NCBI GenBank assembly: GCA_026196875.1
Contig: JAPHTP010000112.1
Location: 1 to 64,000, forward strand
Reading direction: 5' to 3'
Origin: Kangiellaceae bacterium
GTDB taxonomy: Bacteria; Pseudomonadota; Gammaproteobacteria; Enterobacterales; Kangiellaceae
Length of the DNA: 64,000 nt
This document shows, piece by piece, positions 1-64,000 of this stretch (positions within the stretch are counted from its first letter, which is position 1; each line of letters starts with the position of its first letter). Position numbers and translations under genes: made by a program. The notes beneath the pieces are model-generated. The model ran no database searches. It was not told the origin of the DNA and worked only from the letters and a program-made list of their open reading frames with translations.

Positions 1-1512
1 GCGAAATACTATTTCATTTCTTGGATGCCCATTTTCTTAGGCGGCGTAATTACGCCGTTACTAATTGTAGGAAAAATAGAGTATAGCTTCTGGGTACGAA
101 ATGCTCTGTTGATGGCGGTTATGGCAGAAGCAAGTTTAATGGCGATGGCTCTGGCAAGTCGTTTAAAATCCAATGAGGATCAGGTGTTATACAGCTTGAC
201 TCACGATCACCATTTTGGATTACCTAATAGTGCTTTGATGAGCCAGGTGATTAATCGAAAGCAAGCCAGCCGAAAGAGAGCACTTAATTATATGATTGTG
301 GTTGCAGAGATCCAACAATACCACGTGTTTTCTGCGTATTTCGAAGGTAGGGGACTAAAAGGGATGCTCGAGAAATTGTGCTCATTGCTAGAGTCCAAAC
401 TGTCAGCATTGCCGTTAGTTTATATTGGTCAAAACTTGATGGGGCTTAAATACACTTTCCTTTTAAAAGGCGGCATTATTGGATATGTCGTCAAAGGGAC
501 GGACATATTTCAAGTTGAGTCAGTACTCGAAAGCTTATCGAGTACTTTTCCGATCACTTATCAGTCCGATCCAATACATCTTACCCTGCAGTGTCATTTT
601 GGAATTTCACGTTCAATTGATGATTCCTATCCGGAAAGGATTGCTAGTAAAGCGCTCCAAGCGATAAATACGGCGAAACGTTCTTCGAAACTTTATGCCT
701 TATATAACGCACAATTGGCCAAAGAAGAGCAACGCAAGATAACACTAGTTTCAGAGTTACAAAGGGCAATCGAAGAAGATAAGTTAGAACTTTACCATCA
801 GCCTCAAGTCACTGTAGAAAACAACCGAGTTAGAGGAAGTGAAGCGCTGATCCGCTGGAATCATAAAAAGCTGGGCTTTATTCCTCCTGATGAGTTCATC
901 AAAATTGCCGAAGACACGGGGCTTATTGAACAATTGACGCATTGGGTTGTTGTCAGAGCTTACAAACACCTCAAAGAGATCAGAAAGGCTGGGTTTGAAC
1001 AAAGTATTTCAATTAACGTATCCGTGCTCGACGTGGTTAATGATGGCTTGTGTGATTTTATTATTAAGCAGTGCGCGAAATTAGATTTATCGCCACGTCA
1101 TATCATCATTGAAGTAACTGAGACAGAAGGCATTCATGACCACAAGAGATTCACCGAAAACTTAACGAGAATCTATAGTGCCGGATTCAATATTGCAATT
1201 GATGATTATGGAACGGGATATTCATCGCTGAGCTACCTGAGTAGTTATCCAATCCACGAAATAAAAATTGATAAAAGCCTAATTACCGGCGTTGCGGAAT
1301 CTGAGCGAAATCAACTGCTCGTAAACGCTACACTTTCTATGGCGAAGAGCTTGAAGCTTGAAGTGGTGGCTGAAGGTGTAGAAGATTTAGGCGCGATTGA
1401 GTATTTAAGAAAAAATCAATGCGATATCATTCAAGGATACTATTTTTCAAAACCCCTTCCTTTAGCTGAGTATCTTGAATGGTTGAAGACGAATAGACTT
1501 GTCTCACGTTAA
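1..1512 (+). CDS. EAL-domain c-di-GMP phosphodiesterase, 5' end outside window
   Basis: The frame is open from the first base, so the true start lies upstream. The visible N-terminus is hydrophobic and ends in a segment (MAMALASRLK) like the last helix of 7TMR-DISM sensor modules. A GGDEF-like domain follows: the entry motif is kept as HDHHFGLPN, but the active-site region near nt 470-500 has no GGDEF. The EAL domain (about nt 740-1490) looks intact: EALIRW at about nt 841, SINVS near nt 1012, IIEVTE near nt 1105, DDYGTGYSS at about nt 1201, KIDKS near nt 1264, VAEGVE near nt 1369 and QGYYFSKP near the end. Known for the family: hydrolysis of c-di-GMP to pGpG at the inner membrane. Inferred: an active phosphodiesterase whose GGDEF half is only regulatory. 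It stands alone; the next gene is about 175 bp downstream. Confidence 0.9.
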   Translation, partial: AKYYFISWMPIFLGGVITPLLIVGKIEYSFWVRNALLMAVMAEASLMAMALASRLKSNEDQVLYSLTHDHHFGLPNSALMSQVINRKQASRKRALNYMIVVAEIQQYHVFSAYFEGRGLKGMLEKLCSLLESKLSALPLVYIGQNLMGLKYTFLLKGGIIGYVVKGTDIFQVESVLESLSSTFPITYQSDPIHLTLQCHFGISRSIDDSYPERIASKALQAINTAKRSSKLYALYNAQLAKEEQRKITLVSELQRAIEEDKLELYHQPQVTVENNRVRGSEALIRWNHKKLGFIPPDEFIKIAEDTGLIEQLTHWVVVRAYKHLKEIRKAGFEQSISINVSVLDVVNDGLCDFIIKQCAKLDLSPRHIIIEVTETEGIHDHKRFTENLTRIYSAGFNIAIDDYGTGYSSLSYLSSYPIHEIKIDKSLITGVAESERNQLLVNATLSMAKSLKLEVVAEGVEDLGAIEYLRKNQCDIIQGYYFSKPLPLAEYLEWLKTNRLVSR

Positions 1513-1687
1513 CCCAAAATCAGAAAAGTGGAAGCCGGAGAAACTCTGAGCTGTGAATTTTTGACAATAAACAATACTTGAAGTACTAAAAAACGATACC
1601 TGATAAAAATCCAAAGTTTATTGATAATAAAAAACATAAAATTTCTTCATTCAATCTAAAGATCTAAAAAATAAATAGGACTAAGCT

Positions 1688-2206
1688 ATCAAATTCTTAA
1701 TAATCATAGGGTTGTCATTTATTAGTGGATGTGTACCTCATAAGCTCACCTTTATGAGCCCTTCTGGCACTAATGGTAAAGCGACGATTAACGGGTGTGG
1801 TCAAATTCCTTCTACATTTCGATACAAAAACAAAGACTCTACTTATAAAGTTAACTTACACACTCGGTCAGTTTATCTTACACTTGAAGTGGTAGACGGT
1901 AGCAGGGTTGATTGGCTCGATCGAAATTTGCAAGTAGTGATTGGAAATGACGTTCATCATTTTATCGCTAAAGATCTGATTAAGCATAGAAGGGTACGCG
2001 ATCCTTGTGGTGGCTTTACTGAAGCATTCAATTGCAAGCTATATCGAAAGTACTATTTAAGTATTGACGTTCCGGCATTGGGAGAAGAAGTCAATAAAGT
2101 AACTATTTATCCTCCTAAGCCATTGGTTAATGGTAAGCCTTTTAAAGTTGAAAGTATTGATTTTAATAAGGTTACCAAGATTTTGCTTCAAGCAATCAAT
2201 TGTTAG
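1688..2206 (+). CDS. Putative lipoprotein, apparent ATC start
   Basis: The first conventional start in this frame is TTG at 1712, but that removes most of a signal peptide. The frame is open back to a TAA at 1682. Reading from ATC at 1688 gives a lipoprotein signal: Lys, then a hydrophobic run (FLIIIGLSF) and a lipobox ISGC. An AGGA at 1677-1680 lies 7 bases before the ATC. I therefore place the start at ATC 1688 (172 residues); a miscalled base or ATG-to-ATC mutation is the alternative. The mature part is a beta-rich domain with four further cysteines (NGCGQ, DPCGG, FNCKLY and the final C). I do not recognise the family. No neighbour is close enough to form an operon. Confidence 0.55.
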   Translation: MKFLIIIGLSFISGCVPHKLTFMSPSGTNGKATINGCGQIPSTFRYKNKDSTYKVNLHTRSVYLTLEVVDGSRVDWLDRNLQVVIGNDVHHFIAKDLIKHRRVRDPCGGFTEAFNCKLYRKYYLSIDVPALGEEVNKVTIYPPKPLVNGKPFKVESIDFNKVTKILLQAINC

Positions 2207-2479
2207 TAACCAAGAAAAATATCGAGAATGATAATACATTGAAGCGTGATTTTACGGTTAGCCATTACTATCGTTAGGATTAATGATTAGGATTAGCCCA
2301 TTGCTTTCTATATTAAATATATTTTTTATTACTCTTATATTATTCCAGCGACATAACATTCAACGCAATTTGGCCGCGATCTAGAGTTGGCAGCGAGCTA
2401 GAAATTTTATTAATGTAAGATGTTTATGCTAGTATGCCATTTCTACTAAGGATTAATTCGTTTTAAAAGGAGTTGCAAT

Positions 2480-2650
2480 TTGAAACTATTACATCGGATC
2501 TTATTGTTATTAGCGCTATTTACCACTGCTCTTATTTGTTACATCGCAGGCTCTACGACTGGTACAACATTATTTATTGTAATCGGTATTTTGGTTGAGC
2601 TACTTTTTTGGCTGCAATTAATTTCGGCCAATAGGTATAAGGAAAGCTAG
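2480..2650 (+). CDS. Small two-helix membrane protein (56 aa)
   Basis: A TTG start at 2480 is preceded by a strong ribosome site (AAAAGGAG, 2465-2472) at 7-base spacing. The product is MKLLHRILLL onward: a basic N-terminus, one hydrophobic helix (about 7-24), a short GSTTGTT turn and a second helix (about 30-49), ending in NRYKES. Small inner-membrane proteins of this layout are common in gammaproteobacteria and mostly uncharacterised. It lies alone, upstream of and convergent with the response-regulator gene. The length and start codon make it easy to miss, but the ribosome site and clean hairpin topology support it. Function unknown. Confidence 0.6.
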   Translation: MKLLHRILLLLALFTTALICYIAGSTTGTTLFIVIGILVELLFWLQLISANRYKES

Positions 2651-2753
2651 ACTTTCTGTCCGAATGAGAGCTGCTCCCTCGGCTATTCTTAGTAATATTC
2701 GGATTTTGAATGGTTAGCTTTGAGTTAATCTAATATCTGGAGAATAATACCTT

Positions 2754-2771
2754 ATACAAAGGCCTTTGTAT
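2754..2771. repeat. Perfect 18-bp palindrome
   Basis: ATACAAAGGCCTTTGTAT is its own reverse complement, with no loop. It sits 7 bp beyond the stop of the minus-strand regulator at 2779 and about 100 bp after the small membrane-protein gene. No T-run follows on either strand, so a standard intrinsic terminator is not supported. It may be a protein-binding dyad or a weak bidirectional end signal. Confidence 0.6.
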
Positions 2772-2778
2772 TTCTGTC

Positions 2779-3534
2779 TTACTCTAGCAAAACCTTATAA
2801 CCTCTTCGCGGAACCGTATGGATTATCTTGTGGTTATCAGAAACTTTAAATAATTTTTTCCTGAGATTGCAAATGTGCATATCAATACACCTATCTTCAT
2901 ACTGCAACCGCCTGCCTAGTACGACCAGCGACAACTGTTCTTTGGTAACCACCTCTCCACCGCTGCGAGCCAGTAGCACCAGGATACGAAATTCGACTTC
3001 CGTGAGAGAGACTATCTGATTGTCATACTCAACTCGATGTTGGCTTACGTAAATGGTTAACTTGCCGATAGAAACAATCGAGCCATGGGAGTAGATATTG
3101 CGATAGTTTTCAGATTCAACTCTGCGTAATGTAGACTTAATTCTTGCAACAACTTCACGATATGGCGTATCGACTAAGATTAAATCGTCAGCACCATTTT
3201 CCAAACCTATGACAATACTGCTTTCATCGTAATTCCGTGCGATCAAGAATACCGGAACAATACTCTCAAATCGGATGGCACTTAACATTTGAACAGAGTC
3301 GACAAAAGCCAATGAGCTATGGATGAGTATTAAATCGAATTGACCAGAAACTGCCATCGCTAATGAGCGATTTTCGTGTGAACCTAGAGTAAATTTAAAG
3401 CCATAGTTCTCAATTTGGTCAACTAAGCTTTTGTATTTATTAGCCTGATCGGTAATTAAGAGTATGCGCTTTTGCTTAGCCTTGATAGGTTTCTGGTTTT
3501 CTGTACCCATAGTAGGAGATAGAGTCGTAAACAA
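2779..3534 (-). CDS. CpxR-like OmpR-family regulator, degenerate receiver
   Basis: The start is set at TTG 3534 because GGGAGGA precedes it on the minus strand with standard spacing. A longer reading from TTG 3579 lacks a site, and ATG 3510 is also possible. The 251-residue protein has an N-terminal receiver-like domain and a C-terminal winged helix. The phosphoacceptor position is His: DLILIHSS replaces the usual DLxLLD (about H72). The conserved Lys-Pro is also missing (GADDLILVDTPY). The DNA-binding half closely follows CpxR: VLGRRL, DRCIDMHICNLRKKL and a final HTVPRRGYK. Inferred: a phosphorylation-independent DNA-binding regulator. No kinase gene is adjacent. The divergent region carries two GTAAA-type arrays, which suits autoregulation and control of the facing lipoprotein gene. 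Confidence 0.85.
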   Translation of the reverse strand: MFTTLSPTMGTENQKPIKAKQKRILLITDQANKYKSLVDQIENYGFKFTLGSHENRSLAMAVSGQFDLILIHSSLAFVDSVQMLSAIRFESIVPVFLIARNYDESSIVIGLENGADDLILVDTPYREVVARIKSTLRRVESENYRNIYSHGSIVSIGKLTIYVSQHRVEYDNQIVSLTEVEFRILVLLARSGGEVVTKEQLSLVVLGRRLQYEDRCIDMHICNLRKKLFKVSDNHKIIHTVPRRGYKVLLE

Positions 3535-3583
3535 AAGAGATCCTCCCGGTAAAAATATTCTAAACGCATAAGAATGCAATCGG

Positions 3584-3598
3584 TTTACATGGTGTGAC
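3584..3598 (-). promoter_or_regulatory. Possible extra GTAAA-type half-site pair
   Basis: On the minus strand this reads GTCAC-N5-GTAAA, one step from the GTCAA-N5-GTAAA units at 3621-3709. It lies about 50-65 bases upstream of the chosen start of the regulator. It is a weaker match and may be chance. Confidence 0.3.
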
Positions 3599-3620
3599 TA
3601 AAAAAAACTAATTTAGTTGA

Positions 3621-3645
3621 GTAAAGATATGTCAAGATTTGTAAA
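3621..3645 (+). promoter_or_regulatory. GTAAA-N5-GTCAA-N5-GTAAA array A
   Basis: Three pentamers spaced at exactly 10 bp (GTAAA 3621, GTCAA 3631, GTAAA 3641) lie between the divergent CpxR-like gene and the lipoprotein gene at 3808. The known CpxR box is GTAAA-N(4-8)-GTAAA, so this is a CpxR-like site with a third, phased half-site. The same 25-bp pattern recurs at 3685. Confidence 0.6.
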
Positions 3646-3684
3646 CCTGATGGCTAGGTTCATAATCTTTTAAAAATGCCTCGC

Positions 3685-3709
3685 GTAAAGAATTGTCAAG
3701 CTATGTAAA
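3685..3709 (+). promoter_or_regulatory. GTAAA-N5-GTCAA-N5-GTAAA array B
   Basis: Second copy of the array: GTAAA 3685, GTCAA 3695, GTAAA 3705. It starts 64 bp after the first copy, in the same orientation, and keeps the C in the middle half-site. The copy ends about 100 bp before the lipoprotein start at 3808. Confidence 0.6.
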
Positions 3710-3807
3710 TTATGCGAAATGTTGGAACTTTCGCAAAACAACCTGACTCTACAGTGTCACTAAAAATTTCAAAATAATCTGAAAGTTTGTAGAGATTAGG
3801 AGTAATT

Positions 3808-5298
3808 ATGAATATGTCTATCCGGTACTTTGGCAATGCTTTTAATAAGCAAAAAATTTCGAACTTAATGAAAACCTCTAGTTTAGCAGTCGCCTCTTTG
3901 TTTTTATTTGGGTGTGAATCTTCCTCAAGCGACACCGACGAAAATGGCTACTTGAAGTTTTACAATGCTTCACTCAACGCACCCGAAGTAAGAATTATGT
4001 TGACCAAGGATGATGAGTCCTCGAGTTATGGAACGGTCGAATATGGAGAATCGACTTCTTTACACACTATAGCTAGCGGAACTTACAACATGGAGTTGGA
4101 GTGGCAAGAAGGAAATGACGACTATAATTCTATTTATGAACAAGACATTTTAATAACTGATGATGACGTCGACTTGGTGGTGCTCACAGGTGACTTCGAT
4201 AGCCCTCAGATCTTGACTTTTGAATACATTGATGAAGATACCGAGCTTTATGACGAAACAGATGAAGATGATTTTTCATTAAGGGTAATTAATGTCCACA
4301 AGGACTCGGCTGGGATTGATTTGTACATGTCGGCCGAAGATGAGACCTTTAACGAAGCGGCTTTTATCGGTAGTGTCTATTATGGTGATATTTCGGCTAA
4401 TCACTACAAGGAAGTCGAAGAATACAAAATTTACATAACCGAAACAGGCAGTTCAGAAGTTGTTTTTGAAACCAATGAAATCAATTTCTCTAACAACCAG
4501 AACTATGTCATTTCGGTGAGACAAGAGACAGGGCCTAGTCAATCTCCTTATGCAATAGATATTCTGGTTGGGGACGCTACTCTCAGTTACTCTGACAAAA
4601 ATTCTGGCGCAGAATTAAGAGTTTACAATGGGCTTGTCCAACACCAACTACTACCTGAATTTGTTGATTCAGTCGATGTTGAGATTTACGGTGTTGAGCA
4701 GCAAGAACTTATATCAGATCTTGCTCGCGGAAGCATGAGTGAAACTTATAGTCTACCGAGCAGTGATTACTCTCTTGATATTTATCCCGCAGGCGTCGAT
4801 GTGGCTTTTGCCGAAAATCATTTTGTCAGCCTAGACTCAAACGATGACAAGTCTGCCTTTGTTTATCTCAATGAGGTAACCGAAGAGAATGACGACGGTG
4901 AAGATGAAACTTCGGTTTACGTGAATACTTTGATAGTGCCCAACAGTGACCGGATAAGTTTATACGATCACCAAATAACTGTAATAAACCTTGTGCAAGA
5001 CGAGGAGTTTAGTTCAATAAAAACCTATTTCGTGAGAAGTAATGAAACAGTTGAGAGTGCAGATTATAGTTTAACGTCTACCAGGGCTAACCCATCAACG
5101 ATTACCTTACCAAATAACACTTATGATGTAAGTTTAATTGTCAATGTAGACGACAGTGACCTATTAATTGATTTTCAAACGGTTACTTTGGAGGCTGAAG
5201 ATGGCGATTTCTTTATGCTGATCGAAAAGGATAGCTCCACAAATTCAGGATATTCCGCTAAATTTATCGCACAAAAGGACCAGGCCTCAGAAGATTAA
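3808..5298 (+). CDS. DUF4397-like repeat lipoprotein
   Basis: The ATG at 3808 follows AGGAG at 5-base spacing. The 496-residue product has an unusually long n-region (about 21 residues to a second Met), a hydrophobic stretch and lipobox LFGC followed by a serine-rich linker (ESSSSDTDE). The rest is acidic and made of about four similar beta domains with signatures like YLKFYNAS, LRVINVHKD, LRVYNGL and ITVINLVQD. This is the pattern of DUF4397 proteins, thought to be envelope-bound. It is divergent from the CpxR-like regulator and has the GTAAA arrays in its upstream region, so regulation by that protein is likely. No terminator with a T-run follows, only the hairpin at 5328-5357. Exact role unknown. 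Confidence 0.75.
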   Translation: MNMSIRYFGNAFNKQKISNLMKTSSLAVASLFLFGCESSSSDTDENGYLKFYNASLNAPEVRIMLTKDDESSSYGTVEYGESTSLHTIASGTYNMELEWQEGNDDYNSIYEQDILITDDDVDLVVLTGDFDSPQILTFEYIDEDTELYDETDEDDFSLRVINVHKDSAGIDLYMSAEDETFNEAAFIGSVYYGDISANHYKEVEEYKIYITETGSSEVVFETNEINFSNNQNYVISVRQETGPSQSPYAIDILVGDATLSYSDKNSGAELRVYNGLVQHQLLPEFVDSVDVEIYGVEQQELISDLARGSMSETYSLPSSDYSLDIYPAGVDVAFAENHFVSLDSNDDKSAFVYLNEVTEENDDGEDETSVYVNTLIVPNSDRISLYDHQITVINLVQDEEFSSIKTYFVRSNETVESADYSLTSTRANPSTITLPNNTYDVSLIVNVDDSDLLIDFQTVTLEAEDGDFFMLIEKDSSTNSGYSAKFIAQKDQASED

Positions 5299-5327
5299 AA
5301 TTACAGGCGTTTGGCAGACCAACAGAA

Positions 5328-5357
5328 TGACCTAAATTCAATTTTGGATTTAGGTCA
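5328..5357. terminator. Hairpin between convergent genes
   Basis: Perfect 10-bp inverted repeat TGACCTAAAT / ATTTAGGTCA with a 10-base loop, lying 30 bp after the lipoprotein stop and before the end of the convergent gene at 5413. No T-run follows on either strand, so its strength as a terminator is uncertain. Confidence 0.45.
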
Positions 5358-5412
5358 TAGCACTAAATATGAGAAACTCATTTTTAAGTCGAAGAAGTAA
5401 CTCACTGGTTTC

Positions 5413-6060
5413 TTACTTTGGGCGAACTTGAACTTTTAGTTTGAGCAGTTCCTGTAAATCTAGAGACAATAGATCTTCCGGTGTAACATCTAGCCCCGCA
5501 ATAATCACACCGTAAATCTGGTTATCTTCGATAATGGGAATCGATAGGTGGATTGAGTAATATTCCGTGCTTTGATCCCAGGCGGGTAAGCTCACATAAA
5601 GCTCTCGATTAATTACCGGGTTGGTAAACTTTTCTTCATCACCCTGCCAGTAATCTGTCGTTTTGGGGTAAGCAGATATTAACTCTCCCATATTGTTGGT
5701 GAACATCAACTCAGTAAATTGGAGTTTGCTATCATCGACTATTTGTTTAAAGTGATCAGCCAAGCTATTGTCCAGAATTTCACTTCGAAAAGACGCACTT
5801 ACAGACCAACTCTGCTCTTTCTTCAGGATCTCTACCAAGGAAGTCTGCTCTAAGGCGAGTTGTTTATATTTAGTATTGAGAATTTTCGTTCGGATAATTT
5901 GATAGAGCGGGTCTAAATGGCGCTTAACTATTTGCTTACCGTTGCTAATGGTATCCTTATTAGTTGTATTGGGTATAGCCGTTTTTGATTCGGAGGCGCA
6001 AGCCGTGGTGTGGCTAAATAATGCCATTAAGCAAACAAATAGTTTGGTATGCTCATTCAC
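5413..6060 (-). CDS. Secreted Cache-like (PDC) domain protein
   Basis: A GTG start gives a 215-residue product with a signal sequence ending near ACASES, processed by signal peptidase I or perhaps a poor lipobox. The body resembles the extracellular Cache/PDC sensor fold of chemoreceptors and kinases: a long helix (DPLYQIIRTKIL), then LMFTNNMGELISAYPKT, YWQGDEEKF, YSIHLSIPII and YGVIIAGLDV. There is no transmembrane helix, kinase, GGDEF or methyl-accepting domain after it, so it is a free sensor domain in the periplasm. No obvious ribosome site precedes the GTG and the start could be a little downstream. Such proteins may act as ligand-binding partners of a separate receptor, but that is inference. 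Confidence 0.65.
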   Translation of the reverse strand: MNEHTKLFVCLMALFSHTTACASESKTAIPNTTNKDTISNGKQIVKRHLDPLYQIIRTKILNTKYKQLALEQTSLVEILKKEQSWSVSASFRSEILDNSLADHFKQIVDDSKLQFTELMFTNNMGELISAYPKTTDYWQGDEEKFTNPVINRELYVSLPAWDQSTEYYSIHLSIPIIEDNQIYGVIIAGLDVTPEDLLSLDLQELLKLKVQVRPK

Positions 6061-6334
6061 CGGAGGTTGATATCCTATACAACTTGCAATTTATCTGACT
6101 GCAAATTGTAGTTTGTTAAGAGAATTATTTTATAACGATAGATGGAGTCGTTGGAACAGAAATAAGATGCTCATCAATAAATAATTTCATCAATAAATAA
6201 GTTATAGTCTTAGCTGCTCAGGAAATCAAACTTCATTCGAGTTGAAAGAGAGCTGTTGGGATTTGGTCTATAAATGATACTGATTGGTAAAAGATGATAA
6301 CTTCTAAATAGTGCTTTCGGTGCTCCTATACTAA

Positions 6335-6853
6335 TTACCAATTTTGATAGTAATTGTGTAACATGCCGGCATGTTCAAGTCGTTTTGTTGTTCTGAGTCC
6401 TGCATTTCGAATAATTTTATTGGACGCAATATTGTCAACTGCAGCCACGGCTATTATTTTGTCAAGTTTAAGTGTATCTTTTGCATATCCTATCACCGCG
6501 GTAACCGCTTCACTGACAATTCCTTTTCCCCAATACGTGGGGGCAATACGGTAGCCTAAGTCCGGGTAGCCAAACTCTCGGTCAAATTTAAATCCACAAA
6601 ATCCAATGACTTTGTTTTCTGGTCGATAAATTAATGCATAACGAGCATAACCATACTGCTCATATTCCTTTTGCCAGATATCACTAATAATTTGCTTAGC
6701 TTGTTTAACTGTTTTTACTCTATCTCCTGGAGATAAAAATTCGTGAACCGCATCATGATTGTCAAATTCGAGAACAGAAACAGCGTCATCAACTGTAAAA
6801 TGACGCATTTGAGTTCGCTCGGTTTCGATTAGGATAGGAGAGTTTTCATTCAT
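6335..6853 (-). CDS. GNAT N-acetyltransferase, RimJ/RimL type
   Basis: 172 residues with the usual order of the ribosomal-protein-type GNAT family: ETERTQMRHFTVDD at the N-terminus, IGFCGF in the middle strand, the acetyl-CoA loop as GYRIAPTYWGKGIVSEA, and a late VAAVDNIASNKIIRNAG segment with the characteristic Asn-xx-Ser. It transfers acetyl from acetyl-CoA to an amine; whether the target is a protein N-terminus or a small molecule cannot be told. It is single, with about 270 bp to the next gene on the minus strand and no visible operon. Confidence 0.85.
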   Translation of the reverse strand: MNENSPILIETERTQMRHFTVDDAVSVLEFDNHDAVHEFLSPGDRVKTVKQAKQIISDIWQKEYEQYGYARYALIYRPENKVIGFCGFKFDREFGYPDLGYRIAPTYWGKGIVSEAVTAVIGYAKDTLKLDKIIAVAAVDNIASNKIIRNAGLRTTKRLEHAGMLHNYYQNW

Positions 6854-7048
6854 ACCGTTTGGAGAGAAATTTAATATTTAGTCACTTATCTTATCTCACT
6901 CTGGATAAATCTCCAGAACTTCCTGCTATAAAATCCTAATAAGGGCAGAATATTCGATTCACCCGGCGGACGGGTTTCTTCCTTCTACCACATAGGGTAA
7001 GATGCGGCTATCTTGTCAGTTCGACAAAGGATTTAAATACGCGGCGAT

Positions 7049-9355
7049 ATGAACCAGATTGTGCGTTCTTTCTTCCTCAAGGTGGTCGAGTTTCCTAGAA
7101 CGACCATTTTTCTCGCTTTAATATCAGTACTCCTGTTCGCTACAGGCATGCCTAATCTACAAATAAGCAATGAATTTCGCGTTTATCTCAGCAAAGACAA
7201 CCCGCAGCTGAAAGCTTTTGAAGCTTTTGAAGACGACTATGTAAAGTCAGACACCGCGACTCTAGTAGTCACCGCTAAACAGGGGGATATCTTTACTAAG
7301 GACGGATTGCTTCTAGTGGAAGGATTAACCGCTGACGCTTGGTATATCGATTACGCTTATCGGGTTAGTTCACTGACAAACTATATTTATACTCGCTCAC
7401 AAGATGACGAAATTGAATCTAATTATTTAGTCGAAGACGCGAGTAGCTTGAGCCGGCAACAAATTGCTCAGATCCGAAAGGACGCCTTAGCTGAAAACCG
7501 TTTAGTTAAAGGAATGGTTACTGACGATGGTAAAGTAGGGTTGGTTCTGATAACGCTTAATTTACCCGAAGATGAAGCCAATGCTTCGATAGCGGTAACA
7601 GAGCAAGTGGAACAGTTGCGTGATAAATATCGCGCCCTCTACCCCAACTTTCAAATTGATAACGGTGGTTCTACGACCTTTAATACGACGTTAGCCCGCG
7701 CGGTAGCGGCAGATATGTCGACTTTACTTCCACTGAGTTATTTAATTATTTTCACCGGCCTGTTTCTATTTTTAAGAAGCGCAATTGGATCCGCTGCAAT
7801 TTTTATTTTAATTAGTGTCTGTCTTCTTTCGACTTTCGGTTTTTTTGGTTGGGTAGCCCCAGTATTAACACCAATCGCGGGTTTTGCACCGAGCGTATTG
7901 CTTTCAATTATGGTGGCAGATAGCGTGCATATATTAGTGACTTACTATCACCAGCTTCACGAAGGCGACAATAAAAAACAAGCAATTCTGGCGAGTTTAG
8001 AGTTGAACTTTATGCCGGTTCTGATCACCAGCATTACCACCATTATTGGTTTTTTAAGCCTAAATTTTAGCGCTTCTCCACCCTACCAGGACTTGGGAAA
8101 TATGGTGGCCTTCGGCGTTCTTCTCGCGTTGATTTTTAGCCTGACACTGTTGCCAGCATTGATGATGGTATTGCCTGTAGGTAAAGCTGCTAAAAGACCC
8201 GAAAGCAATTGGTTTCAACCATTTGCCAATTGGGTTATCGCCTCGCGCAAGAAGCTGTTAATTATTATGAGTTTAGTGACGATTACGTTAGTTACTTTTA
8301 TCCCAAACAATCGAGTTAGCGATAACTGGGCCAATTATTTTAGTGATAGTTTTGAATTAGTTCGATTGGTCAAGAGATTGGATGGTTATTTAACCGGTAT
8401 TAATGCTCTCGAATATTCCATGAAGCCGAAACCGGGATACACGATTTTCTCTCCAGAATATTTGCAACAACTGGACGACTTTAAAGACTGGTTAAATAAC
8501 CACCCTAAAGTCGTCAAAGTAAATAGTTTGAGCGAGTTAATGAAAGATCTTAACCAGGTAATGCACGATGACAGCACCGAGTACTTTAAAGTGCCGGAGT
8601 CTCCAGAATTGGCTGCTCAGTATTTACTCTTTTATGAATTCGGTTTACCTGAAGGACTCGGCTTAAACAACCTGGTGACAATTCATAAGGACGCGAGTCG
8701 ATTTACGGTTATGGTAACCGATTCGGGATCTGATGAACTGCTCGAAATAGACAGACAAGCACAGGCTTGGATGGTACAGAATGCGACGGCAATATTAACT
8801 AGCGAAGCGACCGGTTTAGGTATGGTATTTGCCCATATCGCTCAGCGAAATATTACTAGTTTACTTATAGGCACCTTAATCGCTTTGGTTGGAATTTCCG
8901 CAGTGCTTATGCTGGTGCTAAGATCTTTCAAATACGGTGTAATTAGTTTAGTACCCAACGTGATCCCCGCTGCTTTAGCTTACGGTTTATGGGGAATGAC
9001 TTTTGGTTATGTCGATATCTCGCTTTCCATAGTTGCCTGTTCAACTTTAGGTATTGTGGTGGATGATACGGTTCATTTTTTACATAAGTATATTCGTGCC
9101 AGAAAAAAAGGCTTGGATACCGCAGACTCGTTGCGAGATTCATTCCACCGGGTTGGTATTGCCCTGTTAACAACCTCAGTTGTCCTGGCGAGCGGCTTTT
9201 TAATATTGGCAACCTCACCAATGCACACTTCTGCGACCATAGGTTTGCTCATGGCAGTAACCCTAATATTTGCTTTGGTAGTAGATTTCTTACTCTTGCC
9301 ACCGATATTACTTTACCTCGATAAAAAGAAGGAGTTAACAAATGCCCAGACATGA
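7049..9355 (+). CDS. RND-superfamily MMPL-type exporter
   Basis: A 768-residue inner-membrane protein with two matching halves. Each half has one helix (about 18-38 and 397-417), a large periplasmic loop (about 40-225 and 420-610) and five further helices. Acidic residues in the fourth helix of each half, MVADSVHIL and VVDDTVHFLHKY, match the proton-relay region of MMPL transporters. Family members export lipids or hydrophobic compounds using the proton gradient. No adaptor or outer-membrane partner is adjacent. The 3' end overlaps the cupin gene by 14 bp, so the two are translationally coupled. Substrate unknown. Confidence 0.85.
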   Translation: MNQIVRSFFLKVVEFPRTTIFLALISVLLFATGMPNLQISNEFRVYLSKDNPQLKAFEAFEDDYVKSDTATLVVTAKQGDIFTKDGLLLVEGLTADAWYIDYAYRVSSLTNYIYTRSQDDEIESNYLVEDASSLSRQQIAQIRKDALAENRLVKGMVTDDGKVGLVLITLNLPEDEANASIAVTEQVEQLRDKYRALYPNFQIDNGGSTTFNTTLARAVAADMSTLLPLSYLIIFTGLFLFLRSAIGSAAIFILISVCLLSTFGFFGWVAPVLTPIAGFAPSVLLSIMVADSVHILVTYYHQLHEGDNKKQAILASLELNFMPVLITSITTIIGFLSLNFSASPPYQDLGNMVAFGVLLALIFSLTLLPALMMVLPVGKAAKRPESNWFQPFANWVIASRKKLLIIMSLVTITLVTFIPNNRVSDNWANYFSDSFELVRLVKRLDGYLTGINALEYSMKPKPGYTIFSPEYLQQLDDFKDWLNNHPKVVKVNSLSELMKDLNQVMHDDSTEYFKVPESPELAAQYLLFYEFGLPEGLGLNNLVTIHKDASRFTVMVTDSGSDELLEIDRQAQAWMVQNATAILTSEATGLGMVFAHIAQRNITSLLIGTLIALVGISAVLMLVLRSFKYGVISLVPNVIPAALAYGLWGMTFGYVDISLSIVACSTLGIVVDDTVHFLHKYIRARKKGLDTADSLRDSFHRVGIALLTTSVVLASGFLILATSPMHTSATIGLLMAVTLIFALVVDFLLLPPILLYLDKKKELTNAQT

Positions 9356-9725
9356 AAAAGATGAAGTCATAGATATTACAGAAAAATTCACTCTTTTTAG
9401 CGAACATTGGCGTCCCAAAGTGATCGCAGAGATGAATGACTATCAGTTTAAGCTCGCGAAACTTAAAGGAGAGTTTGATTGGCACTCGCACCAGGACACG
9501 GATGAAGTATTTGTAGTTTTAAAAGGTGAGCTTGAAATGCACTTACGTGATAAAGTACTTAAGCTACCACAAGGGAGTTTATACGTTGTCAAAAAAGGCG
9601 TGGAGCATAAGCCTGTCGCACAAAATGAATGTGAGGTGATGCTGGTAGAACCTCGAGGTGTAGTAAATACCGGAGATGATTCGGAAAAAACGGCATTAAC
9701 GGCGCCTAATGATGTTTGGATTTAA
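9342..9725 (+). CDS. Cupin-domain protein
   Basis: 127 residues forming a single cupin barrel. Motif 1 is WHSHQDTDEVFVVLKGE, giving the His-x-His and Glu metal ligands; motif 2 is VVKKGVEHKP with the last His. The start is set by AAGGAG 8 bases upstream of ATG 9342, inside the end of the exporter gene. Cupins of this compact form bind a divalent metal and serve as small-molecule enzymes or binding proteins. Coupling with the exporter suggests a shared substrate, but nothing in the sequence names it. Confidence 0.85.
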   Translation: MPRHEKDEVIDITEKFTLFSEHWRPKVIAEMNDYQFKLAKLKGEFDWHSHQDTDEVFVVLKGELEMHLRDKVLKLPQGSLYVVKKGVEHKPVAQNECEVMLVEPRGVVNTGDDSEKTALTAPNDVWI

Positions 9726-9824
9726 AATGCTATCGCGTTAATCAGTATGTCCGAATTTGACAGATTGAATGCGAGCAACTAGTCTAACTGGAGTGTTTTT
9801 TAGCTACTTTTAATATTTGGTTAT

Positions 9825-9950
9825 GTGCAGGAACAATTTCAACGATTAAAGTTTATTAATGCTGAGATTCGAAATCAATATGGCACTTGGAAATTAAACT
9901 TAGAATGTGAACTTGAAATTAGTGCATCGGAGCCTAATTCTCGGGAGTAA
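9825..9950 (+). CDS. Possible 41-aa ORF before PAS gene
   Basis: GTG at 9825 opens a 41-codon frame (MQEQFQRLKF onward) that ends 3 bp before the ATG of the PAS protein. It has a protein-like composition (NQYGTWKLNL), and its tail overlaps the GGGAG ribosome site of the next gene, so translation of the two could be coupled. It has only a weak ribosome site of its own. It could equally be untranslated leader. Confidence 0.25.
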   Translation: MQEQFQRLKFINAEIRNQYGTWKLNLECELEISASEPNSRE

Positions 9951-9953
9951 TTT

Positions 9954-10487
9954 ATGAGTGATGACACTCCCATTCATACCGCTAGCTTTCAATTAAAATC
10001 GGTCAGTACCGCCAGGTCAGTTAACTCTAATGATCGAAAAGGTCAATTTGAGCTAGAGCATACTCAGTATCTTGCCACTCACAATGAAAGTCGACGATTA
10101 TTCCATCAAAAGTTAAAAGAGTTTGAAGAGTACTCATGCTTGGTGGTCATTTTAAATCGCTCTGCCGAAGTAGTATTTCTCAATAATTATGGATGCGATC
10201 TACTTGGGATCGAAAAAAAGAAATCGTTCGGTATTTGCTGGCTGACCAATTTTATACCGGAGGAGCAACGCTCTGAAATAATGATGGCGTTCGAACAGCT
10301 AATTTCAGGGAATCAGCAAAGCTATGCTGAATACTACAATGATATTCAAACTTTAGAAGGCAATATTATTCCATTTAAATGGGCTAATTCAGTGCTTTTG
10401 GATAATGATAGTAATATCAAAGGAACAATAAGTTTTGGTTGTGATGCGCGAACACCTGTTTCGATCAAAGGGTTCGTTAATCGATAA
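9954..10487 (+). CDS. Orphan PAS-domain protein
   Basis: 177 residues, ATG preceded by GGGAG. Residues 1-55 are polar and probably helical (ATHNESRRLFHQKLKEFEEY), and 58-170 form a PAS fold: VVILNRSAEVVFLNNYGCDLLG, then FIPEEQRSEIM and the closing WANSVLLDNDSNIKGTISFGCD. There is no output domain, no membrane segment and no signal peptide, so it is a cytoplasmic sensor module without its own effector. It may bind a partner protein. The neighbours (cupin, DUF924) do not identify it. Confidence 0.75.
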   Translation: MSDDTPIHTASFQLKSVSTARSVNSNDRKGQFELEHTQYLATHNESRRLFHQKLKEFEEYSCLVVILNRSAEVVFLNNYGCDLLGIEKKKSFGICWLTNFIPEEQRSEIMMAFEQLISGNQQSYAEYYNDIQTLEGNIIPFKWANSVLLDNDSNIKGTISFGCDARTPVSIKGFVNR

Positions 10488-10542
10488 AGTTAAAAATTAA
10501 AAAATACAATTCTCAATATTCCATTTTGTAGAGGAAATTAAA

Positions 10543-11091
10543 ATGCCGCTAGCCAATCCGCAAGATATCATAAAGTTCTGGTTTGAAGAAACTCAGCCAA
10601 AGTTTTGGTTTACCAAAAGTGAACAGTTTGACCAATTGATCAGAGATAGATTTGAATCATCTTATTTGGCTGCAACGCATTGCGAGCTTACTCATTGGCG
10701 AGAAACACCAGAGGGAAGGCTTGCCGAAATCATTATCCTCGATCAGTTTTCTCGCAATATGTATCGAGATTCAGCCAAGGCTTTTGCGTTTGATTCTTTG
10801 GCGGTGGCTTTGTGCCAAGAGGCAATTAGGACTGGCGATGACCAAAAGCTTGATGTTCAAAAAAGAAAATTCTTGTATATGCCGCTTATGCACTCTGAAT
10901 CGTTAGTTGTTCATGAGCAGGCAGTCCAAGTATTCAATCAACCAGGATTGGAAGATAACTACGAATATGAAATAAAGCACAAAGTCATCATTGAGAGGTT
11001 TGGGCGTTACCCACATCGCAATAAAGTACTTAATCGAGAGTCGACTGCTGAAGAAGCTGAATTCTTGCAGCAGCCAGGCTCATCTTTTTAG
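10543..11091 (+). CDS. DUF924 family protein
   Basis: 182 residues matching DUF924 throughout: an opening IIKFWFEE with a following FWF, the central GRLAEIIILDQFSRNMYRDSAKAF (the signature of the family), FLYMPLMHSE, and ERFGRYPHRNKVLNR near the end. The fold is an all-helical TPR-like domain; the biochemical role is unknown. The ribosome site is GAGGAAA before ATG. The family is usually single-copy and not tied to any operon, which is also the case here. Confidence 0.9.
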   Translation: MPLANPQDIIKFWFEETQPKFWFTKSEQFDQLIRDRFESSYLAATHCELTHWRETPEGRLAEIIILDQFSRNMYRDSAKAFAFDSLAVALCQEAIRTGDDQKLDVQKRKFLYMPLMHSESLVVHEQAVQVFNQPGLEDNYEYEIKHKVIIERFGRYPHRNKVLNRESTAEEAEFLQQPGSSF

Positions 11092-11136
11092 ATATTGAAA
11101 TCAACAAGCACTAATAGTGCCGAGTAGGAGTCTTAT

Positions 11137-11556
11137 ATGTCCGACTTAAAAACAAAGCCTAGTAAGGCTTCAGCCGTCAAATATATCAAATCGGTTGAGC
11201 ACCCAACTAGACAAAAGGATGGACTAACATTACTTGAATTGATTACAGAAATTACCGGTGAAAAACCTGTGATGTGGGGAGGTAGTATCATTGGGTTCGG
11301 TTCTTATCATTTTAAATACGCTAGCGGGCGCGAAGGCGACTGGATGAAAATTGGTTTTTCCCCTAGAAAATCTAATATTAGCTTATACATAATGAACGGA
11401 TTTGATGAATACGAGTCTTTACTGAAAAGACTCGGTAAACATAAAACAGGCAAGAGTTGTTTGTATATAAATAAGCTAACAGATGTCGACATGGAAGTTT
11501 TGAAACAAATGATTCAGCATTCATATCATAAGGCTTCAATGGGCGAAAATAGCTAA
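11137..11556 (+). CDS. DUF1801 family protein
   Basis: 139 residues of the DUF1801 (YdhG-like) fold: an N-terminal helical start, ITGEKPVMWGGSIIGFGSY (typical core with W-G and G-F-G-Y), WMKIGFSPRKSNISLYI and a C-terminal KTGKSCLYINKLTDVD. The ATG follows TAGGAG at 7-base spacing. Cytoplasmic; function unknown. It may be cotranscribed with the DUF924 gene 45 bp upstream. Confidence 0.9.
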   Translation: MSDLKTKPSKASAVKYIKSVEHPTRQKDGLTLLELITEITGEKPVMWGGSIIGFGSYHFKYASGREGDWMKIGFSPRKSNISLYIMNGFDEYESLLKRLGKHKTGKSCLYINKLTDVDMEVLKQMIQHSYHKASMGENS

Positions 11557-11653
11557 GGATAAATAATATTATCTTTAGTGAACTGCCAAATATAACTAGA
11601 GTCAACTGGTTGCCCGGACTAGGCTAGTTTCGCCGAATAATTGTCACAGAAAA

Positions 11654-11953
11654 CTATCCAACCTGTCGAAAATTAAATACATCTCCTTTATCGCCGCTAG
11701 AATATTTGGCGAGTTGTTGTTTAAGTGAAGCCAGTTGTTGTGACATGGCATATATTTCTGACCTTAAATTCGCCATTTCTTTTGAAAGTTGCCGCTCTTT
11801 TTTAGAGGCATTGTGGCGGGGATGGCTTTCTCTTAACCATTGGTAAAGTTGCTTGTTGGAGATTCCAAAGTCGTTAGCAACTTCTGCAATTAACCGTCCT
11901 CTTTCGCCAACTTGTTTGATTGCCTCTTTTTTTAAGATTTCGTCAATATTCAT
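11654..11953 (-). CDS. Orphan IS3-OrfA-like helix-turn-helix protein
   Basis: Starting at ATG 11953 the protein has 99 residues. The N-terminal half is a transposase-type HTH (KKEAIKQVGERGRLIAEVAN, then FGISNKQLYQWLRES), and the C-terminal half is a coiled coil (RQLSKEMANLRSEIYAMSQQ), as in OrfA of IS3-family elements. No OrfB, inverted repeats or target duplication was found nearby. So it is either a remnant of an insertion sequence or a gene kept for DNA binding. A longer in-frame start at 11992 exists, but 11953 matches the family better. The coding frame is intact, with no frameshift. Confidence 0.65.
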   Translation of the reverse strand: MNIDEILKKEAIKQVGERGRLIAEVANDFGISNKQLYQWLRESHPRHNASKKERQLSKEMANLRSEIYAMSQQLASLKQQLAKYSSGDKGDVFNFRQVG

Positions 11954-12222
11954 GAGTATATCCAGATAGTGAATCCACTGATTAATAATCAATTAGTGTG
12001 CCAACTGATAAATAACCACAGATGTATGGAAAATATTCGGTAATCCGCCATTGGCTGCACTGATTAAATGCAGTTTGCTATTGTCTCGCACGCATATGAA
12101 GCGAAAATTGACTTTATGTGAACCCAGTATGACAAGTTGACTGGCGCCAACCCTTAGATGACCTATACTAATTGTGAGCACAGAAAACTGCAGAATGTTG
12201 AAAAAGGAAGAGAGGGGGACGC

Positions 12223-13140
12223 ATGAAAATTAAGTTAGGAACTACAATAGCTGTCTTCTCTATGTGTGTCGGCCCGACAGGTATTAGCGCGGAAACGTTT
12301 AATGATTTAGCGTTTGGAATTAGTAATAACGACAACATATCCAATGCACAGCTAGATTCCGAGATATTTTCCGACCGTATTATTCAAGCAAGTTATAATC
12401 TAGGAAAATTTGTTGATTTAGATGATGGACTAAGCGTTACTTGGTTAGCTGGAGTTGAGTATTTTGATTACGATGAGTGGCCTGGTTTTAATCATCTAGA
12501 CATTGCTGGAAGAGTCGACCTTAAAAAGAAAATCGGACTAGGTGCATTTGTACCTAGTGTTGGTGCACAATTTTCCGTTACTAAATTAAATTATGACGAA
12601 GACGTACGTGACCGATTGCGCTCAGAATTAGAACTCTATTGGTCAAAGCGTATAAACGAAAGTTGGGATATGGGGGCGGCGCTCAATATTGTAGAAGCCG
12701 ATGCCGATAATGAGTTAGCTGCTGGACCATCAGGAATGAACACTGGACCTGGGTCGATGCCGGGAATGCAAAGACCTGGTTATGTGTATGATATATCCCA
12801 GCAACTATTATCGCTTTCAGTAGGCGTAGCTATCGGCGACGTTAACTATATAAAATTCGGTGCAAGCATGATGCAAGGAGATGTAATTTCTTCCGCAGAA
12901 CCCTATACAGAAATTGTTAATGCCTCATCAGCAATTTCGCCGGATGCCGCTATGGGGGATGGATTTTTTGCTTACCGAATAGATGCTGACACCCAGATTA
13001 TTTCTGTTTCCTGGGACTATATTATTAATAACGATTACTCCCTAAATTTCTCTTATGAATATCGAGATTCAGAAGCTAACCAGGGGCAGGTTGATTATCA
13101 GGCGAGCATCGTATCGCTAAATTTAATTGTCCTTTTATAG
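12223..13140 (+). CDS. Outer-membrane beta-barrel protein
   Basis: 305 residues with a signal peptide cleaved near ISA-ETF and a body of alternating amphipathic strands ending in a terminal strand rich in hydrophobics (SIVSLNLIVLL), as in outer-membrane barrels. About 165-185 carries a loop of Gly, Pro and Met (GMNTGPGSMPGM; Met 172, 179, 182) that looks like a surface loop. Met-rich loops can bind copper, and the next gene is a cupredoxin, so a role in copper handling is possible. The gene is first in a three-gene operon with 16 and 8 bp gaps. No specific family recognised. Confidence 0.7.
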   Translation: MKIKLGTTIAVFSMCVGPTGISAETFNDLAFGISNNDNISNAQLDSEIFSDRIIQASYNLGKFVDLDDGLSVTWLAGVEYFDYDEWPGFNHLDIAGRVDLKKKIGLGAFVPSVGAQFSVTKLNYDEDVRDRLRSELELYWSKRINESWDMGAALNIVEADADNELAAGPSGMNTGPGSMPGMQRPGYVYDISQQLLSLSVGVAIGDVNYIKFGASMMQGDVISSAEPYTEIVNASSAISPDAAMGDGFFAYRIDADTQIISVSWDYIINNDYSLNFSYEYRDSEANQGQVDYQASIVSLNLIVLL

Positions 13141-13156
13141 TTAGGTTGAACACTCG

Positions 13157-13804
13157 ATGAATCAACGATATCTTTTCATTTGGGGAGTTATTTTTTGGGG
13201 AGGGGCGTGCCAAAGTTTGGCAGGCGACATTCGACTCTCTATACGAGATCAAAATAACAACCCGCTAATCAATACCGTAATAAAGTTGATACCAGAAAAT
13301 CACAAGGTTAAGTTACTACCGGATAGTCAAATCATCGATCAGATTAATAAAGAATATGTACCGCAGGTTATTGTTGTAATTAAAGGTGGAGCAGTCAGCT
13401 TCCCTAACAAAGATAATATCAAGCATCATGTCTATTCTTTTTCAGAAGCAAAGCAGTTTGAATTGCCTTTATATGAAGGAACGCCCGCAACTCCGGTAGC
13501 ATTTGATCAAGAGGGAGTCGTTGTTTTAGGTTGTAATATTCATGATTGGATGCGAGGTTATATTTATGTCAGTGATTCGCCTTATACGGTGATTACCGAT
13601 GAACAGGGAAAAGCCGAATTGGTCGGCTTACCGGACGATACTTACCAGGTAGAAATTTGGCATCCCCAACTAAAAAAAGATATTGATGCTGTGAGCTATT
13701 CGATTATTGGGGAGCAACTAATTAACGTTGAACACCTAGTCGAAATCAAGCCCACAGTGAAAATACGCCGCCCTCAAGGTCGTCGCAGTCGGCGATATAA
13801 TTAG
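13157..13804 (+). CDS. Secreted cupredoxin, methylamine-utilisation-like
   Basis: 215 residues with a signal peptide (cleavage near LAG-DIR). The copper-site residues of a type-1 centre are present: His 90/91 in IKHHVYSF, Cys 126 in VLGCNIHDW, His 129 and Met 132. This arrangement is found in proteins annotated as methylamine utilisation proteins of gammaproteobacteria. After the cupredoxin comes a carboxypeptidase-regulatory-like beta domain (EQGKAELVGLPDDTYQVEIWHP) and an Arg-rich tail. Predicted to sit in the periplasm and bind copper. It is the middle gene of the barrel-cupredoxin-cyclase operon, which suggests it delivers a copper or redox signal to the cyclase. Confidence 0.8.
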   Translation: MNQRYLFIWGVIFWGGACQSLAGDIRLSIRDQNNNPLINTVIKLIPENHKVKLLPDSQIIDQINKEYVPQVIVVIKGGAVSFPNKDNIKHHVYSFSEAKQFELPLYEGTPATPVAFDQEGVVVLGCNIHDWMRGYIYVSDSPYTVITDEQGKAELVGLPDDTYQVEIWHPQLKKDIDAVSYSIIGEQLINVEHLVEIKPTVKIRRPQGRRSRRYN

Positions 13805-13812
13805 TCTGCTTT

Positions 13813-15786
13813 ATGTCTTTTCGATTTAGAAGGTTCCAAACTAGACTACTATTTTTTCTGATTCTACTATTACTATCTTTACAGCTAGCAATTTACATCA
13901 GCGTGCGCTCAGCCAACATCGAAAACGCCAAAATAGAAATTAACAATAGCTTACACGTTGGTGCGGAAGTCTTTGATAGAATAATCTATGAGCGTACTCA
14001 GAATTTATTTCAATACGCGCGCTTATTGTCTGCGGATTATGCTTTTAAGCCAGCATTTCATTCAGGAGATCATCCGACAATTCTTTCTGCTATGGAAAAC
14101 CATCTTGCTCGTCTTGATGGCGCGCAGATAATGATGCTGGTCGATCTGGATTCGATTGTTATTGCTAATACGGCGAATGCTAGTCAACACGGACTAAAGG
14201 TTGCTTGGCCAGACTTAATCCGCCAGGCAGAACAAGATGAATATGCCGAGGCCACGGCGATAGTGATGATTGAAGGATATCCTTTTCAAATAATTGTCGT
14301 GCCCTATTTTTCGCCAGATATTAGCGCTTGGGTAATGATAGGATTTGCTATCGATCAAACGGTAGCCAGAGATATAAAATCGATCATACAAAGTGAAATA
14401 TCGTTTGCAAGCCAAGCATTGTTCGGTGACGGATTAGAAGATGGTTGGCGGATAACGGCTTCTACTTATACCGAATCCTCATTCTCTGAGTCTGACAAAC
14501 CTGAAAGTAATGATAGTTTAGACAAAAAACTTGTCGAATTTGTTAAATTTCATGCGCCGGAGAATAATAAAATTTCAGCTAGCCTCGATATCGGTGATGA
14601 TCAGTTGATCAGCTTAGTTCAGCCAATTGACAATGATGGAAGGGTTTATGCAGTATTACAGCGTTCGCTCAATCAAGCTCTTACCCCTTACCTAAGGCTA
14701 CAAAATACTTTACAAATTATATTCTGGTTAGCATTGTTTGGATCTGCAGTTATCGTTGTCTTTATAGCCAGAAAAGTTACCCAGCCGGTTAAAGACCTTA
14801 CTGTGGGCGCAAAGGAAATAGAGTCTGGCAATTACAATGCGCGTATCGACATCAATCTTAAGGATGAAGTAGGAGATTTAGCAACTTCATTTAATAGTAT
14901 GGCTAGGGGGTTACAGGAAAAAGAAAGAGTCAGAAATTTGTTAGGCAAGGTTGTTTCTACTGAAATTGCGGAGGAATTACTAAGTAAGGATATTGAGCTC
15001 GGAGGGGAAGAAAAGCAGGCAACCATTTTGTTTTCCGATATTAGAAGTTTTACCAGTATTTGCGAAGGTTATTCCGCAAAACAAATTTTAAGTATGCTAA
15101 ACGTCTATCTGACAGCTATGAGTGAAGCCATTGAAGTTAACAAGGGAGTGATCGACAAATATATTGGCGACGCTATCATGGCGTTATTTGGAACCCCTGT
15201 ATCAGACAAGCAAGATGCAAATCATGCCGTGAGCGCGGCGATGCTGATGAGCGAAAAGTTACATGATGCAAATGCCAATATCAGCCTTGAACAAGTTCCT
15301 TTTCAAATGGGAATAGGTATTAACACCGGGCAAGTGGTAGCGGGCAATATGGGATCGCCCAGTCGGCTTAACTATACGGTCATTGGCGATGCGGTTAACT
15401 TAGCCTCCCGTCTCGAGGGTTTGACCAAGTTTTATGGTGTCGAGGTAATAGCCAGCGAATCAACCAAGGAGCAGGCATCCGATTGGCTATTTCAAGAACT
15501 CGATTGGGTTAAAGTGAAGGGTAAAGCAAAGCCGATAAGGATTTATCGGCCGATTTGTCGTTGCGATAAGCTGGATCAAAAGTCTGAACAACTGATAGGT
15601 GATAGTTCTCATCTACTAACCCTTTATCGCGAAAGAAAATGGGATAGGGCTGTCGAGACATTGAAGCGTCTGGAACAATTAGACCAATCAAATTTTATCC
15701 AAATCTATCTAGATCGAATTAAACAATTTCAACATACGCCACCACCTCAAGATTGGGATTATAGCTTTCGGTTTGATACTAAGTAA
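13813..15786 (+). CDS. Membrane adenylate cyclase with HAMP domain
   Basis: 657 residues. Helix 1 at about 11-31, a large extracytoplasmic sensor domain (about 35-290), helix 2 at about 300-320, HAMP (TQPVKDLTVGAKEIESGNY onward, to about 375), then a class III cyclase domain. Catalytic residues are present: metal-binding Asp 409 (FSDIRSF) and Asp 453 (YIGDAIMALFG), adenine-selecting Asp 526 (VIGDAVNLASR) and the transition-state Asn and Arg after it. It should make cAMP. A C-terminal helical tail (570-657) follows the cyclase. Last gene of the operon; start ATG overlaps no gene but has only a weak ribosome site. Confidence 0.93.
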   Translation: MSFRFRRFQTRLLFFLILLLLSLQLAIYISVRSANIENAKIEINNSLHVGAEVFDRIIYERTQNLFQYARLLSADYAFKPAFHSGDHPTILSAMENHLARLDGAQIMMLVDLDSIVIANTANASQHGLKVAWPDLIRQAEQDEYAEATAIVMIEGYPFQIIVVPYFSPDISAWVMIGFAIDQTVARDIKSIIQSEISFASQALFGDGLEDGWRITASTYTESSFSESDKPESNDSLDKKLVEFVKFHAPENNKISASLDIGDDQLISLVQPIDNDGRVYAVLQRSLNQALTPYLRLQNTLQIIFWLALFGSAVIVVFIARKVTQPVKDLTVGAKEIESGNYNARIDINLKDEVGDLATSFNSMARGLQEKERVRNLLGKVVSTEIAEELLSKDIELGGEEKQATILFSDIRSFTSICEGYSAKQILSMLNVYLTAMSEAIEVNKGVIDKYIGDAIMALFGTPVSDKQDANHAVSAAMLMSEKLHDANANISLEQVPFQMGIGINTGQVVAGNMGSPSRLNYTVIGDAVNLASRLEGLTKFYGVEVIASESTKEQASDWLFQELDWVKVKGKAKPIRIYRPICRCDKLDQKSEQLIGDSSHLLTLYRERKWDRAVETLKRLEQLDQSNFIQIYLDRIKQFQHTPPPQDWDYSFRFDTK

Positions 15787-15820
15787 AAGCTCTGATTACT
15801 ATCTGACGCTTCAAAAAAGG

Positions 15821-16984
15821 CTAACGGCTTAAATAAAGTAGGTGCTTTTCGTGGTCAATTCTAAACTGGAATTTACCAAGAAAGTCCATGCCTAATAGAC
15901 CGTGGACTTTTTCATTACCATCTAGGTTGCTAACAAGAATCAGTGGCTTAAGTAGTGCATAATCGCCTATGTTGATAATTTTAGCTTGAAATATGCGCGC
16001 ACTGGTACGGCCGTTTGCCGTGCTAATTGTTCGATGTCCTATATGTTCGAAGTCCAGGTTTAATTTACGAATGACCAAAAGCGACTTTCTGGAGATTAAA
16101 GTTCGGGAAGCACCGGTATCCAAAATTAAGTTTAAGCTGATCTTATCATTCAACATTGCATTTACTATAAATTGATTTCCTAGTTTTTTGAGTGGAATAC
16201 CGGCTGAATAGTCCCCATTATTTTTTTCCGCATGATCGACATTTTGATGTAGTTGCTCGCGAATACTATCAAGTTCATAATCCAAAGGAATACTATCAAT
16301 TAAATCGTGGGCCATACTGTATTCGCCAGTTAATGAGTAATTCCTAACCAATGACTCAATAGCGGGCAGGAATGCAGGCTGTTTTTCGTTGACTAACAAC
16401 ATAAAGCTATAAAAAAGATCATTACTGATTTTAGGTGAACTTTTGAAATATAATGCGTCAACATAGCCGACAAGCGCCGTAATTTCATTATTGATTACCC
16501 TGAGAGAATCCTCGTCGGCAGCTAAGCGTGCAGCATAAAGTTCCTGCAGAGCGGCGAGAAAATCTTCTTTATAGTACATTTGAGCTTTAGCCAAGATCCG
16601 AAATCTGTGAGTCTGATTAACCTCAAATAAATCGAGGTAAGACTCAAGATCTTCGATGGAAGACCAGTGCTTCATAATGGAAAGTTCGTTGGGGAGTATT
16701 CCTCGAGTTCGAATGAGTTTAACCAATAGTCCGTCGTCTGTTGTAGACGCGATCAACGCATCCGGGCACTCTAATTTATCGTCCTTGGCAGACTTCTCTG
16801 TGGACGAATAGGATTCATTATTAGATTGGGGGAGAATCTGGCCTGTTATTTCATGTCCGGATGAGTCCGCACAAATTTCGGCTAAGTCATCAGCTGAGGG
16901 AGTTAATGGTGCGTGCTTGAAAGACGACTGAACTAACCAGCCGATACTGATCCCTAAAATAAGAATTAAAAGATACTTGAACAC
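15821..16984 (-). CDS. Membrane-anchored retropepsin-like aspartyl protease
   Basis: 387 residues. One N-terminal anchor (about 3-20), a Cys-containing linker (38-95), a helical repeat region (about 105-250) that may be TPR-like, and a C-terminal protease domain. The active site is ILDTGASRT (Asp 289) with the closing GLLGMDFLGKF. A single D-T-G marks a retropepsin-like enzyme that works as a homodimer; this type is found in TIGR02281-like proteins of bacteria. The catalytic part would face the periplasm. It is convergent with the adenylate cyclase (34 bp between) and no partner is evident. Confidence 0.85.
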   Translation of the reverse strand: MFKYLLILILGISIGWLVQSSFKHAPLTPSADDLAEICADSSGHEITGQILPQSNNESYSSTEKSAKDDKLECPDALIASTTDDGLLVKLIRTRGILPNELSIMKHWSSIEDLESYLDLFEVNQTHRFRILAKAQMYYKEDFLAALQELYAARLAADEDSLRVINNEITALVGYVDALYFKSSPKISNDLFYSFMLLVNEKQPAFLPAIESLVRNYSLTGEYSMAHDLIDSIPLDYELDSIREQLHQNVDHAEKNNGDYSAGIPLKKLGNQFIVNAMLNDKISLNLILDTGASRTLISRKSLLVIRKLNLDFEHIGHRTISTANGRTSARIFQAKIINIGDYALLKPLILVSNLDGNEKVHGLLGMDFLGKFQFRIDHEKHLLYLSR

Positions 16985-17199
16985 GTCCTTTATAAAGCAA
17001 ACTTTGCCCTAATGATGCTCAACATACTAACAAGTTGTGTTTAGCTTAGCTACTGCTAACGATATTCGCTAATATCAATGGTCGTCGCATTGCTAGCGAT
17101 AATACCGCGCTCATCCAGTTTTTAGCGTTGACTCACACCTCACTAGACCGGTCGAATTCAATATTTATTACAAAATATCTATCAGCATAAATACTAATA

Positions 17200-17228
17200 G
17201 TGAAGAAAAGCAGAGTCTCGCTTATAAT
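17200..17228 (+). promoter_or_regulatory. Candidate promoter for DUF748 gene
   Basis: A perfect TATAAT (17223-17228) lies 42 bases before the GTG start. A weak -35 (GTGAAG, 17200-17205) is at 17-base spacing. The -35 match is poor. Confidence 0.35.
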
Positions 17229-17270
17229 GGAACGGTTGATATCTCAGTTAGAAGGATAAGAGGATAAGCC

Positions 17271-19697
17271 GTGCTAAATTGGATTAAGGGACATAAACTT
17301 GCCACAGTATTTTTAATTTTTGTGTCGCTCATTGGTACATTAATCGCCAGCAATTCTTATATTGCCATTTGGGGAATTAAACGATTTTTTGAACCCCATG
17401 TTTCCGATATAGCGATAAGTGATCTAACATTGAACCTATGGGACTCAACCCTTGAAATCAAGGGATTCACTGCCCAGCAAGGGGAAGAACGTAGGTTGGT
17501 TTTTTCTCGGATTTGGGTAGATTGGGATACTATGCCGCTCTTGGACTCTCATCTACAAATTAAAGAAATCGAAATCGAAGGTTTTAAGGTTGATGTTGAG
17601 TCGGCAGAATTTTTACCCCTATGGATTGGACCGCTTGAGCTGGCTAAGTTAGCAAGCACCGAACAGCAAAATGTTCCAGTTCAGCCAGTAGAAGATGCTA
17701 AACCATGGAGCATCGAAGTGGGTGCTATCCAGTTTCGAGATCATCAATACTGCCTCAAAGATAATGCCAAAAACTATTCAGATTTAAGTATTCCACTCAA
17801 CCGGTCGAAACAACTTGTTAACATTTGTGTTAGTTTCAACAAGCTGGCGTTGGATACAAGCTTTTCATTAACGGCCGAACAAATACCGAAATTGTCTGGC
17901 GATATTAATTTAGAAAGCCTTGCTCTGAACTCACTTAGCTCTCCCGATGCTGGCAATGCACACACTTTAGTAAGTATTGCGGAACTACAGCTTGAGGATT
18001 TTGATATTGAGAAAGCTGCTCAGTCGATCGACAGTCTTGAGATAAAAAATGCCAAATTCTTATCCAATCAAAAGGACGACTCATTCGCAGATGTCGGCGC
18101 ATCTTTTGAGCACTTAGCATTGGGCCAATTTAAATACCTCGTTGAGCAAGAGTCATTAACCAACCAGAATTTATTGCTAGAAGAACTACAGATTTTTACT
18201 CGGGCGGCCAATAAGAAAGTACACCCGGCTGTTAGCTTCAATGAATTGCAAGTGACTAACAGTGATATTGTAAAAAATGACATTTCTGTCGAGAGTTTGA
18301 AGCTAAACAAACTCAAGTTACTGGAATCTTTGCAGAATGAAGGAAAATATTTAGCCAATAATAAGTTAATAAAATTAGATGGAATCAAAGTTACTCCACA
18401 ACAAATTTTGGTTGATACGGTCGATTGGCAAGGGTTTGTTACCGAGCTGTATGCCGATTCAAATGGAATTAATGTCCAAAAATGGTTTGCTCAAGTAGGT
18501 ACTGAGGCAGATACTGGATCCGAGTCAAAGCAAAATCCAGAAGCAGGTGAAAGTAATCTAAATGAAAGCAATTCAAAAGAAAGTAATGCAAACAAAGATA
18601 AGGTCAATGAAACCGATATTGCTGGTATGCCAATTATTCAGGTGAACAATTTTATGTTTGCTGGAAACTCGACAGTTAGCTTTACAGATGCCAATTTAAC
18701 CGATCCCGTTGAGCACAAACTTTCTGATATCCAAATTGAAATAAAAGATATTAACCTCGGTGGAAAGGAAGCTTCTCCCGCTACTATAGACTATAAGATG
18801 ACCGTGGCTGAAGCTGGACGGTTATCCGGCAAAGGCAATTTTGCTCTACAATCGCAAGGTTTAGATCTTAATCTTGATGGCAAGCTTAAAGCCATCGATA
18901 TGACCGCATTTTCTCAATATGCTGCAAGGTTTATCGGCTATCGAATTGACAGTGGCCAACTGAATATCGACTACGGTGTCAAGCTAGCAAATAATCAAAT
19001 AGATGCTAATTTTAAGACTTTGCTTGAGAAGTTTGAAGTCGGTGATTTGCAAGCCCATGAACAATCTGAGCTTAACGAGGAATTGGGGGTGCCATTGCCA
19101 ATGGCGCTTAACTTGTTGAGGGATTCGGATGATAACATTGAGTTAGAAATGCCGATTGACGGCGATGTAAATTCTCCTGACTTTTCGCTCGCCAGTATTA
19201 TTTCTGCTGTTTCGGTTAAAGCGATAAAAAATGCGGTAATTTACCACTATTCGCCTCTCGGTATGTTTTCGCTAGCATCGGGTGTATTTGATTTGGCAAC
19301 GGCACTGAGGTTTGACCCGATAAAATTTGAAGCGAGTGCGACCCAACTTAACTCCGAGGGAAAAGAACAGCTTGATAAAGTTATTCAATTAATGACGGAA
19401 AAGCCCAAAGTCAAAATGGTTATCTGTGGTATTGCTGTTCAATCAGATATCCAAACTAGGCAGCCATCTGACTTCCAGGCGGACTCGCAAAATAGCTCAC
19501 AAACCAAACAGCAGACAGAGTCTCAAGCAATGTCGAAACAAGAAGTTGCAGAGATTATCGAGTTGGCCAAACAGCGACAATCAAATGTTATCGATTATAT
19601 TTCGGCAAAAAATATCGATAAGAGTCGCCTAGTTGGGTGTAATGTTAAAGTTGATGATGAGCAAGAGTCACAAGCTCGGGTAGAAATTTCTATATAA
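17271..19697 (+). CDS. DUF748 (AsmA-like) envelope protein
   Basis: 808 residues from a GTG preceded by repeats of AAGGATAAGAGGATAA. An N-terminal helix (about 10-33) anchors a long periplasmic region that repeats beta strands and ends in an OmpA-like stretch (FEASATQLNSEGKEQLDKVI, then VICGI). WDTMPLLDSHLQIKEIEIEG and SLASIISAVSVKAIKNA are typical DUF748. Near 415-450 is a low-complexity linker (NLNESNSKESNANKD). Members are AsmA-superfamily proteins; some AsmA-like proteins are implicated in phospholipid transport between membranes. It is flanked by unrelated genes and is probably transcribed alone. Confidence 0.85.
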   Translation: MLNWIKGHKLATVFLIFVSLIGTLIASNSYIAIWGIKRFFEPHVSDIAISDLTLNLWDSTLEIKGFTAQQGEERRLVFSRIWVDWDTMPLLDSHLQIKEIEIEGFKVDVESAEFLPLWIGPLELAKLASTEQQNVPVQPVEDAKPWSIEVGAIQFRDHQYCLKDNAKNYSDLSIPLNRSKQLVNICVSFNKLALDTSFSLTAEQIPKLSGDINLESLALNSLSSPDAGNAHTLVSIAELQLEDFDIEKAAQSIDSLEIKNAKFLSNQKDDSFADVGASFEHLALGQFKYLVEQESLTNQNLLLEELQIFTRAANKKVHPAVSFNELQVTNSDIVKNDISVESLKLNKLKLLESLQNEGKYLANNKLIKLDGIKVTPQQILVDTVDWQGFVTELYADSNGINVQKWFAQVGTEADTGSESKQNPEAGESNLNESNSKESNANKDKVNETDIAGMPIIQVNNFMFAGNSTVSFTDANLTDPVEHKLSDIQIEIKDINLGGKEASPATIDYKMTVAEAGRLSGKGNFALQSQGLDLNLDGKLKAIDMTAFSQYAARFIGYRIDSGQLNIDYGVKLANNQIDANFKTLLEKFEVGDLQAHEQSELNEELGVPLPMALNLLRDSDDNIELEMPIDGDVNSPDFSLASIISAVSVKAIKNAVIYHYSPLGMFSLASGVFDLATALRFDPIKFEASATQLNSEGKEQLDKVIQLMTEKPKVKMVICGIAVQSDIQTRQPSDFQADSQNSSQTKQQTESQAMSKQEVAEIIELAKQRQSNVIDYISAKNIDKSRLVGCNVKVDDEQESQARVEISI

Positions 19698-19740
19698 GGA
19701 AAACAGTAATAACAGGTTATCGCAGTCTATAAAAATTAGA

Positions 19741-19770
19741 TTGAAAACGCTGCTTAGTAAGGTATATAGT
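19741..19770 (+). promoter_or_regulatory. Candidate sigma-70 promoter for aldo/keto reductase gene
   Basis: TTGAAA (19741-19746) is followed at 16 or 18 bases by TATATA (19763-19768) or TATAGT (19765-19770). It lies about 30 bp before the ATG at 19800. Confidence 0.45.
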
Positions 19771-19799
19771 GGCGTGATATATCTGCCTATGAGGTTACT

Positions 19800-20768
19800 A
19801 TGTCAGCTATTAATAAAACTTTTACAAACTCAAATGAACTAGAGCATCAAGGCCTTGAGCGAAGGAGCTTGTTAAAGGCCGCGGTAAGCCTCCCCTTATT
19901 GGCTGGGTTTTCTCCAATTATAAATGCTTTTGAAAAAGGGGCGCTTGTTCGCCGGACCATTCCAACAAGCGGCGAGGCAATACCCGCCGTTGGCATGGGA
20001 TCTTATCAGACTTTTAATGTGGCAGCGGATAATCAGGCAAAGCAAAACTTAGTTAAAGTTTTGAAAACTTTTTTTGCGGCTAACGGAACATTGATCGATT
20101 CATCTCCAATGTATGGGCGTTCAGAGGCTGTAATTGGTGAGTTAATCAATCAATTGGAGCCCAAACCCAACTATTTTGCAGCAAGCAAGGTATGGACTTA
20201 CGGCGAGCAAGCCGGTAAAAACGCCATCAAAGAGACGACGCGCCGTATGGGGGTCGGCAAGATGGATCTTATGCAGGTGCATAATCTCCGAGATTGGCAA
20301 GTTCAACTACCTACCCTTCAGCAGATGAAAAAAGAGGGAACGCTTCGTTATACTGGAATTACGACTTCTTTCCTGGGGCAGTATGATGATTTTGAAGAGG
20401 TAATGAAATCTCAACAGTTAGACTTTGTTCAACTTAACTATAATATCAAAGTGCGCGAAGCTGAGAAGCGACTGCTACCACTTGCTCAAGATAAAGGCAT
20501 GGCCGTAATCGTCAATATGCCTTATGAAAAAGGTCGTTTATTTAAAGTGGTCAAAGGGAAGCAACTTCCGGAGTGGACTAAGGAGTTTGACTGCCAAAGT
20601 TGGGGGCAATTTTTTCTTAAGTTTATTATTTCGCACCCGGCTGTCACTTGTGCTATTCCTGCAACATCTAAAGTTCATCATATGAAAGATAACATGGCGG
20701 CTATGACTGGCCGCTTACCAGACGCCAAGATGCGCCAGAAAATGCTCAATTATTTTGAGAGCCTTTAG
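19800..20768 (+). CDS. Tat-exported aldo/keto reductase
   Basis: 322 residues beginning with a twin-arginine signal (LERRSLLKAAVSLPLLAGF). The mature part is an aldo/keto reductase barrel. The catalytic set is present: Asp and Tyr in LIDSSPMYGRSE, Lys in FAASKVW, His in MQVHNL. Family members use NADPH to reduce aldehydes or ketones; a periplasmic location for such an enzyme is unusual since NADPH is cytoplasmic, but Tat substrates fold with cofactor before export. Bacterial secreted members of this group exist. The DUF2059 gene follows 27 bp downstream and could be cotranscribed. Confidence 0.88.
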   Translation: MSAINKTFTNSNELEHQGLERRSLLKAAVSLPLLAGFSPIINAFEKGALVRRTIPTSGEAIPAVGMGSYQTFNVAADNQAKQNLVKVLKTFFAANGTLIDSSPMYGRSEAVIGELINQLEPKPNYFAASKVWTYGEQAGKNAIKETTRRMGVGKMDLMQVHNLRDWQVQLPTLQQMKKEGTLRYTGITTSFLGQYDDFEEVMKSQQLDFVQLNYNIKVREAEKRLLPLAQDKGMAVIVNMPYEKGRLFKVVKGKQLPEWTKEFDCQSWGQFFLKFIISHPAVTCAIPATSKVHHMKDNMAAMTGRLPDAKMRQKMLNYFESL

Positions 20769-20795
20769 TTTCAATTTTTACAATAGGAAATCAAC

Positions 20796-21254
20796 ATGAA
20801 GTTTATTCAGATTGCGTTTATCGCAATTGCTTTGTCTTTTTCAACGCATGCCAGTGCAGAGCCTGCCAAAGCGGAAACCATTCAGAAAATTTTAGAAGCT
20901 AGTGATGCAACCAAAATGGCTTCTATGGTCCTAGATCAAATGATTCCACTATTGAAACGTCAGTTGAGTGGCGCTCCCGAGGATTTCTGGTTGCAGGTTC
21001 GTCAAGAATTCGGTGGTAAAGAATTGATGGAGATGATTATCCCGGTGTATCAAAAACACCTGCAGGAGTCAGACGCGCAAGAGATCTATAAGTTTTATAT
21101 GACACCAGCTGGGCAACGGCTAATTAAGGCGCAGCCTATAATCGTACAGGAAACAATGATGCTGGGTCAGCAATGGGGCCAGCAGATAGCTCAAAAAATT
21201 ATCGCAAGACATAAAGCTATGCAAGAGGAGCTTGCGAAGAAAAAGAAATCTTAA
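20796..21254 (+). CDS. DUF2059 secreted protein
   Basis: 152 residues with a signal peptide cleaved near ASA-EPA. The rest is helical and matches DUF2059: ILEASDATKMASMVLDQMI near the start, then VYQKHLQESDAQEIYKFYMTPAGQRLIKAQP (family core), and a lysine-rich C-terminus (EELAKKKKS). The function of the family is unknown. The gene is closely behind the aldo/keto reductase, and the ribosome site is TAGGAAA. Confidence 0.88.
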   Translation: MKFIQIAFIAIALSFSTHASAEPAKAETIQKILEASDATKMASMVLDQMIPLLKRQLSGAPEDFWLQVRQEFGGKELMEMIIPVYQKHLQESDAQEIYKFYMTPAGQRLIKAQPIIVQETMMLGQQWGQQIAQKIIARHKAMQEELAKKKKS

Positions 21255-21311
21255 TGGGTTGTTTGAAGTATCTAGCCAACCAATAAGAACTTTCATTTGA
21301 AAGGGGACTCC

Positions 21312-21920
21312 ATGGATTATCATATTGAATATCCAGATTTGGCCAATGCCTTATATCTAGCTTTGATTGAAGACGCTTTTTACACAACGCTCGAGGCAAG
21401 CGTGAGTGAAGACAAGGAAGTCGCAAAACAAGCCATGTTAGCCTATATGGATTACTCTATTTTAGAGTCGCAAAGGTTTGGCGAATGTTTTATTCCGAAT
21501 GAGCAGCATTATGGAGTCTCTATATGGTCAAAACCGTTGTCTAATGAGGATCAAAATTTGACTGCGGAATTGAAAAAGCAATTTATTAGTAAAAACATGG
21601 GGAACAAGACATATCAAACCTATCGAGCTATTGGCGATTTTATGTCGGTAAAATCTTCTGCTCTGATAGCGCCAGACAGTTGGTATCTTTCCATTATCGG
21701 GATATTGCCTGAATTTCAGGGGCAGGGGCTAGGACCTGGTTTAGTCGAGTCGGTTTTGGAAAAAACTGATCAATTAGGTGTAGCAACTTACTTAGAAACC
21801 TTTACGCCACGGAATAAGACTTTTTATTTTAGGTTGGGTTATCAAGTCATTGATAGCTTTATTGAGCCGGTAACAGAAGCCGAATATTGGCTGATGAGCC
21901 GTGAAGCCAAAGCAATCTAA
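21312..21920 (+). CDS. GNAT N-acetyltransferase
   Basis: The start is ATG 21312, preceded by AAAGGGGA at 5-base spacing; the frame extends to a TTG at 21297 but without a better site. The 202-residue protein has an N-terminal extension (about 1-110) and a C-terminal GNAT core: SIIGILPEFQGQGLGPGLVESVL is the acetyl-CoA loop, then YLETFTPRNKTFYFRLGY for the last strand and helix. It resembles the single-domain GNATs with a DUF-type extension. The acceptor is unknown. Confidence 0.85.
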   Translation: MDYHIEYPDLANALYLALIEDAFYTTLEASVSEDKEVAKQAMLAYMDYSILESQRFGECFIPNEQHYGVSIWSKPLSNEDQNLTAELKKQFISKNMGNKTYQTYRAIGDFMSVKSSALIAPDSWYLSIIGILPEFQGQGLGPGLVESVLEKTDQLGVATYLETFTPRNKTFYFRLGYQVIDSFIEPVTEAEYWLMSREAKAI

Positions 21921-21952
21921 CCGAAATCCCAAAGTTCAATAAAATTATCTAG

Positions 21953-22411
21953 ATGCAATCGATAAAATCATCAAAAGAATCTCATGATTCAATCTTAAAA
22001 GTTCTCAATGGCTTTTTTGGAGTATTTGATAATCGCGCTGAACGTGAACCTAACTGGGAGTTATTGCGCAAGTTATGTACTAGCGGCGTAAGGATCGTTA
22101 AGTGTGAGTCTGAGCATGAACAGGTTGATGATTTGGATGGATTTATTAGACCGAGAATAGAGGTTTTAAGCTCGGGCGAACTAACTGATTTTTACGAGAC
22201 TATGGTTGACGCTAAAATTCACAGTTTCGGGCGTATTGCGCATGCGTTTATAACCTATAAAAAACAAGGAATTTACCAAGGCAAGCCATTGCTAGGATAT
22301 GGTAAAAAATCCATCCAACTACTTAACATGGCCGGTAGTTGGAAAATCCATTCCATCACTTGGTTTGACGAAACCGACTCTTGTTTAATTGACGATGAAC
22401 TTAAAAGTTAA
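21953..22411 (+). CDS. SnoaL/NTF2-like protein
   Basis: 152 residues, cytoplasmic. It fits an NTF2-like cone fold: an opening helix (SILKVLNGFFGVFDNR), a central LCTSGVRIVKCESE strand, FGRIAHAFITYKKQGIYQG, and a final SIQLLNMAGSWKIHSITWFDE. Such proteins are ligand-binding or small isomerase-like enzymes. The start ATG at 21953 has no strong ribosome site. Located 32 bp after the GNAT gene and possibly cotranscribed with it. Confidence 0.8.
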   Translation: MQSIKSSKESHDSILKVLNGFFGVFDNRAEREPNWELLRKLCTSGVRIVKCESEHEQVDDLDGFIRPRIEVLSSGELTDFYETMVDAKIHSFGRIAHAFITYKKQGIYQGKPLLGYGKKSIQLLNMAGSWKIHSITWFDETDSCLIDDELKS

Positions 22412-22814
22412 GACTTTCGACACGGCAGGCAGAGAATTTTAAGGCGAGTTGATGTGAGATATTTCTGCAAGTTTTTGTGCGACTTTACCCCAATCACAAC
22501 TTATTTCCGCTCGCCAATTCAAGTCAAAAAATATTTAGTGAACCAATTATTTTTTTGTGTAAAAAAATAACTCGCAGATAAGTCAATAAGTTAGCCCGGC
22601 TGAATTAACCTGGCGCCTAAAATTTGACGAGTTGCTTTCCGTCTAATAACTCAAATTCACAGTAAAAATCGCAGATTATAGATGTTCGATGAAATGTGAA
22701 CTGGTTGTTGCGAACTCAATTTTGCCTTCTATACTCAGGGCTATTCTTGATGCTCGAATGTATCCCAATAAGGGGATATTTCTAGCCTCGTTATTTTTAT
22801 TCTGAGGTTTAGTT
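22412..22814. other. Intergenic region with candidate promoter
   Basis: This 403-bp gap has no convincing gene. Near 22550-22570 is an AT-rich stretch. A candidate promoter is TTGCGA (22708-22713) with TATACT (22730-22735) at 16-base spacing, 80 bp before the ATG at 22815. Confidence 0.4.
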
Positions 22815-24038
22815 ATGAGTTTACAGCCCACTAACGTACTCCTAAAGGGATTTGATAGTCGTAGTGTTTTCGCTTTTGATGATTTCTTTTTGTGCGAATG
22901 CGACGCAGATTTTCGAACCTGCGAACGACTGGAAGACGCTTCCATTGTGATTGTTGACGTTGATGTTTGTTCGTCGCATAAAGAAATCCAACGCATTCAA
23001 AATACGCGGCCTGAAGTTGGAATACTTGCGTTAAGTTTATTGCAAGATAACCACCGAGAACGCCATAACAGCCTGTTGCAGTATCTTAAGAAGCCTCTCA
23101 ATCTTGAGTCATTTCAGTCCACGCTTTGTAGCATGAAAAAAGTCATCCTCAATCAAAGAATTGAAAAGCAAAGGGCATTATTAAAAGATATCGATAAAAC
23201 TCAGGTGCAAGGTTCAGGTATTACAGTAGCAGTGAGCAATTCCACATCAAAAGAACGAAAAACTACCTATCGTTCCAATCCAAATATCGATGTTGAAGCC
23301 GCCAAATTCGTAGGTAAAAATTCTGATGTGGACGTTAACAATCCGCAAGCGCTATTACGTGTAATTTACGCTCCTAAGAATCGATTCCAAGGTGCTCTTG
23401 ATAAAGCGGTTAAACGGGCAAGAAAATATCATAAGCCAGTCGAGATGGTTTGCTTAAATACCGGCGTTATTATCGATCTGGAAAAAAATGCCGCTTTCAC
23501 TGCTGTCGGCGATAGTGTTCTTAAACCCTTGTGCTTAATGAATGTTGAGCGGGCTGATTCGATACGCAAAATTAAGAAAAATTACACTGGAGAAAGAATA
23601 CTTGCCTTGGCAAGGAAGCCGGGTGAAGGCCTTATCAAGTGGAGTCTAGAAGCTTTTGTCTGGAAGATTGCGCTTTGGTCTTCACGAGGCTGTATTCCAA
23701 AAGAAACGGACTTGGGGAGACCGGTCTATTTATCAGAGTGGCCGAATTTTACTAAGCTAGTATGCTTTCCTCACGCAATGAGGATTGCATCCTTGTTAAT
23801 TGAAAAGCCAACCAGATTGCAAGATGTTGCTGAGCAGTTACGCATACCGCAACGATACGTATTTGGTTTTTTTAGCGCCGCAAAAGCATTAGAAATTTCC
23901 GATGTCAGCGAACGAAGGGCAGATCATTTATTCGAGCCCAAATATCGAAATAGCTCATCAGACAAACGCCATTTTTTATCTGAGTTTATCAATTATCTTG
24001 GCGCAAAAACGCATCAAGAAGAGAAGAAAAGAGCCTAA
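22815..24038 (+). CDS. Receiver-like and winged-helix-like protein of unknown function
   Basis: 407 residues, not recognised as a named family. The first 115 resemble a response-regulator receiver: VIVDVDVCSS where a receiver has its acceptor strand, GILALSLLQ, and LKKPLNLESF where the Lys-Pro motif falls. It opens with LLKGFDSRSVFAFDDFF instead of a normal D-D-x motif. The middle (about 180-330) is an unknown domain; the C-terminus (RLQDVAEQLRIPQRYVFGFF) looks like a winged helix. Phosphorylation is doubtful. It lies 15 bp before the pseudo-GTPase gene, with which it appears to form an operon. The pair may be regulatory. Confidence 0.65.
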   Translation: MSLQPTNVLLKGFDSRSVFAFDDFFLCECDADFRTCERLEDASIVIVDVDVCSSHKEIQRIQNTRPEVGILALSLLQDNHRERHNSLLQYLKKPLNLESFQSTLCSMKKVILNQRIEKQRALLKDIDKTQVQGSGITVAVSNSTSKERKTTYRSNPNIDVEAAKFVGKNSDVDVNNPQALLRVIYAPKNRFQGALDKAVKRARKYHKPVEMVCLNTGVIIDLEKNAAFTAVGDSVLKPLCLMNVERADSIRKIKKNYTGERILALARKPGEGLIKWSLEAFVWKIALWSSRGCIPKETDLGRPVYLSEWPNFTKLVCFPHAMRIASLLIEKPTRLQDVAEQLRIPQRYVFGFFSAAKALEISDVSERRADHLFEPKYRNSSSDKRHFLSEFINYLGAKTHQEEKKRA

Positions 24039-24053
24039 TTAGGGAGGTTACTT

Positions 24054-24563
24054 ATGAGTGTTTCGTCAATGAAAGTGTCACGTATAATTTTTGTTGGTGA
24101 CCAAAATATTGGGGTCAATCAAGCTATCGTTAACCTAACCGGTAATCATCAAGATACAAATGGTATTTATCAATTCAGTTCAGTTGAATTGGATTCAGAT
24201 AATAGTGTCCAAATAATTGGTTTTGATCAATTAGAAAAACTTCAAAGTATGAGCAGCAAGTTAATTAATTCTGCGTTGGGTGTCGTGGTGATGGTAGATA
24301 AAAGCCAACCTGACTCAATCAGTAAAATGCTTCAACAAATTAAGGTATGTCAGCCACTTATAGAGCAGTCGGCTTTAGCCATCGGGGTGGTTCAAACTCA
24401 GCCAGAAAGCTACTTTGGGCTAAAGCAATACAATCAAAAGTTAAGAGAAATTCAACAACCAGCACCTGTGTTTGAAGTAGATGTCGAGCAAGAAAATGAT
24501 ATATCGATGTTACTTAAGGCAATGCTACTGACAATTGACTTCAATTTGGAAAATTGTGCCTAG
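24054..24563 (+). CDS. Degenerate small-GTPase-like protein
   Basis: 169 residues. The beginning follows a small-GTPase fold: RIIFVGDQNIGVNQAI matches the P-loop shape GDxxVGKTS, but Lys and Ser/Thr of Walker A are replaced by Val and Asn. The G3 DxxG region is IIGFDQLEKL and the G4 NKxD region is VVQTQPES, so all the nucleotide contacts look lost. The closest living kin would be MglA/Arf-like bacterial GTPases. A strong ribosome site (AGGGAGGT) precedes the ATG, and it is 15 bp after the receiver-like gene. Likely a binding partner for that protein rather than an enzyme. Confidence 0.7.
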   Translation: MSVSSMKVSRIIFVGDQNIGVNQAIVNLTGNHQDTNGIYQFSSVELDSDNSVQIIGFDQLEKLQSMSSKLINSALGVVVMVDKSQPDSISKMLQQIKVCQPLIEQSALAIGVVQTQPESYFGLKQYNQKLREIQQPAPVFEVDVEQENDISMLLKAMLLTIDFNLENCA

Positions 24564-24662
24564 AGTTTATCAATAAAACTTGAAGTTAAGATTTAAAAGC
24601 TGCGAGTAATGGGCGCTTAGGCTATATTAGGGCATAGATTTTCTGATATAGATTTAGATCCA

Positions 24663-26129
24663 ATGAGATTAAGCGGCCTTTGGATATGGCTTTTCTATTG
24701 TTTTACTTCGTTTTGTGCTGCTGGTGAAATAGAACTTACGCCGGCCGAAACGCAATGGATTGAAGACAATCCTGTTATTCGAGTCGCTCGAGATCCTGAT
24801 TATGCCCCTTTTGAATTCAAAAATGCTCAAGGTGAGGTCGATGGCTTTGCAAAAGATATATTGGCATTTTGTGCTCAACAAGTGGGCCTTAAAATACAGG
24901 ACATTCAACCAAACTCTTGGTCAGATGCACTAGCGCTAGTTAAGCAAAGGCAAGCTGATTTAGTAACCGTCGCCACCATTACGCCTGAACGGCAAGATTA
25001 TCTTCGTTTTACCGAATCATATATTTCATTACCTGTAGTGATCATTACGCGTACCGATATTAAGGAAAATGTTAGTTTGCATTCTCTAAGAGGGCAGTCT
25101 TTGGCGACCGTACCCGGGTTTGCAATCAATAATTATCTAGAGCAATACGCAAAAAACGTCGATATAAAGTTAGTGAACTCGGTTGAGGAAGGGTTGCAAC
25201 AAGTTTCGCTTGGTCAGATAAACGCGATGGTGCTTAACTTAGGTACCGCGAGTTATAAAATGCAAGAATTAAAGTTAATCAACCTCAGAGTTGCCGGTAT
25301 TACCGATTATACCTATCACTTGTCTTTCGCGGTGCGTTCCGATTATCCGGTGCTGCGTTCAATTTTAAATAAGGCATTATTGTCAATCCCCGAAATGGAA
25401 AGACAGAAAATCATCAATCAGCGTCTAACGCTAGAGTCTTATATCTGGAAGCCCGGGAAGCTAGAGGTCACCGTTTTTATAGCCGTACTGATAAGCATTG
25501 CATTTGTCGTCATGCTCTATTGGAATCGAGCTCTTAAACAACAAGTGAAGGTAAGAACTTCTGAAATTGAAAGCAAATCGCTTAGCCTGGAGGAACAAAT
25601 TGAAGAGAGAAAAATTCTCGAACAAAAACTAACAGAGCTAGCTTTACATGACCCATTGACAGGATTGGCTAACAGACGAAAACTTTTAGACAGGGTTCGC
25701 TTGGAATGGTCGCGTTCGTTACGATCTAAATCACCGATTTCGTTGCTGCTGCTAGATTTAGATGAATTCAAAAATATCAATGACAACTACGGTCATGATG
25801 TGGGGGATGCCGTTTTAAAAACAGTGGCGGAGATCTTGACTGAAACCTTACGTGACGCAGACATGATTGCTCGGTGGGGAGGCGAGGAGTTCGTCATACT
25901 TTTACCGGAAACAGAGCTCTCCCAAGCTGGCAGTGTAGCGGAACGGGTTAGGAGAAAAGTCGAAAATTCTAAACTAGCAGTAGGAGACGTGCGCATTAAG
26001 TTTACCGTGAGCATTGGTTTTTCTACTAACCGAGGCGGCGATAAGAGTTTTGACACTTTGCTTAAGTTAGCCGAGCAGTTTTTGTCTCAGGCAAAACAAA
26101 GTGGACGCAATAAAGTTTGCGGTAATTAA
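24663..26129 (+). CDS. Diguanylate cyclase with solute-binding sensor
   Basis: 488 residues. A signal peptide, then a periplasmic binding-protein type 3 sensor (about 30-255: PVIRVARDPDYAPFEF, DGFAKDILAF), one membrane helix (about 265-285), a coiled segment (SLEEQIEERKILEQKL) and a GGDEF domain. GGEEF sits at 406-410, with DPLTGLANRR ahead, so it should make c-di-GMP. An inhibitory site RxxD (Arg 397, Asp 400) is 5 residues before GGEEF, so product inhibition is expected. The sensor fold usually binds amino acids or similar ligands. The gene is convergent with the DUF3750 gene. Confidence 0.93.
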   Translation: MRLSGLWIWLFYCFTSFCAAGEIELTPAETQWIEDNPVIRVARDPDYAPFEFKNAQGEVDGFAKDILAFCAQQVGLKIQDIQPNSWSDALALVKQRQADLVTVATITPERQDYLRFTESYISLPVVIITRTDIKENVSLHSLRGQSLATVPGFAINNYLEQYAKNVDIKLVNSVEEGLQQVSLGQINAMVLNLGTASYKMQELKLINLRVAGITDYTYHLSFAVRSDYPVLRSILNKALLSIPEMERQKIINQRLTLESYIWKPGKLEVTVFIAVLISIAFVVMLYWNRALKQQVKVRTSEIESKSLSLEEQIEERKILEQKLTELALHDPLTGLANRRKLLDRVRLEWSRSLRSKSPISLLLLDLDEFKNINDNYGHDVGDAVLKTVAEILTETLRDADMIARWGGEEFVILLPETELSQAGSVAERVRRKVENSKLAVGDVRIKFTVSIGFSTNRGGDKSFDTLLKLAEQFLSQAKQSGRNKVCGN

Positions 26130-26186
26130 AAAGTTTTAGCTAACTGCCCGCCTTATCTGGAGACGCATCTGAAGAGCTGTATAAAC

Positions 26187-26993
26187 TTACTTTTTACTCG
26201 CTATAGCTGTGTTAGCGTCTTTATCCGATTGTAATACTTCGTCAGCATTAGATGTTTGGTCAACTTGTGAAGCACCGATCCTTCCAATGCCGGGAAGTTC
26301 AATCGCGAGATCCAATAAGTCGAACTCAAAGTTCAATCCAAGAAAGTTAATTTCTAATCCTTCCTCTGTGCCGACAGACATACCAAGCAATCCCCACAAT
26401 GACGCCTGTATGCCTGTTCCACTCGCTGACATGCCGACTACATCGTCAATTTCTCGATAGTCTTTGCCAATTGCGGTGGAGGGTAAGTCGAGTCCTAATT
26501 CCGGAACTTGTCTGCCAATATAAGCGGTAAAAGTATTGCTGTTTGGTCCGGGCCAAGCTTGATAAGTATCTTTAAAAGGATATTTTTCAACAGCCGCCGC
26601 AATTTTAGGGATCATTTGTTCAGCTTCTTTGCCACGTAGATCAAGCAAAAGTTCTGGTTGGTTACCCCACCAATCTCTATCTGGTCTGCTAGTTCTGGTG
26701 TGCAGTGCTGTGCCACTACGTCGTAGCCGCCAACCAATAATTTCATAAGATGTGTATTCTTCTGCATTAGCTGGCTTTACGCTGATCCAGGTGTGAACCG
26801 AAACAATTTTTTTTGCGCCCCATGTTCTGGCTGCGTAAACTTGAATGACTGCATCGGTAAATTTAGGGGCTGAAGGTGCAAAGGTACCCGCGGTGGGTTT
26901 ATTGCTGATCGCACAGCTGACCAGTAAGCAGGAGCATACAGATAAGATTAAATAGTATTTGATAAATCGAAATAAATTCTTAAGTATTTGCAC
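26187..26993 (-). CDS. DUF3750 lipoprotein
   Basis: 268 residues from a GTG start with a lipobox (LLVSCAIS). The conserved region matches DUF3750: IQVYAARTWGAKKIVSVHTWI, YEIIGWRLRR, DWWGNQPELLLDLRG, YQAWPGPNSNTF and a central TAIGKDYREI. The C-terminus is hydrophobic with FELNFEFDLLDLAIELPGI-like stretches. Function unknown; predicted in the outer or inner membrane face of the periplasm. No convincing ribosome site; the start could be downstream. Confidence 0.85.
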   Translation of the reverse strand: MQILKNLFRFIKYYLILSVCSCLLVSCAISNKPTAGTFAPSAPKFTDAVIQVYAARTWGAKKIVSVHTWISVKPANAEEYTSYEIIGWRLRRSGTALHTRTSRPDRDWWGNQPELLLDLRGKEAEQMIPKIAAAVEKYPFKDTYQAWPGPNSNTFTAYIGRQVPELGLDLPSTAIGKDYREIDDVVGMSASGTGIQASLWGLLGMSVGTEEGLEINFLGLNFEFDLLDLAIELPGIGRIGASQVDQTSNADEVLQSDKDANTAIASKK

Positions 26994-27131
26994 GACTAAA
27001 ATAGTTAGAAGGTTCTTTCAGCAAATTTTAGTTTAATTGAGAAGCATAGCTTCAATGAAAAGCTAATCGACAACACGAGTCATTAATCAGACTAATCTAT
27101 CAATAATCCCCAGTTAAAACCAAATCCAGCC

Positions 27132-28499
27132 CTAGTTTGTTTGGGAATTCGTCTTGAGAGTTTTCTTAGTTACCTGTTTTCCAATGTAAAATGCAACACA
27201 TGACCAAAGTGCGCAGATTGCCGAACCAACAATGGCGACGCCTGTGATCCCCAACCCTACTACCGTAGTTAGGAAAGTGAATCCCCATGCCCAGAATACA
27301 TCGCCGCCTCGATACACGACAATGTCAATAACTTGCTTGGCTTTAAAGCGCGTTTCTTGGTCGACATAAGTAAAAAGCATTTCTCTTGCAGGACGGGTGA
27401 TCGCATAGCTCCCGCCACGTCGAAATATTTGCAGAAATACCACAACCGCTAGAAAGGGCGTTACAGCGATCCACAGCATGCCTAGCATTACTATAAGCGG
27501 TATTAATGCTAAGGTAAAACCGATCCCAAATCGTGTGGCCAAGCGCGAGGTAACAAAAAAGCCGGCAATAATGGTCAATAAATTAGTTGCCAAATCAATT
27601 ACAGCCCATATTTCCGTGCGTTGTTCGCGAGCCATATCGGCCATTAAATTTTTTAACTCGAAGTAGACAAAAGAACTGATACCGGTATAAAGAAAAAGGA
27701 ATAGCCCTATTCCTAACAAAAAAGGATTGCTAAAAAACAATTTAAAGCCGGCTAAACTACTACCACCAATAGACTTATTGCTCCCTCTGGATATCGATTC
27801 TTGAGCCGAGCTAGAGCTTTTTGAATGAGAGTCTGGAGTACTGTTTTGCTCCGAACTACCAATTTGTATTGAGTTTAAATGGGTAATTAACGGAAAAGTG
27901 AGTAGGAGTACGCCACAAGCGATGAGCATTAAGTTGTAAGTTCCTAGTTCGGAAAATAGCAACGCAATAGATGGTCCAATTATAGCTCCTATGCTCGCCC
28001 CTGAAGTGATGATTCCAAACAGCCTTTTAGATTGCTCTTGCGAAAATTTCTCTGCCATAAAGCTCCAGAAAACGGAAATCTGGAATAGACTGTAAACACT
28101 TACCCACACATAAAATGATTTGTCGATTATAGTTTTGTCTTGGATGAAGTTGTTGGCGAGATAGAAAACGAAAAAAGTTGATGCGAAAAAAATGTAGACG
28201 GCTGGAACTAGTTTTTTGAGAGATAATTTTGAAGCGGCTAAACCGTAAAAGGAAACAACAAGGAAGCTAAACCCGAAATTGATTGTCCATAAAAGGCTAA
28301 GTTCTGCATCACTCCAGTCACTCGATAAAGCATCTCTAACAGGACGTAGCAAGTAATAGGCGGCCATTAGCGTCATTCCCAGAAAAAAAGATGCAAAGGT
28401 CGCATTTATTTCGTGGGGCTCGACTGTCGAAATCGACTTAAAGAGTTTTTTTAGTTGGCTTACTTGTGGGCTGTTATTTTGATTTTGCTGAATTTCCAC
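27132..28499 (-). CDS. NTP/NDP exchange-type MFS transporter
   Basis: 455 residues with about 12 membrane segments. The opening FFLGMTLMAAYYLLRPVRDAL is typical of the ATP/ADP-carrier-like branch of the major facilitators, as is WSFMAEKFSQEQSKRLFGIITSGASIGAIIGP. A long hydrophilic linker rich in Ser and Gln (about 210-245) splits the two halves of six helices. Known relatives of this branch import nucleotides in intracellular bacteria; free-living relatives have unknown substrates. The start is a GTG (28499) without a clear ribosome site. Confidence 0.8.
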   Translation of the reverse strand: MEIQQNQNNSPQVSQLKKLFKSISTVEPHEINATFASFFLGMTLMAAYYLLRPVRDALSSDWSDAELSLLWTINFGFSFLVVSFYGLAASKLSLKKLVPAVYIFFASTFFVFYLANNFIQDKTIIDKSFYVWVSVYSLFQISVFWSFMAEKFSQEQSKRLFGIITSGASIGAIIGPSIALLFSELGTYNLMLIACGVLLLTFPLITHLNSIQIGSSEQNSTPDSHSKSSSSAQESISRGSNKSIGGSSLAGFKLFFSNPFLLGIGLFLFLYTGISSFVYFELKNLMADMAREQRTEIWAVIDLATNLLTIIAGFFVTSRLATRFGIGFTLALIPLIVMLGMLWIAVTPFLAVVVFLQIFRRGGSYAITRPAREMLFTYVDQETRFKAKQVIDIVVYRGGDVFWAWGFTFLTTVVGLGITGVAIVGSAICALWSCVAFYIGKQVTKKTLKTNSQTN

Positions 28500-28669
28500 T
28501 GAAAATGCCGATCATGATTTGATTGATTTCTTCAGACTATCAACAGACTATAAAGTGAACAAGTGGAGGGATGTAAATATTTGCTTCAATTGGCTTTTAG
28601 GGGAGCCAGATTTGCCCCTACAACTAGCTAGGCTATTTGCAGGGGTCTATGATCTGCTTTGAATGAGTA

Positions 28670-29992
28670 TTAATCGGCGGCAATAACGGTAGATGCAACT
28701 TCACCAAAACCAATACGCTTGGCGCCATCTTTAGCACACCAACCGCGCATGATGACGGTATCACCATCTTCTAAAAACTTCCGTGTTTCATCGTTATCAA
28801 GTTTGATTTCCTCTTTACCGCCACGGGTTAGTTCAAGTAATGAACCCGCTTCCTCATGCTCAGGGCCTGACTGAGTGCCACTACCTAGCATATCTCCCGG
28901 TTGTAAATTACAGCCGTTTACTGAGTGATGGGCAACCATTTGCGCTACGGTCCAGTATGAGTGTTTGAAATTGGAAAGCGATAAATGACTTGCCGGCTCG
29001 TTCGCTTCTTTCATTTTAGGCGTTTCCAACTGGACTTCTAGTTCAATATCGAACCCTCCTGATGCGCGGTTTTGCTCAGACTCTAGATAATCAAGAGGTT
29101 GCGGTTCATTTGAGTCACGTGTCCAGCTAGAGCGGAAAGGTGCTAAAGCTTCAGTGGTTACAATCCAGGGCGAAACTGTGGACGCAAAGTTCTTAGCTAA
29201 GAATGGACCAAGTGGTTGGTATTCCCAGCCTTGGATGTCTCTTGCAGACCAGTCGTTAAACAGGCAAATACCAAATACATGATCTTCGGCTTCTTCAATG
29301 CTAATTGAATCTCCTAAATCGTTGCCTGGGCCAATGTAAATACCCACTTCCATTTCATAATCTAAGCGTTTACATGGAGCAAAGCTTGGTTCTGTGGCAT
29401 CAGGGGCTTTAATTTGGCCCTTTGGACGTTTGAAAGTCTGCCCGGAGACATCGATTGAAGATGAACGACCATGATAGCCGATGGGCACCCACTTATAGTT
29501 AGGTAGTAAGGGGTTATCCGGGCGGAAAAGTTTACCTACCGCAGTCGCATGGTAAATTGAAGTATAGAAATCGGTATAGTCCCCAATACGGCAAGGCAAT
29601 TTGTACTCGACATCATCCATACAGATAAGGCATGGTTTTAATTTATCCTCAGTGTCTGAGCCGGATCTAAGCGCACGAGATAAAGCTAAGCGCAAGGCGC
29701 CCCAAGCTTCTTTACCCATGCCCATAAAACCATTGAGTTCCGGATTATCGCAGGCAGAAACTGCGGCTTGAGCGATACCTTCGAATGCGCCGCAACCCTT
29801 TGCAGCGGCAAGATCTAGCACCATTTCACCAATTGCCACACCTGCGCGATAATCTTCGCTGGTACCTGCACGGCGGAATACCGCAAACGGTAAGTTCTGT
29901 ATGGGAAAGTCGCAGTTTTCTTCATTAGCAGACTCTACCCAGCTAGTTAAACTTGGGTCATGGGTTTCGTTTAAAGTCGTTGCATAAGACAT
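28670..29992 (-). CDS. fahA: Fumarylacetoacetase
   Basis: 440 residues, the full length of the enzyme. It hydrolyses 4-fumarylacetoacetate to fumarate and acetoacetate, the last step of tyrosine and phenylalanine breakdown through homogentisate. The site residues are recognisable: DFYTSIYHATAVG with the catalytic Asp/His, DYEMEVGIYIG with the two acidic metal ligands and LFNDWSARDIQGWEYQ with the Asp. The C-terminus has GTQSGPEHEEAGSLLEL. AGGAG lies 13 bases before the ATG. No homogentisate dioxygenase or maleylacetoacetate isomerase is in the window, so the pathway is split or elsewhere. Confidence 0.97.
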   Translation of the reverse strand: MSYATTLNETHDPSLTSWVESANEENCDFPIQNLPFAVFRRAGTSEDYRAGVAIGEMVLDLAAAKGCGAFEGIAQAAVSACDNPELNGFMGMGKEAWGALRLALSRALRSGSDTEDKLKPCLICMDDVEYKLPCRIGDYTDFYTSIYHATAVGKLFRPDNPLLPNYKWVPIGYHGRSSSIDVSGQTFKRPKGQIKAPDATEPSFAPCKRLDYEMEVGIYIGPGNDLGDSISIEEAEDHVFGICLFNDWSARDIQGWEYQPLGPFLAKNFASTVSPWIVTTEALAPFRSSWTRDSNEPQPLDYLESEQNRASGGFDIELEVQLETPKMKEANEPASHLSLSNFKHSYWTVAQMVAHHSVNGCNLQPGDMLGSGTQSGPEHEEAGSLLELTRGGKEEIKLDNDETRKFLEDGDTVIMRGWCAKDGAKRIGFGEVASTVIAAD

Positions 29993-30324
29993 AGTTAGTC
30001 TGTCTCCTGATCTATTGGCCGTTTAAACCATCTTGTTTGATGATGTTTCAGCTGTCTTTATCTAAATTATTGACCGAATGCGGCCTATTATAGCAGCGGT
30101 TTTTAGAATGGCTATGCTCAATCCCATAGAAACAATAGGGATTTTGAATAGGGATGATTCAATTTTGTTAAATATAAAAAGTAGTCAGTTTATTACAAGG
30201 ACTTGATAATTAATCAAAGTTAACGGACAAATCGATTTGCGATCGATAATATGTTGATTACTCAGCAGTTAAACTCTTTTAGATAGTAACGACTTTTTCG
30301 ATTGCAAATGGGTCCTTAATATTT
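29993..30324. other. Divergent intergenic region
   Basis: This 332-bp stretch separates fahA and the serine hydrolase gene. It holds the candidate fahA promoter at 30087-30095. An interrupted dyad, TTGAT-N5-ATCAA (30203-30217), may be an operator. No gene seen. Confidence 0.45.
30087..30095 (-). promoter_or_regulatory. Extended -10 element for fahA
   Basis: On the minus strand this reads TGCTATAAT, an extended -10 (TGN plus TATAAT), about 95 bases upstream of the fahA start. The -35 region is not well defined, as is usual with extended -10 promoters. Confidence 0.5.
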
Positions 30325-31467
30325 ATGGGAAATGATAAAGAAACTTATATGCTAACAACAATCAAAGCACAGGCGCTCATTTTAATTTTCTTGGTATCGA
30401 CATTGTCGTTAGCCGAGTCGCCACCGATTAGAGATAGCTTTGAGCGAATCAGCCCGAAGCAAGCGGGATATTCGGAGACAGCGCTGGGTGAACTGAGGGA
30501 CTATCTGAAAAAATCAGGGTCTAGTTCATTGCTGTTACTTCATGATGGCAAGGTCTTTTTCGAGTGGGGAGATATTTACAAAAGGCATCTTATTCATTCG
30601 GTTCGAAAATCTCTGATGAATAGTTTGATGGGTACTTTGTACGACCAAAGGAAGCTAAATTTAAAGGCCACACTAAAGCAGCTCAAGGTCAATGACTCCC
30701 CAGACCCATTAACCGAAGAAGAGTTACAGGCGACCATTGAAATGGTCTTAAAATCTCGCTCGGGAATTTATCATGCGGCAACTGCCGAATCGGAGGACAT
30801 GAAGTTAAAAAAGCCTAAGCGAGGTCTGCATAGTCCAGGAGAAACTTACTACTACAACAATTGGGATTTTAATCTGGCAGGTATGTTATTCGAAAAGTTA
30901 AGTGGTGAAAAAGTTTTCGATGCTTTTTACGAGCGAATTGCACAACCACTAGGGATGAAGCAATTTAAAAATCAACAATCACATATCGATCTTCCCTATG
31001 AAGGACCAGTTCCTCTGGTTGATGGAATTTATCAATTTGAATTGCAAATAACTCAATATCCCGCGTACCATTTTCGTATGTCTGCTCATGACTTAGCGCT
31101 GTACGGGCAATTATTTCTTAATCAGGGTGAATGGAACGGAAAACAAATACTTTCCAAAGAGTGGATAGAATTATCGACCAAACCGTATTCGGTTACCAAC
31201 CAACGTTATGGGTTGGCTTATGGGATGTTATGGAACGTTTTACTTAATGATATCGACGACAGTGGTCGCTATTCCTTTTATCATACCGGTGTTGGTGTTC
31301 ATATGCTGGGAGTCTATCCGAAGCATAAATTGGTCATGGTACATAGAGTTGATACTGAAAATGAAAGTGTCAGATTTAAAGTGGATAATCTATATTCCAT
31401 AATTCGTATGATGCACCAAGCTAGATCAAAAAAGACAAAGGAAAATGATTCAAAACTTGCAAAATAA
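30325..31467 (+). CDS. Class C beta-lactamase-fold serine hydrolase
   Basis: 380 residues. Signal peptide near the N-terminus (LILIFLVSTLSLAESPP). The active site is recognisable: SVRK (Ser 92, Lys 95), the Tyr-x-Asn element in YYYNNWD (177-179), and HTG in FYHTGVGVHML in place of the KTG. These are secreted penicillin-binding or esterase-like enzymes; a true beta-lactamase role is not implied. ATG 30325 and ATG 30349 are both possible starts with weak ribosome sites. The next gene begins inside the end of this one (23-bp overlap). Confidence 0.9.
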   Translation: MGNDKETYMLTTIKAQALILIFLVSTLSLAESPPIRDSFERISPKQAGYSETALGELRDYLKKSGSSSLLLLHDGKVFFEWGDIYKRHLIHSVRKSLMNSLMGTLYDQRKLNLKATLKQLKVNDSPDPLTEEELQATIEMVLKSRSGIYHAATAESEDMKLKKPKRGLHSPGETYYYNNWDFNLAGMLFEKLSGEKVFDAFYERIAQPLGMKQFKNQQSHIDLPYEGPVPLVDGIYQFELQITQYPAYHFRMSAHDLALYGQLFLNQGEWNGKQILSKEWIELSTKPYSVTNQRYGLAYGMLWNVLLNDIDDSGRYSFYHTGVGVHMLGVYPKHKLVMVHRVDTENESVRFKVDNLYSIIRMMHQARSKKTKENDSKLAK

Positions 31468-31969
31468 AAGTCGAATAAAATTTCTAACTTTGATCCGCCA
31501 TGCAAAGTCAAGCTGGGATTACCCTGATCTGATAGATAAAGAGAGACCGCTTTCAAGGCGCGGCAGAAAAAGTGTTGAATTGATGTCAGAGCATAATGCT
31601 AAACTACTAAATCAGATTGAAATGTTTTATTGTTCAACTGCTGAGCGCGCGGTTCAGACAATGGATCTGTATTCAAGGCATACTAAAATTCCGTTAAATA
31701 AAATAAGCTACAACGACACATTGTATATTTTCGATAAGGGCGTGTTGGTGAGCTTTTTGAAAAAGCAGAATGAAAACTTACATTCGACTGCTTTAATTGG
31801 ACATAATCCTGCGTTTACAGACCTTGTTAATTATTTTGTGGAAGATCAAATTGACAATGTTCCAACGTGCGCGATAGTGAGAATTAAATTTGAGTGCCAA
31901 TCCTGGAAAGATATTGCTAATTGTGAATCAAAGTTAATTTATTTCGACTGCCCCAAAAATCATAAATAA
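31445..31969 (+). CDS. Histidine phosphatase, SixA-like
   Basis: 174 residues. The catalytic motif is FLTLIRHAKSSWD (R-H-x), with RPLSRRGRKS, CSTAERAVQT for the second Arg region and ALIGHNPAFTDLV for the second His. This is the SixA-type branch of the phosphohistidine phosphatases. It begins within the hydrolase gene with AAAGGAAA before the ATG. SixA removes phosphate from His phosphotransfer proteins in E. coli; the substrate here is unknown. Confidence 0.9.
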   Translation: MIQNLQNKSRIKFLTLIRHAKSSWDYPDLIDKERPLSRRGRKSVELMSEHNAKLLNQIEMFYCSTAERAVQTMDLYSRHTKIPLNKISYNDTLYIFDKGVLVSFLKKQNENLHSTALIGHNPAFTDLVNYFVEDQIDNVPTCAIVRIKFECQSWKDIANCESKLIYFDCPKNHK

Positions 31970-31978
31970 GGTGAGAGT

Positions 31979-32446
31979 ATGTTTAATAGTAAAGGTCTGA
32001 TAGCACTAGTATTGTTGTGTGTGAGTAATAGCGTAATTGCAATAGAACATCCCGCTTTTATGCCGGTCAAAAAGTTGTTTGCCGCTATGTCAGCATTTGA
32101 TGGTAAGGCCATGAAGGCTACATCGACTAAAGATTTTCAATTGCTTGAACATGGCGAAGATTGGACAATGCAAATGCTAATTGACGCAGTACAACCGAAA
32201 GGCAAACCTTACGAGCGCCGAAATTTTTTTCAACAAATTAAAGCGGTAGAAAATGGTAACTCTGTATGGATCAGCTATTGGAACAAGGCTGAATTTAATG
32301 ATGAAAAAGGGCGTGGAACAGTAGTATGGTTAGAAAGCGCAGTAATGGTAAAAGAAAAGGATGGGTGGAAAGTTCAAATGCTGCATTCTACCCGCTTAGG
32401 CAAAGATAGACACCCGCAAGGTATTAATTGGGTGGAGTATAAATAA
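31979..32446 (+). CDS. Secreted SnoaL/DUF4440-like protein
   Basis: 155 residues with a signal peptide cut near VIA-IEH. The rest is an NTF2-like fold: FMPVKKLFAAMSAFDGKAMKATS, FQLLEHGEDW, then VVWLESAVMVKEKDGWKVQMLHSTR. It lies 9 bp after the SixA-like gene, so the three genes from 30325 may be one operon. Function unknown; such secreted proteins could bind a small ligand. Confidence 0.75.
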   Translation: MFNSKGLIALVLLCVSNSVIAIEHPAFMPVKKLFAAMSAFDGKAMKATSTKDFQLLEHGEDWTMQMLIDAVQPKGKPYERRNFFQQIKAVENGNSVWISYWNKAEFNDEKGRGTVVWLESAVMVKEKDGWKVQMLHSTRLGKDRHPQGINWVEYK

Positions 32447-32518
32447 AGAATAAACAATTCGTTATGTTGTAAACAGTATTTTGACTTGGCTAAGTGTAAA
32501 GTGACACAAGGAGGAAAT

Positions 32519-32890
32519 ATGGACTTAAAAGACTTTGTCAAAGAATCTCTGATTCAGATATCAAAAGGGATTACGGAAGCCAATGATGAGTTAAGTGGAA
32601 CCGGGGCAATGATAAATCCACTAAATATTACAATAAATACTGAAAACTCTCAGGCATATGGCCGAACTGGAAAACCTACTCGAAAAGAAGGCTCCAGAGT
32701 CGTGGAAAACGTAGATTTTGACGTGGCAGTTGTTGCCGAAGCTGGCGCAAAAACCAATGCAGGCCTAAAGCTTTCTATTGCATCGATTGGCTTAGGTGCC
32801 GATGGACAATCTAATACTAGAGATAAATCCGAATCGAGAATTCAATTTCGAATTCCTGTGGTCTTTCCTGGCGTTGATAACAAGGCTTGA
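32519..32890 (+). CDS. Small beta-rich protein, trypco2-like
   Basis: ATG 32519 is chosen because AAGGAGG lies 6 bases before it; the frame extends further back to ATG 32486 with no site. 123 residues: a helix (LKDFVKESLIQISKGITEAN), then strands with VDFDVAVVAEAGAKTNAG and a closing IQFRIPVVFP. The layout resembles the small trypsin-co-occurring domains (trypco2) and similar uncharacterised families. No protease lies next to it here; the nearest is about 15 kb away. Assignment is tentative. Confidence 0.55.
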   Translation: MDLKDFVKESLIQISKGITEANDELSGTGAMINPLNITINTENSQAYGRTGKPTRKEGSRVVENVDFDVAVVAEAGAKTNAGLKLSIASIGLGADGQSNTRDKSESRIQFRIPVVFPGVDNKA

Positions 32891-33229
32891 CCTCGTTGAA
32901 ACAAAATCTAATGTCGCGAAGTACTTGAGGCTTTGAATTAGGACAATTTATTGATAAGTCGGCAGGTTAAAGTTTTAATCAGAAAAAGTTTCAGCAATTA
33001 AATCTAAGTCTGCCAAGTTGAATGAAGAAGCCGGTATAGAAATAGTGAGCCTAAATGATTTTTGCTGGTAACTGAGTCTGGTACTTAATTGGAAATATTA
33101 GTAGCAAACTCAAAAAATAGTGCTATAAAAAAATACAAGTCAAATCAGGCGAGTGTCGAAACTCACGCAATTGAAATTTCCAGTCGTTAGTTTTAGTTCT
33201 AACCCATTAAATGAATCTATTCTCTTTTT
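32891..33229. other. Intergenic region, no feature seen
   Basis: A 339-bp gap between convergent genes (plus-strand 32519 gene and minus-strand amidohydrolase). No open frame of substance, terminator hairpin or promoter could be supported. Confidence 0.4.
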
Positions 33230-34564
33230 CTATTCCAAGGCTTTCAGAATTCTATCCAGCTCAGCCCGGTCTAATAATTTACCGCCAATCACAACAGCAT
33301 GAATATCTCTCGTATGTTTAATATTTTCTAAAGGATTATTATTCAATAAAACCAGATCAGCGCGCATTCCTTTGGCTATTTTTCCAACAAGGTGTTTTCC
33401 CTGATAGAATCGATTTACATTGATGGTTCCTGTTTGTAAAGCTTGTAGTGGTGTTAACCCCGCATCTACCATTAAAGACAATTCTTTATGAATTGCATCC
33501 CCGGGGACATTAAATACTTGCGGCGCATCTGAGCCTAGTAAAATTGGCGTTCCTTGTGCCTGAAATTCCTTGAGTAACTTTGCTCGAACTTCTAGAAAGC
33601 GCTTAGCTCTAGCTGGTGTAACCCCGTCATTATTCCAGAAACTTTCACGTGAATTTTTCCAATTATTAACTACATTGCTAGGCATCCATTTATGGGCAGG
33701 ATTTTTCAGCAACTCGGCGGTCGGCTTATCCGTGGCGAAATTGAACATCAAGGTTTCTGTGGGTACGAGCGCGTAGTTATGAGTAGACAGCTCTTTTACT
33801 AGTTTTCCGATTGCTTCGTCTTTAACATGCTCCGCTAGAGCAAATCCAAAAAAGCCGCGGTTGGTTAACTCTCCACCACTCCTAACCGCCAGTTCTTCGA
33901 TAAAGCCATCTAAGTGATCGATAGTGGCTTGGCCTGCTCTGACTGTTTCTATAATGCCGACTTCGGCGGAAATATGGCCGGCCCAAGAACTGTTGAGCTC
34001 TTTGGCGGTTTCAACGACTGCCTTGTATGATTCTTTTGATAATCCCGGGTGAATCTTGTGAAAATCATAGCCAGCCTTAACTTGCGCAGTAATTTTTTTA
34101 ATCGCTTCCTTTGGCGTTTTAACACTATTGCCATTTACCGAGGGGCCTGAAGTGACTAAATAGGGGCCGAGTTTTTTACCTGTATTAAGATGCTCTCGTA
34201 ATTTTAGATGCTCTGGTTGTCCAAGCATTCCTCTGATATTAGTAACACCGTGAGCGATAAATAAATTGAGAATGCGATCAGTGTATTTAGGGGTTCCAGT
34301 GATGTGGGCGTGCATTTCACTTAAACCAGGGATCACCCAGCGTCCATTACCGGATATTCTTATCGCGCTTGGTTGAACTTTACTCGGATTGATGCTTTCA
34401 ATTAGCCCATTTTTAAAGAGTATTCTCGCTTTTTTATGAACCGTTCCCGTTTGCATATCTATTAGTGATACATCTTCTAATAGCCAAACATCATTTGCCG
34501 GGTCCGATTGTACTTGAAAGGAAAATGACAAGAAAAATATTATAAGAGTTTTAAGCTTCTTCAT
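33230..34564 (-). CDS. Secreted amidohydrolase family protein
   Basis: 444 residues with a signal peptide (LKTLIIFFLSFSFQVQS). The metal-site residues are present: EMHAHITG, Lys of YDFHKIHPG, His of WAGHISA, TIDHLDG, and Asp of ILLGSDAPQ. The C-terminal strand set has GMRADLVLLNNNP. This is the prolidase/imidazolonepropionase-like branch; such periplasmic members are peptide or amide hydrolases. AGGACA lies before the ATG. Upstream on the same strand, 143 bp away, is the DUF2959 gene. Specific substrate cannot be told. Confidence 0.88.
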   Translation of the reverse strand: MKKLKTLIIFFLSFSFQVQSDPANDVWLLEDVSLIDMQTGTVHKKARILFKNGLIESINPSKVQPSAIRISGNGRWVIPGLSEMHAHITGTPKYTDRILNLFIAHGVTNIRGMLGQPEHLKLREHLNTGKKLGPYLVTSGPSVNGNSVKTPKEAIKKITAQVKAGYDFHKIHPGLSKESYKAVVETAKELNSSWAGHISAEVGIIETVRAGQATIDHLDGFIEELAVRSGGELTNRGFFGFALAEHVKDEAIGKLVKELSTHNYALVPTETLMFNFATDKPTAELLKNPAHKWMPSNVVNNWKNSRESFWNNDGVTPARAKRFLEVRAKLLKEFQAQGTPILLGSDAPQVFNVPGDAIHKELSLMVDAGLTPLQALQTGTINVNRFYQGKHLVGKIAKGMRADLVLLNNNPLENIKHTRDIHAVVIGGKLLDRAELDRILKALE

Positions 34565-34707
34565 AATCTGTCCTAGTACTAATCATTTTGGTTTACTTTA
34601 GTTAATGATAATACTTTTTATCAGAAAAATACTACCAGATAACAAATAACACTCAAATTCAACAAAGATGTTAAAGTGTTAGAGAAACTCAGTTATAGAG
34701 ACTTCGG

Positions 34708-35358
34708 TTATTGCATACTTTTTATGAAGTCATTAGCTTCATCTATCGAAGTATTCATCTGAGTAATCAATGTAGAAACGTCGGTTTCTATAACCCGCAA
34801 CTCATTCTTTATCGAAGATACTGCTTTTGCATTTAAGTTGTGCTTTAGAAACAAAACCTGATCTTTTAAGATATTTAGAACGGGCTGCATGGATGATTCC
34901 GCTCGCCTCATAGATTTTATCATCCTAGCATAATGGCGTTTTGTTTCGGTTAGCTTTTGTCGGCTCTGCCTTTTAAGAGCGGCACTTGAATATTCTGCGA
35001 GCTCATCTTCCCATTCATCAAATAATGCTTCAGATACACTCTCTACATCGTTGATTCTATTACTCACTTCTTCCGCAGCTTCTTCCGCGGACGTATATTC
35101 GTCATTCAAGCGTGAATAGACTGACTCTAACTTTCCTCCATCGAAATGTACAACGCCTTTAAACTGTTCGAGGGCAGATTGAAACTGTTGCTTTGCATCT
35201 TCCTGGCTATCACGGGTTTTTTCTACCCTCGAAACTAGCACATCGCGTTTATGAATACCGACTTTCTCTAACGCACCATAGTAAGCAGATTGGCAGCCAG
35301 AAAGTATTGAACTTAGAAATAGAGAAAATACGATAAATATAAGACGGTTTTTAAACAT
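34708..35358 (-). CDS. DUF2959 lipoprotein
   Basis: 216 residues with a lipobox (LSGCQS) after a short signal. The remainder is helical and coiled: SAYYGALEKVGIHKRDVLVSRVE marks DUF2959, followed by KQQFQSALEQF, DVESVSEALFDEWEDEL and a final coil that ends SIDEANDFIKSMQ. Found widely in gammaproteobacteria, probably associated with the outer membrane, function unknown. The downstream neighbour on this strand is the amidohydrolase; the upstream one, 71 bp away, is the dimethylarginine hydrolase. Confidence 0.88.
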   Translation of the reverse strand: MFKNRLIFIVFSLFLSSILSGCQSAYYGALEKVGIHKRDVLVSRVEKTRDSQEDAKQQFQSALEQFKGVVHFDGGKLESVYSRLNDEYTSAEEAAEEVSNRINDVESVSEALFDEWEDELAEYSSAALKRQSRQKLTETKRHYARMIKSMRRAESSMQPVLNILKDQVLFLKHNLNAKAVSSIKNELRVIETDVSTLITQMNTSIDEANDFIKSMQ

Positions 35359-35429
35359 TATTAAAACACCCTTTATTTGTTATTAAGATTTTACTTTTAT
35401 GTCGATCAAGGTAACATTTTAACTAAGTT

Positions 35430-36191
35430 CTAAAAGCGTAGCGACAAGCAGCTCAATCCACCATCTAATTTTTGAAATTCAGACACATCAATCTCTCGGA
35501 TTTTATAGCCAGTTTTTTCAATAATTGCTTTTGCTTGAGGAAATCCTTTAGGGGTTAATACTGTATCATTCACCCAAACGCTATTCGCAGCATACTCTTC
35601 TTCGGAAGGGATTTCTAACATATCGTATTTTTCAAATTCGGGTTTAGAAACAAACTCTCCGGTTGCAAGCAAATGATTATTTTCTAGGTAACTTAAGCCG
35701 GTTTTTAAGTGTAGCATCTCGCTCATATTGACGGTTGAACCACTCATACCATGTTTTTCTAAATAATTAATCATTTGCATCGCGCCAATTCCATTTGTGC
35801 GATCAGACAATCCAATATAATAATGTTCACCAACCATCATAATATCCCCCGCTTCCACTGTGCCGGGAGCTTCTATGAACTCAACCCTGTCGTAAAAATC
35901 TTCCACAGTTGCAATCATCGATTGAGTTTCTCCTTTACGCGATTCAGCGCCGGGATTGGTAATGATCGCACAATGAGGCGTCATCAATGCAACATCTTCA
36001 ACAAAACAGGCGTCCGGATAATCTTCTTCCGCGGCTAGAATGGTGACGTCTAACCCGCATTCAATTAAGGCTTCGACATAGTCGGCATGTTGTGCCAGAG
36101 CTTTCTCATAGACTGGCTTACCCAAGTTGGCGGAAGTAATTCCATCAACGATTGATTTACTTGGTGTTCTTACGATGGCCTTAGTAAACAT
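35430..36191 (-). CDS. Dimethylarginine dimethylaminohydrolase
   Basis: 253 residues, matching the bacterial enzyme in length. It hydrolyses N-omega-methylated arginines to citrulline and methylamines. The catalytic residues are Cys 248 (GGLSCLSLRF), His 161 (HLKTGLSYL) and Glu 113 (GTVEAGD), one residue off the published Pseudomonas numbering (C249, H162, E114), plus the substrate motif DYPDACFVED. Cytoplasmic. AAGGAAA is before the ATG. The Rieske oxygenase gene lies about 180 bp upstream on the same strand, so the two may be functionally linked in use of methylated nitrogen compounds. Confidence 0.93.
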   Translation of the reverse strand: MFTKAIVRTPSKSIVDGITSANLGKPVYEKALAQHADYVEALIECGLDVTILAAEEDYPDACFVEDVALMTPHCAIITNPGAESRKGETQSMIATVEDFYDRVEFIEAPGTVEAGDIMMVGEHYYIGLSDRTNGIGAMQMINYLEKHGMSGSTVNMSEMLHLKTGLSYLENNHLLATGEFVSKPEFEKYDMLEIPSEEEYAANSVWVNDTVLTPKGFPQAKAIIEKTGYKIREIDVSEFQKLDGGLSCLSLRF

Positions 36192-36371
36192 GCTATTTCC
36201 TTTTAATTATTTCTTATACACAGTTGGGTAAACTTATCACAGCGAAACCGACTACTATAGTCTTTAATATCAAATCGAATAAAGGGTATTTTTATAATTG
36301 AATTTCAAAAATATCTCTTAATCTAATATGTAGAAGTTAATCACATTCAAACCAATTTTTAGCTAGATTTA

Positions 36372-37472
36372 CTATACTGACAAGCTTCTTCTGAGCGCTA
36401 GGCGAACCAGGTTTTGGTAATGCAAGACACCGGTTTCTCGCTTGATGCAGAGTCTTCCTGCTTCATAGCTGCCGGAGTTTAAGCCGAGCTGAACTTTTTC
36501 GCAGATCATAATGTCTTCTTCCTGAACTTCATCACTAAACTCGCGATCTTGGGCAATCAATTTTTTCGTTCGCTGTGATTTAAGATCAGAGTAATAGTAA
36601 TCAAAAATAATTTTGGTTTTATTATGGCCAACCGGCAGGATAAGGTTAGTTTGCAGACGGCCCGGTAAAATATTTAGCATTAGATTGGGGAACACACAAT
36701 AATAATGGGCGTGGCCATCACCATAAAAATTGTCTGGGTTCTGCTCGCCATTGCGATCGAGCGGACTAAACTGGTAACTGTGCCATTCATGTAAAATGGT
36801 ATCGTAACTTCGATAGTCTAACAGTTTGCTCAAACCTGGATGGACGTGAGGTAAGTGATAGCCTTCCAGATAGTTGTCCATATAAACTTTCCAATTACAA
36901 TCGATTACATATTCATCACGATGACTAAAACTCATAGCTTTTAAATCAATAGGTTTTATGGTCTCAGCTACACCTTTAAGGACATCTCCTAATGCTGGGG
37001 GGGTATTATTGACACAGACAAAAATAAAACCTTGCCATTCTTCGACTTGAGCTTGTGGTAGATGAAATTGGCAAACATCGAAGTTAGGTGTTGAACTCAT
37101 TTCCGGAGCGCTACGTAAGTCTCCGTCAAGGGTATAAGTCCAGCCATGGTATTTACAGCGAAGTACTTTATTGTTGCCGTTTTCGATTGCCACCGGGCCT
37201 GCGCGATGGCGGCAAACATTATGAAATGCCTTGAGTAGATTATTTTGATTTCTGACCACAACGATGGGAATGCGCCCAACTTGGCAGACAACCTGATCAC
37301 CGGGATTAATTAACTCTGATTGGTGGGCGACTAATTGCCAGTGAGATTCAAATATAGATTGGTATTCCAAGTTTAAATAACTTGGATCGGTATAGAGAGA
37401 AGCGGGCAATGTATGCGCTTTGTCCTCGGATGCAGGTTCGAGGTGATTTAATATTTCTGCGTTTAGAGTCAT
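36372..37472 (-). CDS. Rieske non-heme iron oxygenase, alpha subunit
   Basis: The start is ATG 37472 because AGGGAGA lies 6 bases upstream; a longer reading from 37496 is less likely. 366 residues. Rieske centre: CRHRAG (C87, H89) and CKYHGW (C106, H109). Mononuclear iron: DNYLEGYHLPHVHPGL (H206, H211) and the Asp of EEDIMICEKVQ near the C-terminus. It resembles the choline/carnitine-type and glycine-betaine-type oxygenases (GbcA/CMO branch). No reductase is visible in the window. The aldehyde dehydrogenase gene is 187 bp upstream on the same strand. Confidence 0.92.
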   Translation of the reverse strand: MTLNAEILNHLEPASEDKAHTLPASLYTDPSYLNLEYQSIFESHWQLVAHQSELINPGDQVVCQVGRIPIVVVRNQNNLLKAFHNVCRHRAGPVAIENGNNKVLRCKYHGWTYTLDGDLRSAPEMSSTPNFDVCQFHLPQAQVEEWQGFIFVCVNNTPPALGDVLKGVAETIKPIDLKAMSFSHRDEYVIDCNWKVYMDNYLEGYHLPHVHPGLSKLLDYRSYDTILHEWHSYQFSPLDRNGEQNPDNFYGDGHAHYYCVFPNLMLNILPGRLQTNLILPVGHNKTKIIFDYYYSDLKSQRTKKLIAQDREFSDEVQEEDIMICEKVQLGLNSGSYEAGRLCIKRETGVLHYQNLVRLALRRSLSV

Positions 37473-37498
37473 TATTCTCTCCCTAGCGCTTGGCATTC

Positions 37499-37531
37499 CC
37501 CCTCTCTTTCGGTATTCCCTAAGGAGAGGGG
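37499..37531. repeat. 8-bp inverted repeat upstream of Rieske gene
   Basis: CCCCTCTC (37499-37506) and GAGAGGGG (37524-37531) pair perfectly across a 17-base loop, 27 bp upstream of the Rieske start codon. No T-run follows on either strand. It could be a leader hairpin or a repeat element; no second copy was found. Confidence 0.5.
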
Positions 37532-37659
37532 ACAGTTCAGTAATAAGTTTTCATTTAATGTTTAACGTTATTGCTACAAATATAAAGTGACGGTTAATAA
37601 ATATTAATTGATTGCACGTTCGGCCCCTATTCTCGATGAGAAAAGGTCAGGTAGAGGGC

Positions 37660-39084
37660 CTACTCCAACCCACTTACCGCTTTAATTTCCAAAAAATCTT
37701 CAAAGCCAAACTCACCCCACTCGCGGCCATTGCCCGATTGTTTATAACCGCCGAATGGCGTGTTTAAATCGCCAGATTGACCATTGATATTAATATTACC
37801 TGCACGGATTTTTGAGGCTATTTTGGCAACGCGTTGCATGTCACTGCCTTGAATGTAGCCCGCTAGTCCATAAGGAGTATCGTTGGCTATTTCAATCGCT
37901 TCATCGTCGCTTGTGTAGGGAAGTATTGATAGTACCGGACCAAAAATTTCCTCTCTTGCAATGGCCATTTGATTGTTTACATTGGCAAAAACGGTAGGTT
38001 TTACAAAGTAACCCGACTCTAATCCTTCAGGCTTTCCTGGTCCGCCACAAATTAATTCGGCGCCTTCATCAATGCCTTTTTTGATTAGTCCTTGTACTTT
38101 TTCAAATTGAATTTGGCTAACCAATGGGCCCATTGTCGTGGTTTCTTCTGATGGTGCTCCAACGACAATTTTCGAAGCCGCTTTTGCAGCAACTTCAGCC
38201 GCCAATTGCATTTTTTCCGCTGGCACTAACATGCGAGTTGGGGCGTTACAAGATTGCCCAGTGTTATTAAACACTGAAAAAGCACCACGTTTTACTGCCG
38301 TTTCAAATCCTTCGTCATCGAGAATAATGTTGGCTGATTTGCCGCCTAATTCCTGGGCAACACGTTTTACCGTCGGCGCAGCATTTTGAGCAACCAGTGA
38401 GCCAGCACGTGTTGAACCGGTAAACGACATCATATCCACGTCAGGATGGCTGCTTAGCAATGTGCCAACACCAGGGCCGTCACCGTTGACCAGATTAAAA
38501 ACGCCCGCAGGGACCCCCGCTTTATCCATTATCTCCGCGAATATATGGCCTGATAGCGGCGCTACTTCAGACGGTTTTAACACCATAGTACAACCAGTAG
38601 CAAGCGCCGGCGCGACCTTACAAGTAATTTGATTTATCGGCCAGTTCCATGGCGTTATTAAACCACAAACGCCAATTGGCTCCTTAAAGATGCGACTGTT
38701 ACCTTGAGCATAGTCAAACTCAAAATTATTAAGTACCGCTAAAGCTGTTTTTAAATGGCCAAGCCCGGCCCCCGTTTGCGCTTTAATGGCAAGATTGGCC
38801 GGCGCTCCCATTTCTTCACTGATAGCTTCTGCAATATCATTGTATCTGTTTTTATATTCCGCAATGATTGATTCAAGTAAATCTGCTCGCTCTTGTCTAC
38901 TCGAATGGCCGAAGCTGGCGAAAGCATTTTTGGCCGCGGTTACCGCTAGGTTGACATCGTCTTTATCTCCGAGAGAAATTTCTGCACAAATTTGCTCATT
39001 GGCAGGATTAATCACGCTCAATTTGATATCTGAATGGGGAGTAACCCATTCACCATTAATATAGAACTGGGTATAGTTTCTCAT
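37660..39084 (-). CDS. Aldehyde dehydrogenase
   Basis: 474 residues of the NAD(P)+-dependent family. Catalytic Cys 279 (NNTGQSCNAPTR), Glu 245 (VAQELGGKSA), GSTRAG for the cofactor and ITPWNWPINQITCKVAPALA for the core. The C-terminus ends GREWGEFGFEDFLE. It oxidises an aldehyde to the acid. Next to the Rieske oxygenase it could take the aldehyde released by demethylation or choline oxidation, as in choline monooxygenase/betaine aldehyde dehydrogenase pairs, but the substrate is inferred only. AGGACA is before ATG. Divergent from the permease gene (234 bp between). Confidence 0.93.
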   Translation of the reverse strand: MRNYTQFYINGEWVTPHSDIKLSVINPANEQICAEISLGDKDDVNLAVTAAKNAFASFGHSSRQERADLLESIIAEYKNRYNDIAEAISEEMGAPANLAIKAQTGAGLGHLKTALAVLNNFEFDYAQGNSRIFKEPIGVCGLITPWNWPINQITCKVAPALATGCTMVLKPSEVAPLSGHIFAEIMDKAGVPAGVFNLVNGDGPGVGTLLSSHPDVDMMSFTGSTRAGSLVAQNAAPTVKRVAQELGGKSANIILDDEGFETAVKRGAFSVFNNTGQSCNAPTRMLVPAEKMQLAAEVAAKAASKIVVGAPSEETTTMGPLVSQIQFEKVQGLIKKGIDEGAELICGGPGKPEGLESGYFVKPTVFANVNNQMAIAREEIFGPVLSILPYTSDDEAIEIANDTPYGLAGYIQGSDMQRVAKIASKIRAGNININGQSGDLNTPFGGYKQSGNGREWGEFGFEDFLEIKAVSGLE

Positions 39085-39318
39085 AAGGCTGTCCTGGAAT
39101 TCTGTTTTGCAATGTTCCTAGATTAATCATCCGATCCAAATTAGCGCTAAATGGATGAAGGATCAATATATTCTTTTTTCAAGCTGATTCATTAAGCGGA
39201 GTCACAATTTCTTTTCTGGTTGTGTCCGTATCTAAGTAATTGCTGGCTCATTTTGACTTTCATCTTGGTTACGCGTAGAACAAACAATATACGAGCTCAA
39301 AAACAAAGGAATAACTAA

Positions 39319-40611
39319 ATGGGTCAGCCTAAACCATCAATTGGGATCTGGATATGTGCGTCATTGGTGGTCGGTAACATGATAGGTTCTGGCATATTTC
39401 TTTTGCCGGCTTCTTTAGCGCCTTACGGTGGCGTCAGTATCCTTGGCTGGCTAATGACAACCTTCGGCGCATTGATGACAGCATTGGTTTTTGTCAGACT
39501 GAGTAGAAACCTTCCTAAACAAGGCGGGCCTTATCGTTACGCTTATGATCAGTTTGGGCCGCTGGCGGGATTCGTGGTCGCATGGTCTTATTGGGTATCA
39601 ATTTGGTGTGGCAATGCAGCGATTACGGTCGCTGCTATTTCTTATCTAAGCTATTTTTTTGCAGAGCTAGCTGAGTCGCCAATTTATGCTGTCATCGGTG
39701 CGTTGGCATTACTGTGGTCCATCACGTTGCTAAACCTAAAAGGGGTCCGGCAAGCCGGATTATTTCAACTTGTAACCACATGCTTGAAGCTGCTTCCACT
39801 AGTGGCCGTCGGCCTGGCTGCATTTTTCGTTTTCGAACCGCAATCGTTTGAACCTTTTAATCCTAGTCAAATGCCATTAACCACCTCGGTAGCTGCGACT
39901 GCGGCGCTTACCTTATGGGCATTTCTAGGTTTAGAGTCGGCGACCATACCAGCTGAAAATGTTAAAGCGCCCAATAGAACGATCCCTCGAGCCACAATTA
40001 TTGGTTTTTCGATTGCTGCGTTAGTTTATGTTTCAAGCCAAGTAGCCATAATGAGCGTTGTGCCGAACGAACAATTACAACAATCTGAAGCTCCGTTTGC
40101 CGATGCTGCACGATTAATATGGGGAGATTGGGCAGGAAGTTTAGTCGCGATTGGTGCAGTGATTAGCTGTATCGGCGCATTGAATGGTTGGGTGCTTTTG
40201 CAAGGGCAGGTTCCGATGACCGCTGCGCGGGACGGTTTGCTACCGAGAATATTTAAAGATACAAAAAAGGCGGGCGTTTCAAAAACGGCATTGGTCCTTT
40301 CAAGTTTGTTGATCTCGGGGTTGGTGGTCGCAAATTTTAGCGAAGGAATGGTCTCTTTGTTTACCTTTGCGATCCTTATTTCGACGTTAGGTATTTTTAT
40401 TCCTTATCTTTTGTCTATTGCTGCAGACATTCGTAATACCTTGGCTGAATGGAAAGTTAAACGTCGTTATTTACATTTAGTGACAGCGTTATTCGCGTTA
40501 GTTTATTGTTGCTGGGCTGTTAGCGGCATAGGGACTAAATCTCTGGTTTGGGGCATCGTTTTAATTTTGAGCGGATTACCTATTTTCTGGTATATGCAAC
40601 ATCGACGTTGA
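39319..40611 (+). CDS. APC-family amino acid permease
   Basis: 430 residues, about 12 helices. The first helix has the APC signature NMIGSGIFLLPAS; GGPYRYAYDQFGPLAGF and LTLWAFLGLESATIPAENVKAPNRTIPRA are also typical, and INGWVLLQGQ-like residues in helix 8 (ALNGWVLLQGQ) recall the AdiC-type arginine/agmatine group. It is probably a proton-coupled importer or antiporter of an amine or amino acid. It diverges from the aldehyde dehydrogenase and so fits this nitrogen cluster. AAGGAAT lies before the ATG. Confidence 0.9.
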   Translation: MGQPKPSIGIWICASLVVGNMIGSGIFLLPASLAPYGGVSILGWLMTTFGALMTALVFVRLSRNLPKQGGPYRYAYDQFGPLAGFVVAWSYWVSIWCGNAAITVAAISYLSYFFAELAESPIYAVIGALALLWSITLLNLKGVRQAGLFQLVTTCLKLLPLVAVGLAAFFVFEPQSFEPFNPSQMPLTTSVAATAALTLWAFLGLESATIPAENVKAPNRTIPRATIIGFSIAALVYVSSQVAIMSVVPNEQLQQSEAPFADAARLIWGDWAGSLVAIGAVISCIGALNGWVLLQGQVPMTAARDGLLPRIFKDTKKAGVSKTALVLSSLLISGLVVANFSEGMVSLFTFAILISTLGIFIPYLLSIAADIRNTLAEWKVKRRYLHLVTALFALVYCCWAVSGIGTKSLVWGIVLILSGLPIFWYMQHRR

Positions 40612-40631
40612 TTTGGACAAGAATATGGGGA

Positions 40632-41540
40632 TTACTTTTGGCCATATTTTCGTTTTATTGATTTCCAGGAAGTGCTCCAAGGAGAGCTGAGCCAAGTTTT
40701 TAACATCCACCAGAAGGATTTAGGTTGTTGCTTAGTTTCCGTAGCTGTTTCTATCACTGGTGAAGGTGTTTTCGTCGACGATTCTTCTGAGGGGGACGGT
40801 TCTTCTTCCGCTATTGGCGCGACGGTTTTCGTTTCTAATACAATAATTTCAAATACATTGGGTATATCTACCACGCTACCACCCTTGTCCAGGTGGGCAA
40901 TATTAACCTCCATAGCCTTCCTTACATTGATAAGTTCCTCCTGCATGCCCTCGGGTAAGTTATCCACCAGTAGCATATCTTTTGTGTCACCAATAATAGT
41001 TTGGATTTCGCTACGAATTTGTTTTATACATTTTTTTTCTTTCTGCTTTAATTGTTCAATCTGCTCACTAATTTCTTCTTGTGGTATGGGTAAGTGAAAG
41101 GGTGCTATGGCGACGCCGCGATTTCTTAACACATACCGAATTGCCAATGAATTTTGAGTCCGTCTTTTAAATTCATCAATAAAGCTAGTAAAGGTATCAA
41201 TATCAATGTTGCTAAGTTGTTCATCTCTCAATTTGTTAACATCGATATTGGTGAGCGCCAGAATTTTGCTGATTGCGCGCACTACTGATTGCTCAACTTT
41301 ATCCAGTTTGCTAATAAGACCGGCAGTATCTGTATCAGAAAGACGTTCTTCAATTTTTTCGAAAAATTTTACTGCCTTAGCAGGAAAGTCTTGGGAAGGT
41401 CGGGCAGCCAAAGCCACTTGATTAAGTGCGACTTGCTGACCATGAACACTACTGGCTATGTTAATTAAGCTCTCCAGTGCAAGCCGTTTATCGGTTATTG
41501 ACCTGAAAGCTTCGGTGGCAGTAGTTTTGTCAGTACTCAT
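40632..41540 (-). CDS. Unknown helical protein with basic tryptophan-rich tail
   Basis: 302 residues with no signal peptide. Mostly helical: a coil near 165-200 (EISEQIEQLKQKEKKCIKQI), then an acidic, proline-rich linker (about 245-275: AEEEPSPSEESSTKTPSP) and a C-terminal tail with WWMLKTWLSSPWSTSWKSIKRKY. The amphipathic tryptophan/lysine end could bind a membrane surface or nucleic acid. I do not recognise a family. It is convergent with the permease gene, 20 bp apart, and is followed upstream by a terminator for the efflux genes, so it stands alone. Confidence 0.7.
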   Translation of the reverse strand: MSTDKTTATEAFRSITDKRLALESLINIASSVHGQQVALNQVALAARPSQDFPAKAVKFFEKIEERLSDTDTAGLISKLDKVEQSVVRAISKILALTNIDVNKLRDEQLSNIDIDTFTSFIDEFKRRTQNSLAIRYVLRNRGVAIAPFHLPIPQEEISEQIEQLKQKEKKCIKQIRSEIQTIIGDTKDMLLVDNLPEGMQEELINVRKAMEVNIAHLDKGGSVVDIPNVFEIIVLETKTVAPIAEEEPSPSEESSTKTPSPVIETATETKQQPKSFWWMLKTWLSSPWSTSWKSIKRKYGQK

Positions 41541-41639
41541 ATTGGTAGGCTAAGAACCACAATGTTTCTAATAAGAATAGAACATAAAGCCGAAAAAATC
41601 TTGCAAGGTTTGGGGGCTGTTATCGGCGATGCATTGAAT

Positions 41640-41668
41640 AAAAAAGGCCCTCATAAAAAATGAAGGCC
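41640..41668 (-). terminator. Rho-independent terminator of RND efflux operon
   Basis: On the minus strand GGCCTTCAT and ATGAGGGCC form a 9-bp stem with one internal mismatch and a short T loop, followed by six T. It lies about 75 bp after the stop of the adaptor gene. Confidence 0.8.
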
Positions 41669-41744
41669 AACACTACTAGGGAAAAGTAGCACGTAAAAAG
41701 TACTGTATCTAGATGAATAAAATGGTTCAGCCAGATACAGTGGT

Positions 41745-42824
41745 TTAGTTTGCTGCCAAACTATTCGATGTCGCTTCTCCTGGTATTGACTCTACTCTAA
41801 CTTTATCACCAGTTTTTAATCTCTCTCCTCCACGAATAACCACTGAATCTCCTCGATTAATACTGCCATCGATAGCAACCCATTTGCCTACACCGGTGCC
41901 AACGGTGACGCTAACTTTGGTTGCGCTTTGTTCAGTATCGACTTTAACTACATAAGTTTCTCTTTCGCGCAAGATTAATGCATCGCGAGGAACTAAGGTT
42001 GCAATTTGGGGAAGTTGTGTGGGTAGGGAGACTGTCACTGCCGAACCACTTATCAAAGCTTGATTTGATGCATCTAAGCGAAGGTCAAATGTACGTGAAT
42101 TTAGATCGCCCGCTGGACTCCAGGTTCGCACCGGCAAATCAATCAATTTTTGCTTCCATCTGATGGTGATTTTTTGATTGTGGTTGAGGTAATCCAAAAC
42201 ATCTAGTGGTGCTGCGACGCGTATATCCAAACGAGTCAAGTCGACCAGCTGTACTAGTGGCGTACCAATATTGACAAACTCGCCTTGCTCTGCGAGGCGC
42301 TGGCTGATGGTACCACTAAACGGCGCGCGAATGGTTGCCTTTTCGATTGATAATTTTATTTGACTCATTTGAAGTGTCAGCGCCGAGAGGCGTTCGTTAG
42401 CTACTAATAAATCTCTTTCAACCCGATCAACTTCGCTTCTCGCCGTGCTGTTGTTGTTAGCTAGTGCCGCCAGACGTTTTTTCTGCTTTTGAAGAAATTC
42501 GGTATTGGCTTGCTGTTGTCTTAACTCGCTTGACTTTTCAGCTAGCTGGATCTCTAAATGGCGCGCGTCTATGGTAGCTATCGGATCTCCGGAAGCAACT
42601 TTTTTACCAACGTCCAGGAGCCAGGTAAGCCGTCCATTTTGTTCGCTGGATATACGCGAGCTAGCGCGTGAAATAACGTCACCAGAAACCCAAATTGTGG
42701 GCGCGACTTCTTCTGATTTAGCTGTTTTAACACTGACAATTTGCTTTGGTACTTCTTGTGCAAATGAAGTTGAGGTTAAACTCATTGAAGCAGCGAATAA
42801 ACCGGAGTAAATTAAATTTTTCAT
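41745..42824 (-). CDS. RND efflux periplasmic adaptor
   Basis: 359 residues from ATG 42824. GGAG lies 8 bases upstream of it, while the longer reading begins at the TAATG overlap with the permease stop. Signal peptide to FAQEV. The body has the barrel-sandwich hybrid halves (GRLTWLLDVGKKVASGDPIATID and ATIRAPFSGTISQRLAEQGEFVNIG) around a helical hairpin (about 80-150), then a beta-barrel. It links the inner-membrane pump to an outer-membrane channel, which is not in the window. Cotranscribed with the permease ahead of it. Confidence 0.92.
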   Translation of the reverse strand: MKNLIYSGLFAASMSLTSTSFAQEVPKQIVSVKTAKSEEVAPTIWVSGDVISRASSRISSEQNGRLTWLLDVGKKVASGDPIATIDARHLEIQLAEKSSELRQQQANTEFLQKQKKRLAALANNNSTARSEVDRVERDLLVANERLSALTLQMSQIKLSIEKATIRAPFSGTISQRLAEQGEFVNIGTPLVQLVDLTRLDIRVAAPLDVLDYLNHNQKITIRWKQKLIDLPVRTWSPAGDLNSRTFDLRLDASNQALISGSAVTVSLPTQLPQIATLVPRDALILRERETYVVKVDTEQSATKVSVTVGTGVGKWVAIDGSINRGDSVVIRGGERLKTGDKVRVESIPGEATSNSLAAN

Positions 42825-42835
42825 TTCTGGCTCCA

Positions 42836-45800
42836 TTATGATTTAGATGGCTCGGCCGGATAACTGGCGGATTGACCTGCAGACTGGCTATTTAATACGC
42901 CAGTTACCGGCAGCACCTTTGATTTGGAATGGGTAAAAATCGTTAAAAAATCGTTGCTCTTAATTCTTAGTAAACAAGGCAAAAGCAAAATAGTAAATAA
43001 AGTACTTACTGCTAATCCGCCAACAATGACAGAGGCTAGTCCGCGATAAATTACACTACCTGCACCTGGCATTAAGAGTAATGGCAACATGCCGAAGAAG
43101 CTGGTTAGGGTGCTCATAAATATAGGCCGCAACCTCAATTTTAAGGCTTGCTCGACTGCTTCGGCGCGTGCTAACCCGGTTGCCTCTGCACTGCGCGTTT
43201 GATGAACCAGTAAGATTGCATTGTTTACTACTAAACCTAATAGAATGACAAAGCCGATCATGGTTAACAGATCGAGTGGTTGAAAGGTAATTAAATTGAG
43301 TAGTTGAATTGCGATGATGCCGCCTACAGTCGCTAATGGAATTGTGACAAGAACTAAAGCACTGTCTTTTAATGATTTAAATAAGGCGGCGAGCAATAGG
43401 AATAATATAACCAGCGCAAATCCAAAATTCTGACCCATAATGCTGATCGCTTTTGTTAGTTGATCAGCGCTACCGCCGTACTGAATACTTGCATCTGCGG
43501 GTAGAGCGTCGGTTAGTTTATGGTGTACTTGGGCTCGTAACACATTAATCGTCTGCTCAAGCGACCATCCTGCAGGCGGATTAACATTAAGGGTAATAGT
43601 TCTTTGGCCGTCCACTCTAGCTAATCGGGAAGGGCCGACCGTTCGATTAATTTCAACCAAATCATTGAGCGGTTTGATGTTTCCACTCGCAGTTAATACT
43701 GGCATTGAGGCGAGACTTTCCGGACTATTCCACTCTTCTGCGCGCAGAATAATATTCATCCGTTTGTTGCCGTTAAAATGTTCCCCGACGAACATTCCAT
43801 CGCCTAGTGCACGGACTATCGTGCCGACTTCCCTGCGGCTCCAACCTTGTTCTAGAATTTCCCGATCTTTAGGCAGTAGGCGTAATTCCGGCTCCGCAGA
43901 TTCTAGCCCTGGATTCGCTCTAACACTGACGTCGGGAATTGCTTCTCTTATCCATTGCAAACCCTGTCCAGCTACCTGTTGTAATTGCTGATAATCTCGT
44001 GATTGTAAATGGATTGAAACGGATCGTCCGCCACCAAAGCCACCAAACAGATTTCCCTGGTATGCAAATGCCCTAGTGTCTGGAAGGTCAACCAATATTT
44101 CATTTCTGACTATGTCTAATAACTCATTTACTCGAGATTGATCCTTAGCCCTAATGCCTAAGTTGCCACCAAAAGGGCCGGTAAAAATATAGTAATTCTT
44201 TAGCGCAGGTTCTTTTACTCCGTCCATATAAGGTTTAATGCGTTGAATAATAGTTTGCACCACTTCTTTGTCGATTGTTTTCACATTGGCGCCAGGAGGA
44301 AACTGTAAATTCGCGTCAACAGCATCTCGTTTAACCGGCGGTAAATAATCCATTGTTGGGGTTAAAAGCCAAGTTAAAATGACGGGCAAAGAAATTAAAA
44401 CCACGGTAACCACTATTCGTTTTCCACCACTATTTGTTATGTGCAACACTCCCTTGGTAATTCGCTCCCATAACTTACGATTGGGATCGGTAACTTTATT
44501 TTCTTTGAGCCAGAACTTAGCAAGTACCGGAAGTAAAATGACGGCCACTAAAAGGCTAACTGAAACTGCAATGGCAATGGTTAGAGCTAAATCCCCGAAC
44601 AATTGGCCTTCGACATCTTTGAGGAAAAATACCGGTAAAAATATTGCCACTGTCGTTGTTGTTGAAGCCAATAATGCAGGCCAAACCTGAAGCGCACCTT
44701 TTTCTGAACTCTCCTGCGGTTGTTTCCCTTTCTCTCGCATCCGTAAAATATTTTCCAGTACCACAATTGCAGCATCAAGAACCATTCCGACGGCAAATGC
44801 GAGTCCTGCTAGGGAAATGACATTAAGTGAGCGACCAAGAAGATCGAGTACAAAAAATGTCGACAATATTGATATCGGAATCGCGCTAGCGATGATAAAT
44901 GTCGCTCTAGCACGGCGCACAAAGAACCAAAGAATTGATAGTGATAAGATGACGCCGGCAAATAAATTGCTGGTCACGAGATTAATTGCGCGGTAAATAA
45001 ATACTGAGGCGTCAAAGGACTGCACCATGACCAGTTTTTTGGCAGCGAGTTCTTCGCGATTTATTTTCTCTACCTCTTGTTTTACTGCATTTAATGTTGC
45101 CAAAGTGTTTGCACTATTGGCCTTATTTATCCGTAGTGAAAATGCTGGATTGCCATTTTGATAGGCGGTGTTAGAGCGGTCATTACGTGCGACTCCAACA
45201 TTGGCAATATCACCCAAACGAATATTTCTGCCGTTGCGGTTATCTAGAATGAGCTGCTCTAATTGATCAGCTTGATACTTGCCATTAAACCTCAATGTAT
45301 ATTGACGCCTGCCTACGTCGACAAAGCCGCCTGATACATCGCTACTGCCAGCAACTAAATTAACCAGAGAAGGTATTGTGATCCCTAGCTGAGCGGCTTT
45401 GGCGGGGTCAAATCTAATCTGTAATTCTTCTCGACTATTTTGGTCAAAAGTCTGAACGCTCGCTACACCTGGAATACTTTCTATTCTCGGTCGGATTGAG
45501 TTATTTACATAATCGATGTATTCCTGAACGGATTTGTCATTTCCTGGTAACGCCTGTAAAAAGAAAAACGTCAGCGCAGGAGTACCTCCGCCAAAACCTC
45601 CTAACATTATTTGAGGTGGTGTTGCGTCACGAGGTAGCGGAGGAATTCTTGTCATACGGCTAATCACTTCGATCAGCGTCTGTTCCATATTAGTATCGAC
45701 ATTGAACTCAAGGTTGATAAATGAATTGCCGCGGTTGGCGAAAGCATTCATTTGTACTAAACCAGGGAGTCCCCTCAATACTTGTTCTTGCGGTTCAATA

Positions 45801-45988
45801 ATTTCTGACTCAATTTCACTGGGAGAAGCCGCACGCCATTGGGTTTGAATAGCAATTCTTGGTCGTTCAATATCGGGAAAGAGCTGCACCGGTAGCTTGG
45901 TTAAACTGAAAATTCCGATGAGTAATATCAGAGTAACTCCCACAGCAACTGAGGCGGGGTTTTTAAGTGCCTTTCTTGTGAGTTGCAT
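42836..45988 (-). CDS. RND efflux permease
   Basis: 1050 residues with the usual two-fold repeat: a helix (about 13-30), a large periplasmic part, helices 2-6, then a second set. Typical regions: FPDIERPRIAIQTQW, RGLPGLVQMNAFANRG, ELRLLPKDREILEQGWSRRE and, at the end, GLVVNNAILLVHQTR. In AcrB the TM4 relay is VDD; here it reads GMVLDAAIVVLEN, so only Asp 405 is kept and the second acidic residue is Ala 406. The C-terminus has a long tail. A single-subunit homotrimer is expected. It lies first in a two-gene operon with the adaptor; drug or metal specificity is unknown. Confidence 0.93.
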   Translation of the reverse strand: MQLTRKALKNPASVAVGVTLILLIGIFSLTKLPVQLFPDIERPRIAIQTQWRAASPSEIESEIIEPQEQVLRGLPGLVQMNAFANRGNSFINLEFNVDTNMEQTLIEVISRMTRIPPLPRDATPPQIMLGGFGGGTPALTFFFLQALPGNDKSVQEYIDYVNNSIRPRIESIPGVASVQTFDQNSREELQIRFDPAKAAQLGITIPSLVNLVAGSSDVSGGFVDVGRRQYTLRFNGKYQADQLEQLILDNRNGRNIRLGDIANVGVARNDRSNTAYQNGNPAFSLRINKANSANTLATLNAVKQEVEKINREELAAKKLVMVQSFDASVFIYRAINLVTSNLFAGVILSLSILWFFVRRARATFIIASAIPISILSTFFVLDLLGRSLNVISLAGLAFAVGMVLDAAIVVLENILRMREKGKQPQESSEKGALQVWPALLASTTTTVAIFLPVFFLKDVEGQLFGDLALTIAIAVSVSLLVAVILLPVLAKFWLKENKVTDPNRKLWERITKGVLHITNSGGKRIVVTVVLISLPVILTWLLTPTMDYLPPVKRDAVDANLQFPPGANVKTIDKEVVQTIIQRIKPYMDGVKEPALKNYYIFTGPFGGNLGIRAKDQSRVNELLDIVRNEILVDLPDTRAFAYQGNLFGGFGGGRSVSIHLQSRDYQQLQQVAGQGLQWIREAIPDVSVRANPGLESAEPELRLLPKDREILEQGWSRREVGTIVRALGDGMFVGEHFNGNKRMNIILRAEEWNSPESLASMPVLTASGNIKPLNDLVEINRTVGPSRLARVDGQRTITLNVNPPAGWSLEQTINVLRAQVHHKLTDALPADASIQYGGSADQLTKAISIMGQNFGFALVILFLLLAALFKSLKDSALVLVTIPLATVGGIIAIQLLNLITFQPLDLLTMIGFVILLGLVVNNAILLVHQTRSAEATGLARAEAVEQALKLRLRPIFMSTLTSFFGMLPLLLMPGAGSVIYRGLASVIVGGLAVSTLFTILLLPCLLRIKSNDFLTIFTHSKSKVLPVTGVLNSQSAGQSASYPAEPSKS

Positions 45989-46164
45989 TTAAATGATGCT
46001 CTTATCTGTTTGACTGACAGAAGCATAACAAGTAATAAAAGTTCAATAGCAACAAAGCGACTATTAGAGGACAAATTGCGGTAAGTGGCGAAACAAAATT
46101 GGTATTGAAATATTTGTTAACATCTATGTTTCAAAATGTGATCTTTTTATCGTTTTATCGAATC

Positions 46165-46190
46165 AAAAAAGCCGCTGTTAAGCGGCTTTT
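46165..46190 (-). terminator. Rho-independent terminator after LytTR regulator
   Basis: GCCGCT / AGCGGC with a 4-base loop; six T on the minus strand and four on the plus strand. It directly follows the end of the response regulator gene at 46194. Confidence 0.85.
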
Positions 46191-46193
46191 CCA

Positions 46194-47003
46194 TCAAATA
46201 ATGTGTTTGATTTTATCGCGATAACTCCTGCTCATTTTTAACCTTGAACCGCCATTCAAAATTAGAAAGTATTCTCCATTAATATGCGAACAAACTTTTT
46301 CTATCTGATTGAGGTTAACAATCGTGGAGCGATGGATCCGTTGAAAATGATTGGGGTCGAGCTTCTTTTCCAGATTTTTCATGGTACTTCTTAAAACATG
46401 TACTTGATCATTAGCGTGAATGCACATGTAATCTCCGGCTGCTTCAACCCAGGCGATATCTCTGCTCGGAACTAGAGTCGTTTCTCCACGATCTTTGATC
46501 GCTATCTTTTCTGGGTATGCTTCTGAGGGGGCGGTGCCTTGCGCCAACATCTCATCAATTTTGGCCGGTGATTCGCCGGTTATATTAGTAATCAGATCCA
46601 TTAAACGTTGCTTTTGATTTTCACTATCACTTTGATTTAGATGATCCCGAACTCTCTGAATTGCGGTTGCTAATCTTTCTTCTTCGATTGGTTTTAACAC
46701 ATAGTCCACAGCGTGTACTTCAAAAGCGTCAATCGCGTACTGGTCAAAAGCGGTCACAAAAACCACTAAAGGCATCGCGTCAGCTTGCATCTTTCGGACT
46801 ACCTCAAACCCATCAATTCCTGGCATTTGAATATCTAGAAAAATTAGATCTGGCGACTCATCTTCAATTTTTTGCAAAGCTTCGCGGCCATTATTGCACT
46901 CTGCGATCACTTCTATATCTTCAAATTTTTCCAAGCGAAGTAGCAGTCCTCTTCTCGCTAAAGACTCATCATCAACAACTAGGGTTCGAATTTTATTTGT
47001 CAT
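46194..47003 (-). CDS. LytTR-family response regulator
   Basis: 269 residues. Receiver domain 1-125 with phosphoacceptor Asp 57 (LIFLDIQMPG), the acidic pair VVDDES and Lys of YVLKPIEEERL. The C-terminal domain (about 165-269) is LytTR: DIAWVEAAGDYMCIHAND, LRSTMKNLEKKLDP, FQRIHRSTIVNLNQIEKV. It binds DNA when phosphorylated by its partner kinase, whose gene precedes it by 12 bp. AAAGGAA lies before the ATG. Confidence 0.95.
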   Translation of the reverse strand: MTNKIRTLVVDDESLARRGLLLRLEKFEDIEVIAECNNGREALQKIEDESPDLIFLDIQMPGIDGFEVVRKMQADAMPLVVFVTAFDQYAIDAFEVHAVDYVLKPIEEERLATAIQRVRDHLNQSDSENQKQRLMDLITNITGESPAKIDEMLAQGTAPSEAYPEKIAIKDRGETTLVPSRDIAWVEAAGDYMCIHANDQVHVLRSTMKNLEKKLDPNHFQRIHRSTIVNLNQIEKVCSHINGEYFLILNGGSRLKMSRSYRDKIKHII

Positions 47004-47015
47004 TAACCAATTCCT

Positions 47016-48077
47016 TTAAACTTCGTATGGTAGGCGTATGCTAATTTTTAAGCCGCTTGGTTCAACATTGGATATCTTAAATGAATGATCACTGTTGTAG
47101 AGCTCACGTAGCCTTTCTTTGGTGTTTTTAACGCCAACGCCGCGGCTATTTGGTAGCTCGCCATTGATAAGTTCGACACCTGGTCCGTCATCGCTCAACT
47201 CCAATAGCAATTCATTGGCAAATACCTTGGCCTTTAAACTGATGGTCCCACCGGTTTCAGATTTAGCTATTGCATACTTGATCGAATTTTCGACCAGTGG
47301 TTGCAAAATCAGACTGGGAATTAGGGCTTTTTCTGCCTCTGAGTCAATTTCAAAATCTAGCCCTAACCTCTCCTCGAAGCGTACTTTTTCAATCCCTAGA
47401 TACAAGTTTAAGGTGGTGATTTCTTGCTCCAAGGTGACTTTCTGCATTGGATCATTGTCCAGCGAATAGCGTAAGAAGTTAGAAAGCCTGGTAACCATTT
47501 CGTTAGCTCGTTCGCCCTTATGCTCTAAAACTAAAGTGGAAATTGCATTGAGGGTATTAAATAAAAAGTGAGGGTTGAGCTGATAACGCAACATTTTTAA
47601 TTGTGCTTCGTGGGCTAATGCATTTGCTTTCAGAGCCTTTTGACTCGCTTCTAACATGGCCTGATAGAATTTAATACCAAAATACAGGCAGCTCCAACAT
47701 ATGAAAATGTAGAATATATTAGTGATGCCCCAGAAATATCCTGTCCACATTTCGGGGCGGTAACCATGTTTAAACAATTCCCAATAAGTTAGGTTGTAGG
47801 GCACCACCCAAATCAAACTACATAAATAAGAACCAAAAATAACGGTCGCAATACGCGTTACTAATGAGGCATCCCAAACTGCACGATAAATAGGCCGCAA
47901 TATAAAGCTGATAAATAAGCCTAATACTGAACCGATAGATACTACCCAGTAATAATTAATGGGCTTATCCCAGTAAAAGGCTGCAACATAGGTACTGAGA
48001 CAGTAGCCACCCCAGCCGGCAATATTCAATATTAAGAATTGATGATTGTTATTTGTTAGGAGTTTTTGGTGCTGCAT
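47016..48077 (-). CDS. LytS-like sensor histidine kinase
   Basis: 353 residues. Four or so membrane helices within 1-140, then the His_kinase domain with QLNPHFLFNTLNAIS, giving His 170 as phosphorylated residue, followed by an ATPase with ILQPLVENSIKYAI and ELSDDGPGVEL. It matches the LytS/YpdA branch that pairs with LytTR regulators. No extra sensor domain is visible, so the membrane part itself probably senses the signal. Expected to phosphorylate the following regulator. Confidence 0.95.
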   Translation of the reverse strand: MQHQKLLTNNNHQFLILNIAGWGGYCLSTYVAAFYWDKPINYYWVVSIGSVLGLFISFILRPIYRAVWDASLVTRIATVIFGSYLCSLIWVVPYNLTYWELFKHGYRPEMWTGYFWGITNIFYIFICWSCLYFGIKFYQAMLEASQKALKANALAHEAQLKMLRYQLNPHFLFNTLNAISTLVLEHKGERANEMVTRLSNFLRYSLDNDPMQKVTLEQEITTLNLYLGIEKVRFEERLGLDFEIDSEAEKALIPSLILQPLVENSIKYAIAKSETGGTISLKAKVFANELLLELSDDGPGVELINGELPNSRGVGVKNTKERLRELYNSDHSFKISNVEPSGLKISIRLPYEV

Positions 48078-48438
48078 TGAGTTAATTATTCGTCAAGTTT
48101 GAAGATCTGCCAGCCAATAGTATAAATCAAAACAGAGCAATGTAGAGGTTATTAGTCGTGAATTGTCGGCATTTTGTCTCTTTTAAGAAACGACATTTAA
48201 ACAAAGGACATATCAAATTTCGGGTGCTGTTCGCGAGTAAGTTAAATTTGTATGAATATAAAGATTGAATAAAGGTTGACAAAATTCAATACACGTAACA
48301 GGAGGTTTCAAATTCGATATTATGCAATGAAGAATTACATTTGGCAAAACGACTAAACAAGTTAATTCGTATACTTTAGTAATGCGGAGTAACTATTCCT
48401 ATTTAATTTACCAGTCTGCATTTATCAGGAGATATGAA
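48078..48438. other. Intergenic region before secreted protein
   Basis: 361 bp of AT-rich sequence. It holds a TTGACA hexamer (48276-48281) without a well-spaced -10, an unattached AGGAGG (48300-48305), and TATACT (48370-48375) as a likely -10 of the secreted-protein gene. A 9-codon frame (MKNYIWQND) follows the AGGAGG but is too short to support. Confidence 0.4.
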
Positions 48439-48789
48439 ATGAAAAAATTAATTCCAGTTGTTTTAGCCGGATTTGCCGGAGTTGCAATGGCAGGCGATGA
48501 CGTCGCCGTTTATTCTACAGATGACTATTGCGACCTTAAAGTAAACAAGGCATCTACGGCCGACAAGCAATATGCAAAAGCTTATTCGGATAAGCTTGGT
48601 CAGCAGCCTTCAAAGAAATTTTGCAATCAGATTAATTCAGAAAAGAAAGTTGCTGAAAACAAAAAAGCTAAAAAGAAGTGGAACTACGCGTTTAACAAAC
48701 CTTACAGAAATTCTACTCGTCGATTATCGCAAAAAACCATAGCTAAACTACGTGCGGCTGGGATTGATTCTACCGAGTTGCAGTTTTAA
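48439..48789 (+). CDS. Small lysine-rich secreted protein
   Basis: 116 residues; ATG 48439 follows AGGAG at about 8 bases. An earlier in-frame start at 48382 adds a stretch with no role. Signal peptide MKKLIPVVLAGFAGVAMA cleaved before GDD. Two Cys (DDYCDLK and KFCNQI) may pair. The rest is basic, with ENKKAKKKWNYAF and RRLSQKTIAKLRAAGIDS. I recognise no family. It has its own terminator, so it is probably transcribed alone. Location: periplasm or outside the cell. Confidence 0.7.
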   Translation: MKKLIPVVLAGFAGVAMAGDDVAVYSTDDYCDLKVNKASTADKQYAKAYSDKLGQQPSKKFCNQINSEKKVAENKKAKKKWNYAFNKPYRNSTRRLSQKTIAKLRAAGIDSTELQF

Positions 48790-48826
48790 GTATTTTTTCT
48801 CGCTAGCTAATCATACGAATTAAAAA

Positions 48827-48846
48827 GGGGCTAATGCCCCTTTTTT
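48827..48846 (+). terminator. Rho-independent terminator
   Basis: GGGGC-TAAT-GCCCC followed by six T, about 40 bp after the stop of the small secreted protein. An A-run precedes the stem. Confidence 0.9.
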
Positions 48847-48998
48847 GGTTTTATCTACGATCACGTTTTCGACTTTAAGCTGACCAATATCGCAGATTTT
48901 TTGACAAATACTGTGCGTTACCTCGCTATAAACAGAGTAAAACTCGCTATATAATCGGTTACTAAGGTGCCCAGCCGAATTATCTCAGGGAGTTGAAG

Positions 48999-51467
48999 AT
49001 GTATTTGTTAAAACAACGTCGTTTTGAGCAAGACATTCCGTGCCTCTCAGCATTAATTGGAATTTTGTGTATTTTCCTTGTCGCTTGCGGCAGTAGTGGC
49101 GGAGGAGGAGATGATAATGCGCCGGATACCACACCACACCCATTTGGTTTCAATAGTGCAGAAACCACTCTACAAGATACTTGGATAGAATCTAACATTG
49201 CCACTCTAGTTGGCTTTAACGCCCCTGCGGCTATTTCAATTACCAATGGGGAATATCGCGTTGACAATGGTGATTATACTGCCGACCCGTCTACCGTTAC
49301 TATGGGTCAACCGGTTCAAGTTAGAGTGCGTTCCAGTTCCACTTTAGGGGAATCGGTTACAGCAACTTTAACTGTCGGAGGTGTAAGTGGTAGCTTCCAA
49401 GTTACTACAATTCAGAGCGGTAGTATTCTTACACGCCTGAGCAATGCAAGCTGCACTGCGCCTGATCATGCAAATACTGGCAATTCTAGTTTAACTCTTG
49501 AGCCGGTATTCCCAAGTCTTCCCGGACTCAGTGCTCCAATAGGATTATTTCAGGTGCCCAATGATCCAAGTATGTGGTACGTGGTACAACAAAATGGAGT
49601 TGTCAGACAATTTGAGAATTCAGAGTCAGTCAATTCTTATACAGATTTTTTAGATTTAACTTCTCGAGTTACTTATGGCGGAGAGAGAGGATTATTAGGA
49701 TTTGCGTTTCATCCCAACTTTGCTGTCAACGGAGAGTTCTACGTTTCCTACAACGACTTAAATTCCAACTCGGTAATTTCTCGATTTACTTACTCCGGTA
49801 CGCTTCCGGTTTCTCTTGCAACGGAAGAAATAGTATTGACCTTGGATCAGCCTGCAACCAATCATAATGGGGGTCATATAGGTTTCGGGCCTGATGGTTA
49901 TTTATATATCGGTTTTGGTGACGGCGGCGGCGGTGGTGACCCCTTTGGCCATGGCCAAAACACTCAATCGTTACACAGTACTATTTTGCGTATTGACGTA
50001 AATAACTCAGATACCTATACCGTTCCGGCAGACAATCCATTTGTGAATAATGCAAATGTATTAGACGAAATTTACGCTTACGGATTAAGGAATCCTTGGC
50101 GCTGGAGTTTCGACCAACAAAATGGCGATCTGTGGCTCGGAGATGTGGGACAGGGAGCATACGAAGAAGTCGATATAGTTGCAGCGGGTGATAATTTGGG
50201 TTGGCCGATTATGGAAGGCGCACATTGTTATAACGCAAATTCTTGCGACCAAACGGGATTGGTTTTACCTGTGGCGGAATACAATCATGACAACGGCGAC
50301 TGCTCTATTACCGGAGGTTATGTTTATCGAGGACAAACTATTCCGGCACTACAAGGACATTATCTCTATGGAGATTTTTGTACCGGCAGAATTTGGTCAA
50401 CGGTAAGAGAATCAAACCAATCATTTTCAACTCAAGAAATTTTACTCTCGGGCCTCGGCATTTCTAGTTTCGCTCAAGATCATAGTGGTGAAGTTTATGT
50501 GCTTAGCTTGTGGGGAGATCCCGGTCAAAATATATTTCGTTTTGTCGATTCTGGTGGCGGGCAAAGCAATATACCTGAGACGCTTTCACAAACAGGTTGT
50601 TTTAGTTCAACAAATGACAAAACCTATTCAAGTGGGGTGGTTTCGTTCGATGTGATCGCCAAACTTTGGTCGGATGGCGTCGATAAATCGCGATTGTTTG
50701 CAGTACCTGATAGTGCCGAAATAACCGTGGAGGAAGACGGCGATTTTGAGTTTCCTGAAGGTTCTATATTAATAAAGAACTTTATTCTTGATGGTCAATA
50801 TTTAGAGACAAGATTATTTATGCGGCACGTTTCAGGCTGGGGAGGGTATAGTTATAAATGGCTGGAAGACCAGTCGGATGCCACCCTTGTTGAAGGGGCA
50901 GACTCAGTGATAGTCGATGGTTTTGAGCATTTGATCCCCAGTAGAGGTCAGTGTTTCGAGTGTCACACTACCGGTGCCGGTATTTCTTTAGGACCGGAAG
51001 CGAGCCAAATGAATCACAACTTCACTTATCCAAATGGCAATACAGGGAACCAACTTACGGCATTGTTTGATGCTACTTATTTGAGTTCAATGCCAGCAGG
51101 TGAGCAAATTTATCAATTGGTAGACGTTGATAATACTCAAGCTACAATAAGCGAAAGGGCACGAAGTTACCTGCATAGTAATTGCAGCGGCTGCCATCGT
51201 CCAGGCGGCACAGCGCCGCAAATGGATTTTAGAATTCAAACTTCGATAAATAATTCGATGGCCTGTGATCAGATACCGAATAATGGAGATTTGGGGATTA
51301 ATAACGCCCGAATAATTGCGCCAGGTGATTCAGCTAGATCGGTTTTACTCGCGCGTATGCAAGCTTTGGATAACAATCGAATGCCGCCGCTCGCCACGCA
51401 AATTATTGATCAGACTGCGACAAACATTATTGAGCAGTGGATTGATAATTTGACAGGGTGTCAGTAA
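48999..51467 (+). CDS. Glucose/sorbosone dehydrogenase-like lipoprotein with cytochrome c motifs
   Basis: 822 residues; ATG 48999 with GGGAG ahead. Lipobox LVACGSS, then a Gly-rich linker and an unknown beta domain (about 45-135). The middle (about 150-500) is a GSDH-type six-bladed propeller, with GLLGFAFHPNF, NHNGGHIGFGPDG, YAYGLRNPWRWSFD and GDVGQGAYEEVD. After that come two CxxCH motifs, CFECH (nt 50952-50966) and CSGCH (nt 51183-51197), so heme may be bound. Known relatives oxidise aldose sugars with PQQ. The heme part could pass electrons on. Single gene. Confidence 0.85.
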   Translation: MYLLKQRRFEQDIPCLSALIGILCIFLVACGSSGGGGDDNAPDTTPHPFGFNSAETTLQDTWIESNIATLVGFNAPAAISITNGEYRVDNGDYTADPSTVTMGQPVQVRVRSSSTLGESVTATLTVGGVSGSFQVTTIQSGSILTRLSNASCTAPDHANTGNSSLTLEPVFPSLPGLSAPIGLFQVPNDPSMWYVVQQNGVVRQFENSESVNSYTDFLDLTSRVTYGGERGLLGFAFHPNFAVNGEFYVSYNDLNSNSVISRFTYSGTLPVSLATEEIVLTLDQPATNHNGGHIGFGPDGYLYIGFGDGGGGGDPFGHGQNTQSLHSTILRIDVNNSDTYTVPADNPFVNNANVLDEIYAYGLRNPWRWSFDQQNGDLWLGDVGQGAYEEVDIVAAGDNLGWPIMEGAHCYNANSCDQTGLVLPVAEYNHDNGDCSITGGYVYRGQTIPALQGHYLYGDFCTGRIWSTVRESNQSFSTQEILLSGLGISSFAQDHSGEVYVLSLWGDPGQNIFRFVDSGGGQSNIPETLSQTGCFSSTNDKTYSSGVVSFDVIAKLWSDGVDKSRLFAVPDSAEITVEEDGDFEFPEGSILIKNFILDGQYLETRLFMRHVSGWGGYSYKWLEDQSDATLVEGADSVIVDGFEHLIPSRGQCFECHTTGAGISLGPEASQMNHNFTYPNGNTGNQLTALFDATYLSSMPAGEQIYQLVDVDNTQATISERARSYLHSNCSGCHRPGGTAPQMDFRIQTSINNSMACDQIPNNGDLGINNARIIAPGDSARSVLLARMQALDNNRMPPLATQIIDQTATNIIEQWIDNLTGCQ

Positions 51468-51502
51468 AAACAAAGAAAAATCTTTGCCAACTTGGTTAAA
51501 TC

Positions 51503-51526
51503 AAAAAAAAAGGGGCTAAAAGCCCC
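51503..51526 (-). terminator. Shared terminator between convergent genes
   Basis: GGGGCT / AGCCCC with a 3-base loop. Nine T follow on the minus strand, so it ends the subtilase transcript. On the plus strand it lies about 45 bp after the dehydrogenase stop but is followed only by TTAAG. Confidence 0.8.
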
Positions 51527-51584
51527 TTAAGTAGTCACCGTTTCTTCGAAACAAATTATTATTATTTTAGGCCCTATTCTTTCC

Positions 51585-53675
51585 TTAAAGAGTAATTGTA
51601 TTTGAACAAGCGGTAGTTGAGCCTTCTTCACACACTGTGAAGGTATAACTTCTTCGCTTATTCACGCTGTAGCTAGCGCTTCCATCATTGGCGGTTGTAT
51701 TATTTAGGCTGCCGTTAATGTAGACGTCGACATTGGAACCTATTGCGCCGTTCCAATTGATAGTCGCAGTTCGACCATTACCAGAGCGTGAACCAGATAG
51801 GGTAATATCACTTGCTGGAGGCTCTGAACCGTCAGACACCGTCACTGTTTGAGAAGTGGTGTTAGTTGCCCCTTCATTGTCAGTAACCGTCAGGCTTACG
51901 TTATAGTCACCAGAAGCTGCGAAAGTGTGGTTGGCATTTGCTGTTGAACCACCGAAGCTCCAGCTGTAGGAAACAACGCTTCCATCGCTATCAGAACTTG
52001 CGCTGCCGTCAAATGAGCAGCTTAAGTCTGTACAAGAGTAACTGAATGACGCTACCGGAGCATTGTTACCAGTTGGAGGTGTTCCACCACCACATTCTTG
52101 ACCTGCCAAATGATCACTAGCGGCTTTTGCTTTAACAATTCCGTATCCGAAGTAATCATCACGGCCAGCAGTACCTTGATCTTCAGCAGTTGCTTTCATC
52201 GCTTCACGAACGTCAGTTCCAGTACAGTTAGGATGGTTTGACCAAACAAGCGCTGCGATGCCCGCTGCAGCCGGAGTCGCCATTGAAGTTCCGTCCATAT
52301 AACCGTAATCGCTTGCGCCAACTTTAACTGTCGCGCTAGAAGCACCAAGGATAGCTGCGCGATCTTCTAGTGCAGCACCTACTGCTGGAATAGTTGTTGA
52401 GTTGGTATCGCCCAAGGTACCGAAAAGCATACCTGCTTCATTGTTAATAATGATTGCACCTAGACCGCCTGAGTCTTCACAATTTTTTACTTTGTCATGG
52501 AAAGAAATGTTCCCGCGGTCAATTACACAGATTTTTCCGTTTGCGCTGCCATCAGTCGCTTCAGCTGTACCCATAAAGAAAGTCGAACCGTTTGCTTCGC
52601 CATTGTTTTCCATTGCTGATGCAGCGAAGCCAGTACCGCCGGCTGTCATTGAAGCTAAAGAAGTTCCACCTGCAGGGTAAGTAGAAAGAGTTGCTACACC
52701 GCCTGCGGTAACTTCTACACCGTAACCATCATGAGTCTCAGTTGTTCTGTTCTTTCCACGACCGGAAGTCTTGGTATTAGTTGGGAATTGAGAGAAGCTT
52801 GCAATGTTATTGTCTGCGTCGTTTGCACCAATCATCATAACTGACTTATAACCAGCCGGATAAGAACGGACATTGTTACCATCGTTACCGGCTGCTGCTA
52901 ATACTAAACCGCCATTATTGGTGAAGGTGTTGAAAGCGTTTTCTTCAGTGCTATTGGCACCGCCGCCGCCTAAACTCATGGTGATGATGTTTGCGCCTGC
53001 ATCGGTACATTTTTGTGCAGCCACTGCTAAGTCAGAAGAGTAACCCCAGCCTGAAGCGTTGAATACTTTGATGATATGCATCGGAACGCTTGGCGCCATA
53101 CCAATGACACCAAAGCCGTTATCTGCTGCGCCTACTGTACCGGCTACGTGGGTACCATGCGGGCCGCCGTCTTCGTTCCAGTTGCCTGTTCCCGAATCGT
53201 TATCGCCGGTGATTACACTCCAATCGAAATCGTAGTTTTTACCGCCGGTTTCACCTTGAGCGCCTGCGATGCCTGAGTCGATAACACAAACTTTCTGACC
53301 TGGCTGTAGCGTCAACTGATCAGCTTGTGATTGGTATACGGCATATGGCGTTAATTGTTGTACTGTTGGATCGCCTGCGTCATCATTATATATACCCATT
53401 AACTCACGGCGTTGATCTTCTTCGATCAGTTTAATATGTGGGTTGTTTAATAGTCCTTTGACGTCTTCTAAGGATCTGCCGTTAAATTCAGCAGCGAAGA
53501 ACCCATTTCCGTCAGCTTTAAGCTCGCCCCCCATTTTCTTGGCTAAAGCTTTAACAATCCCTTTTTTGTCAGAGTCAACTTGAATGACATAGCGACTGTT
53601 GTCTGCCAGGACTGCACTTGATGTACCTAGCGCCACTAGAGTAGCTGCTGATAATTTTGTTAATTTAGATACCAC
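51585..53675 (-). CDS. S8 subtilase with PA insert and PKD domain
   Basis: GTG start, AGGAG 8 bases upstream. 696 residues: signal peptide (to about 24), an I9-type propeptide (28-92), the peptidase (about 128-525) with Asp 133 (VIDSGIAG), His 173 (GPHGTHVAGT), Asn 264 (AAGNDG) and Ser 464 (DGTSMATPAAAG). A PA domain sits inside the peptidase (about 345-455). After a short linker come a PKD domain (about 535-615) and a C-terminal beta domain (about 620-696). Secreted. First minus-strand gene below the hybrid kinase. Upstream is the composite element shared with the subtilase at 57126. Confidence 0.95.
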   Translation of the reverse strand: MVSKLTKLSAATLVALGTSSAVLADNSRYVIQVDSDKKGIVKALAKKMGGELKADGNGFFAAEFNGRSLEDVKGLLNNPHIKLIEEDQRRELMGIYNDDAGDPTVQQLTPYAVYQSQADQLTLQPGQKVCVIDSGIAGAQGETGGKNYDFDWSVITGDNDSGTGNWNEDGGPHGTHVAGTVGAADNGFGVIGMAPSVPMHIIKVFNASGWGYSSDLAVAAQKCTDAGANIITMSLGGGGANSTEENAFNTFTNNGGLVLAAAGNDGNNVRSYPAGYKSVMMIGANDADNNIASFSQFPTNTKTSGRGKNRTTETHDGYGVEVTAGGVATLSTYPAGGTSLASMTAGGTGFAASAMENNGEANGSTFFMGTAEATDGSANGKICVIDRGNISFHDKVKNCEDSGGLGAIIINNEAGMLFGTLGDTNSTTIPAVGAALEDRAAILGASSATVKVGASDYGYMDGTSMATPAAAGIAALVWSNHPNCTGTDVREAMKATAEDQGTAGRDDYFGYGIVKAKAASDHLAGQECGGGTPPTGNNAPVASFSYSCTDLSCSFDGSASSDSDGSVVSYSWSFGGSTANANHTFAASGDYNVSLTVTDNEGATNTTSQTVTVSDGSEPPASDITLSGSRSGNGRTATINWNGAIGSNVDVYINGSLNNTTANDGSASYSVNKRRSYTFTVCEEGSTTACSNTITL

Positions 53676-53842
53676 TGTTGGATCTCCTGATTCTAATTTT
53701 ATAAGTGTGAGAGTTATGTTTGCGGAAGGTTGTTATTATTTTTGGTACATGCTCAGAAGATTATTTGTATATTTAAACCGAGCTCTTCCGTAAAGCGAGG
53801 ACCGATTATCAGTGGGGAATCGCTTCTCGCGATAGTTGAAAA

Positions 53843-53892
53843 GCGACAATTTTTGTTAAATCGGCGACAAAATTGACTTTTTTGTGAAATAT
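53843..53892 (-). promoter_or_regulatory. Composite direct-repeat element, subtilase 1
   Basis: Plus-strand order: CGAC at 53844, CGAC at 53865 (21-bp period), TGTGAAATAT at 53883. On the gene's strand: ATATTTCACA, then two GTCG repeats. It is about 170-215 bp upstream of the subtilase start. The same three parts with equal spacing occur at 58368-58416. Confidence 0.5.
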
Positions 53893-53904
53893 TTACATGT
53901 TTTA

Positions 53905-53923
53905 AGCCCGCTATTTACGGGCT
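53905..53923 (-). terminator. Possible terminator of hybrid kinase gene
   Basis: AGCCCG / CGGGCT with a 7-base loop, 20 bp after the stop of the hybrid kinase. The T-tract on the minus strand is poor. Confidence 0.4.
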
Positions 53924-53942
53924 AAATTTCGATAAACTTGAA

Positions 53943-56900
53943 CTAATGACTTTGCTGAAATTGCTTCGGCGTCATTCCGAAGTTGTCCTTAAAACAACGC
54001 CCAAAGTAAGACTGAGAAGAGAATCCACAAGCCTGAGCTACAACACCTATTTGGTCACCTGCTTCTAGCATAGGTTTCGCTTTCTTCAAGCGAAATTGTT
54101 TTAGCGCTTCCAATGGACTGACGCCGAGTATCGCCTTTATTTTCCGTTGTACCTGGCGATCGCTCATGGCGAGTTGATTGGCTAGGTCAAGCATGGAGAA
54201 ATCGGAGTTTTTATAATGTTCCTCAAATATTTCGTCCAATTTAGTGACAAATTTGTCTTCTACCGGGGCTGCAACCGACTCCAGGCCACCTTGGTTCCAT
54301 TGGATACTTAGCTTTTCTTGAAGTTTTTGGCGTGACTTAAGCTGGTTATTCACCCGCAAAGCCAATTCATTAGCTTCAAAAGGCTTGCTGATGTAATCAT
54401 CGGCCGCCTTTTCTAGTCCTTTGATTTTGCTATCGGTATCAGAACGTGCCGTGAGCAAAATAATTGGAATATGCGAAGTCATTTCCGTTTTCTTAAGCGT
54501 ACTTAATAACTCGAAACCATCGATCCCGGGCATCATTACGTCCGAAACAATAATGTCAGGTAAATAATCTATAGCAAGACGAATGCCTTCTTCCCCGTTT
54601 TCAGCGAGCAGGCATTGATGAAGCGGGGAGAGTATCTGGCTGATGTGAGCAAGCATTTCGGCGTTGTCTTCTACGATTAATACTGAATACTTCGATTTCT
54701 TAAGCCCAGGGTCAGCTTTAATCGTTTTAGTTTCAAAAGCTTCAGCAGACAAACTTTGACGGGTGCTTTTTGTTAGTTGGGTGATTACGGTTGGTTCTTG
54801 TTTGACTCGTTCTACACTATCAATTGAGGATTGCTCGATATTGAGAGTAAAGGTGGTTCCTTTGGTGGGTTGGGATTGTACCTGGATCTCCCATCGCATT
54901 AAGTCACATAATTCTTTAACCAGGGCTAAACCAATGCCAACTCCATGGATACTCTGTGTTGCTGGGTTATCAACTCGATGGAAGCGATCAAAGATTTTGG
55001 CTTGCTGCTCTTCATCTATACCGATGCCCGTATCTTGAACATTAACCAGGAAATGATTATCGAGTAAAGTTACATCTAGCTTAACTTTGCCATGGCTTGT
55101 ATATTTGAAAGCATTCGAAAGTAAGTTAAATAAGATTTTTTCGGCTGCTTGGAGGTTTCCACTGATCCACACTTCTTGAGGAACGCGATAGCTGAAGCCT
55201 ACATTTTGATTTTTAGCGATTTCGTCAAAGGAATTACAAACAAAGCTTATTACAGGCGCAACATTTATGGTGGATATAGGAACGGGATCGTTGGCGATAC
55301 GAGAAAGCTCAAGCAACTGTTCTACCATGCGGATCATTCGTAAGACATTGCGTTTAGCTGTTTCAACTTGTTCTTTTTCTTTTTGGTATGCTTCATTTTC
55401 TTGAAGGTTATCGAGAACGCCTTTAATAATGGTTAACGGGGTACGGAATTCATGTGAAATATTTGCCGTAAATTGATCTTTAATATTGTGTTCTTCTTGT
55501 TCGGCTTTTTTCTGTTCGCTAATGTTAATCAGTGAAATAACCAATAAACCATCTGAGTTATTTTGGTCTTGAGATAGAGTTACATGGACCGGAATTTTTT
55601 CACCTGACGCATTATGAATTACAGATTCGATCTCGATCCCTTCGATATTATCTACGAGTTGTTGTCGATAACTTTGATAATTAAAAAAACGAAATAATTC
55701 GCCTTCACATTTAACCGCCTGGGTAAAAATCTTTCCGATCAATTCGTCATCATCGGCACCTAATAGTGCACAACCAGCTGGGTTGCATGACAAAATTTGG
55801 TTTTGATAGTCTACGGTAAAGATCGCATTGTGGGTTGTATCTAAAATTGCTTTATTTGAGGCTGCTTGATTTTTAAGACTAATTGCTTGTTGTTCCATAC
55901 GCTGTCTTAAGACTTTTTGTTCACTTTCTTGTTGCACTAACTTACCTTTTAAATTCTGATAACTCTTACCTGATAAAAGCGTTTGAAAAACTGCAAATAG
56001 GAGTGCTACAGAAACCCACAAATTAAAAATAGAAGCTTGAGTGCTGTTTAATGGGGCAAAAATCTCTGGATTAGCGGTCAAAATGCGCTCTAAAAGAAAA
56101 CACATCACGACAAAGAATATTGGATTGTTTAAAAGATGGTTCTTAGAAAGATCTTCTGTACTCCAATTTCCACTAGAGTCACTAACCTTGAGTTGGAATC
56201 CAACGAAAATGAAAATATAAGGTGTATACCAAACCCAGTCAGTCCAGCTACCCGCCAAAAGTTTTAGCTGTCCAGTATAATTGAGTCCTTCAAAGATATC
56301 GGCAATCATCCAATTTAAAGCACCAAATGCCAGCAGAGCATAGCCAATCCAAAACTGTTTACGGCAACTCCAAGCCAAATAAAGCCATCGAATACATAAG
56401 TAAAAATCCATCAAAATGTAAAAAACAAATGAATAAAGAAAATGACTTTGGCTCACATCCGCCCCGCGACTGGGGGTTAATACCAAAAACATAAAAGCGC
56501 CTAATACAAAAGCTAAACTTGACCCCCATACCAGCATATTGGGCAGTGAGAGTAATTGGTTTGCCTGACGATGGCTCCTTACTTCGATTGCGGCAATTGA
56601 TAAGGCAAAATAGAAGAAGTAAGCAAGATGGCTCAGCATTTCCTTGGCACCAATTGAGAGATCTTCCCATACACTGACGCGTAACACACTTAATGCAAAC
56701 CAAGAAACAAAAGCTGCCCCTAAAAGTAACCAATAAATCGGATCGACCATTGAGTTTGGTGCTCGGAATTGCCTAATAATAGAAATTAATATTATCGCCA
56801 GAAAGATAAAGTCTGCGTAAATGCGATTGAACTCTGCGCGTTCTTCCAGGGAGAACCAATCAGCAGCATAGCCAACTAAAATAAGTAATAAGGTTACTAG

Positions 56901-57002
56901 GGCGAGCAGATTTAACCACTTATCAGTTGTTGGTCTAGTTTTAGCGTTTTGGCTAATATCAGATTCCATTAATTCCAAGTCGATTAGTGTTCTGGTTGTC
57001 AT
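53943..57002 (-). CDS. Hybrid histidine kinase with receiver and AraC-type output
   Basis: 1019 residues. About eight to ten membrane helices (roughly 30-345), a coiled link, a PAS domain (about 385-490), the kinase core with ISHEFRTPLTII (His 517), an ATPase with DTGIGIDEEQQ, a receiver domain with SDVMMPGIDG (Asp 821), and a C-terminal AraC-type HTH (MLDLANQLAMSDRQVQRKIK, CGFSSQSYFGRCFKDNFGMTP). All steps from signal to DNA are in one chain, anchored in the membrane, as in hybrid two-component systems of Bacteroidetes. It lies between two subtilase genes whose promoters share an element, so these are likely targets. No clear ribosome site. Confidence 0.93.
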   Translation of the reverse strand: MTTRTLIDLELMESDISQNAKTRPTTDKWLNLLALVTLLLILVGYAADWFSLEERAEFNRIYADFIFLAIILISIIRQFRAPNSMVDPIYWLLLGAAFVSWFALSVLRVSVWEDLSIGAKEMLSHLAYFFYFALSIAAIEVRSHRQANQLLSLPNMLVWGSSLAFVLGAFMFLVLTPSRGADVSQSHFLYSFVFYILMDFYLCIRWLYLAWSCRKQFWIGYALLAFGALNWMIADIFEGLNYTGQLKLLAGSWTDWVWYTPYIFIFVGFQLKVSDSSGNWSTEDLSKNHLLNNPIFFVVMCFLLERILTANPEIFAPLNSTQASIFNLWVSVALLFAVFQTLLSGKSYQNLKGKLVQQESEQKVLRQRMEQQAISLKNQAASNKAILDTTHNAIFTVDYQNQILSCNPAGCALLGADDDELIGKIFTQAVKCEGELFRFFNYQSYRQQLVDNIEGIEIESVIHNASGEKIPVHVTLSQDQNNSDGLLVISLINISEQKKAEQEEHNIKDQFTANISHEFRTPLTIIKGVLDNLQENEAYQKEKEQVETAKRNVLRMIRMVEQLLELSRIANDPVPISTINVAPVISFVCNSFDEIAKNQNVGFSYRVPQEVWISGNLQAAEKILFNLLSNAFKYTSHGKVKLDVTLLDNHFLVNVQDTGIGIDEEQQAKIFDRFHRVDNPATQSIHGVGIGLALVKELCDLMRWEIQVQSQPTKGTTFTLNIEQSSIDSVERVKQEPTVITQLTKSTRQSLSAEAFETKTIKADPGLKKSKYSVLIVEDNAEMLAHISQILSPLHQCLLAENGEEGIRLAIDYLPDIIVSDVMMPGIDGFELLSTLKKTEMTSHIPIILLTARSDTDSKIKGLEKAADDYISKPFEANELALRVNNQLKSRQKLQEKLSIQWNQGGLESVAAPVEDKFVTKLDEIFEEHYKNSDFSMLDLANQLAMSDRQVQRKIKAILGVSPLEALKQFRLKKAKPMLEAGDQIGVVAQACGFSSQSYFGRCFKDNFGMTPKQFQQSH

Positions 57003-57078
57003 AAGCGATTGTTTTTAATTGTATATCAATCAGTTTAGGCTTGCTGCGGTTTACTTTAACCAGGAGCCCCTGGCGGGC

Positions 57079-57105
57079 AAAAAAAAGCCACCAGAGTATG
57101 GTGGC
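57079..57105 (-). terminator. Rho-independent terminator of subtilase 2
   Basis: GCCACC / GGTGGC with a 7-base loop, and eight T on the minus strand. It follows the stop of the subtilase at 57126 and separates it from the kinase gene. Confidence 0.9.
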
Positions 57106-57125
57106 CAATCAGTGCTTGCTTGTAG

Positions 57126-58286
57126 TTATAAGTGAATAATTGGATCTGGGTTACCGTCTGGATCGTTAGTAGCGTTACCGTCTGTACCAGGGTTACCGTT
57201 GCGTAGCATGATTACTCCGCAAGCTGCCGGAGATGCCATTGAAGTACCCGACATTGTTGTTGTTCCTCCGCCTTTTTTAAGCGATAAAATGCTAACGCCT
57301 GGGGCCGCGTAATCTACAGGAGGATTACCATAGTTAGACCAAGAGGCCATGCGGTCATTGGAGTCTGTCGCAGAAATAGTAAATATACGATTACCATTAG
57401 CGCGAGCAGGTGAGTGATTGTTAGCATGGTCGCCATCATTTCCGGCTGCTAAAACAAAATATGCGCCGGAAGATTGGGCTGCATTTTTAACCGCATCGTC
57501 AAGCGCAGAGTTTACGCCGCCGCCTAGACTCATGTTGGCACAATCGCCTGGTGAGGCGTTAGCTGCTACGTGATCAACTCCAGCTATAACACCCGAATTA
57601 GACCCTGATCCGCGAGCATCAAGAACTTTGACAGGAACTACGGTTGCACCTGCCGCCACACCAACAACATCAATGGTATTGTCAATTGCAGCAATTGTTC
57701 CGGCTACATGAGTTCCGTGGCCATGGTTGTCATCCATTCCGGCATTACGGCCCTTGGTAAAGGCTGAGAATCCATTTGTTGAATCAACATTAAGGTCCGG
57801 ATGGTCAAGATCGATACCTGTATCTAAAACCCACGCGGTATAACCGGAACCATCTCTAGCGCCACCAACACGGTCAATTCCCCACGGAGTTGTTTGTGGT
57901 TGAGGGTTTCCGCCCCCCCCTGGTTTACCTTTACTGACTGATACTATGCTGTCTGGAGTTAAACTCATTACCGCCGAGTCGTCTTTAAGTGCTTTTTCAG
58001 CAGCCGAGCAAGGCATGCTCATGGTAAAGCCTTTAATTGAGTGTTTGTATGTATGTTTTATTGATGCTGAACGATTGGCTGAATTATTTGCCTTCATTAA
58101 TAGGCCTCGGGCAAGGCCCGTTACCGCGTCTTTATCTGTATCGTCTGCGAGACGCACAATACACTGGTTTTGTACGTTTGCTAGTTCATCTGAAGCATTA
58201 GTCGGTGCAGGCTCGAAGGCCGCGACATTAAATGCTACGCCGGATATTGCCATTCCTACTGCTGTTGCAATTGCACTTTTTTTCAT
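57126..58286 (-). CDS. S8 subtilase, secreted, compact
   Basis: 386 residues. Signal peptide (MKKSAIATAVG to AAFEPA), propeptide (about 38-118: IVRLADDTDKDAVTGLARGL), a Gly/Pro-rich link and the peptidase with Asp 155 (WVLDTGIDLDHPDLN), His 190 (DNHGHGTHVAGTIAA), Asn 283 (LAAGNDGDH) and Ser 349 (MSGTSMASPAACG). No PA or PKD domain. It ends soon after the active-site Ser with a short tail rich in Asp, Asn, Gly and Pro (TDGNATNDPDGNPDPIIHL). AAGGAGAG precedes the ATG. The upstream element matches that of the 51585 gene. Confidence 0.95.
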   Translation of the reverse strand: MKKSAIATAVGMAISGVAFNVAAFEPAPTNASDELANVQNQCIVRLADDTDKDAVTGLARGLLMKANNSANRSASIKHTYKHSIKGFTMSMPCSAAEKALKDDSAVMSLTPDSIVSVSKGKPGGGGNPQPQTTPWGIDRVGGARDGSGYTAWVLDTGIDLDHPDLNVDSTNGFSAFTKGRNAGMDDNHGHGTHVAGTIAAIDNTIDVVGVAAGATVVPVKVLDARGSGSNSGVIAGVDHVAANASPGDCANMSLGGGVNSALDDAVKNAAQSSGAYFVLAAGNDGDHANNHSPARANGNRIFTISATDSNDRMASWSNYGNPPVDYAAPGVSILSLKKGGGTTTMSGTSMASPAACGVIMLRNGNPGTDGNATNDPDGNPDPIIHL

Positions 58287-58763
58287 TACAAACTCTCCTT
58301 TTTAGGTCCTTTTTGTTGTTCGGGGTCATTTTTAGCACTATTCAATAATTTAGAAATAGTAAGATTTCGACAAAAATTCGTACAGATCCGACGTACCCTA
58401 AAAAAATGTGAAATATTGCATTGAATTCATAGGATTAGTGTTTCTTAAGCCGTGGAAAAACGGTAATCTAGGTGCATAGTTGATCAATAAAACGACAAAG
58501 GAATAAATATCTCTTTGTGAAATATGAGAGGTTAACTAGAGTTATTCAGTCGCAAATACCTATCCTGCTATAGGTTTTTGGGTATTTTTCACGAAAAGTT
58601 TGATAAAAAGTGAAAAACTCGCAGTTTATCTATACACTGATTAACCGTCAGGGATAAGAGAAAATAACTAGAATATCAATTAACCCAGTAAAATCAAAAA
58701 GATAGAGTTTCTTACTAAAGAAAAAATAAGTATAAAGGCCGCTTTATCTTTTGCCAGAGGTGA
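58287..58763. other. Divergent region between two subtilase genes
   Basis: 477 bp. The composite element for the minus-strand subtilase is at 58368-58416. A second copy of TGTGAAATAT lies at 58516-58525 with one CGAC 23 bp before it (58493) but no second repeat. The rest is AT-rich with no gene. Confidence 0.45.
58368..58416 (-). promoter_or_regulatory. Composite direct-repeat element, subtilase 2
   Basis: Plus-strand order: CGAC at 58368, CGAC at 58389 (21-bp period), TGTGAAATAT at 58407 (18 bp from the second CGAC). The three spacings equal those at 53843-53892. It is about 80-130 bp upstream of the gene at 58286. Confidence 0.5.
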
Positions 58764-60446
58764 ATGATGAAATTTATTCCGCAAGTTTTTCAAAGAGTTT
58801 CTTTGAACTGGCCAGGCATTGCATTATTAAGTGTGGCAATTGTTGGGATGTTTGGTTTGTTGGCAGTGAGTTTGTCCACAAATTCTGCTCAACAAAAGGC
58901 CGAAGAAACCAGTTATATTGTTCAAGGCAAGCAAGCCCTGCAAGCCGTTTCTCGTGTGGGCGGCCAGATCACTCATAATTTAAACATCATTAATGCTGTT
59001 GCTGCTAATCTTAACTCCGTTCAAATTGAAGCTTTAAAACAGCTAAATTTTAAACTCACTCTAAATACAGCATTGCAAAATGATGGTCTTGCCGTTGGGC
59101 AAAGAATCTATTTCTCCCCGGCTTCTGCTACACAAATGACTAATGCTAGTGTGTTACACGATGCGAGAGTATTTGGCGACGGCGTAACCATGGTGGTCCT
59201 CGATTCCGGCGTCAAAAGCATGAGCGGGCTTCGCCAAGACGCTTATGGTCGACATAGAGTTTATGGGACCTATAACGCGATTGAGAATAAGATTTCTCAA
59301 AATGATGATGAAGAGAGTGGCCATGGAACCCATGTGGCGAGTGTGGCGCTGAATAGCGAAAGGGATATTAATGGTAATTTCTACGGAGTTGCACCGAATA
59401 CTCGACTTATCAGTGTGAAAGCTTTTGATCGCGCTGGGAAAGGTAACTATGCTGATGTAATTCGTGGGATTCAGTGGTCCATTTATTACCGTGAAAGATA
59501 TAACATCCGGGTGATGAATCTTTCGTTTAGTACTGAAGCGCGGTCGTACTATTGGGACGATCCTTTAAACCAAGCAGTGATGAAAGCATGGCAGTCAGGG
59601 ATTGTAGTTGTTGCCTCTGCTGGAAATCGAGGTACTTCTCCAGGGGGAATTGGAGTACCAGGAAATATACCTTATATCATTACTGTTGGTGCTGTTACAG
59701 ATGCCTACACGCCTAATAACTTTGAAGATGATCGAATGGCAAGTTTTTCTTCAAGTGGCCCAACTTATGAGCGATTTATTAAACCAGATGTTGTTGCGCC
59801 AGGTGGTCACTTAATGGGATTGATGGAATCAAAAATGCAACTCGCCTCAGAGCATCCTGAGTTTCATGATGGCGGAAAGTATTTCATGATGTCAGGTACT
59901 TCCCAGGCGGCAGGGGTTGTAAGCGGTGTAGTTGCGTTGATGATTAGCCAAAATTCTTCTTTAACGCCGGACGATGTTAAGTGTCGACTGATGGCCTCTG
60001 CTAAAGCGGCAAAGAATATTGACGGAAGTTTGGCATACTCACCTTTACAACAAGGAGCAGGGATGGTTGATGCTGTGGCAGCAGTTTCAAATACTAACTC
60101 AGGTTGTGCAAATCAAGGATTAGATATTGCAAAAGATTTAGATGGAAGTCAGCACTATGCTGGGCCGGTTCGAATGAGTACCGAAAACAAGTACTATATT
60201 GAAGGAAGTAATCAACAATCTTGGGACGGTGCGTTTGATAAAAATAAAGGTTACTCATGGAGCACTATGAATGATGCATCCCTGTGGCCTGATGCAGATC
60301 TATGGCGAGATGCATCCCTGTGGCCTGATGCAGATCTATGGCGAGATGCGTCCCTGTGGCCAGATGCTGATTTATGGCGAGACGCATCTCTTTGGCCTGA
60401 TACCGACACTGATGTTGCTATTAACGTCTGGGTTGAGCAAGAATAA
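58764..60446 (+). CDS. Membrane-anchored S8 subtilase with Trp repeats
   Basis: 560 residues. An uncleaved-looking N-terminal helix (about 17-38), a propeptide-like region (45-130), then the peptidase with Asp 147 (VVLDSGVKS), His 187 (SGHGTHVASV), Asn 288 (ASAGNRG) and Ser 380 (SGTSQAAGV). After a linker (about 445-503) the C-terminus repeats DASLWPDADLWR three times exactly in protein (504-539) plus a partial fourth. Actinobacterial subtilases carry a comparable Trp-Gly repeat tail; these repeats are not the same. ATG 58764 or the ATG after it; GAGGTGA ahead. Followed by a hairpin and the propeller sensor gene. Confidence 0.93.
   Translation: MMKFIPQVFQRVSLNWPGIALLSVAIVGMFGLLAVSLSTNSAQQKAEETSYIVQGKQALQAVSRVGGQITHNLNIINAVAANLNSVQIEALKQLNFKLTLNTALQNDGLAVGQRIYFSPASATQMTNASVLHDARVFGDGVTMVVLDSGVKSMSGLRQDAYGRHRVYGTYNAIENKISQNDDEESGHGTHVASVALNSERDINGNFYGVAPNTRLISVKAFDRAGKGNYADVIRGIQWSIYYRERYNIRVMNLSFSTEARSYYWDDPLNQAVMKAWQSGIVVVASAGNRGTSPGGIGVPGNIPYIITVGAVTDAYTPNNFEDDRMASFSSSGPTYERFIKPDVVAPGGHLMGLMESKMQLASEHPEFHDGGKYFMMSGTSQAAGVVSGVVALMISQNSSLTPDDVKCRLMASAKAAKNIDGSLAYSPLQQGAGMVDAVAAVSNTNSGCANQGLDIAKDLDGSQHYAGPVRMSTENKYYIEGSNQQSWDGAFDKNKGYSWSTMNDASLWPDADLWRDASLWPDADLWRDASLWPDADLWRDASLWPDTDTDVAINVWVEQE
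60273..60407 (+). repeat. 36-bp tandem repeat encoding 12-residue unit
   Basis: Units at 60273-60308 and 60309-60344 are identical at DNA level; 60345-60380 differs at a few third positions; 60381-60407 is a broken fourth. The reading frame is the end of the subtilase. Identical DNA suggests recent duplication or slippage. Confidence 0.9.
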
Positions 60447-60470
60447 TATTAAAAAATAAAAAGTTAACTT

Positions 60471-60495
60471 AAAAGCCGTGCTTGTCACGGCTTTT
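60471..60495 (+). terminator. Hairpin between subtilase and propeller sensor
   Basis: AAAAGCCGTG / CACGGCTTTT with a 5-base loop, 25 bp after the subtilase stop. Only four T follow the GC stem, so it may attenuate more than end transcription. Confidence 0.6.
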
Positions 60496-60521
60496 AAGTC
60501 TCTTAACTCTATACTATCACT

Positions 60522-63500
60522 ATGAATAAATACTTAGGATTATTGGGGATATTTTTTCTCCTAACATCTTTCAGCTTAAGCTCAAAGACACTTGAACTAA
60601 ATAACGCGACGTTTCATCATCTATCCACTGAGGATGGTTTATCGCAAAAAGCGGTGACCACGATCCATCAAGATCAGGTGGGATTTCTTTGGTTCGGTAC
60701 ACAAGACGGATTAAACCGATACGATGGCAAAGTTTTTAGACAATTTAAATATTCCGCCAGTGATTCCAGCTCAATATCGCACGATTTCATTTACTCGGTA
60801 ATTTCTGACTCGGATCAAAATCTCTGGGTAGCAGGGGGAGCCGGTCTGAATTTGTACTACCCTGGAAATGAAACTTTTAAGGCCTTCCATCTTGATTCTA
60901 AATCTAAAGCTCCGATTGAGCGAATGCATGTGTTGCTCAGAGATAAAAACGAAGGGATCTGGGTAGGTACTAGTAAGAGAGGGCTTTATCGCGTTACCAA
61001 AAAAAATAACAATGTACAGATAAAAGAAGTTGAGGGATTTAGGGACTATGACATAAGAGCCATTTTAATAGACTCTAGGGGAAGAATGTGGATTGGAACC
61101 GACAGGAGCGGAGTCGTATTAATTCAGAATAATGAACGGGAATTCATCTCTACCAAAACTTCACCAAAAACTCTTTCCCATGATCGAATTCGTACTATAT
61201 TTGAAGATTCGAAGGGGCGTATTTGGATCGGTACAAGAGGTGGAGGTGTTAACCGATTTAACGAATTAACTCAAAAGTTTTTAACTTTTAAACACTCGGG
61301 TTCTAATCAAAACAGTTTGACACATAACCGGGTTTATAAGATCTTTCAGGATAGCGGTGGACACCTCTGGTTTGCGACTGACGGAGGAGTTAGCGTTTAC
61401 CAGGAGGAGACTGGCGATTTTGTAAGAGTTCAAAAAAAATCATCTCAGAAAAATAGTTTAAGCAATAATCGAGTATATTCAATTCTGCAGGATAAAGGAG
61501 GTCTCATATGGTTTGGAACACTGTCAGGCCTTAACATTTGGGATCCTCGTCTTGCAAACTTTATCCACTATAGGCATGTCCCTGAAGATGCGCAAACACT
61601 GACAGACAATACGATAACTAGCTTTTCCGAAAATAAACAAGGGATCTTATTTGTTGGCACATTCAATGGTGGCCTAAATCAGGTAGATATTGAAACGGGC
61701 AAAGTAGGGCCGGTTGAAAAAAATGGAGAGTTAATTTCCGAAAAAAGAATTACTTCTTTACTTGTTGATCAACAAGAAAGGATTTGGCTTGGTTCAATGT
61801 CTAATGGAATTGATATCTTCGACTCCAAATTAAATAAGGTTAAACATTTTTCCGCGAAAACCGACAAAGATTCTAGCCTGTCAGCAAATGGGATAACCGA
61901 TATCTATCAGGACTCTGACGGCGAATTTTGGATTGCTACCTATTTAGGAGGTATTAATCGACTTTCAAAGGACGGTGAAAATTTTACTCATTATTCCTCC
62001 GAAGGAACCGATGGTAGCAAGTTACTTGTAGATAATACTTATCAAGTTCTCGAAGACGACGAAGGTTACATTTGGATCTCATCTGATGGTGGAGGTATAG
62101 CTCGGCTCGATAAGAATACTGACAAAATAGTTAATATCACCCATGAAAATAATAATCCTAAAAGTTTATCTGGAAATGCCGCCTGGTCAATATTTCAGGA
62201 TTCAAAGGGTAGGTTTTGGATAGGAACCCAAGGTTTTGGGTTGAATCTTTGGATGCCAGAGAATCGAAGGCAACTTAAAAATAGATTCGAACATTTTACC
62301 GTTGAAAATGGATTAATCAGTAGTACTGTTTACGGTGTTCTCGAGGATGAACAAGGATTCATCTGGATAAGTACTAATCGAGGAGTAAGTAAATTAAATG
62401 TCGACACCAGAGAGTTTCAGCATTTCCGTTTAGCCGATGAAATTCACTACAATGAATTTAACCAGGGAGCATTTTTCCAGTTGAAATCGGGACAGCTGTT
62501 TTTTGGTGGCTTGGACGGGATCAGTACTTTTGAGCCAGAAGAGATCATTACTAATACACATGTTCCTAACGTTGTGCTTACAAATATTAAAAGCGAAAAT
62601 AGTCGGGTGCTTTTTGATAAACCAATTTATGAACTTGACCAAATTACATTGGACCATAATGATTATTTGATTTCGTTTGAGTTTTCGGCTCTAGATTTTA
62701 CGCAACCTAGTAAGAATCGCTATCAGTATAAATTGGAAGGATTTGATCCGGATTGGATTGATATAGGCAACCTTAATTTGGCAACCTTTACTAATTTGCC
62801 AAGTGGTAGTTATGTCTTGAAAGTTAAAGGTAGTAACAATGACGGCGTTTGGAGTGATGAGTCAATTAACCTGAGAGTGAATGTACTTCCCGCACCTTGG
62901 TTATCTTGGTGGGCATTTACAATATACGGCCTTGCCTTTTGTGTGCTCTTACTAATGCTAATAAGAATGCAAGCTAACCGCTTAGCCAGCAAAGAAATGT
63001 TTAAGTCAATGGTGGCTGAACAAGTTGATAAGAAAACCAAGCTACATATTAAGAATAATGAGTTTTTAAGAAGTCAATTAGAGCAATTAAAAGTTAAAAC
63101 TAATATCGACTTAACTACAGGGTTGCCAAATCAAAACTTTTTAAGTGTTTTGGTTAACTCGAATTTAGAATTAATAAACCAACTGTCTAGTGAGGGAGAC
63201 TCGATCTCATGGCGGGTTGAGTTACAACTGATTCGGTTGGATTGCGAGTTAAGTGCTGAAGAACTTGAAAGAGTACTGATTTCTGCTAGCCAGTATTTTG
63301 AAACCAATTATTCTGATTTCAAAATGGTTCGTTGGAGCGAAAAGGAAATAGGATTAATCAGAACGCTAACATTAGAGCAAGAAAGCCAAACTATCGATTG
63401 GCAAAATTGTTTGCAAGACTTGGGTTGTACTTGTCAGTTAAATCGAGCGAGTTTACGCTATCCATTTAGCGGGGTTCAGTATGAACCTATAAATGGTTCA

Positions 63501-63671
63501 GAGTTTCTGATGCTATTAGAGCATTTATTATATTTGGTGAGAACTAACTCCGAAATTGAGCAGTTCGATATTATTGGCCTCACTCAAAACTTATCTAAGC
63601 TTAAGTTAAAACAAATAATGGATTGTGATCGACTTGAAGAAATTTCTGATATATTCGTGGTAGAACAGTAA
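60522..63671 (+). CDS. Two-component propeller sensor with degenerate GGDEF domain
   Basis: 1049 residues. A signal peptide, about 14 Reg_prop units (each like GFLWFGTQDGLNRYDG, GRIWIGTRGGGVNRF), a Y_Y_Y domain (about 690-790: YKLEGFDPDWIDI, YVLKVKGSNNDGVWS), one helix (about 795-815), and a GGDEF-like cytoplasmic end. The entry motif remains (DLTTGLPNQNF), but the GGDEF position reads VRWSEKEIGLI, so cyclase activity is unlikely. No EAL or kinase follows. A signal-sensing partner that works through the changed domain is probable. The only gene between it and the subtilase is a hairpin, so they may be coexpressed. Confidence 0.88.
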   Translation: MNKYLGLLGIFFLLTSFSLSSKTLELNNATFHHLSTEDGLSQKAVTTIHQDQVGFLWFGTQDGLNRYDGKVFRQFKYSASDSSSISHDFIYSVISDSDQNLWVAGGAGLNLYYPGNETFKAFHLDSKSKAPIERMHVLLRDKNEGIWVGTSKRGLYRVTKKNNNVQIKEVEGFRDYDIRAILIDSRGRMWIGTDRSGVVLIQNNEREFISTKTSPKTLSHDRIRTIFEDSKGRIWIGTRGGGVNRFNELTQKFLTFKHSGSNQNSLTHNRVYKIFQDSGGHLWFATDGGVSVYQEETGDFVRVQKKSSQKNSLSNNRVYSILQDKGGLIWFGTLSGLNIWDPRLANFIHYRHVPEDAQTLTDNTITSFSENKQGILFVGTFNGGLNQVDIETGKVGPVEKNGELISEKRITSLLVDQQERIWLGSMSNGIDIFDSKLNKVKHFSAKTDKDSSLSANGITDIYQDSDGEFWIATYLGGINRLSKDGENFTHYSSEGTDGSKLLVDNTYQVLEDDEGYIWISSDGGGIARLDKNTDKIVNITHENNNPKSLSGNAAWSIFQDSKGRFWIGTQGFGLNLWMPENRRQLKNRFEHFTVENGLISSTVYGVLEDEQGFIWISTNRGVSKLNVDTREFQHFRLADEIHYNEFNQGAFFQLKSGQLFFGGLDGISTFEPEEIITNTHVPNVVLTNIKSENSRVLFDKPIYELDQITLDHNDYLISFEFSALDFTQPSKNRYQYKLEGFDPDWIDIGNLNLATFTNLPSGSYVLKVKGSNNDGVWSDESINLRVNVLPAPWLSWWAFTIYGLAFCVLLLMLIRMQANRLASKEMFKSMVAEQVDKKTKLHIKNNEFLRSQLEQLKVKTNIDLTTGLPNQNFLSVLVNSNLELINQLSSEGDSISWRVELQLIRLDCELSAEELERVLISASQYFETNYSDFKMVRWSEKEIGLIRTLTLEQESQTIDWQNCLQDLGCTCQLNRASLRYPFSGVQYEPINGSEFLMLLEHLLYLVRTNSEIEQFDIIGLTQNLSKLKLKQIMDCDRLEEISDIFVVEQ

Positions 63672-63691
63672 ACCATAAAGTTTCTTAAGAT

Positions 63692-64000
63692 ATGATTTTG
63701 AGATTTATCAGTACGTTGCTTATATCTCCTATTTTAATCCTGCAAGCCATATGGTTGCGCATTAAAGTCGTTCGGTTGCCAGAACCAGAGGGTCAGAGAA
63801 AAGGAAGTTCAACGCAAGATAAAAACTTCAGAGATTCACTTAGCTTGCTTATATTTGGCGACTCAGCTGCCGCTGGCGTCGGGGTTGCAAATCAATCGGA
63901 AGCACTAAGCGGTCAAATTATCAAACAATTGAAAACTCAAAATGTTTCATGGCAGTTAGTTGCCGAATCAGGCAAAAACTCCTCCCAGGCATTAGAAGTG
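63692..64000 (+). CDS. SGNH/GDSL hydrolase, cut by window end
   Basis: The frame from ATG 63692 is open to the end of the window (103 codons). An N-terminal hydrophobic segment (ISTLLISPILILQAIW) is followed by LLIFGDSAAAGVG, block I of the SGNH family (Gly-Asp-Ser nucleophile). The remainder is outside. Family members are esterases or lipases, often periplasmic. It lies 20 bp after the propeller sensor gene. Confidence 0.8.
   Translation, partial: MILRFISTLLISPILILQAIWLRIKVVRLPEPEGQRKGSSTQDKNFRDSLSLLIFGDSAAAGVGVANQSEALSGQIIKQLKTQNVSWQLVAESGKNSSQALEV

Follow-up and report, generated by a model that had tools for sequence, protein, structure and literature searches.

Candidate CpxR-type operator arrays at a sigma-E-like promoter of a DUF4397 lipoprotein gene, next to a receiver-dead CpxR-like regulator in a Kangiellaceae genome

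The window, i.e., the whole stretch of 64,000 nucleotides that was analyzed, contains two divergent genes with one common intergenic region. On the minus strand lies a CpxR-subfamily regulator with a dead receiver (2779-3534; longest frame 2779-3579), for which inspection by eye offers two starts, an ATG at 3510 or a TTG at 3534 preceded by GGGAGG at 3547-3542. On the plus strand lies a gene for a DUF4397 lipoprotein (3808-5298), the conserved gene of the locus and its presumed target, which shows two stretches of PF14344 and, by eye, an LFGC lipobox. A reading made from the sequence alone (the sequence-only reading) had called this lipoprotein 'facing'; the two genes do share the intergenic region, but their orientation is better described as divergent. 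Between them, GTAAA-N5-GTCAA-N5-GTAAA occurs as two exact plus-strand matches, the distal array A (3621-3645) and, 64 bp further start to start, the promoter-proximal array B (3685-3709), a candidate CpxR-type operator of the lipoprotein gene. Positions and spacing thus stand as first read. The term 'identical', which had been applied to both arrays, is correct for the half-sites and not for the spacers, because the sequences (GTAAAGATATGTCAAGATTTGTAAA and GTAAAGAATTGTCAAGCTATGTAAA) share 84% identity over 25 nt. Array B is followed by a degenerate fourth half-site, CGAAA (3715-3719). The weaker pair reported earlier, GTCAC-N5-GTAAA (3584-3598), was found again on the minus strand, directed towards the regulator gene, where it might, speculatively, form a putative site for the regulator's own promoter. 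A putative lipoprotein promoter of the sigma-E/ECF type spans 3724-3751 on the plus strand (GGAACTT at 3724-3730, 17 nt, TCTA at 3748-3751). A scan for sigma-70 promoters returned five sites against 3.9 in shuffles, which is no excess, and the intergenic DNA itself has no match in 40 other genomes. A 13-bp repeat (GTGTGACTAAAAA and GTGTCACTAAAAA) is located at 3592-3604 and 3754-3766, on either side of the array region. Convergent with the lipoprotein gene, a small minus-strand gene (5413-6060) has a weak match to a PDC sensor domain, below the Pfam cut-off.

Numbered from the ATG start, the regulator comprises a receiver (about residues 1-130) and a winged helix (about residues 150-240). The latter scores 66.6 bits for Trans_reg_C and the former 21.4 bits for Response_reg, below the cut-off of 30.2; the receiver of the source genome's own CpxR scores 106. 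In the alignment, TDQ stands in place of the acidic stretch, His in place of Asp51, Ala in place of Thr and Val in place of Lys, which bears out the His noted earlier at the phosphoacceptor position. DDD, Asp, Thr and Lys are present in 14/14 CpxRs, and both Asp and Lys are kept in all 16 other regulators examined in the source genome (the best matches to CpxR). The CpxR of this genome has Asp, Lys and Thr intact and is 52% identical to Escherichia coli CpxR, with which the window regulator shares 39% identity over 169 residues. Compared with three CpxRs, the winged helix is 34-43% identical and the receiver 23-27%. The recognition helix (EDRCIDMHICNLRKKL) is closely similar to that of the source genome's CpxR (FDRSIDMHLSNVRKKL), a tree of winged helices places the regulator within the CpxR clade (96/89) on a long branch, and among NCBIfam models it matches CpxR best (129 bits, short of a cut-off of 341 that the genome's CpxR also misses with 250 bits). 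The DNA-binding half is therefore CpxR-like, as had been proposed. In 13 of 14 genomes the best match of the regulator coincides with the best match of CpxR (for the source genome, the best after itself); the remaining genome, G003, is absent from the match list. By best match and clade the regulator belongs with CpxR, and by the NCBIfam cut-off, the phosphorylation residues and the partner kinase it does not: a search at E 1e-8 across the window's first 10 kb found no CpxA-like kinase. It does fit the definition of a pseudo-receiver response regulator, having a receiver-like domain devoid of phosphotransfer residues. No orthologue appeared among 148 other relatives (best 37% among the listed matches), in genome_contigs, or in a set of 393 further genomes sampled from the order (best 39%; this set overlaps with the 148 relatives). 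Neither did tblastn against plasmids return a match of at least 60% identity among the matches listed (best 36%). A single-sequence AlphaFold model of the regulator has a mean pLDDT of 37 and was set aside.

Of 394 genomes sampled from the order, 60, the source among them, have a homologue of the lipoprotein (E 1e-20 or better). A strict pair with 10/11-bp period lies upstream of 17 of 30 homologues and a triple upstream of eight (source included), whereas dinucleotide shuffles of the same 30 regions yield on average 0.39 regions with a pair and 0.004 with a triple. The control counts were 2/30 for downstream regions and 3/30 for the reversed pattern. Among 65 upstream regions, relaxed triples are found in 21 (0.125 in shuffles); a forward array is present in 26, only a reversed array in 13 and none in the remaining 26. 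The reversed arrays of L197, L200 and L203 have the exact GTAAA-GTCAA-GTAAA order of the window, and these and other reversed arrays are located upstream of the more distant lipoprotein homologues. Conservation at orthologous loci had been named beforehand as a test of the sequence-only reading. On the lipoprotein side, the arrays are kept at many homologues, albeit with 26/65 regions lacking one; on the regulator side, no orthologous regulator locus was found.

By that reading, the arrays would be an operator used exclusively by the dead-receiver regulator next to them, and this protein would be the sole controller of both itself and the lipoprotein, independently of phosphorylation. The CpxR-like winged helix and the divergent position favor such an arrangement, as do the kinase-less CpxR-like regulators that adjoin the lipoprotein in 7/65 regions (window included) and the two separate triples, a configuration present only in the source genome among the regions listed. 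The distribution of the arrays argues against it. A relative of the regulator occurs within the 1.5-kb flanks of 9/30 loci (source included) and of four of the 17 loci with a pair, so that no such regulator lies within 1.5 kb in 13/17 array-bearing regions. Likewise, blastp detected no relative of the regulator in 16-17 kb around the lipoprotein in G004, G008, G005, G011 and G002 (in G011, a receiver-bearing protein is encoded 5.6 kb away), and nevertheless these loci carry three half-sites (G004), two (G008), two plus GCAAA (G005) or, in reversed orientation, two (G011) and three (G002). By this distribution, the arrays go with the lipoprotein rather than with the regulator. Arrays occur where the neighboring regulator is absent, and the genome encodes an intact CpxR whose recognition helix is closely similar; the main binder is therefore more likely to be ordinary CpxR, and sole control by the adjacent regulator is both unsupported and, in our estimation, unlikely.

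The regulator could instead be a decaying, non-functional duplicate of CpxR, with CpxR alone acting on the arrays. Its sub-threshold receiver, its long branch and the lack of orthologues in the sets of 148, 393 (overlapping) and genome_contigs fit this explanation; its open frame and the better preservation of the winged helix do not. Also at odds with it are six other genomes in which a CpxR-like regulator with a damaged or missing receiver directly follows the lipoprotein gene on the same strand. In G166, Asp and Lys are kept and the acidic pair is lost; in G194, G078 and G097, Asn replaces Asp and Lys is gone; in G221 and G367, only a winged helix is left, starting 11-13 nt after the lipoprotein gene. 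Scanned for three of the six, the Pfam receiver scores 37 bits in G166, 32 in G078 and nothing in G221, with winged helices near 70. No CpxA-like kinase was present in the fetched stretch of these six loci, although the G194 contig ends 0.9 kb past the regulator and a kinase may follow there. At the lipoprotein promoters of the six, G166 and G221 have a pair, G194, G078 and G097 have GTAAG-GTAAG-GCAAA, and G367 has a relaxed triple. Together with the window regulator, receiver loss beside the lipoprotein thus extends to seven genomes. That six of them retain such proteins at the same lipoprotein, two as a winged helix alone, argues for a DNA-binding role that has been kept, and mere decay of the duplicate is improbable. 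The six kinase-less regulators form one clade (97/94). A reduced tree groups the window regulator with the CpxRs to the exclusion of these six (82/60), whereas AU tests reject neither its placement with the six (p 0.319) nor with the CpxR of the family (p 0.279). Receiver loss would therefore have occurred in at least one, perhaps two lineages. Elsewhere, genes for an intact CpxR-like regulator and for a kinase come after the lipoprotein gene (G275, G351), or such a pair lies upstream of it (G023). The lipoprotein-adjacent regulators of G010 and G201 belong to other regulator groups and were left out of the CpxR-like count. At L183, L184 and L185, where the half-sites read GTAAG, the recognition helix of the neighboring regulator is LDVHVSN rather than IDMHxSN, a possible case of co-variation between site and protein.

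The cpxR promoters bear on the identity of the main binder. In 11 of 13 genomes of the group, this promoter carries arrays built from the same half-sites; six of the 13 have three GTMAA half-sites, in three cases as GTCAA-GTAAA-GTAAA with an 11-bp period. The source genome's cpxR promoter (GTAAAGGTTGTGTAAA) also has an 11-bp period, versus 10 bp in the lipoprotein arrays, and E. coli cpxR has GTAAAACAACGTAAA at -70. Direct repeats with a 10/11-bp period are usual for the OmpR family as a whole. Together with the 123 matches to CpxR in the source genome (kinase receivers included), this leaves room for another OmpR-family regulator of the genome as the binder of the arrays. We consider such a regulator rather unlikely, as the same half-sites at cpxR in 11/13 genomes are what is expected of an autoregulated CpxR. 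Published CpxR boxes agree as well: in the available part of PMC12802237, a box consists of GTAAA-type half-sites repeated directly with 4-8 nt between them, a description that the window arrays fit, and the listed Pseudomonas aeruginosa sites include GTCAA half-site variants. The main text of PMC8041468, considered as a further source for the CpxR motif, does not name CpxR. From the half-sites at cpxR promoters, the listed GTCAA variants and the intact CpxR of the genome, CpxR emerges as the likeliest candidate binder.

The sigma-E consensus consists of GGAACTT and TCTA separated by 16-17 nt, and the element at 3724-3751 fits it. Counted from the end of array B, GAAC starts at offset 15 and CTCTA at 37, which puts GGAACTT two helical turns away with CGAAA in the gap; read by eye, array A has no in-register GAAC downstream. 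The spacing recurs: of the 26 forward arrays, 20 have GAAC 5-7 or 15-16 bp further on, compared with 0.43 for base shuffles (maximum 5), at offsets from the last half-site of 5 (12 regions), 6 (three), 7 (one), 15 (three) and 16 (one). These offsets were picked after inspection of the GAAC positions in the same 26 forward arrays, and the count covers forward arrays only. GAAC-N17-19-TCTA follows in 9/26 forward arrays (0.07 in shuffles) and in 0/26 array-less regions. In G005, whose lipoprotein is 36% identical, GAAC is 36 bp away. RpoE scores above the family cut-off in 9/9 genomes searched, the source included. A GAAC...TC element was recognized upstream of two of eight rpoE genes examined, and the pattern used detects none within 260 bp of the source genome's rpoE. 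Because both elements end in TCAA instead of TCTA and the source's rpoE has none, the use of sigma-E here is uncalibrated. None of the 11 array-bearing cpxR promoters has GAAC in register, and hence CpxR arrays do not regularly include GAAC. A composite search (GTAAA-N5/6-GAAC-N17/18-TCTA) in seven genomes of the genus gave three matches, one of them at the G004 lipoprotein, against two for the control; as the window GAAC is two turns away, it is not matched by this pattern, and no regulon is claimed from it.

Whole-genome counts of the motif were dropped as proof of the arrays, since they do not exceed those of the reversed control. GTMAA-N5-GTMAA-N5-GTMAA matches twice in the source genome, each time at this locus, but the reversed pattern is equally frequent (two). 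Across 40 family genomes, the triple has eight matches versus 12 for the control, and GTAAA-N5/6-GTAAA pairs number 65 in the source genome versus 88. Four of the eight family triples are upstream of a DUF4397 lipoprotein gene. The motif is unexceptional by count; its position is what exceeds chance. Chance repeats, which these counts would allow, are contradicted by the recurrent position and register upstream of homologues and are highly improbable.

Taken together, we favor, with reasonable confidence, that array B is a CpxR-type operator from which the lipoprotein gene is activated at the adjoining sigma-E/ECF-type promoter, with the dead-receiver regulator as a probable co-binder. The basis is one of sequence, namely arrays that recur with the lipoprotein, the GAAC/TCTA register, the half-sites at cpxR, the intact CpxR and RpoE. 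Regulator dimers would line up on a single face of the helix, bound to half-sites in head-to-tail order, and the -35 element would follow one or two turns downstream. CpxR would be the main binder and sigma-E would read the promoter, with activation of the lipoprotein under envelope stress as the predicted effect. The dead-receiver regulator probably binds the same half-sites constitutively, irrespective of phosphorylation, and would either add to or compete with CpxR, its own dose being the signal. An extra layer of control by this regulator may involve array A and the weak pair on the minus strand.

Among known systems, the CpxR box (GTAAA-N5-GTAAA) of the cpxP-cpxRA promoter resembles the present arrays in half-site, direct orientation and 10/11-bp period. 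The arrays differ from it in having two to four half-sites at a strict period, an adjoining GAAC/TCTA promoter and a DUF4397 lipoprotein gene downstream. Overlapping double boxes can be read for P. aeruginosa CpxR at muxA and yceJ from two predicted sites 11 bp apart (PMC12802237, available part). By analogy, the closest precedent for the window regulator is SsoR (SO2426) of Shewanella oneidensis, an orphan CpxR-like regulator that, in the portions of the sources at hand, has a CpxR-like recognition helix and a predicted box and acts without phosphorylation (PMC3127752, PMC12442407). SsoR, however, keeps its Asp, is described there as locked in an active state and concerns siderophore genes under Fur, whereas the window regulator lacks Asp, Lys and Thr. 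ChxR and HP1043 are OmpR/PhoB-type pseudo-receiver proteins, winged-helix regulators whose receivers function without phosphorylation; a 2025 review, as far as its available text goes, describes receivers of this kind and calls the control of pseudo-receivers a mystery (PMC12632262). In the present case, by contrast, the dead receiver belongs to a CpxR-subfamily protein next to a CpxR-type operator that recurs, and relatives show varied stages of loss. Joint control of one envelope operon by sigma-E and CpxR is described for E. coli psd-mscM in the available part of PMC8138132. There, two promoters are 197 nt apart and the CpxR box is at the second, while here the array abuts the sigma-E-like -35 element.

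A broader reading, which we put forward tentatively, is that in these Gammaproteobacteria the DUF4397 lipoprotein module is wired to the envelope stress response through a composite CpxR-array/sigma-E promoter, and that adjoining CpxR-derived regulators have turned into constitutive, dose-driven operator binders. Phosphorylation would then have been lost at least once, perhaps repeatedly, through loss of the acidic pair, replacement of Asp by Asn or by His, or loss of the entire receiver. If true, evolution would have left, at a single promoter, a natural series of steps leading from two-component to one-component control. The relatives display different degrees of receiver loss. The promoter is small and testable, and the intact CpxR probably shares its candidate sites with a receiver-dead relative. 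Envelope stress is also a functional lead for the little-studied DUF4397 lipoprotein family, for which none of the available papers naming DUF4397 points to such a link by title or opening of the abstract. Some lipoprotein loci (L213, L218, L219, L220, L223 and L224) have a protein of about 700 residues encoded directly after the lipoprotein gene; L218 and L223 were examined, and at both loci this protein proved to be a hybrid histidine kinase of the GAF/PAS kind that carries a receiver of its own, a possible sensory link. Two further sites were also noted. TGTAAAGTTATGTAAA (G000:C108:25559-25574, L069) lies between two divergent genes that, by eye, encode small lipoprotein-like products. TGTAAAGCTTTGTAAAG (G000:C133:29734-29749, L070) precedes, again by eye, a TetR-type-like gene and then an efflux membrane-fusion-like gene, and is a possible CpxR target.
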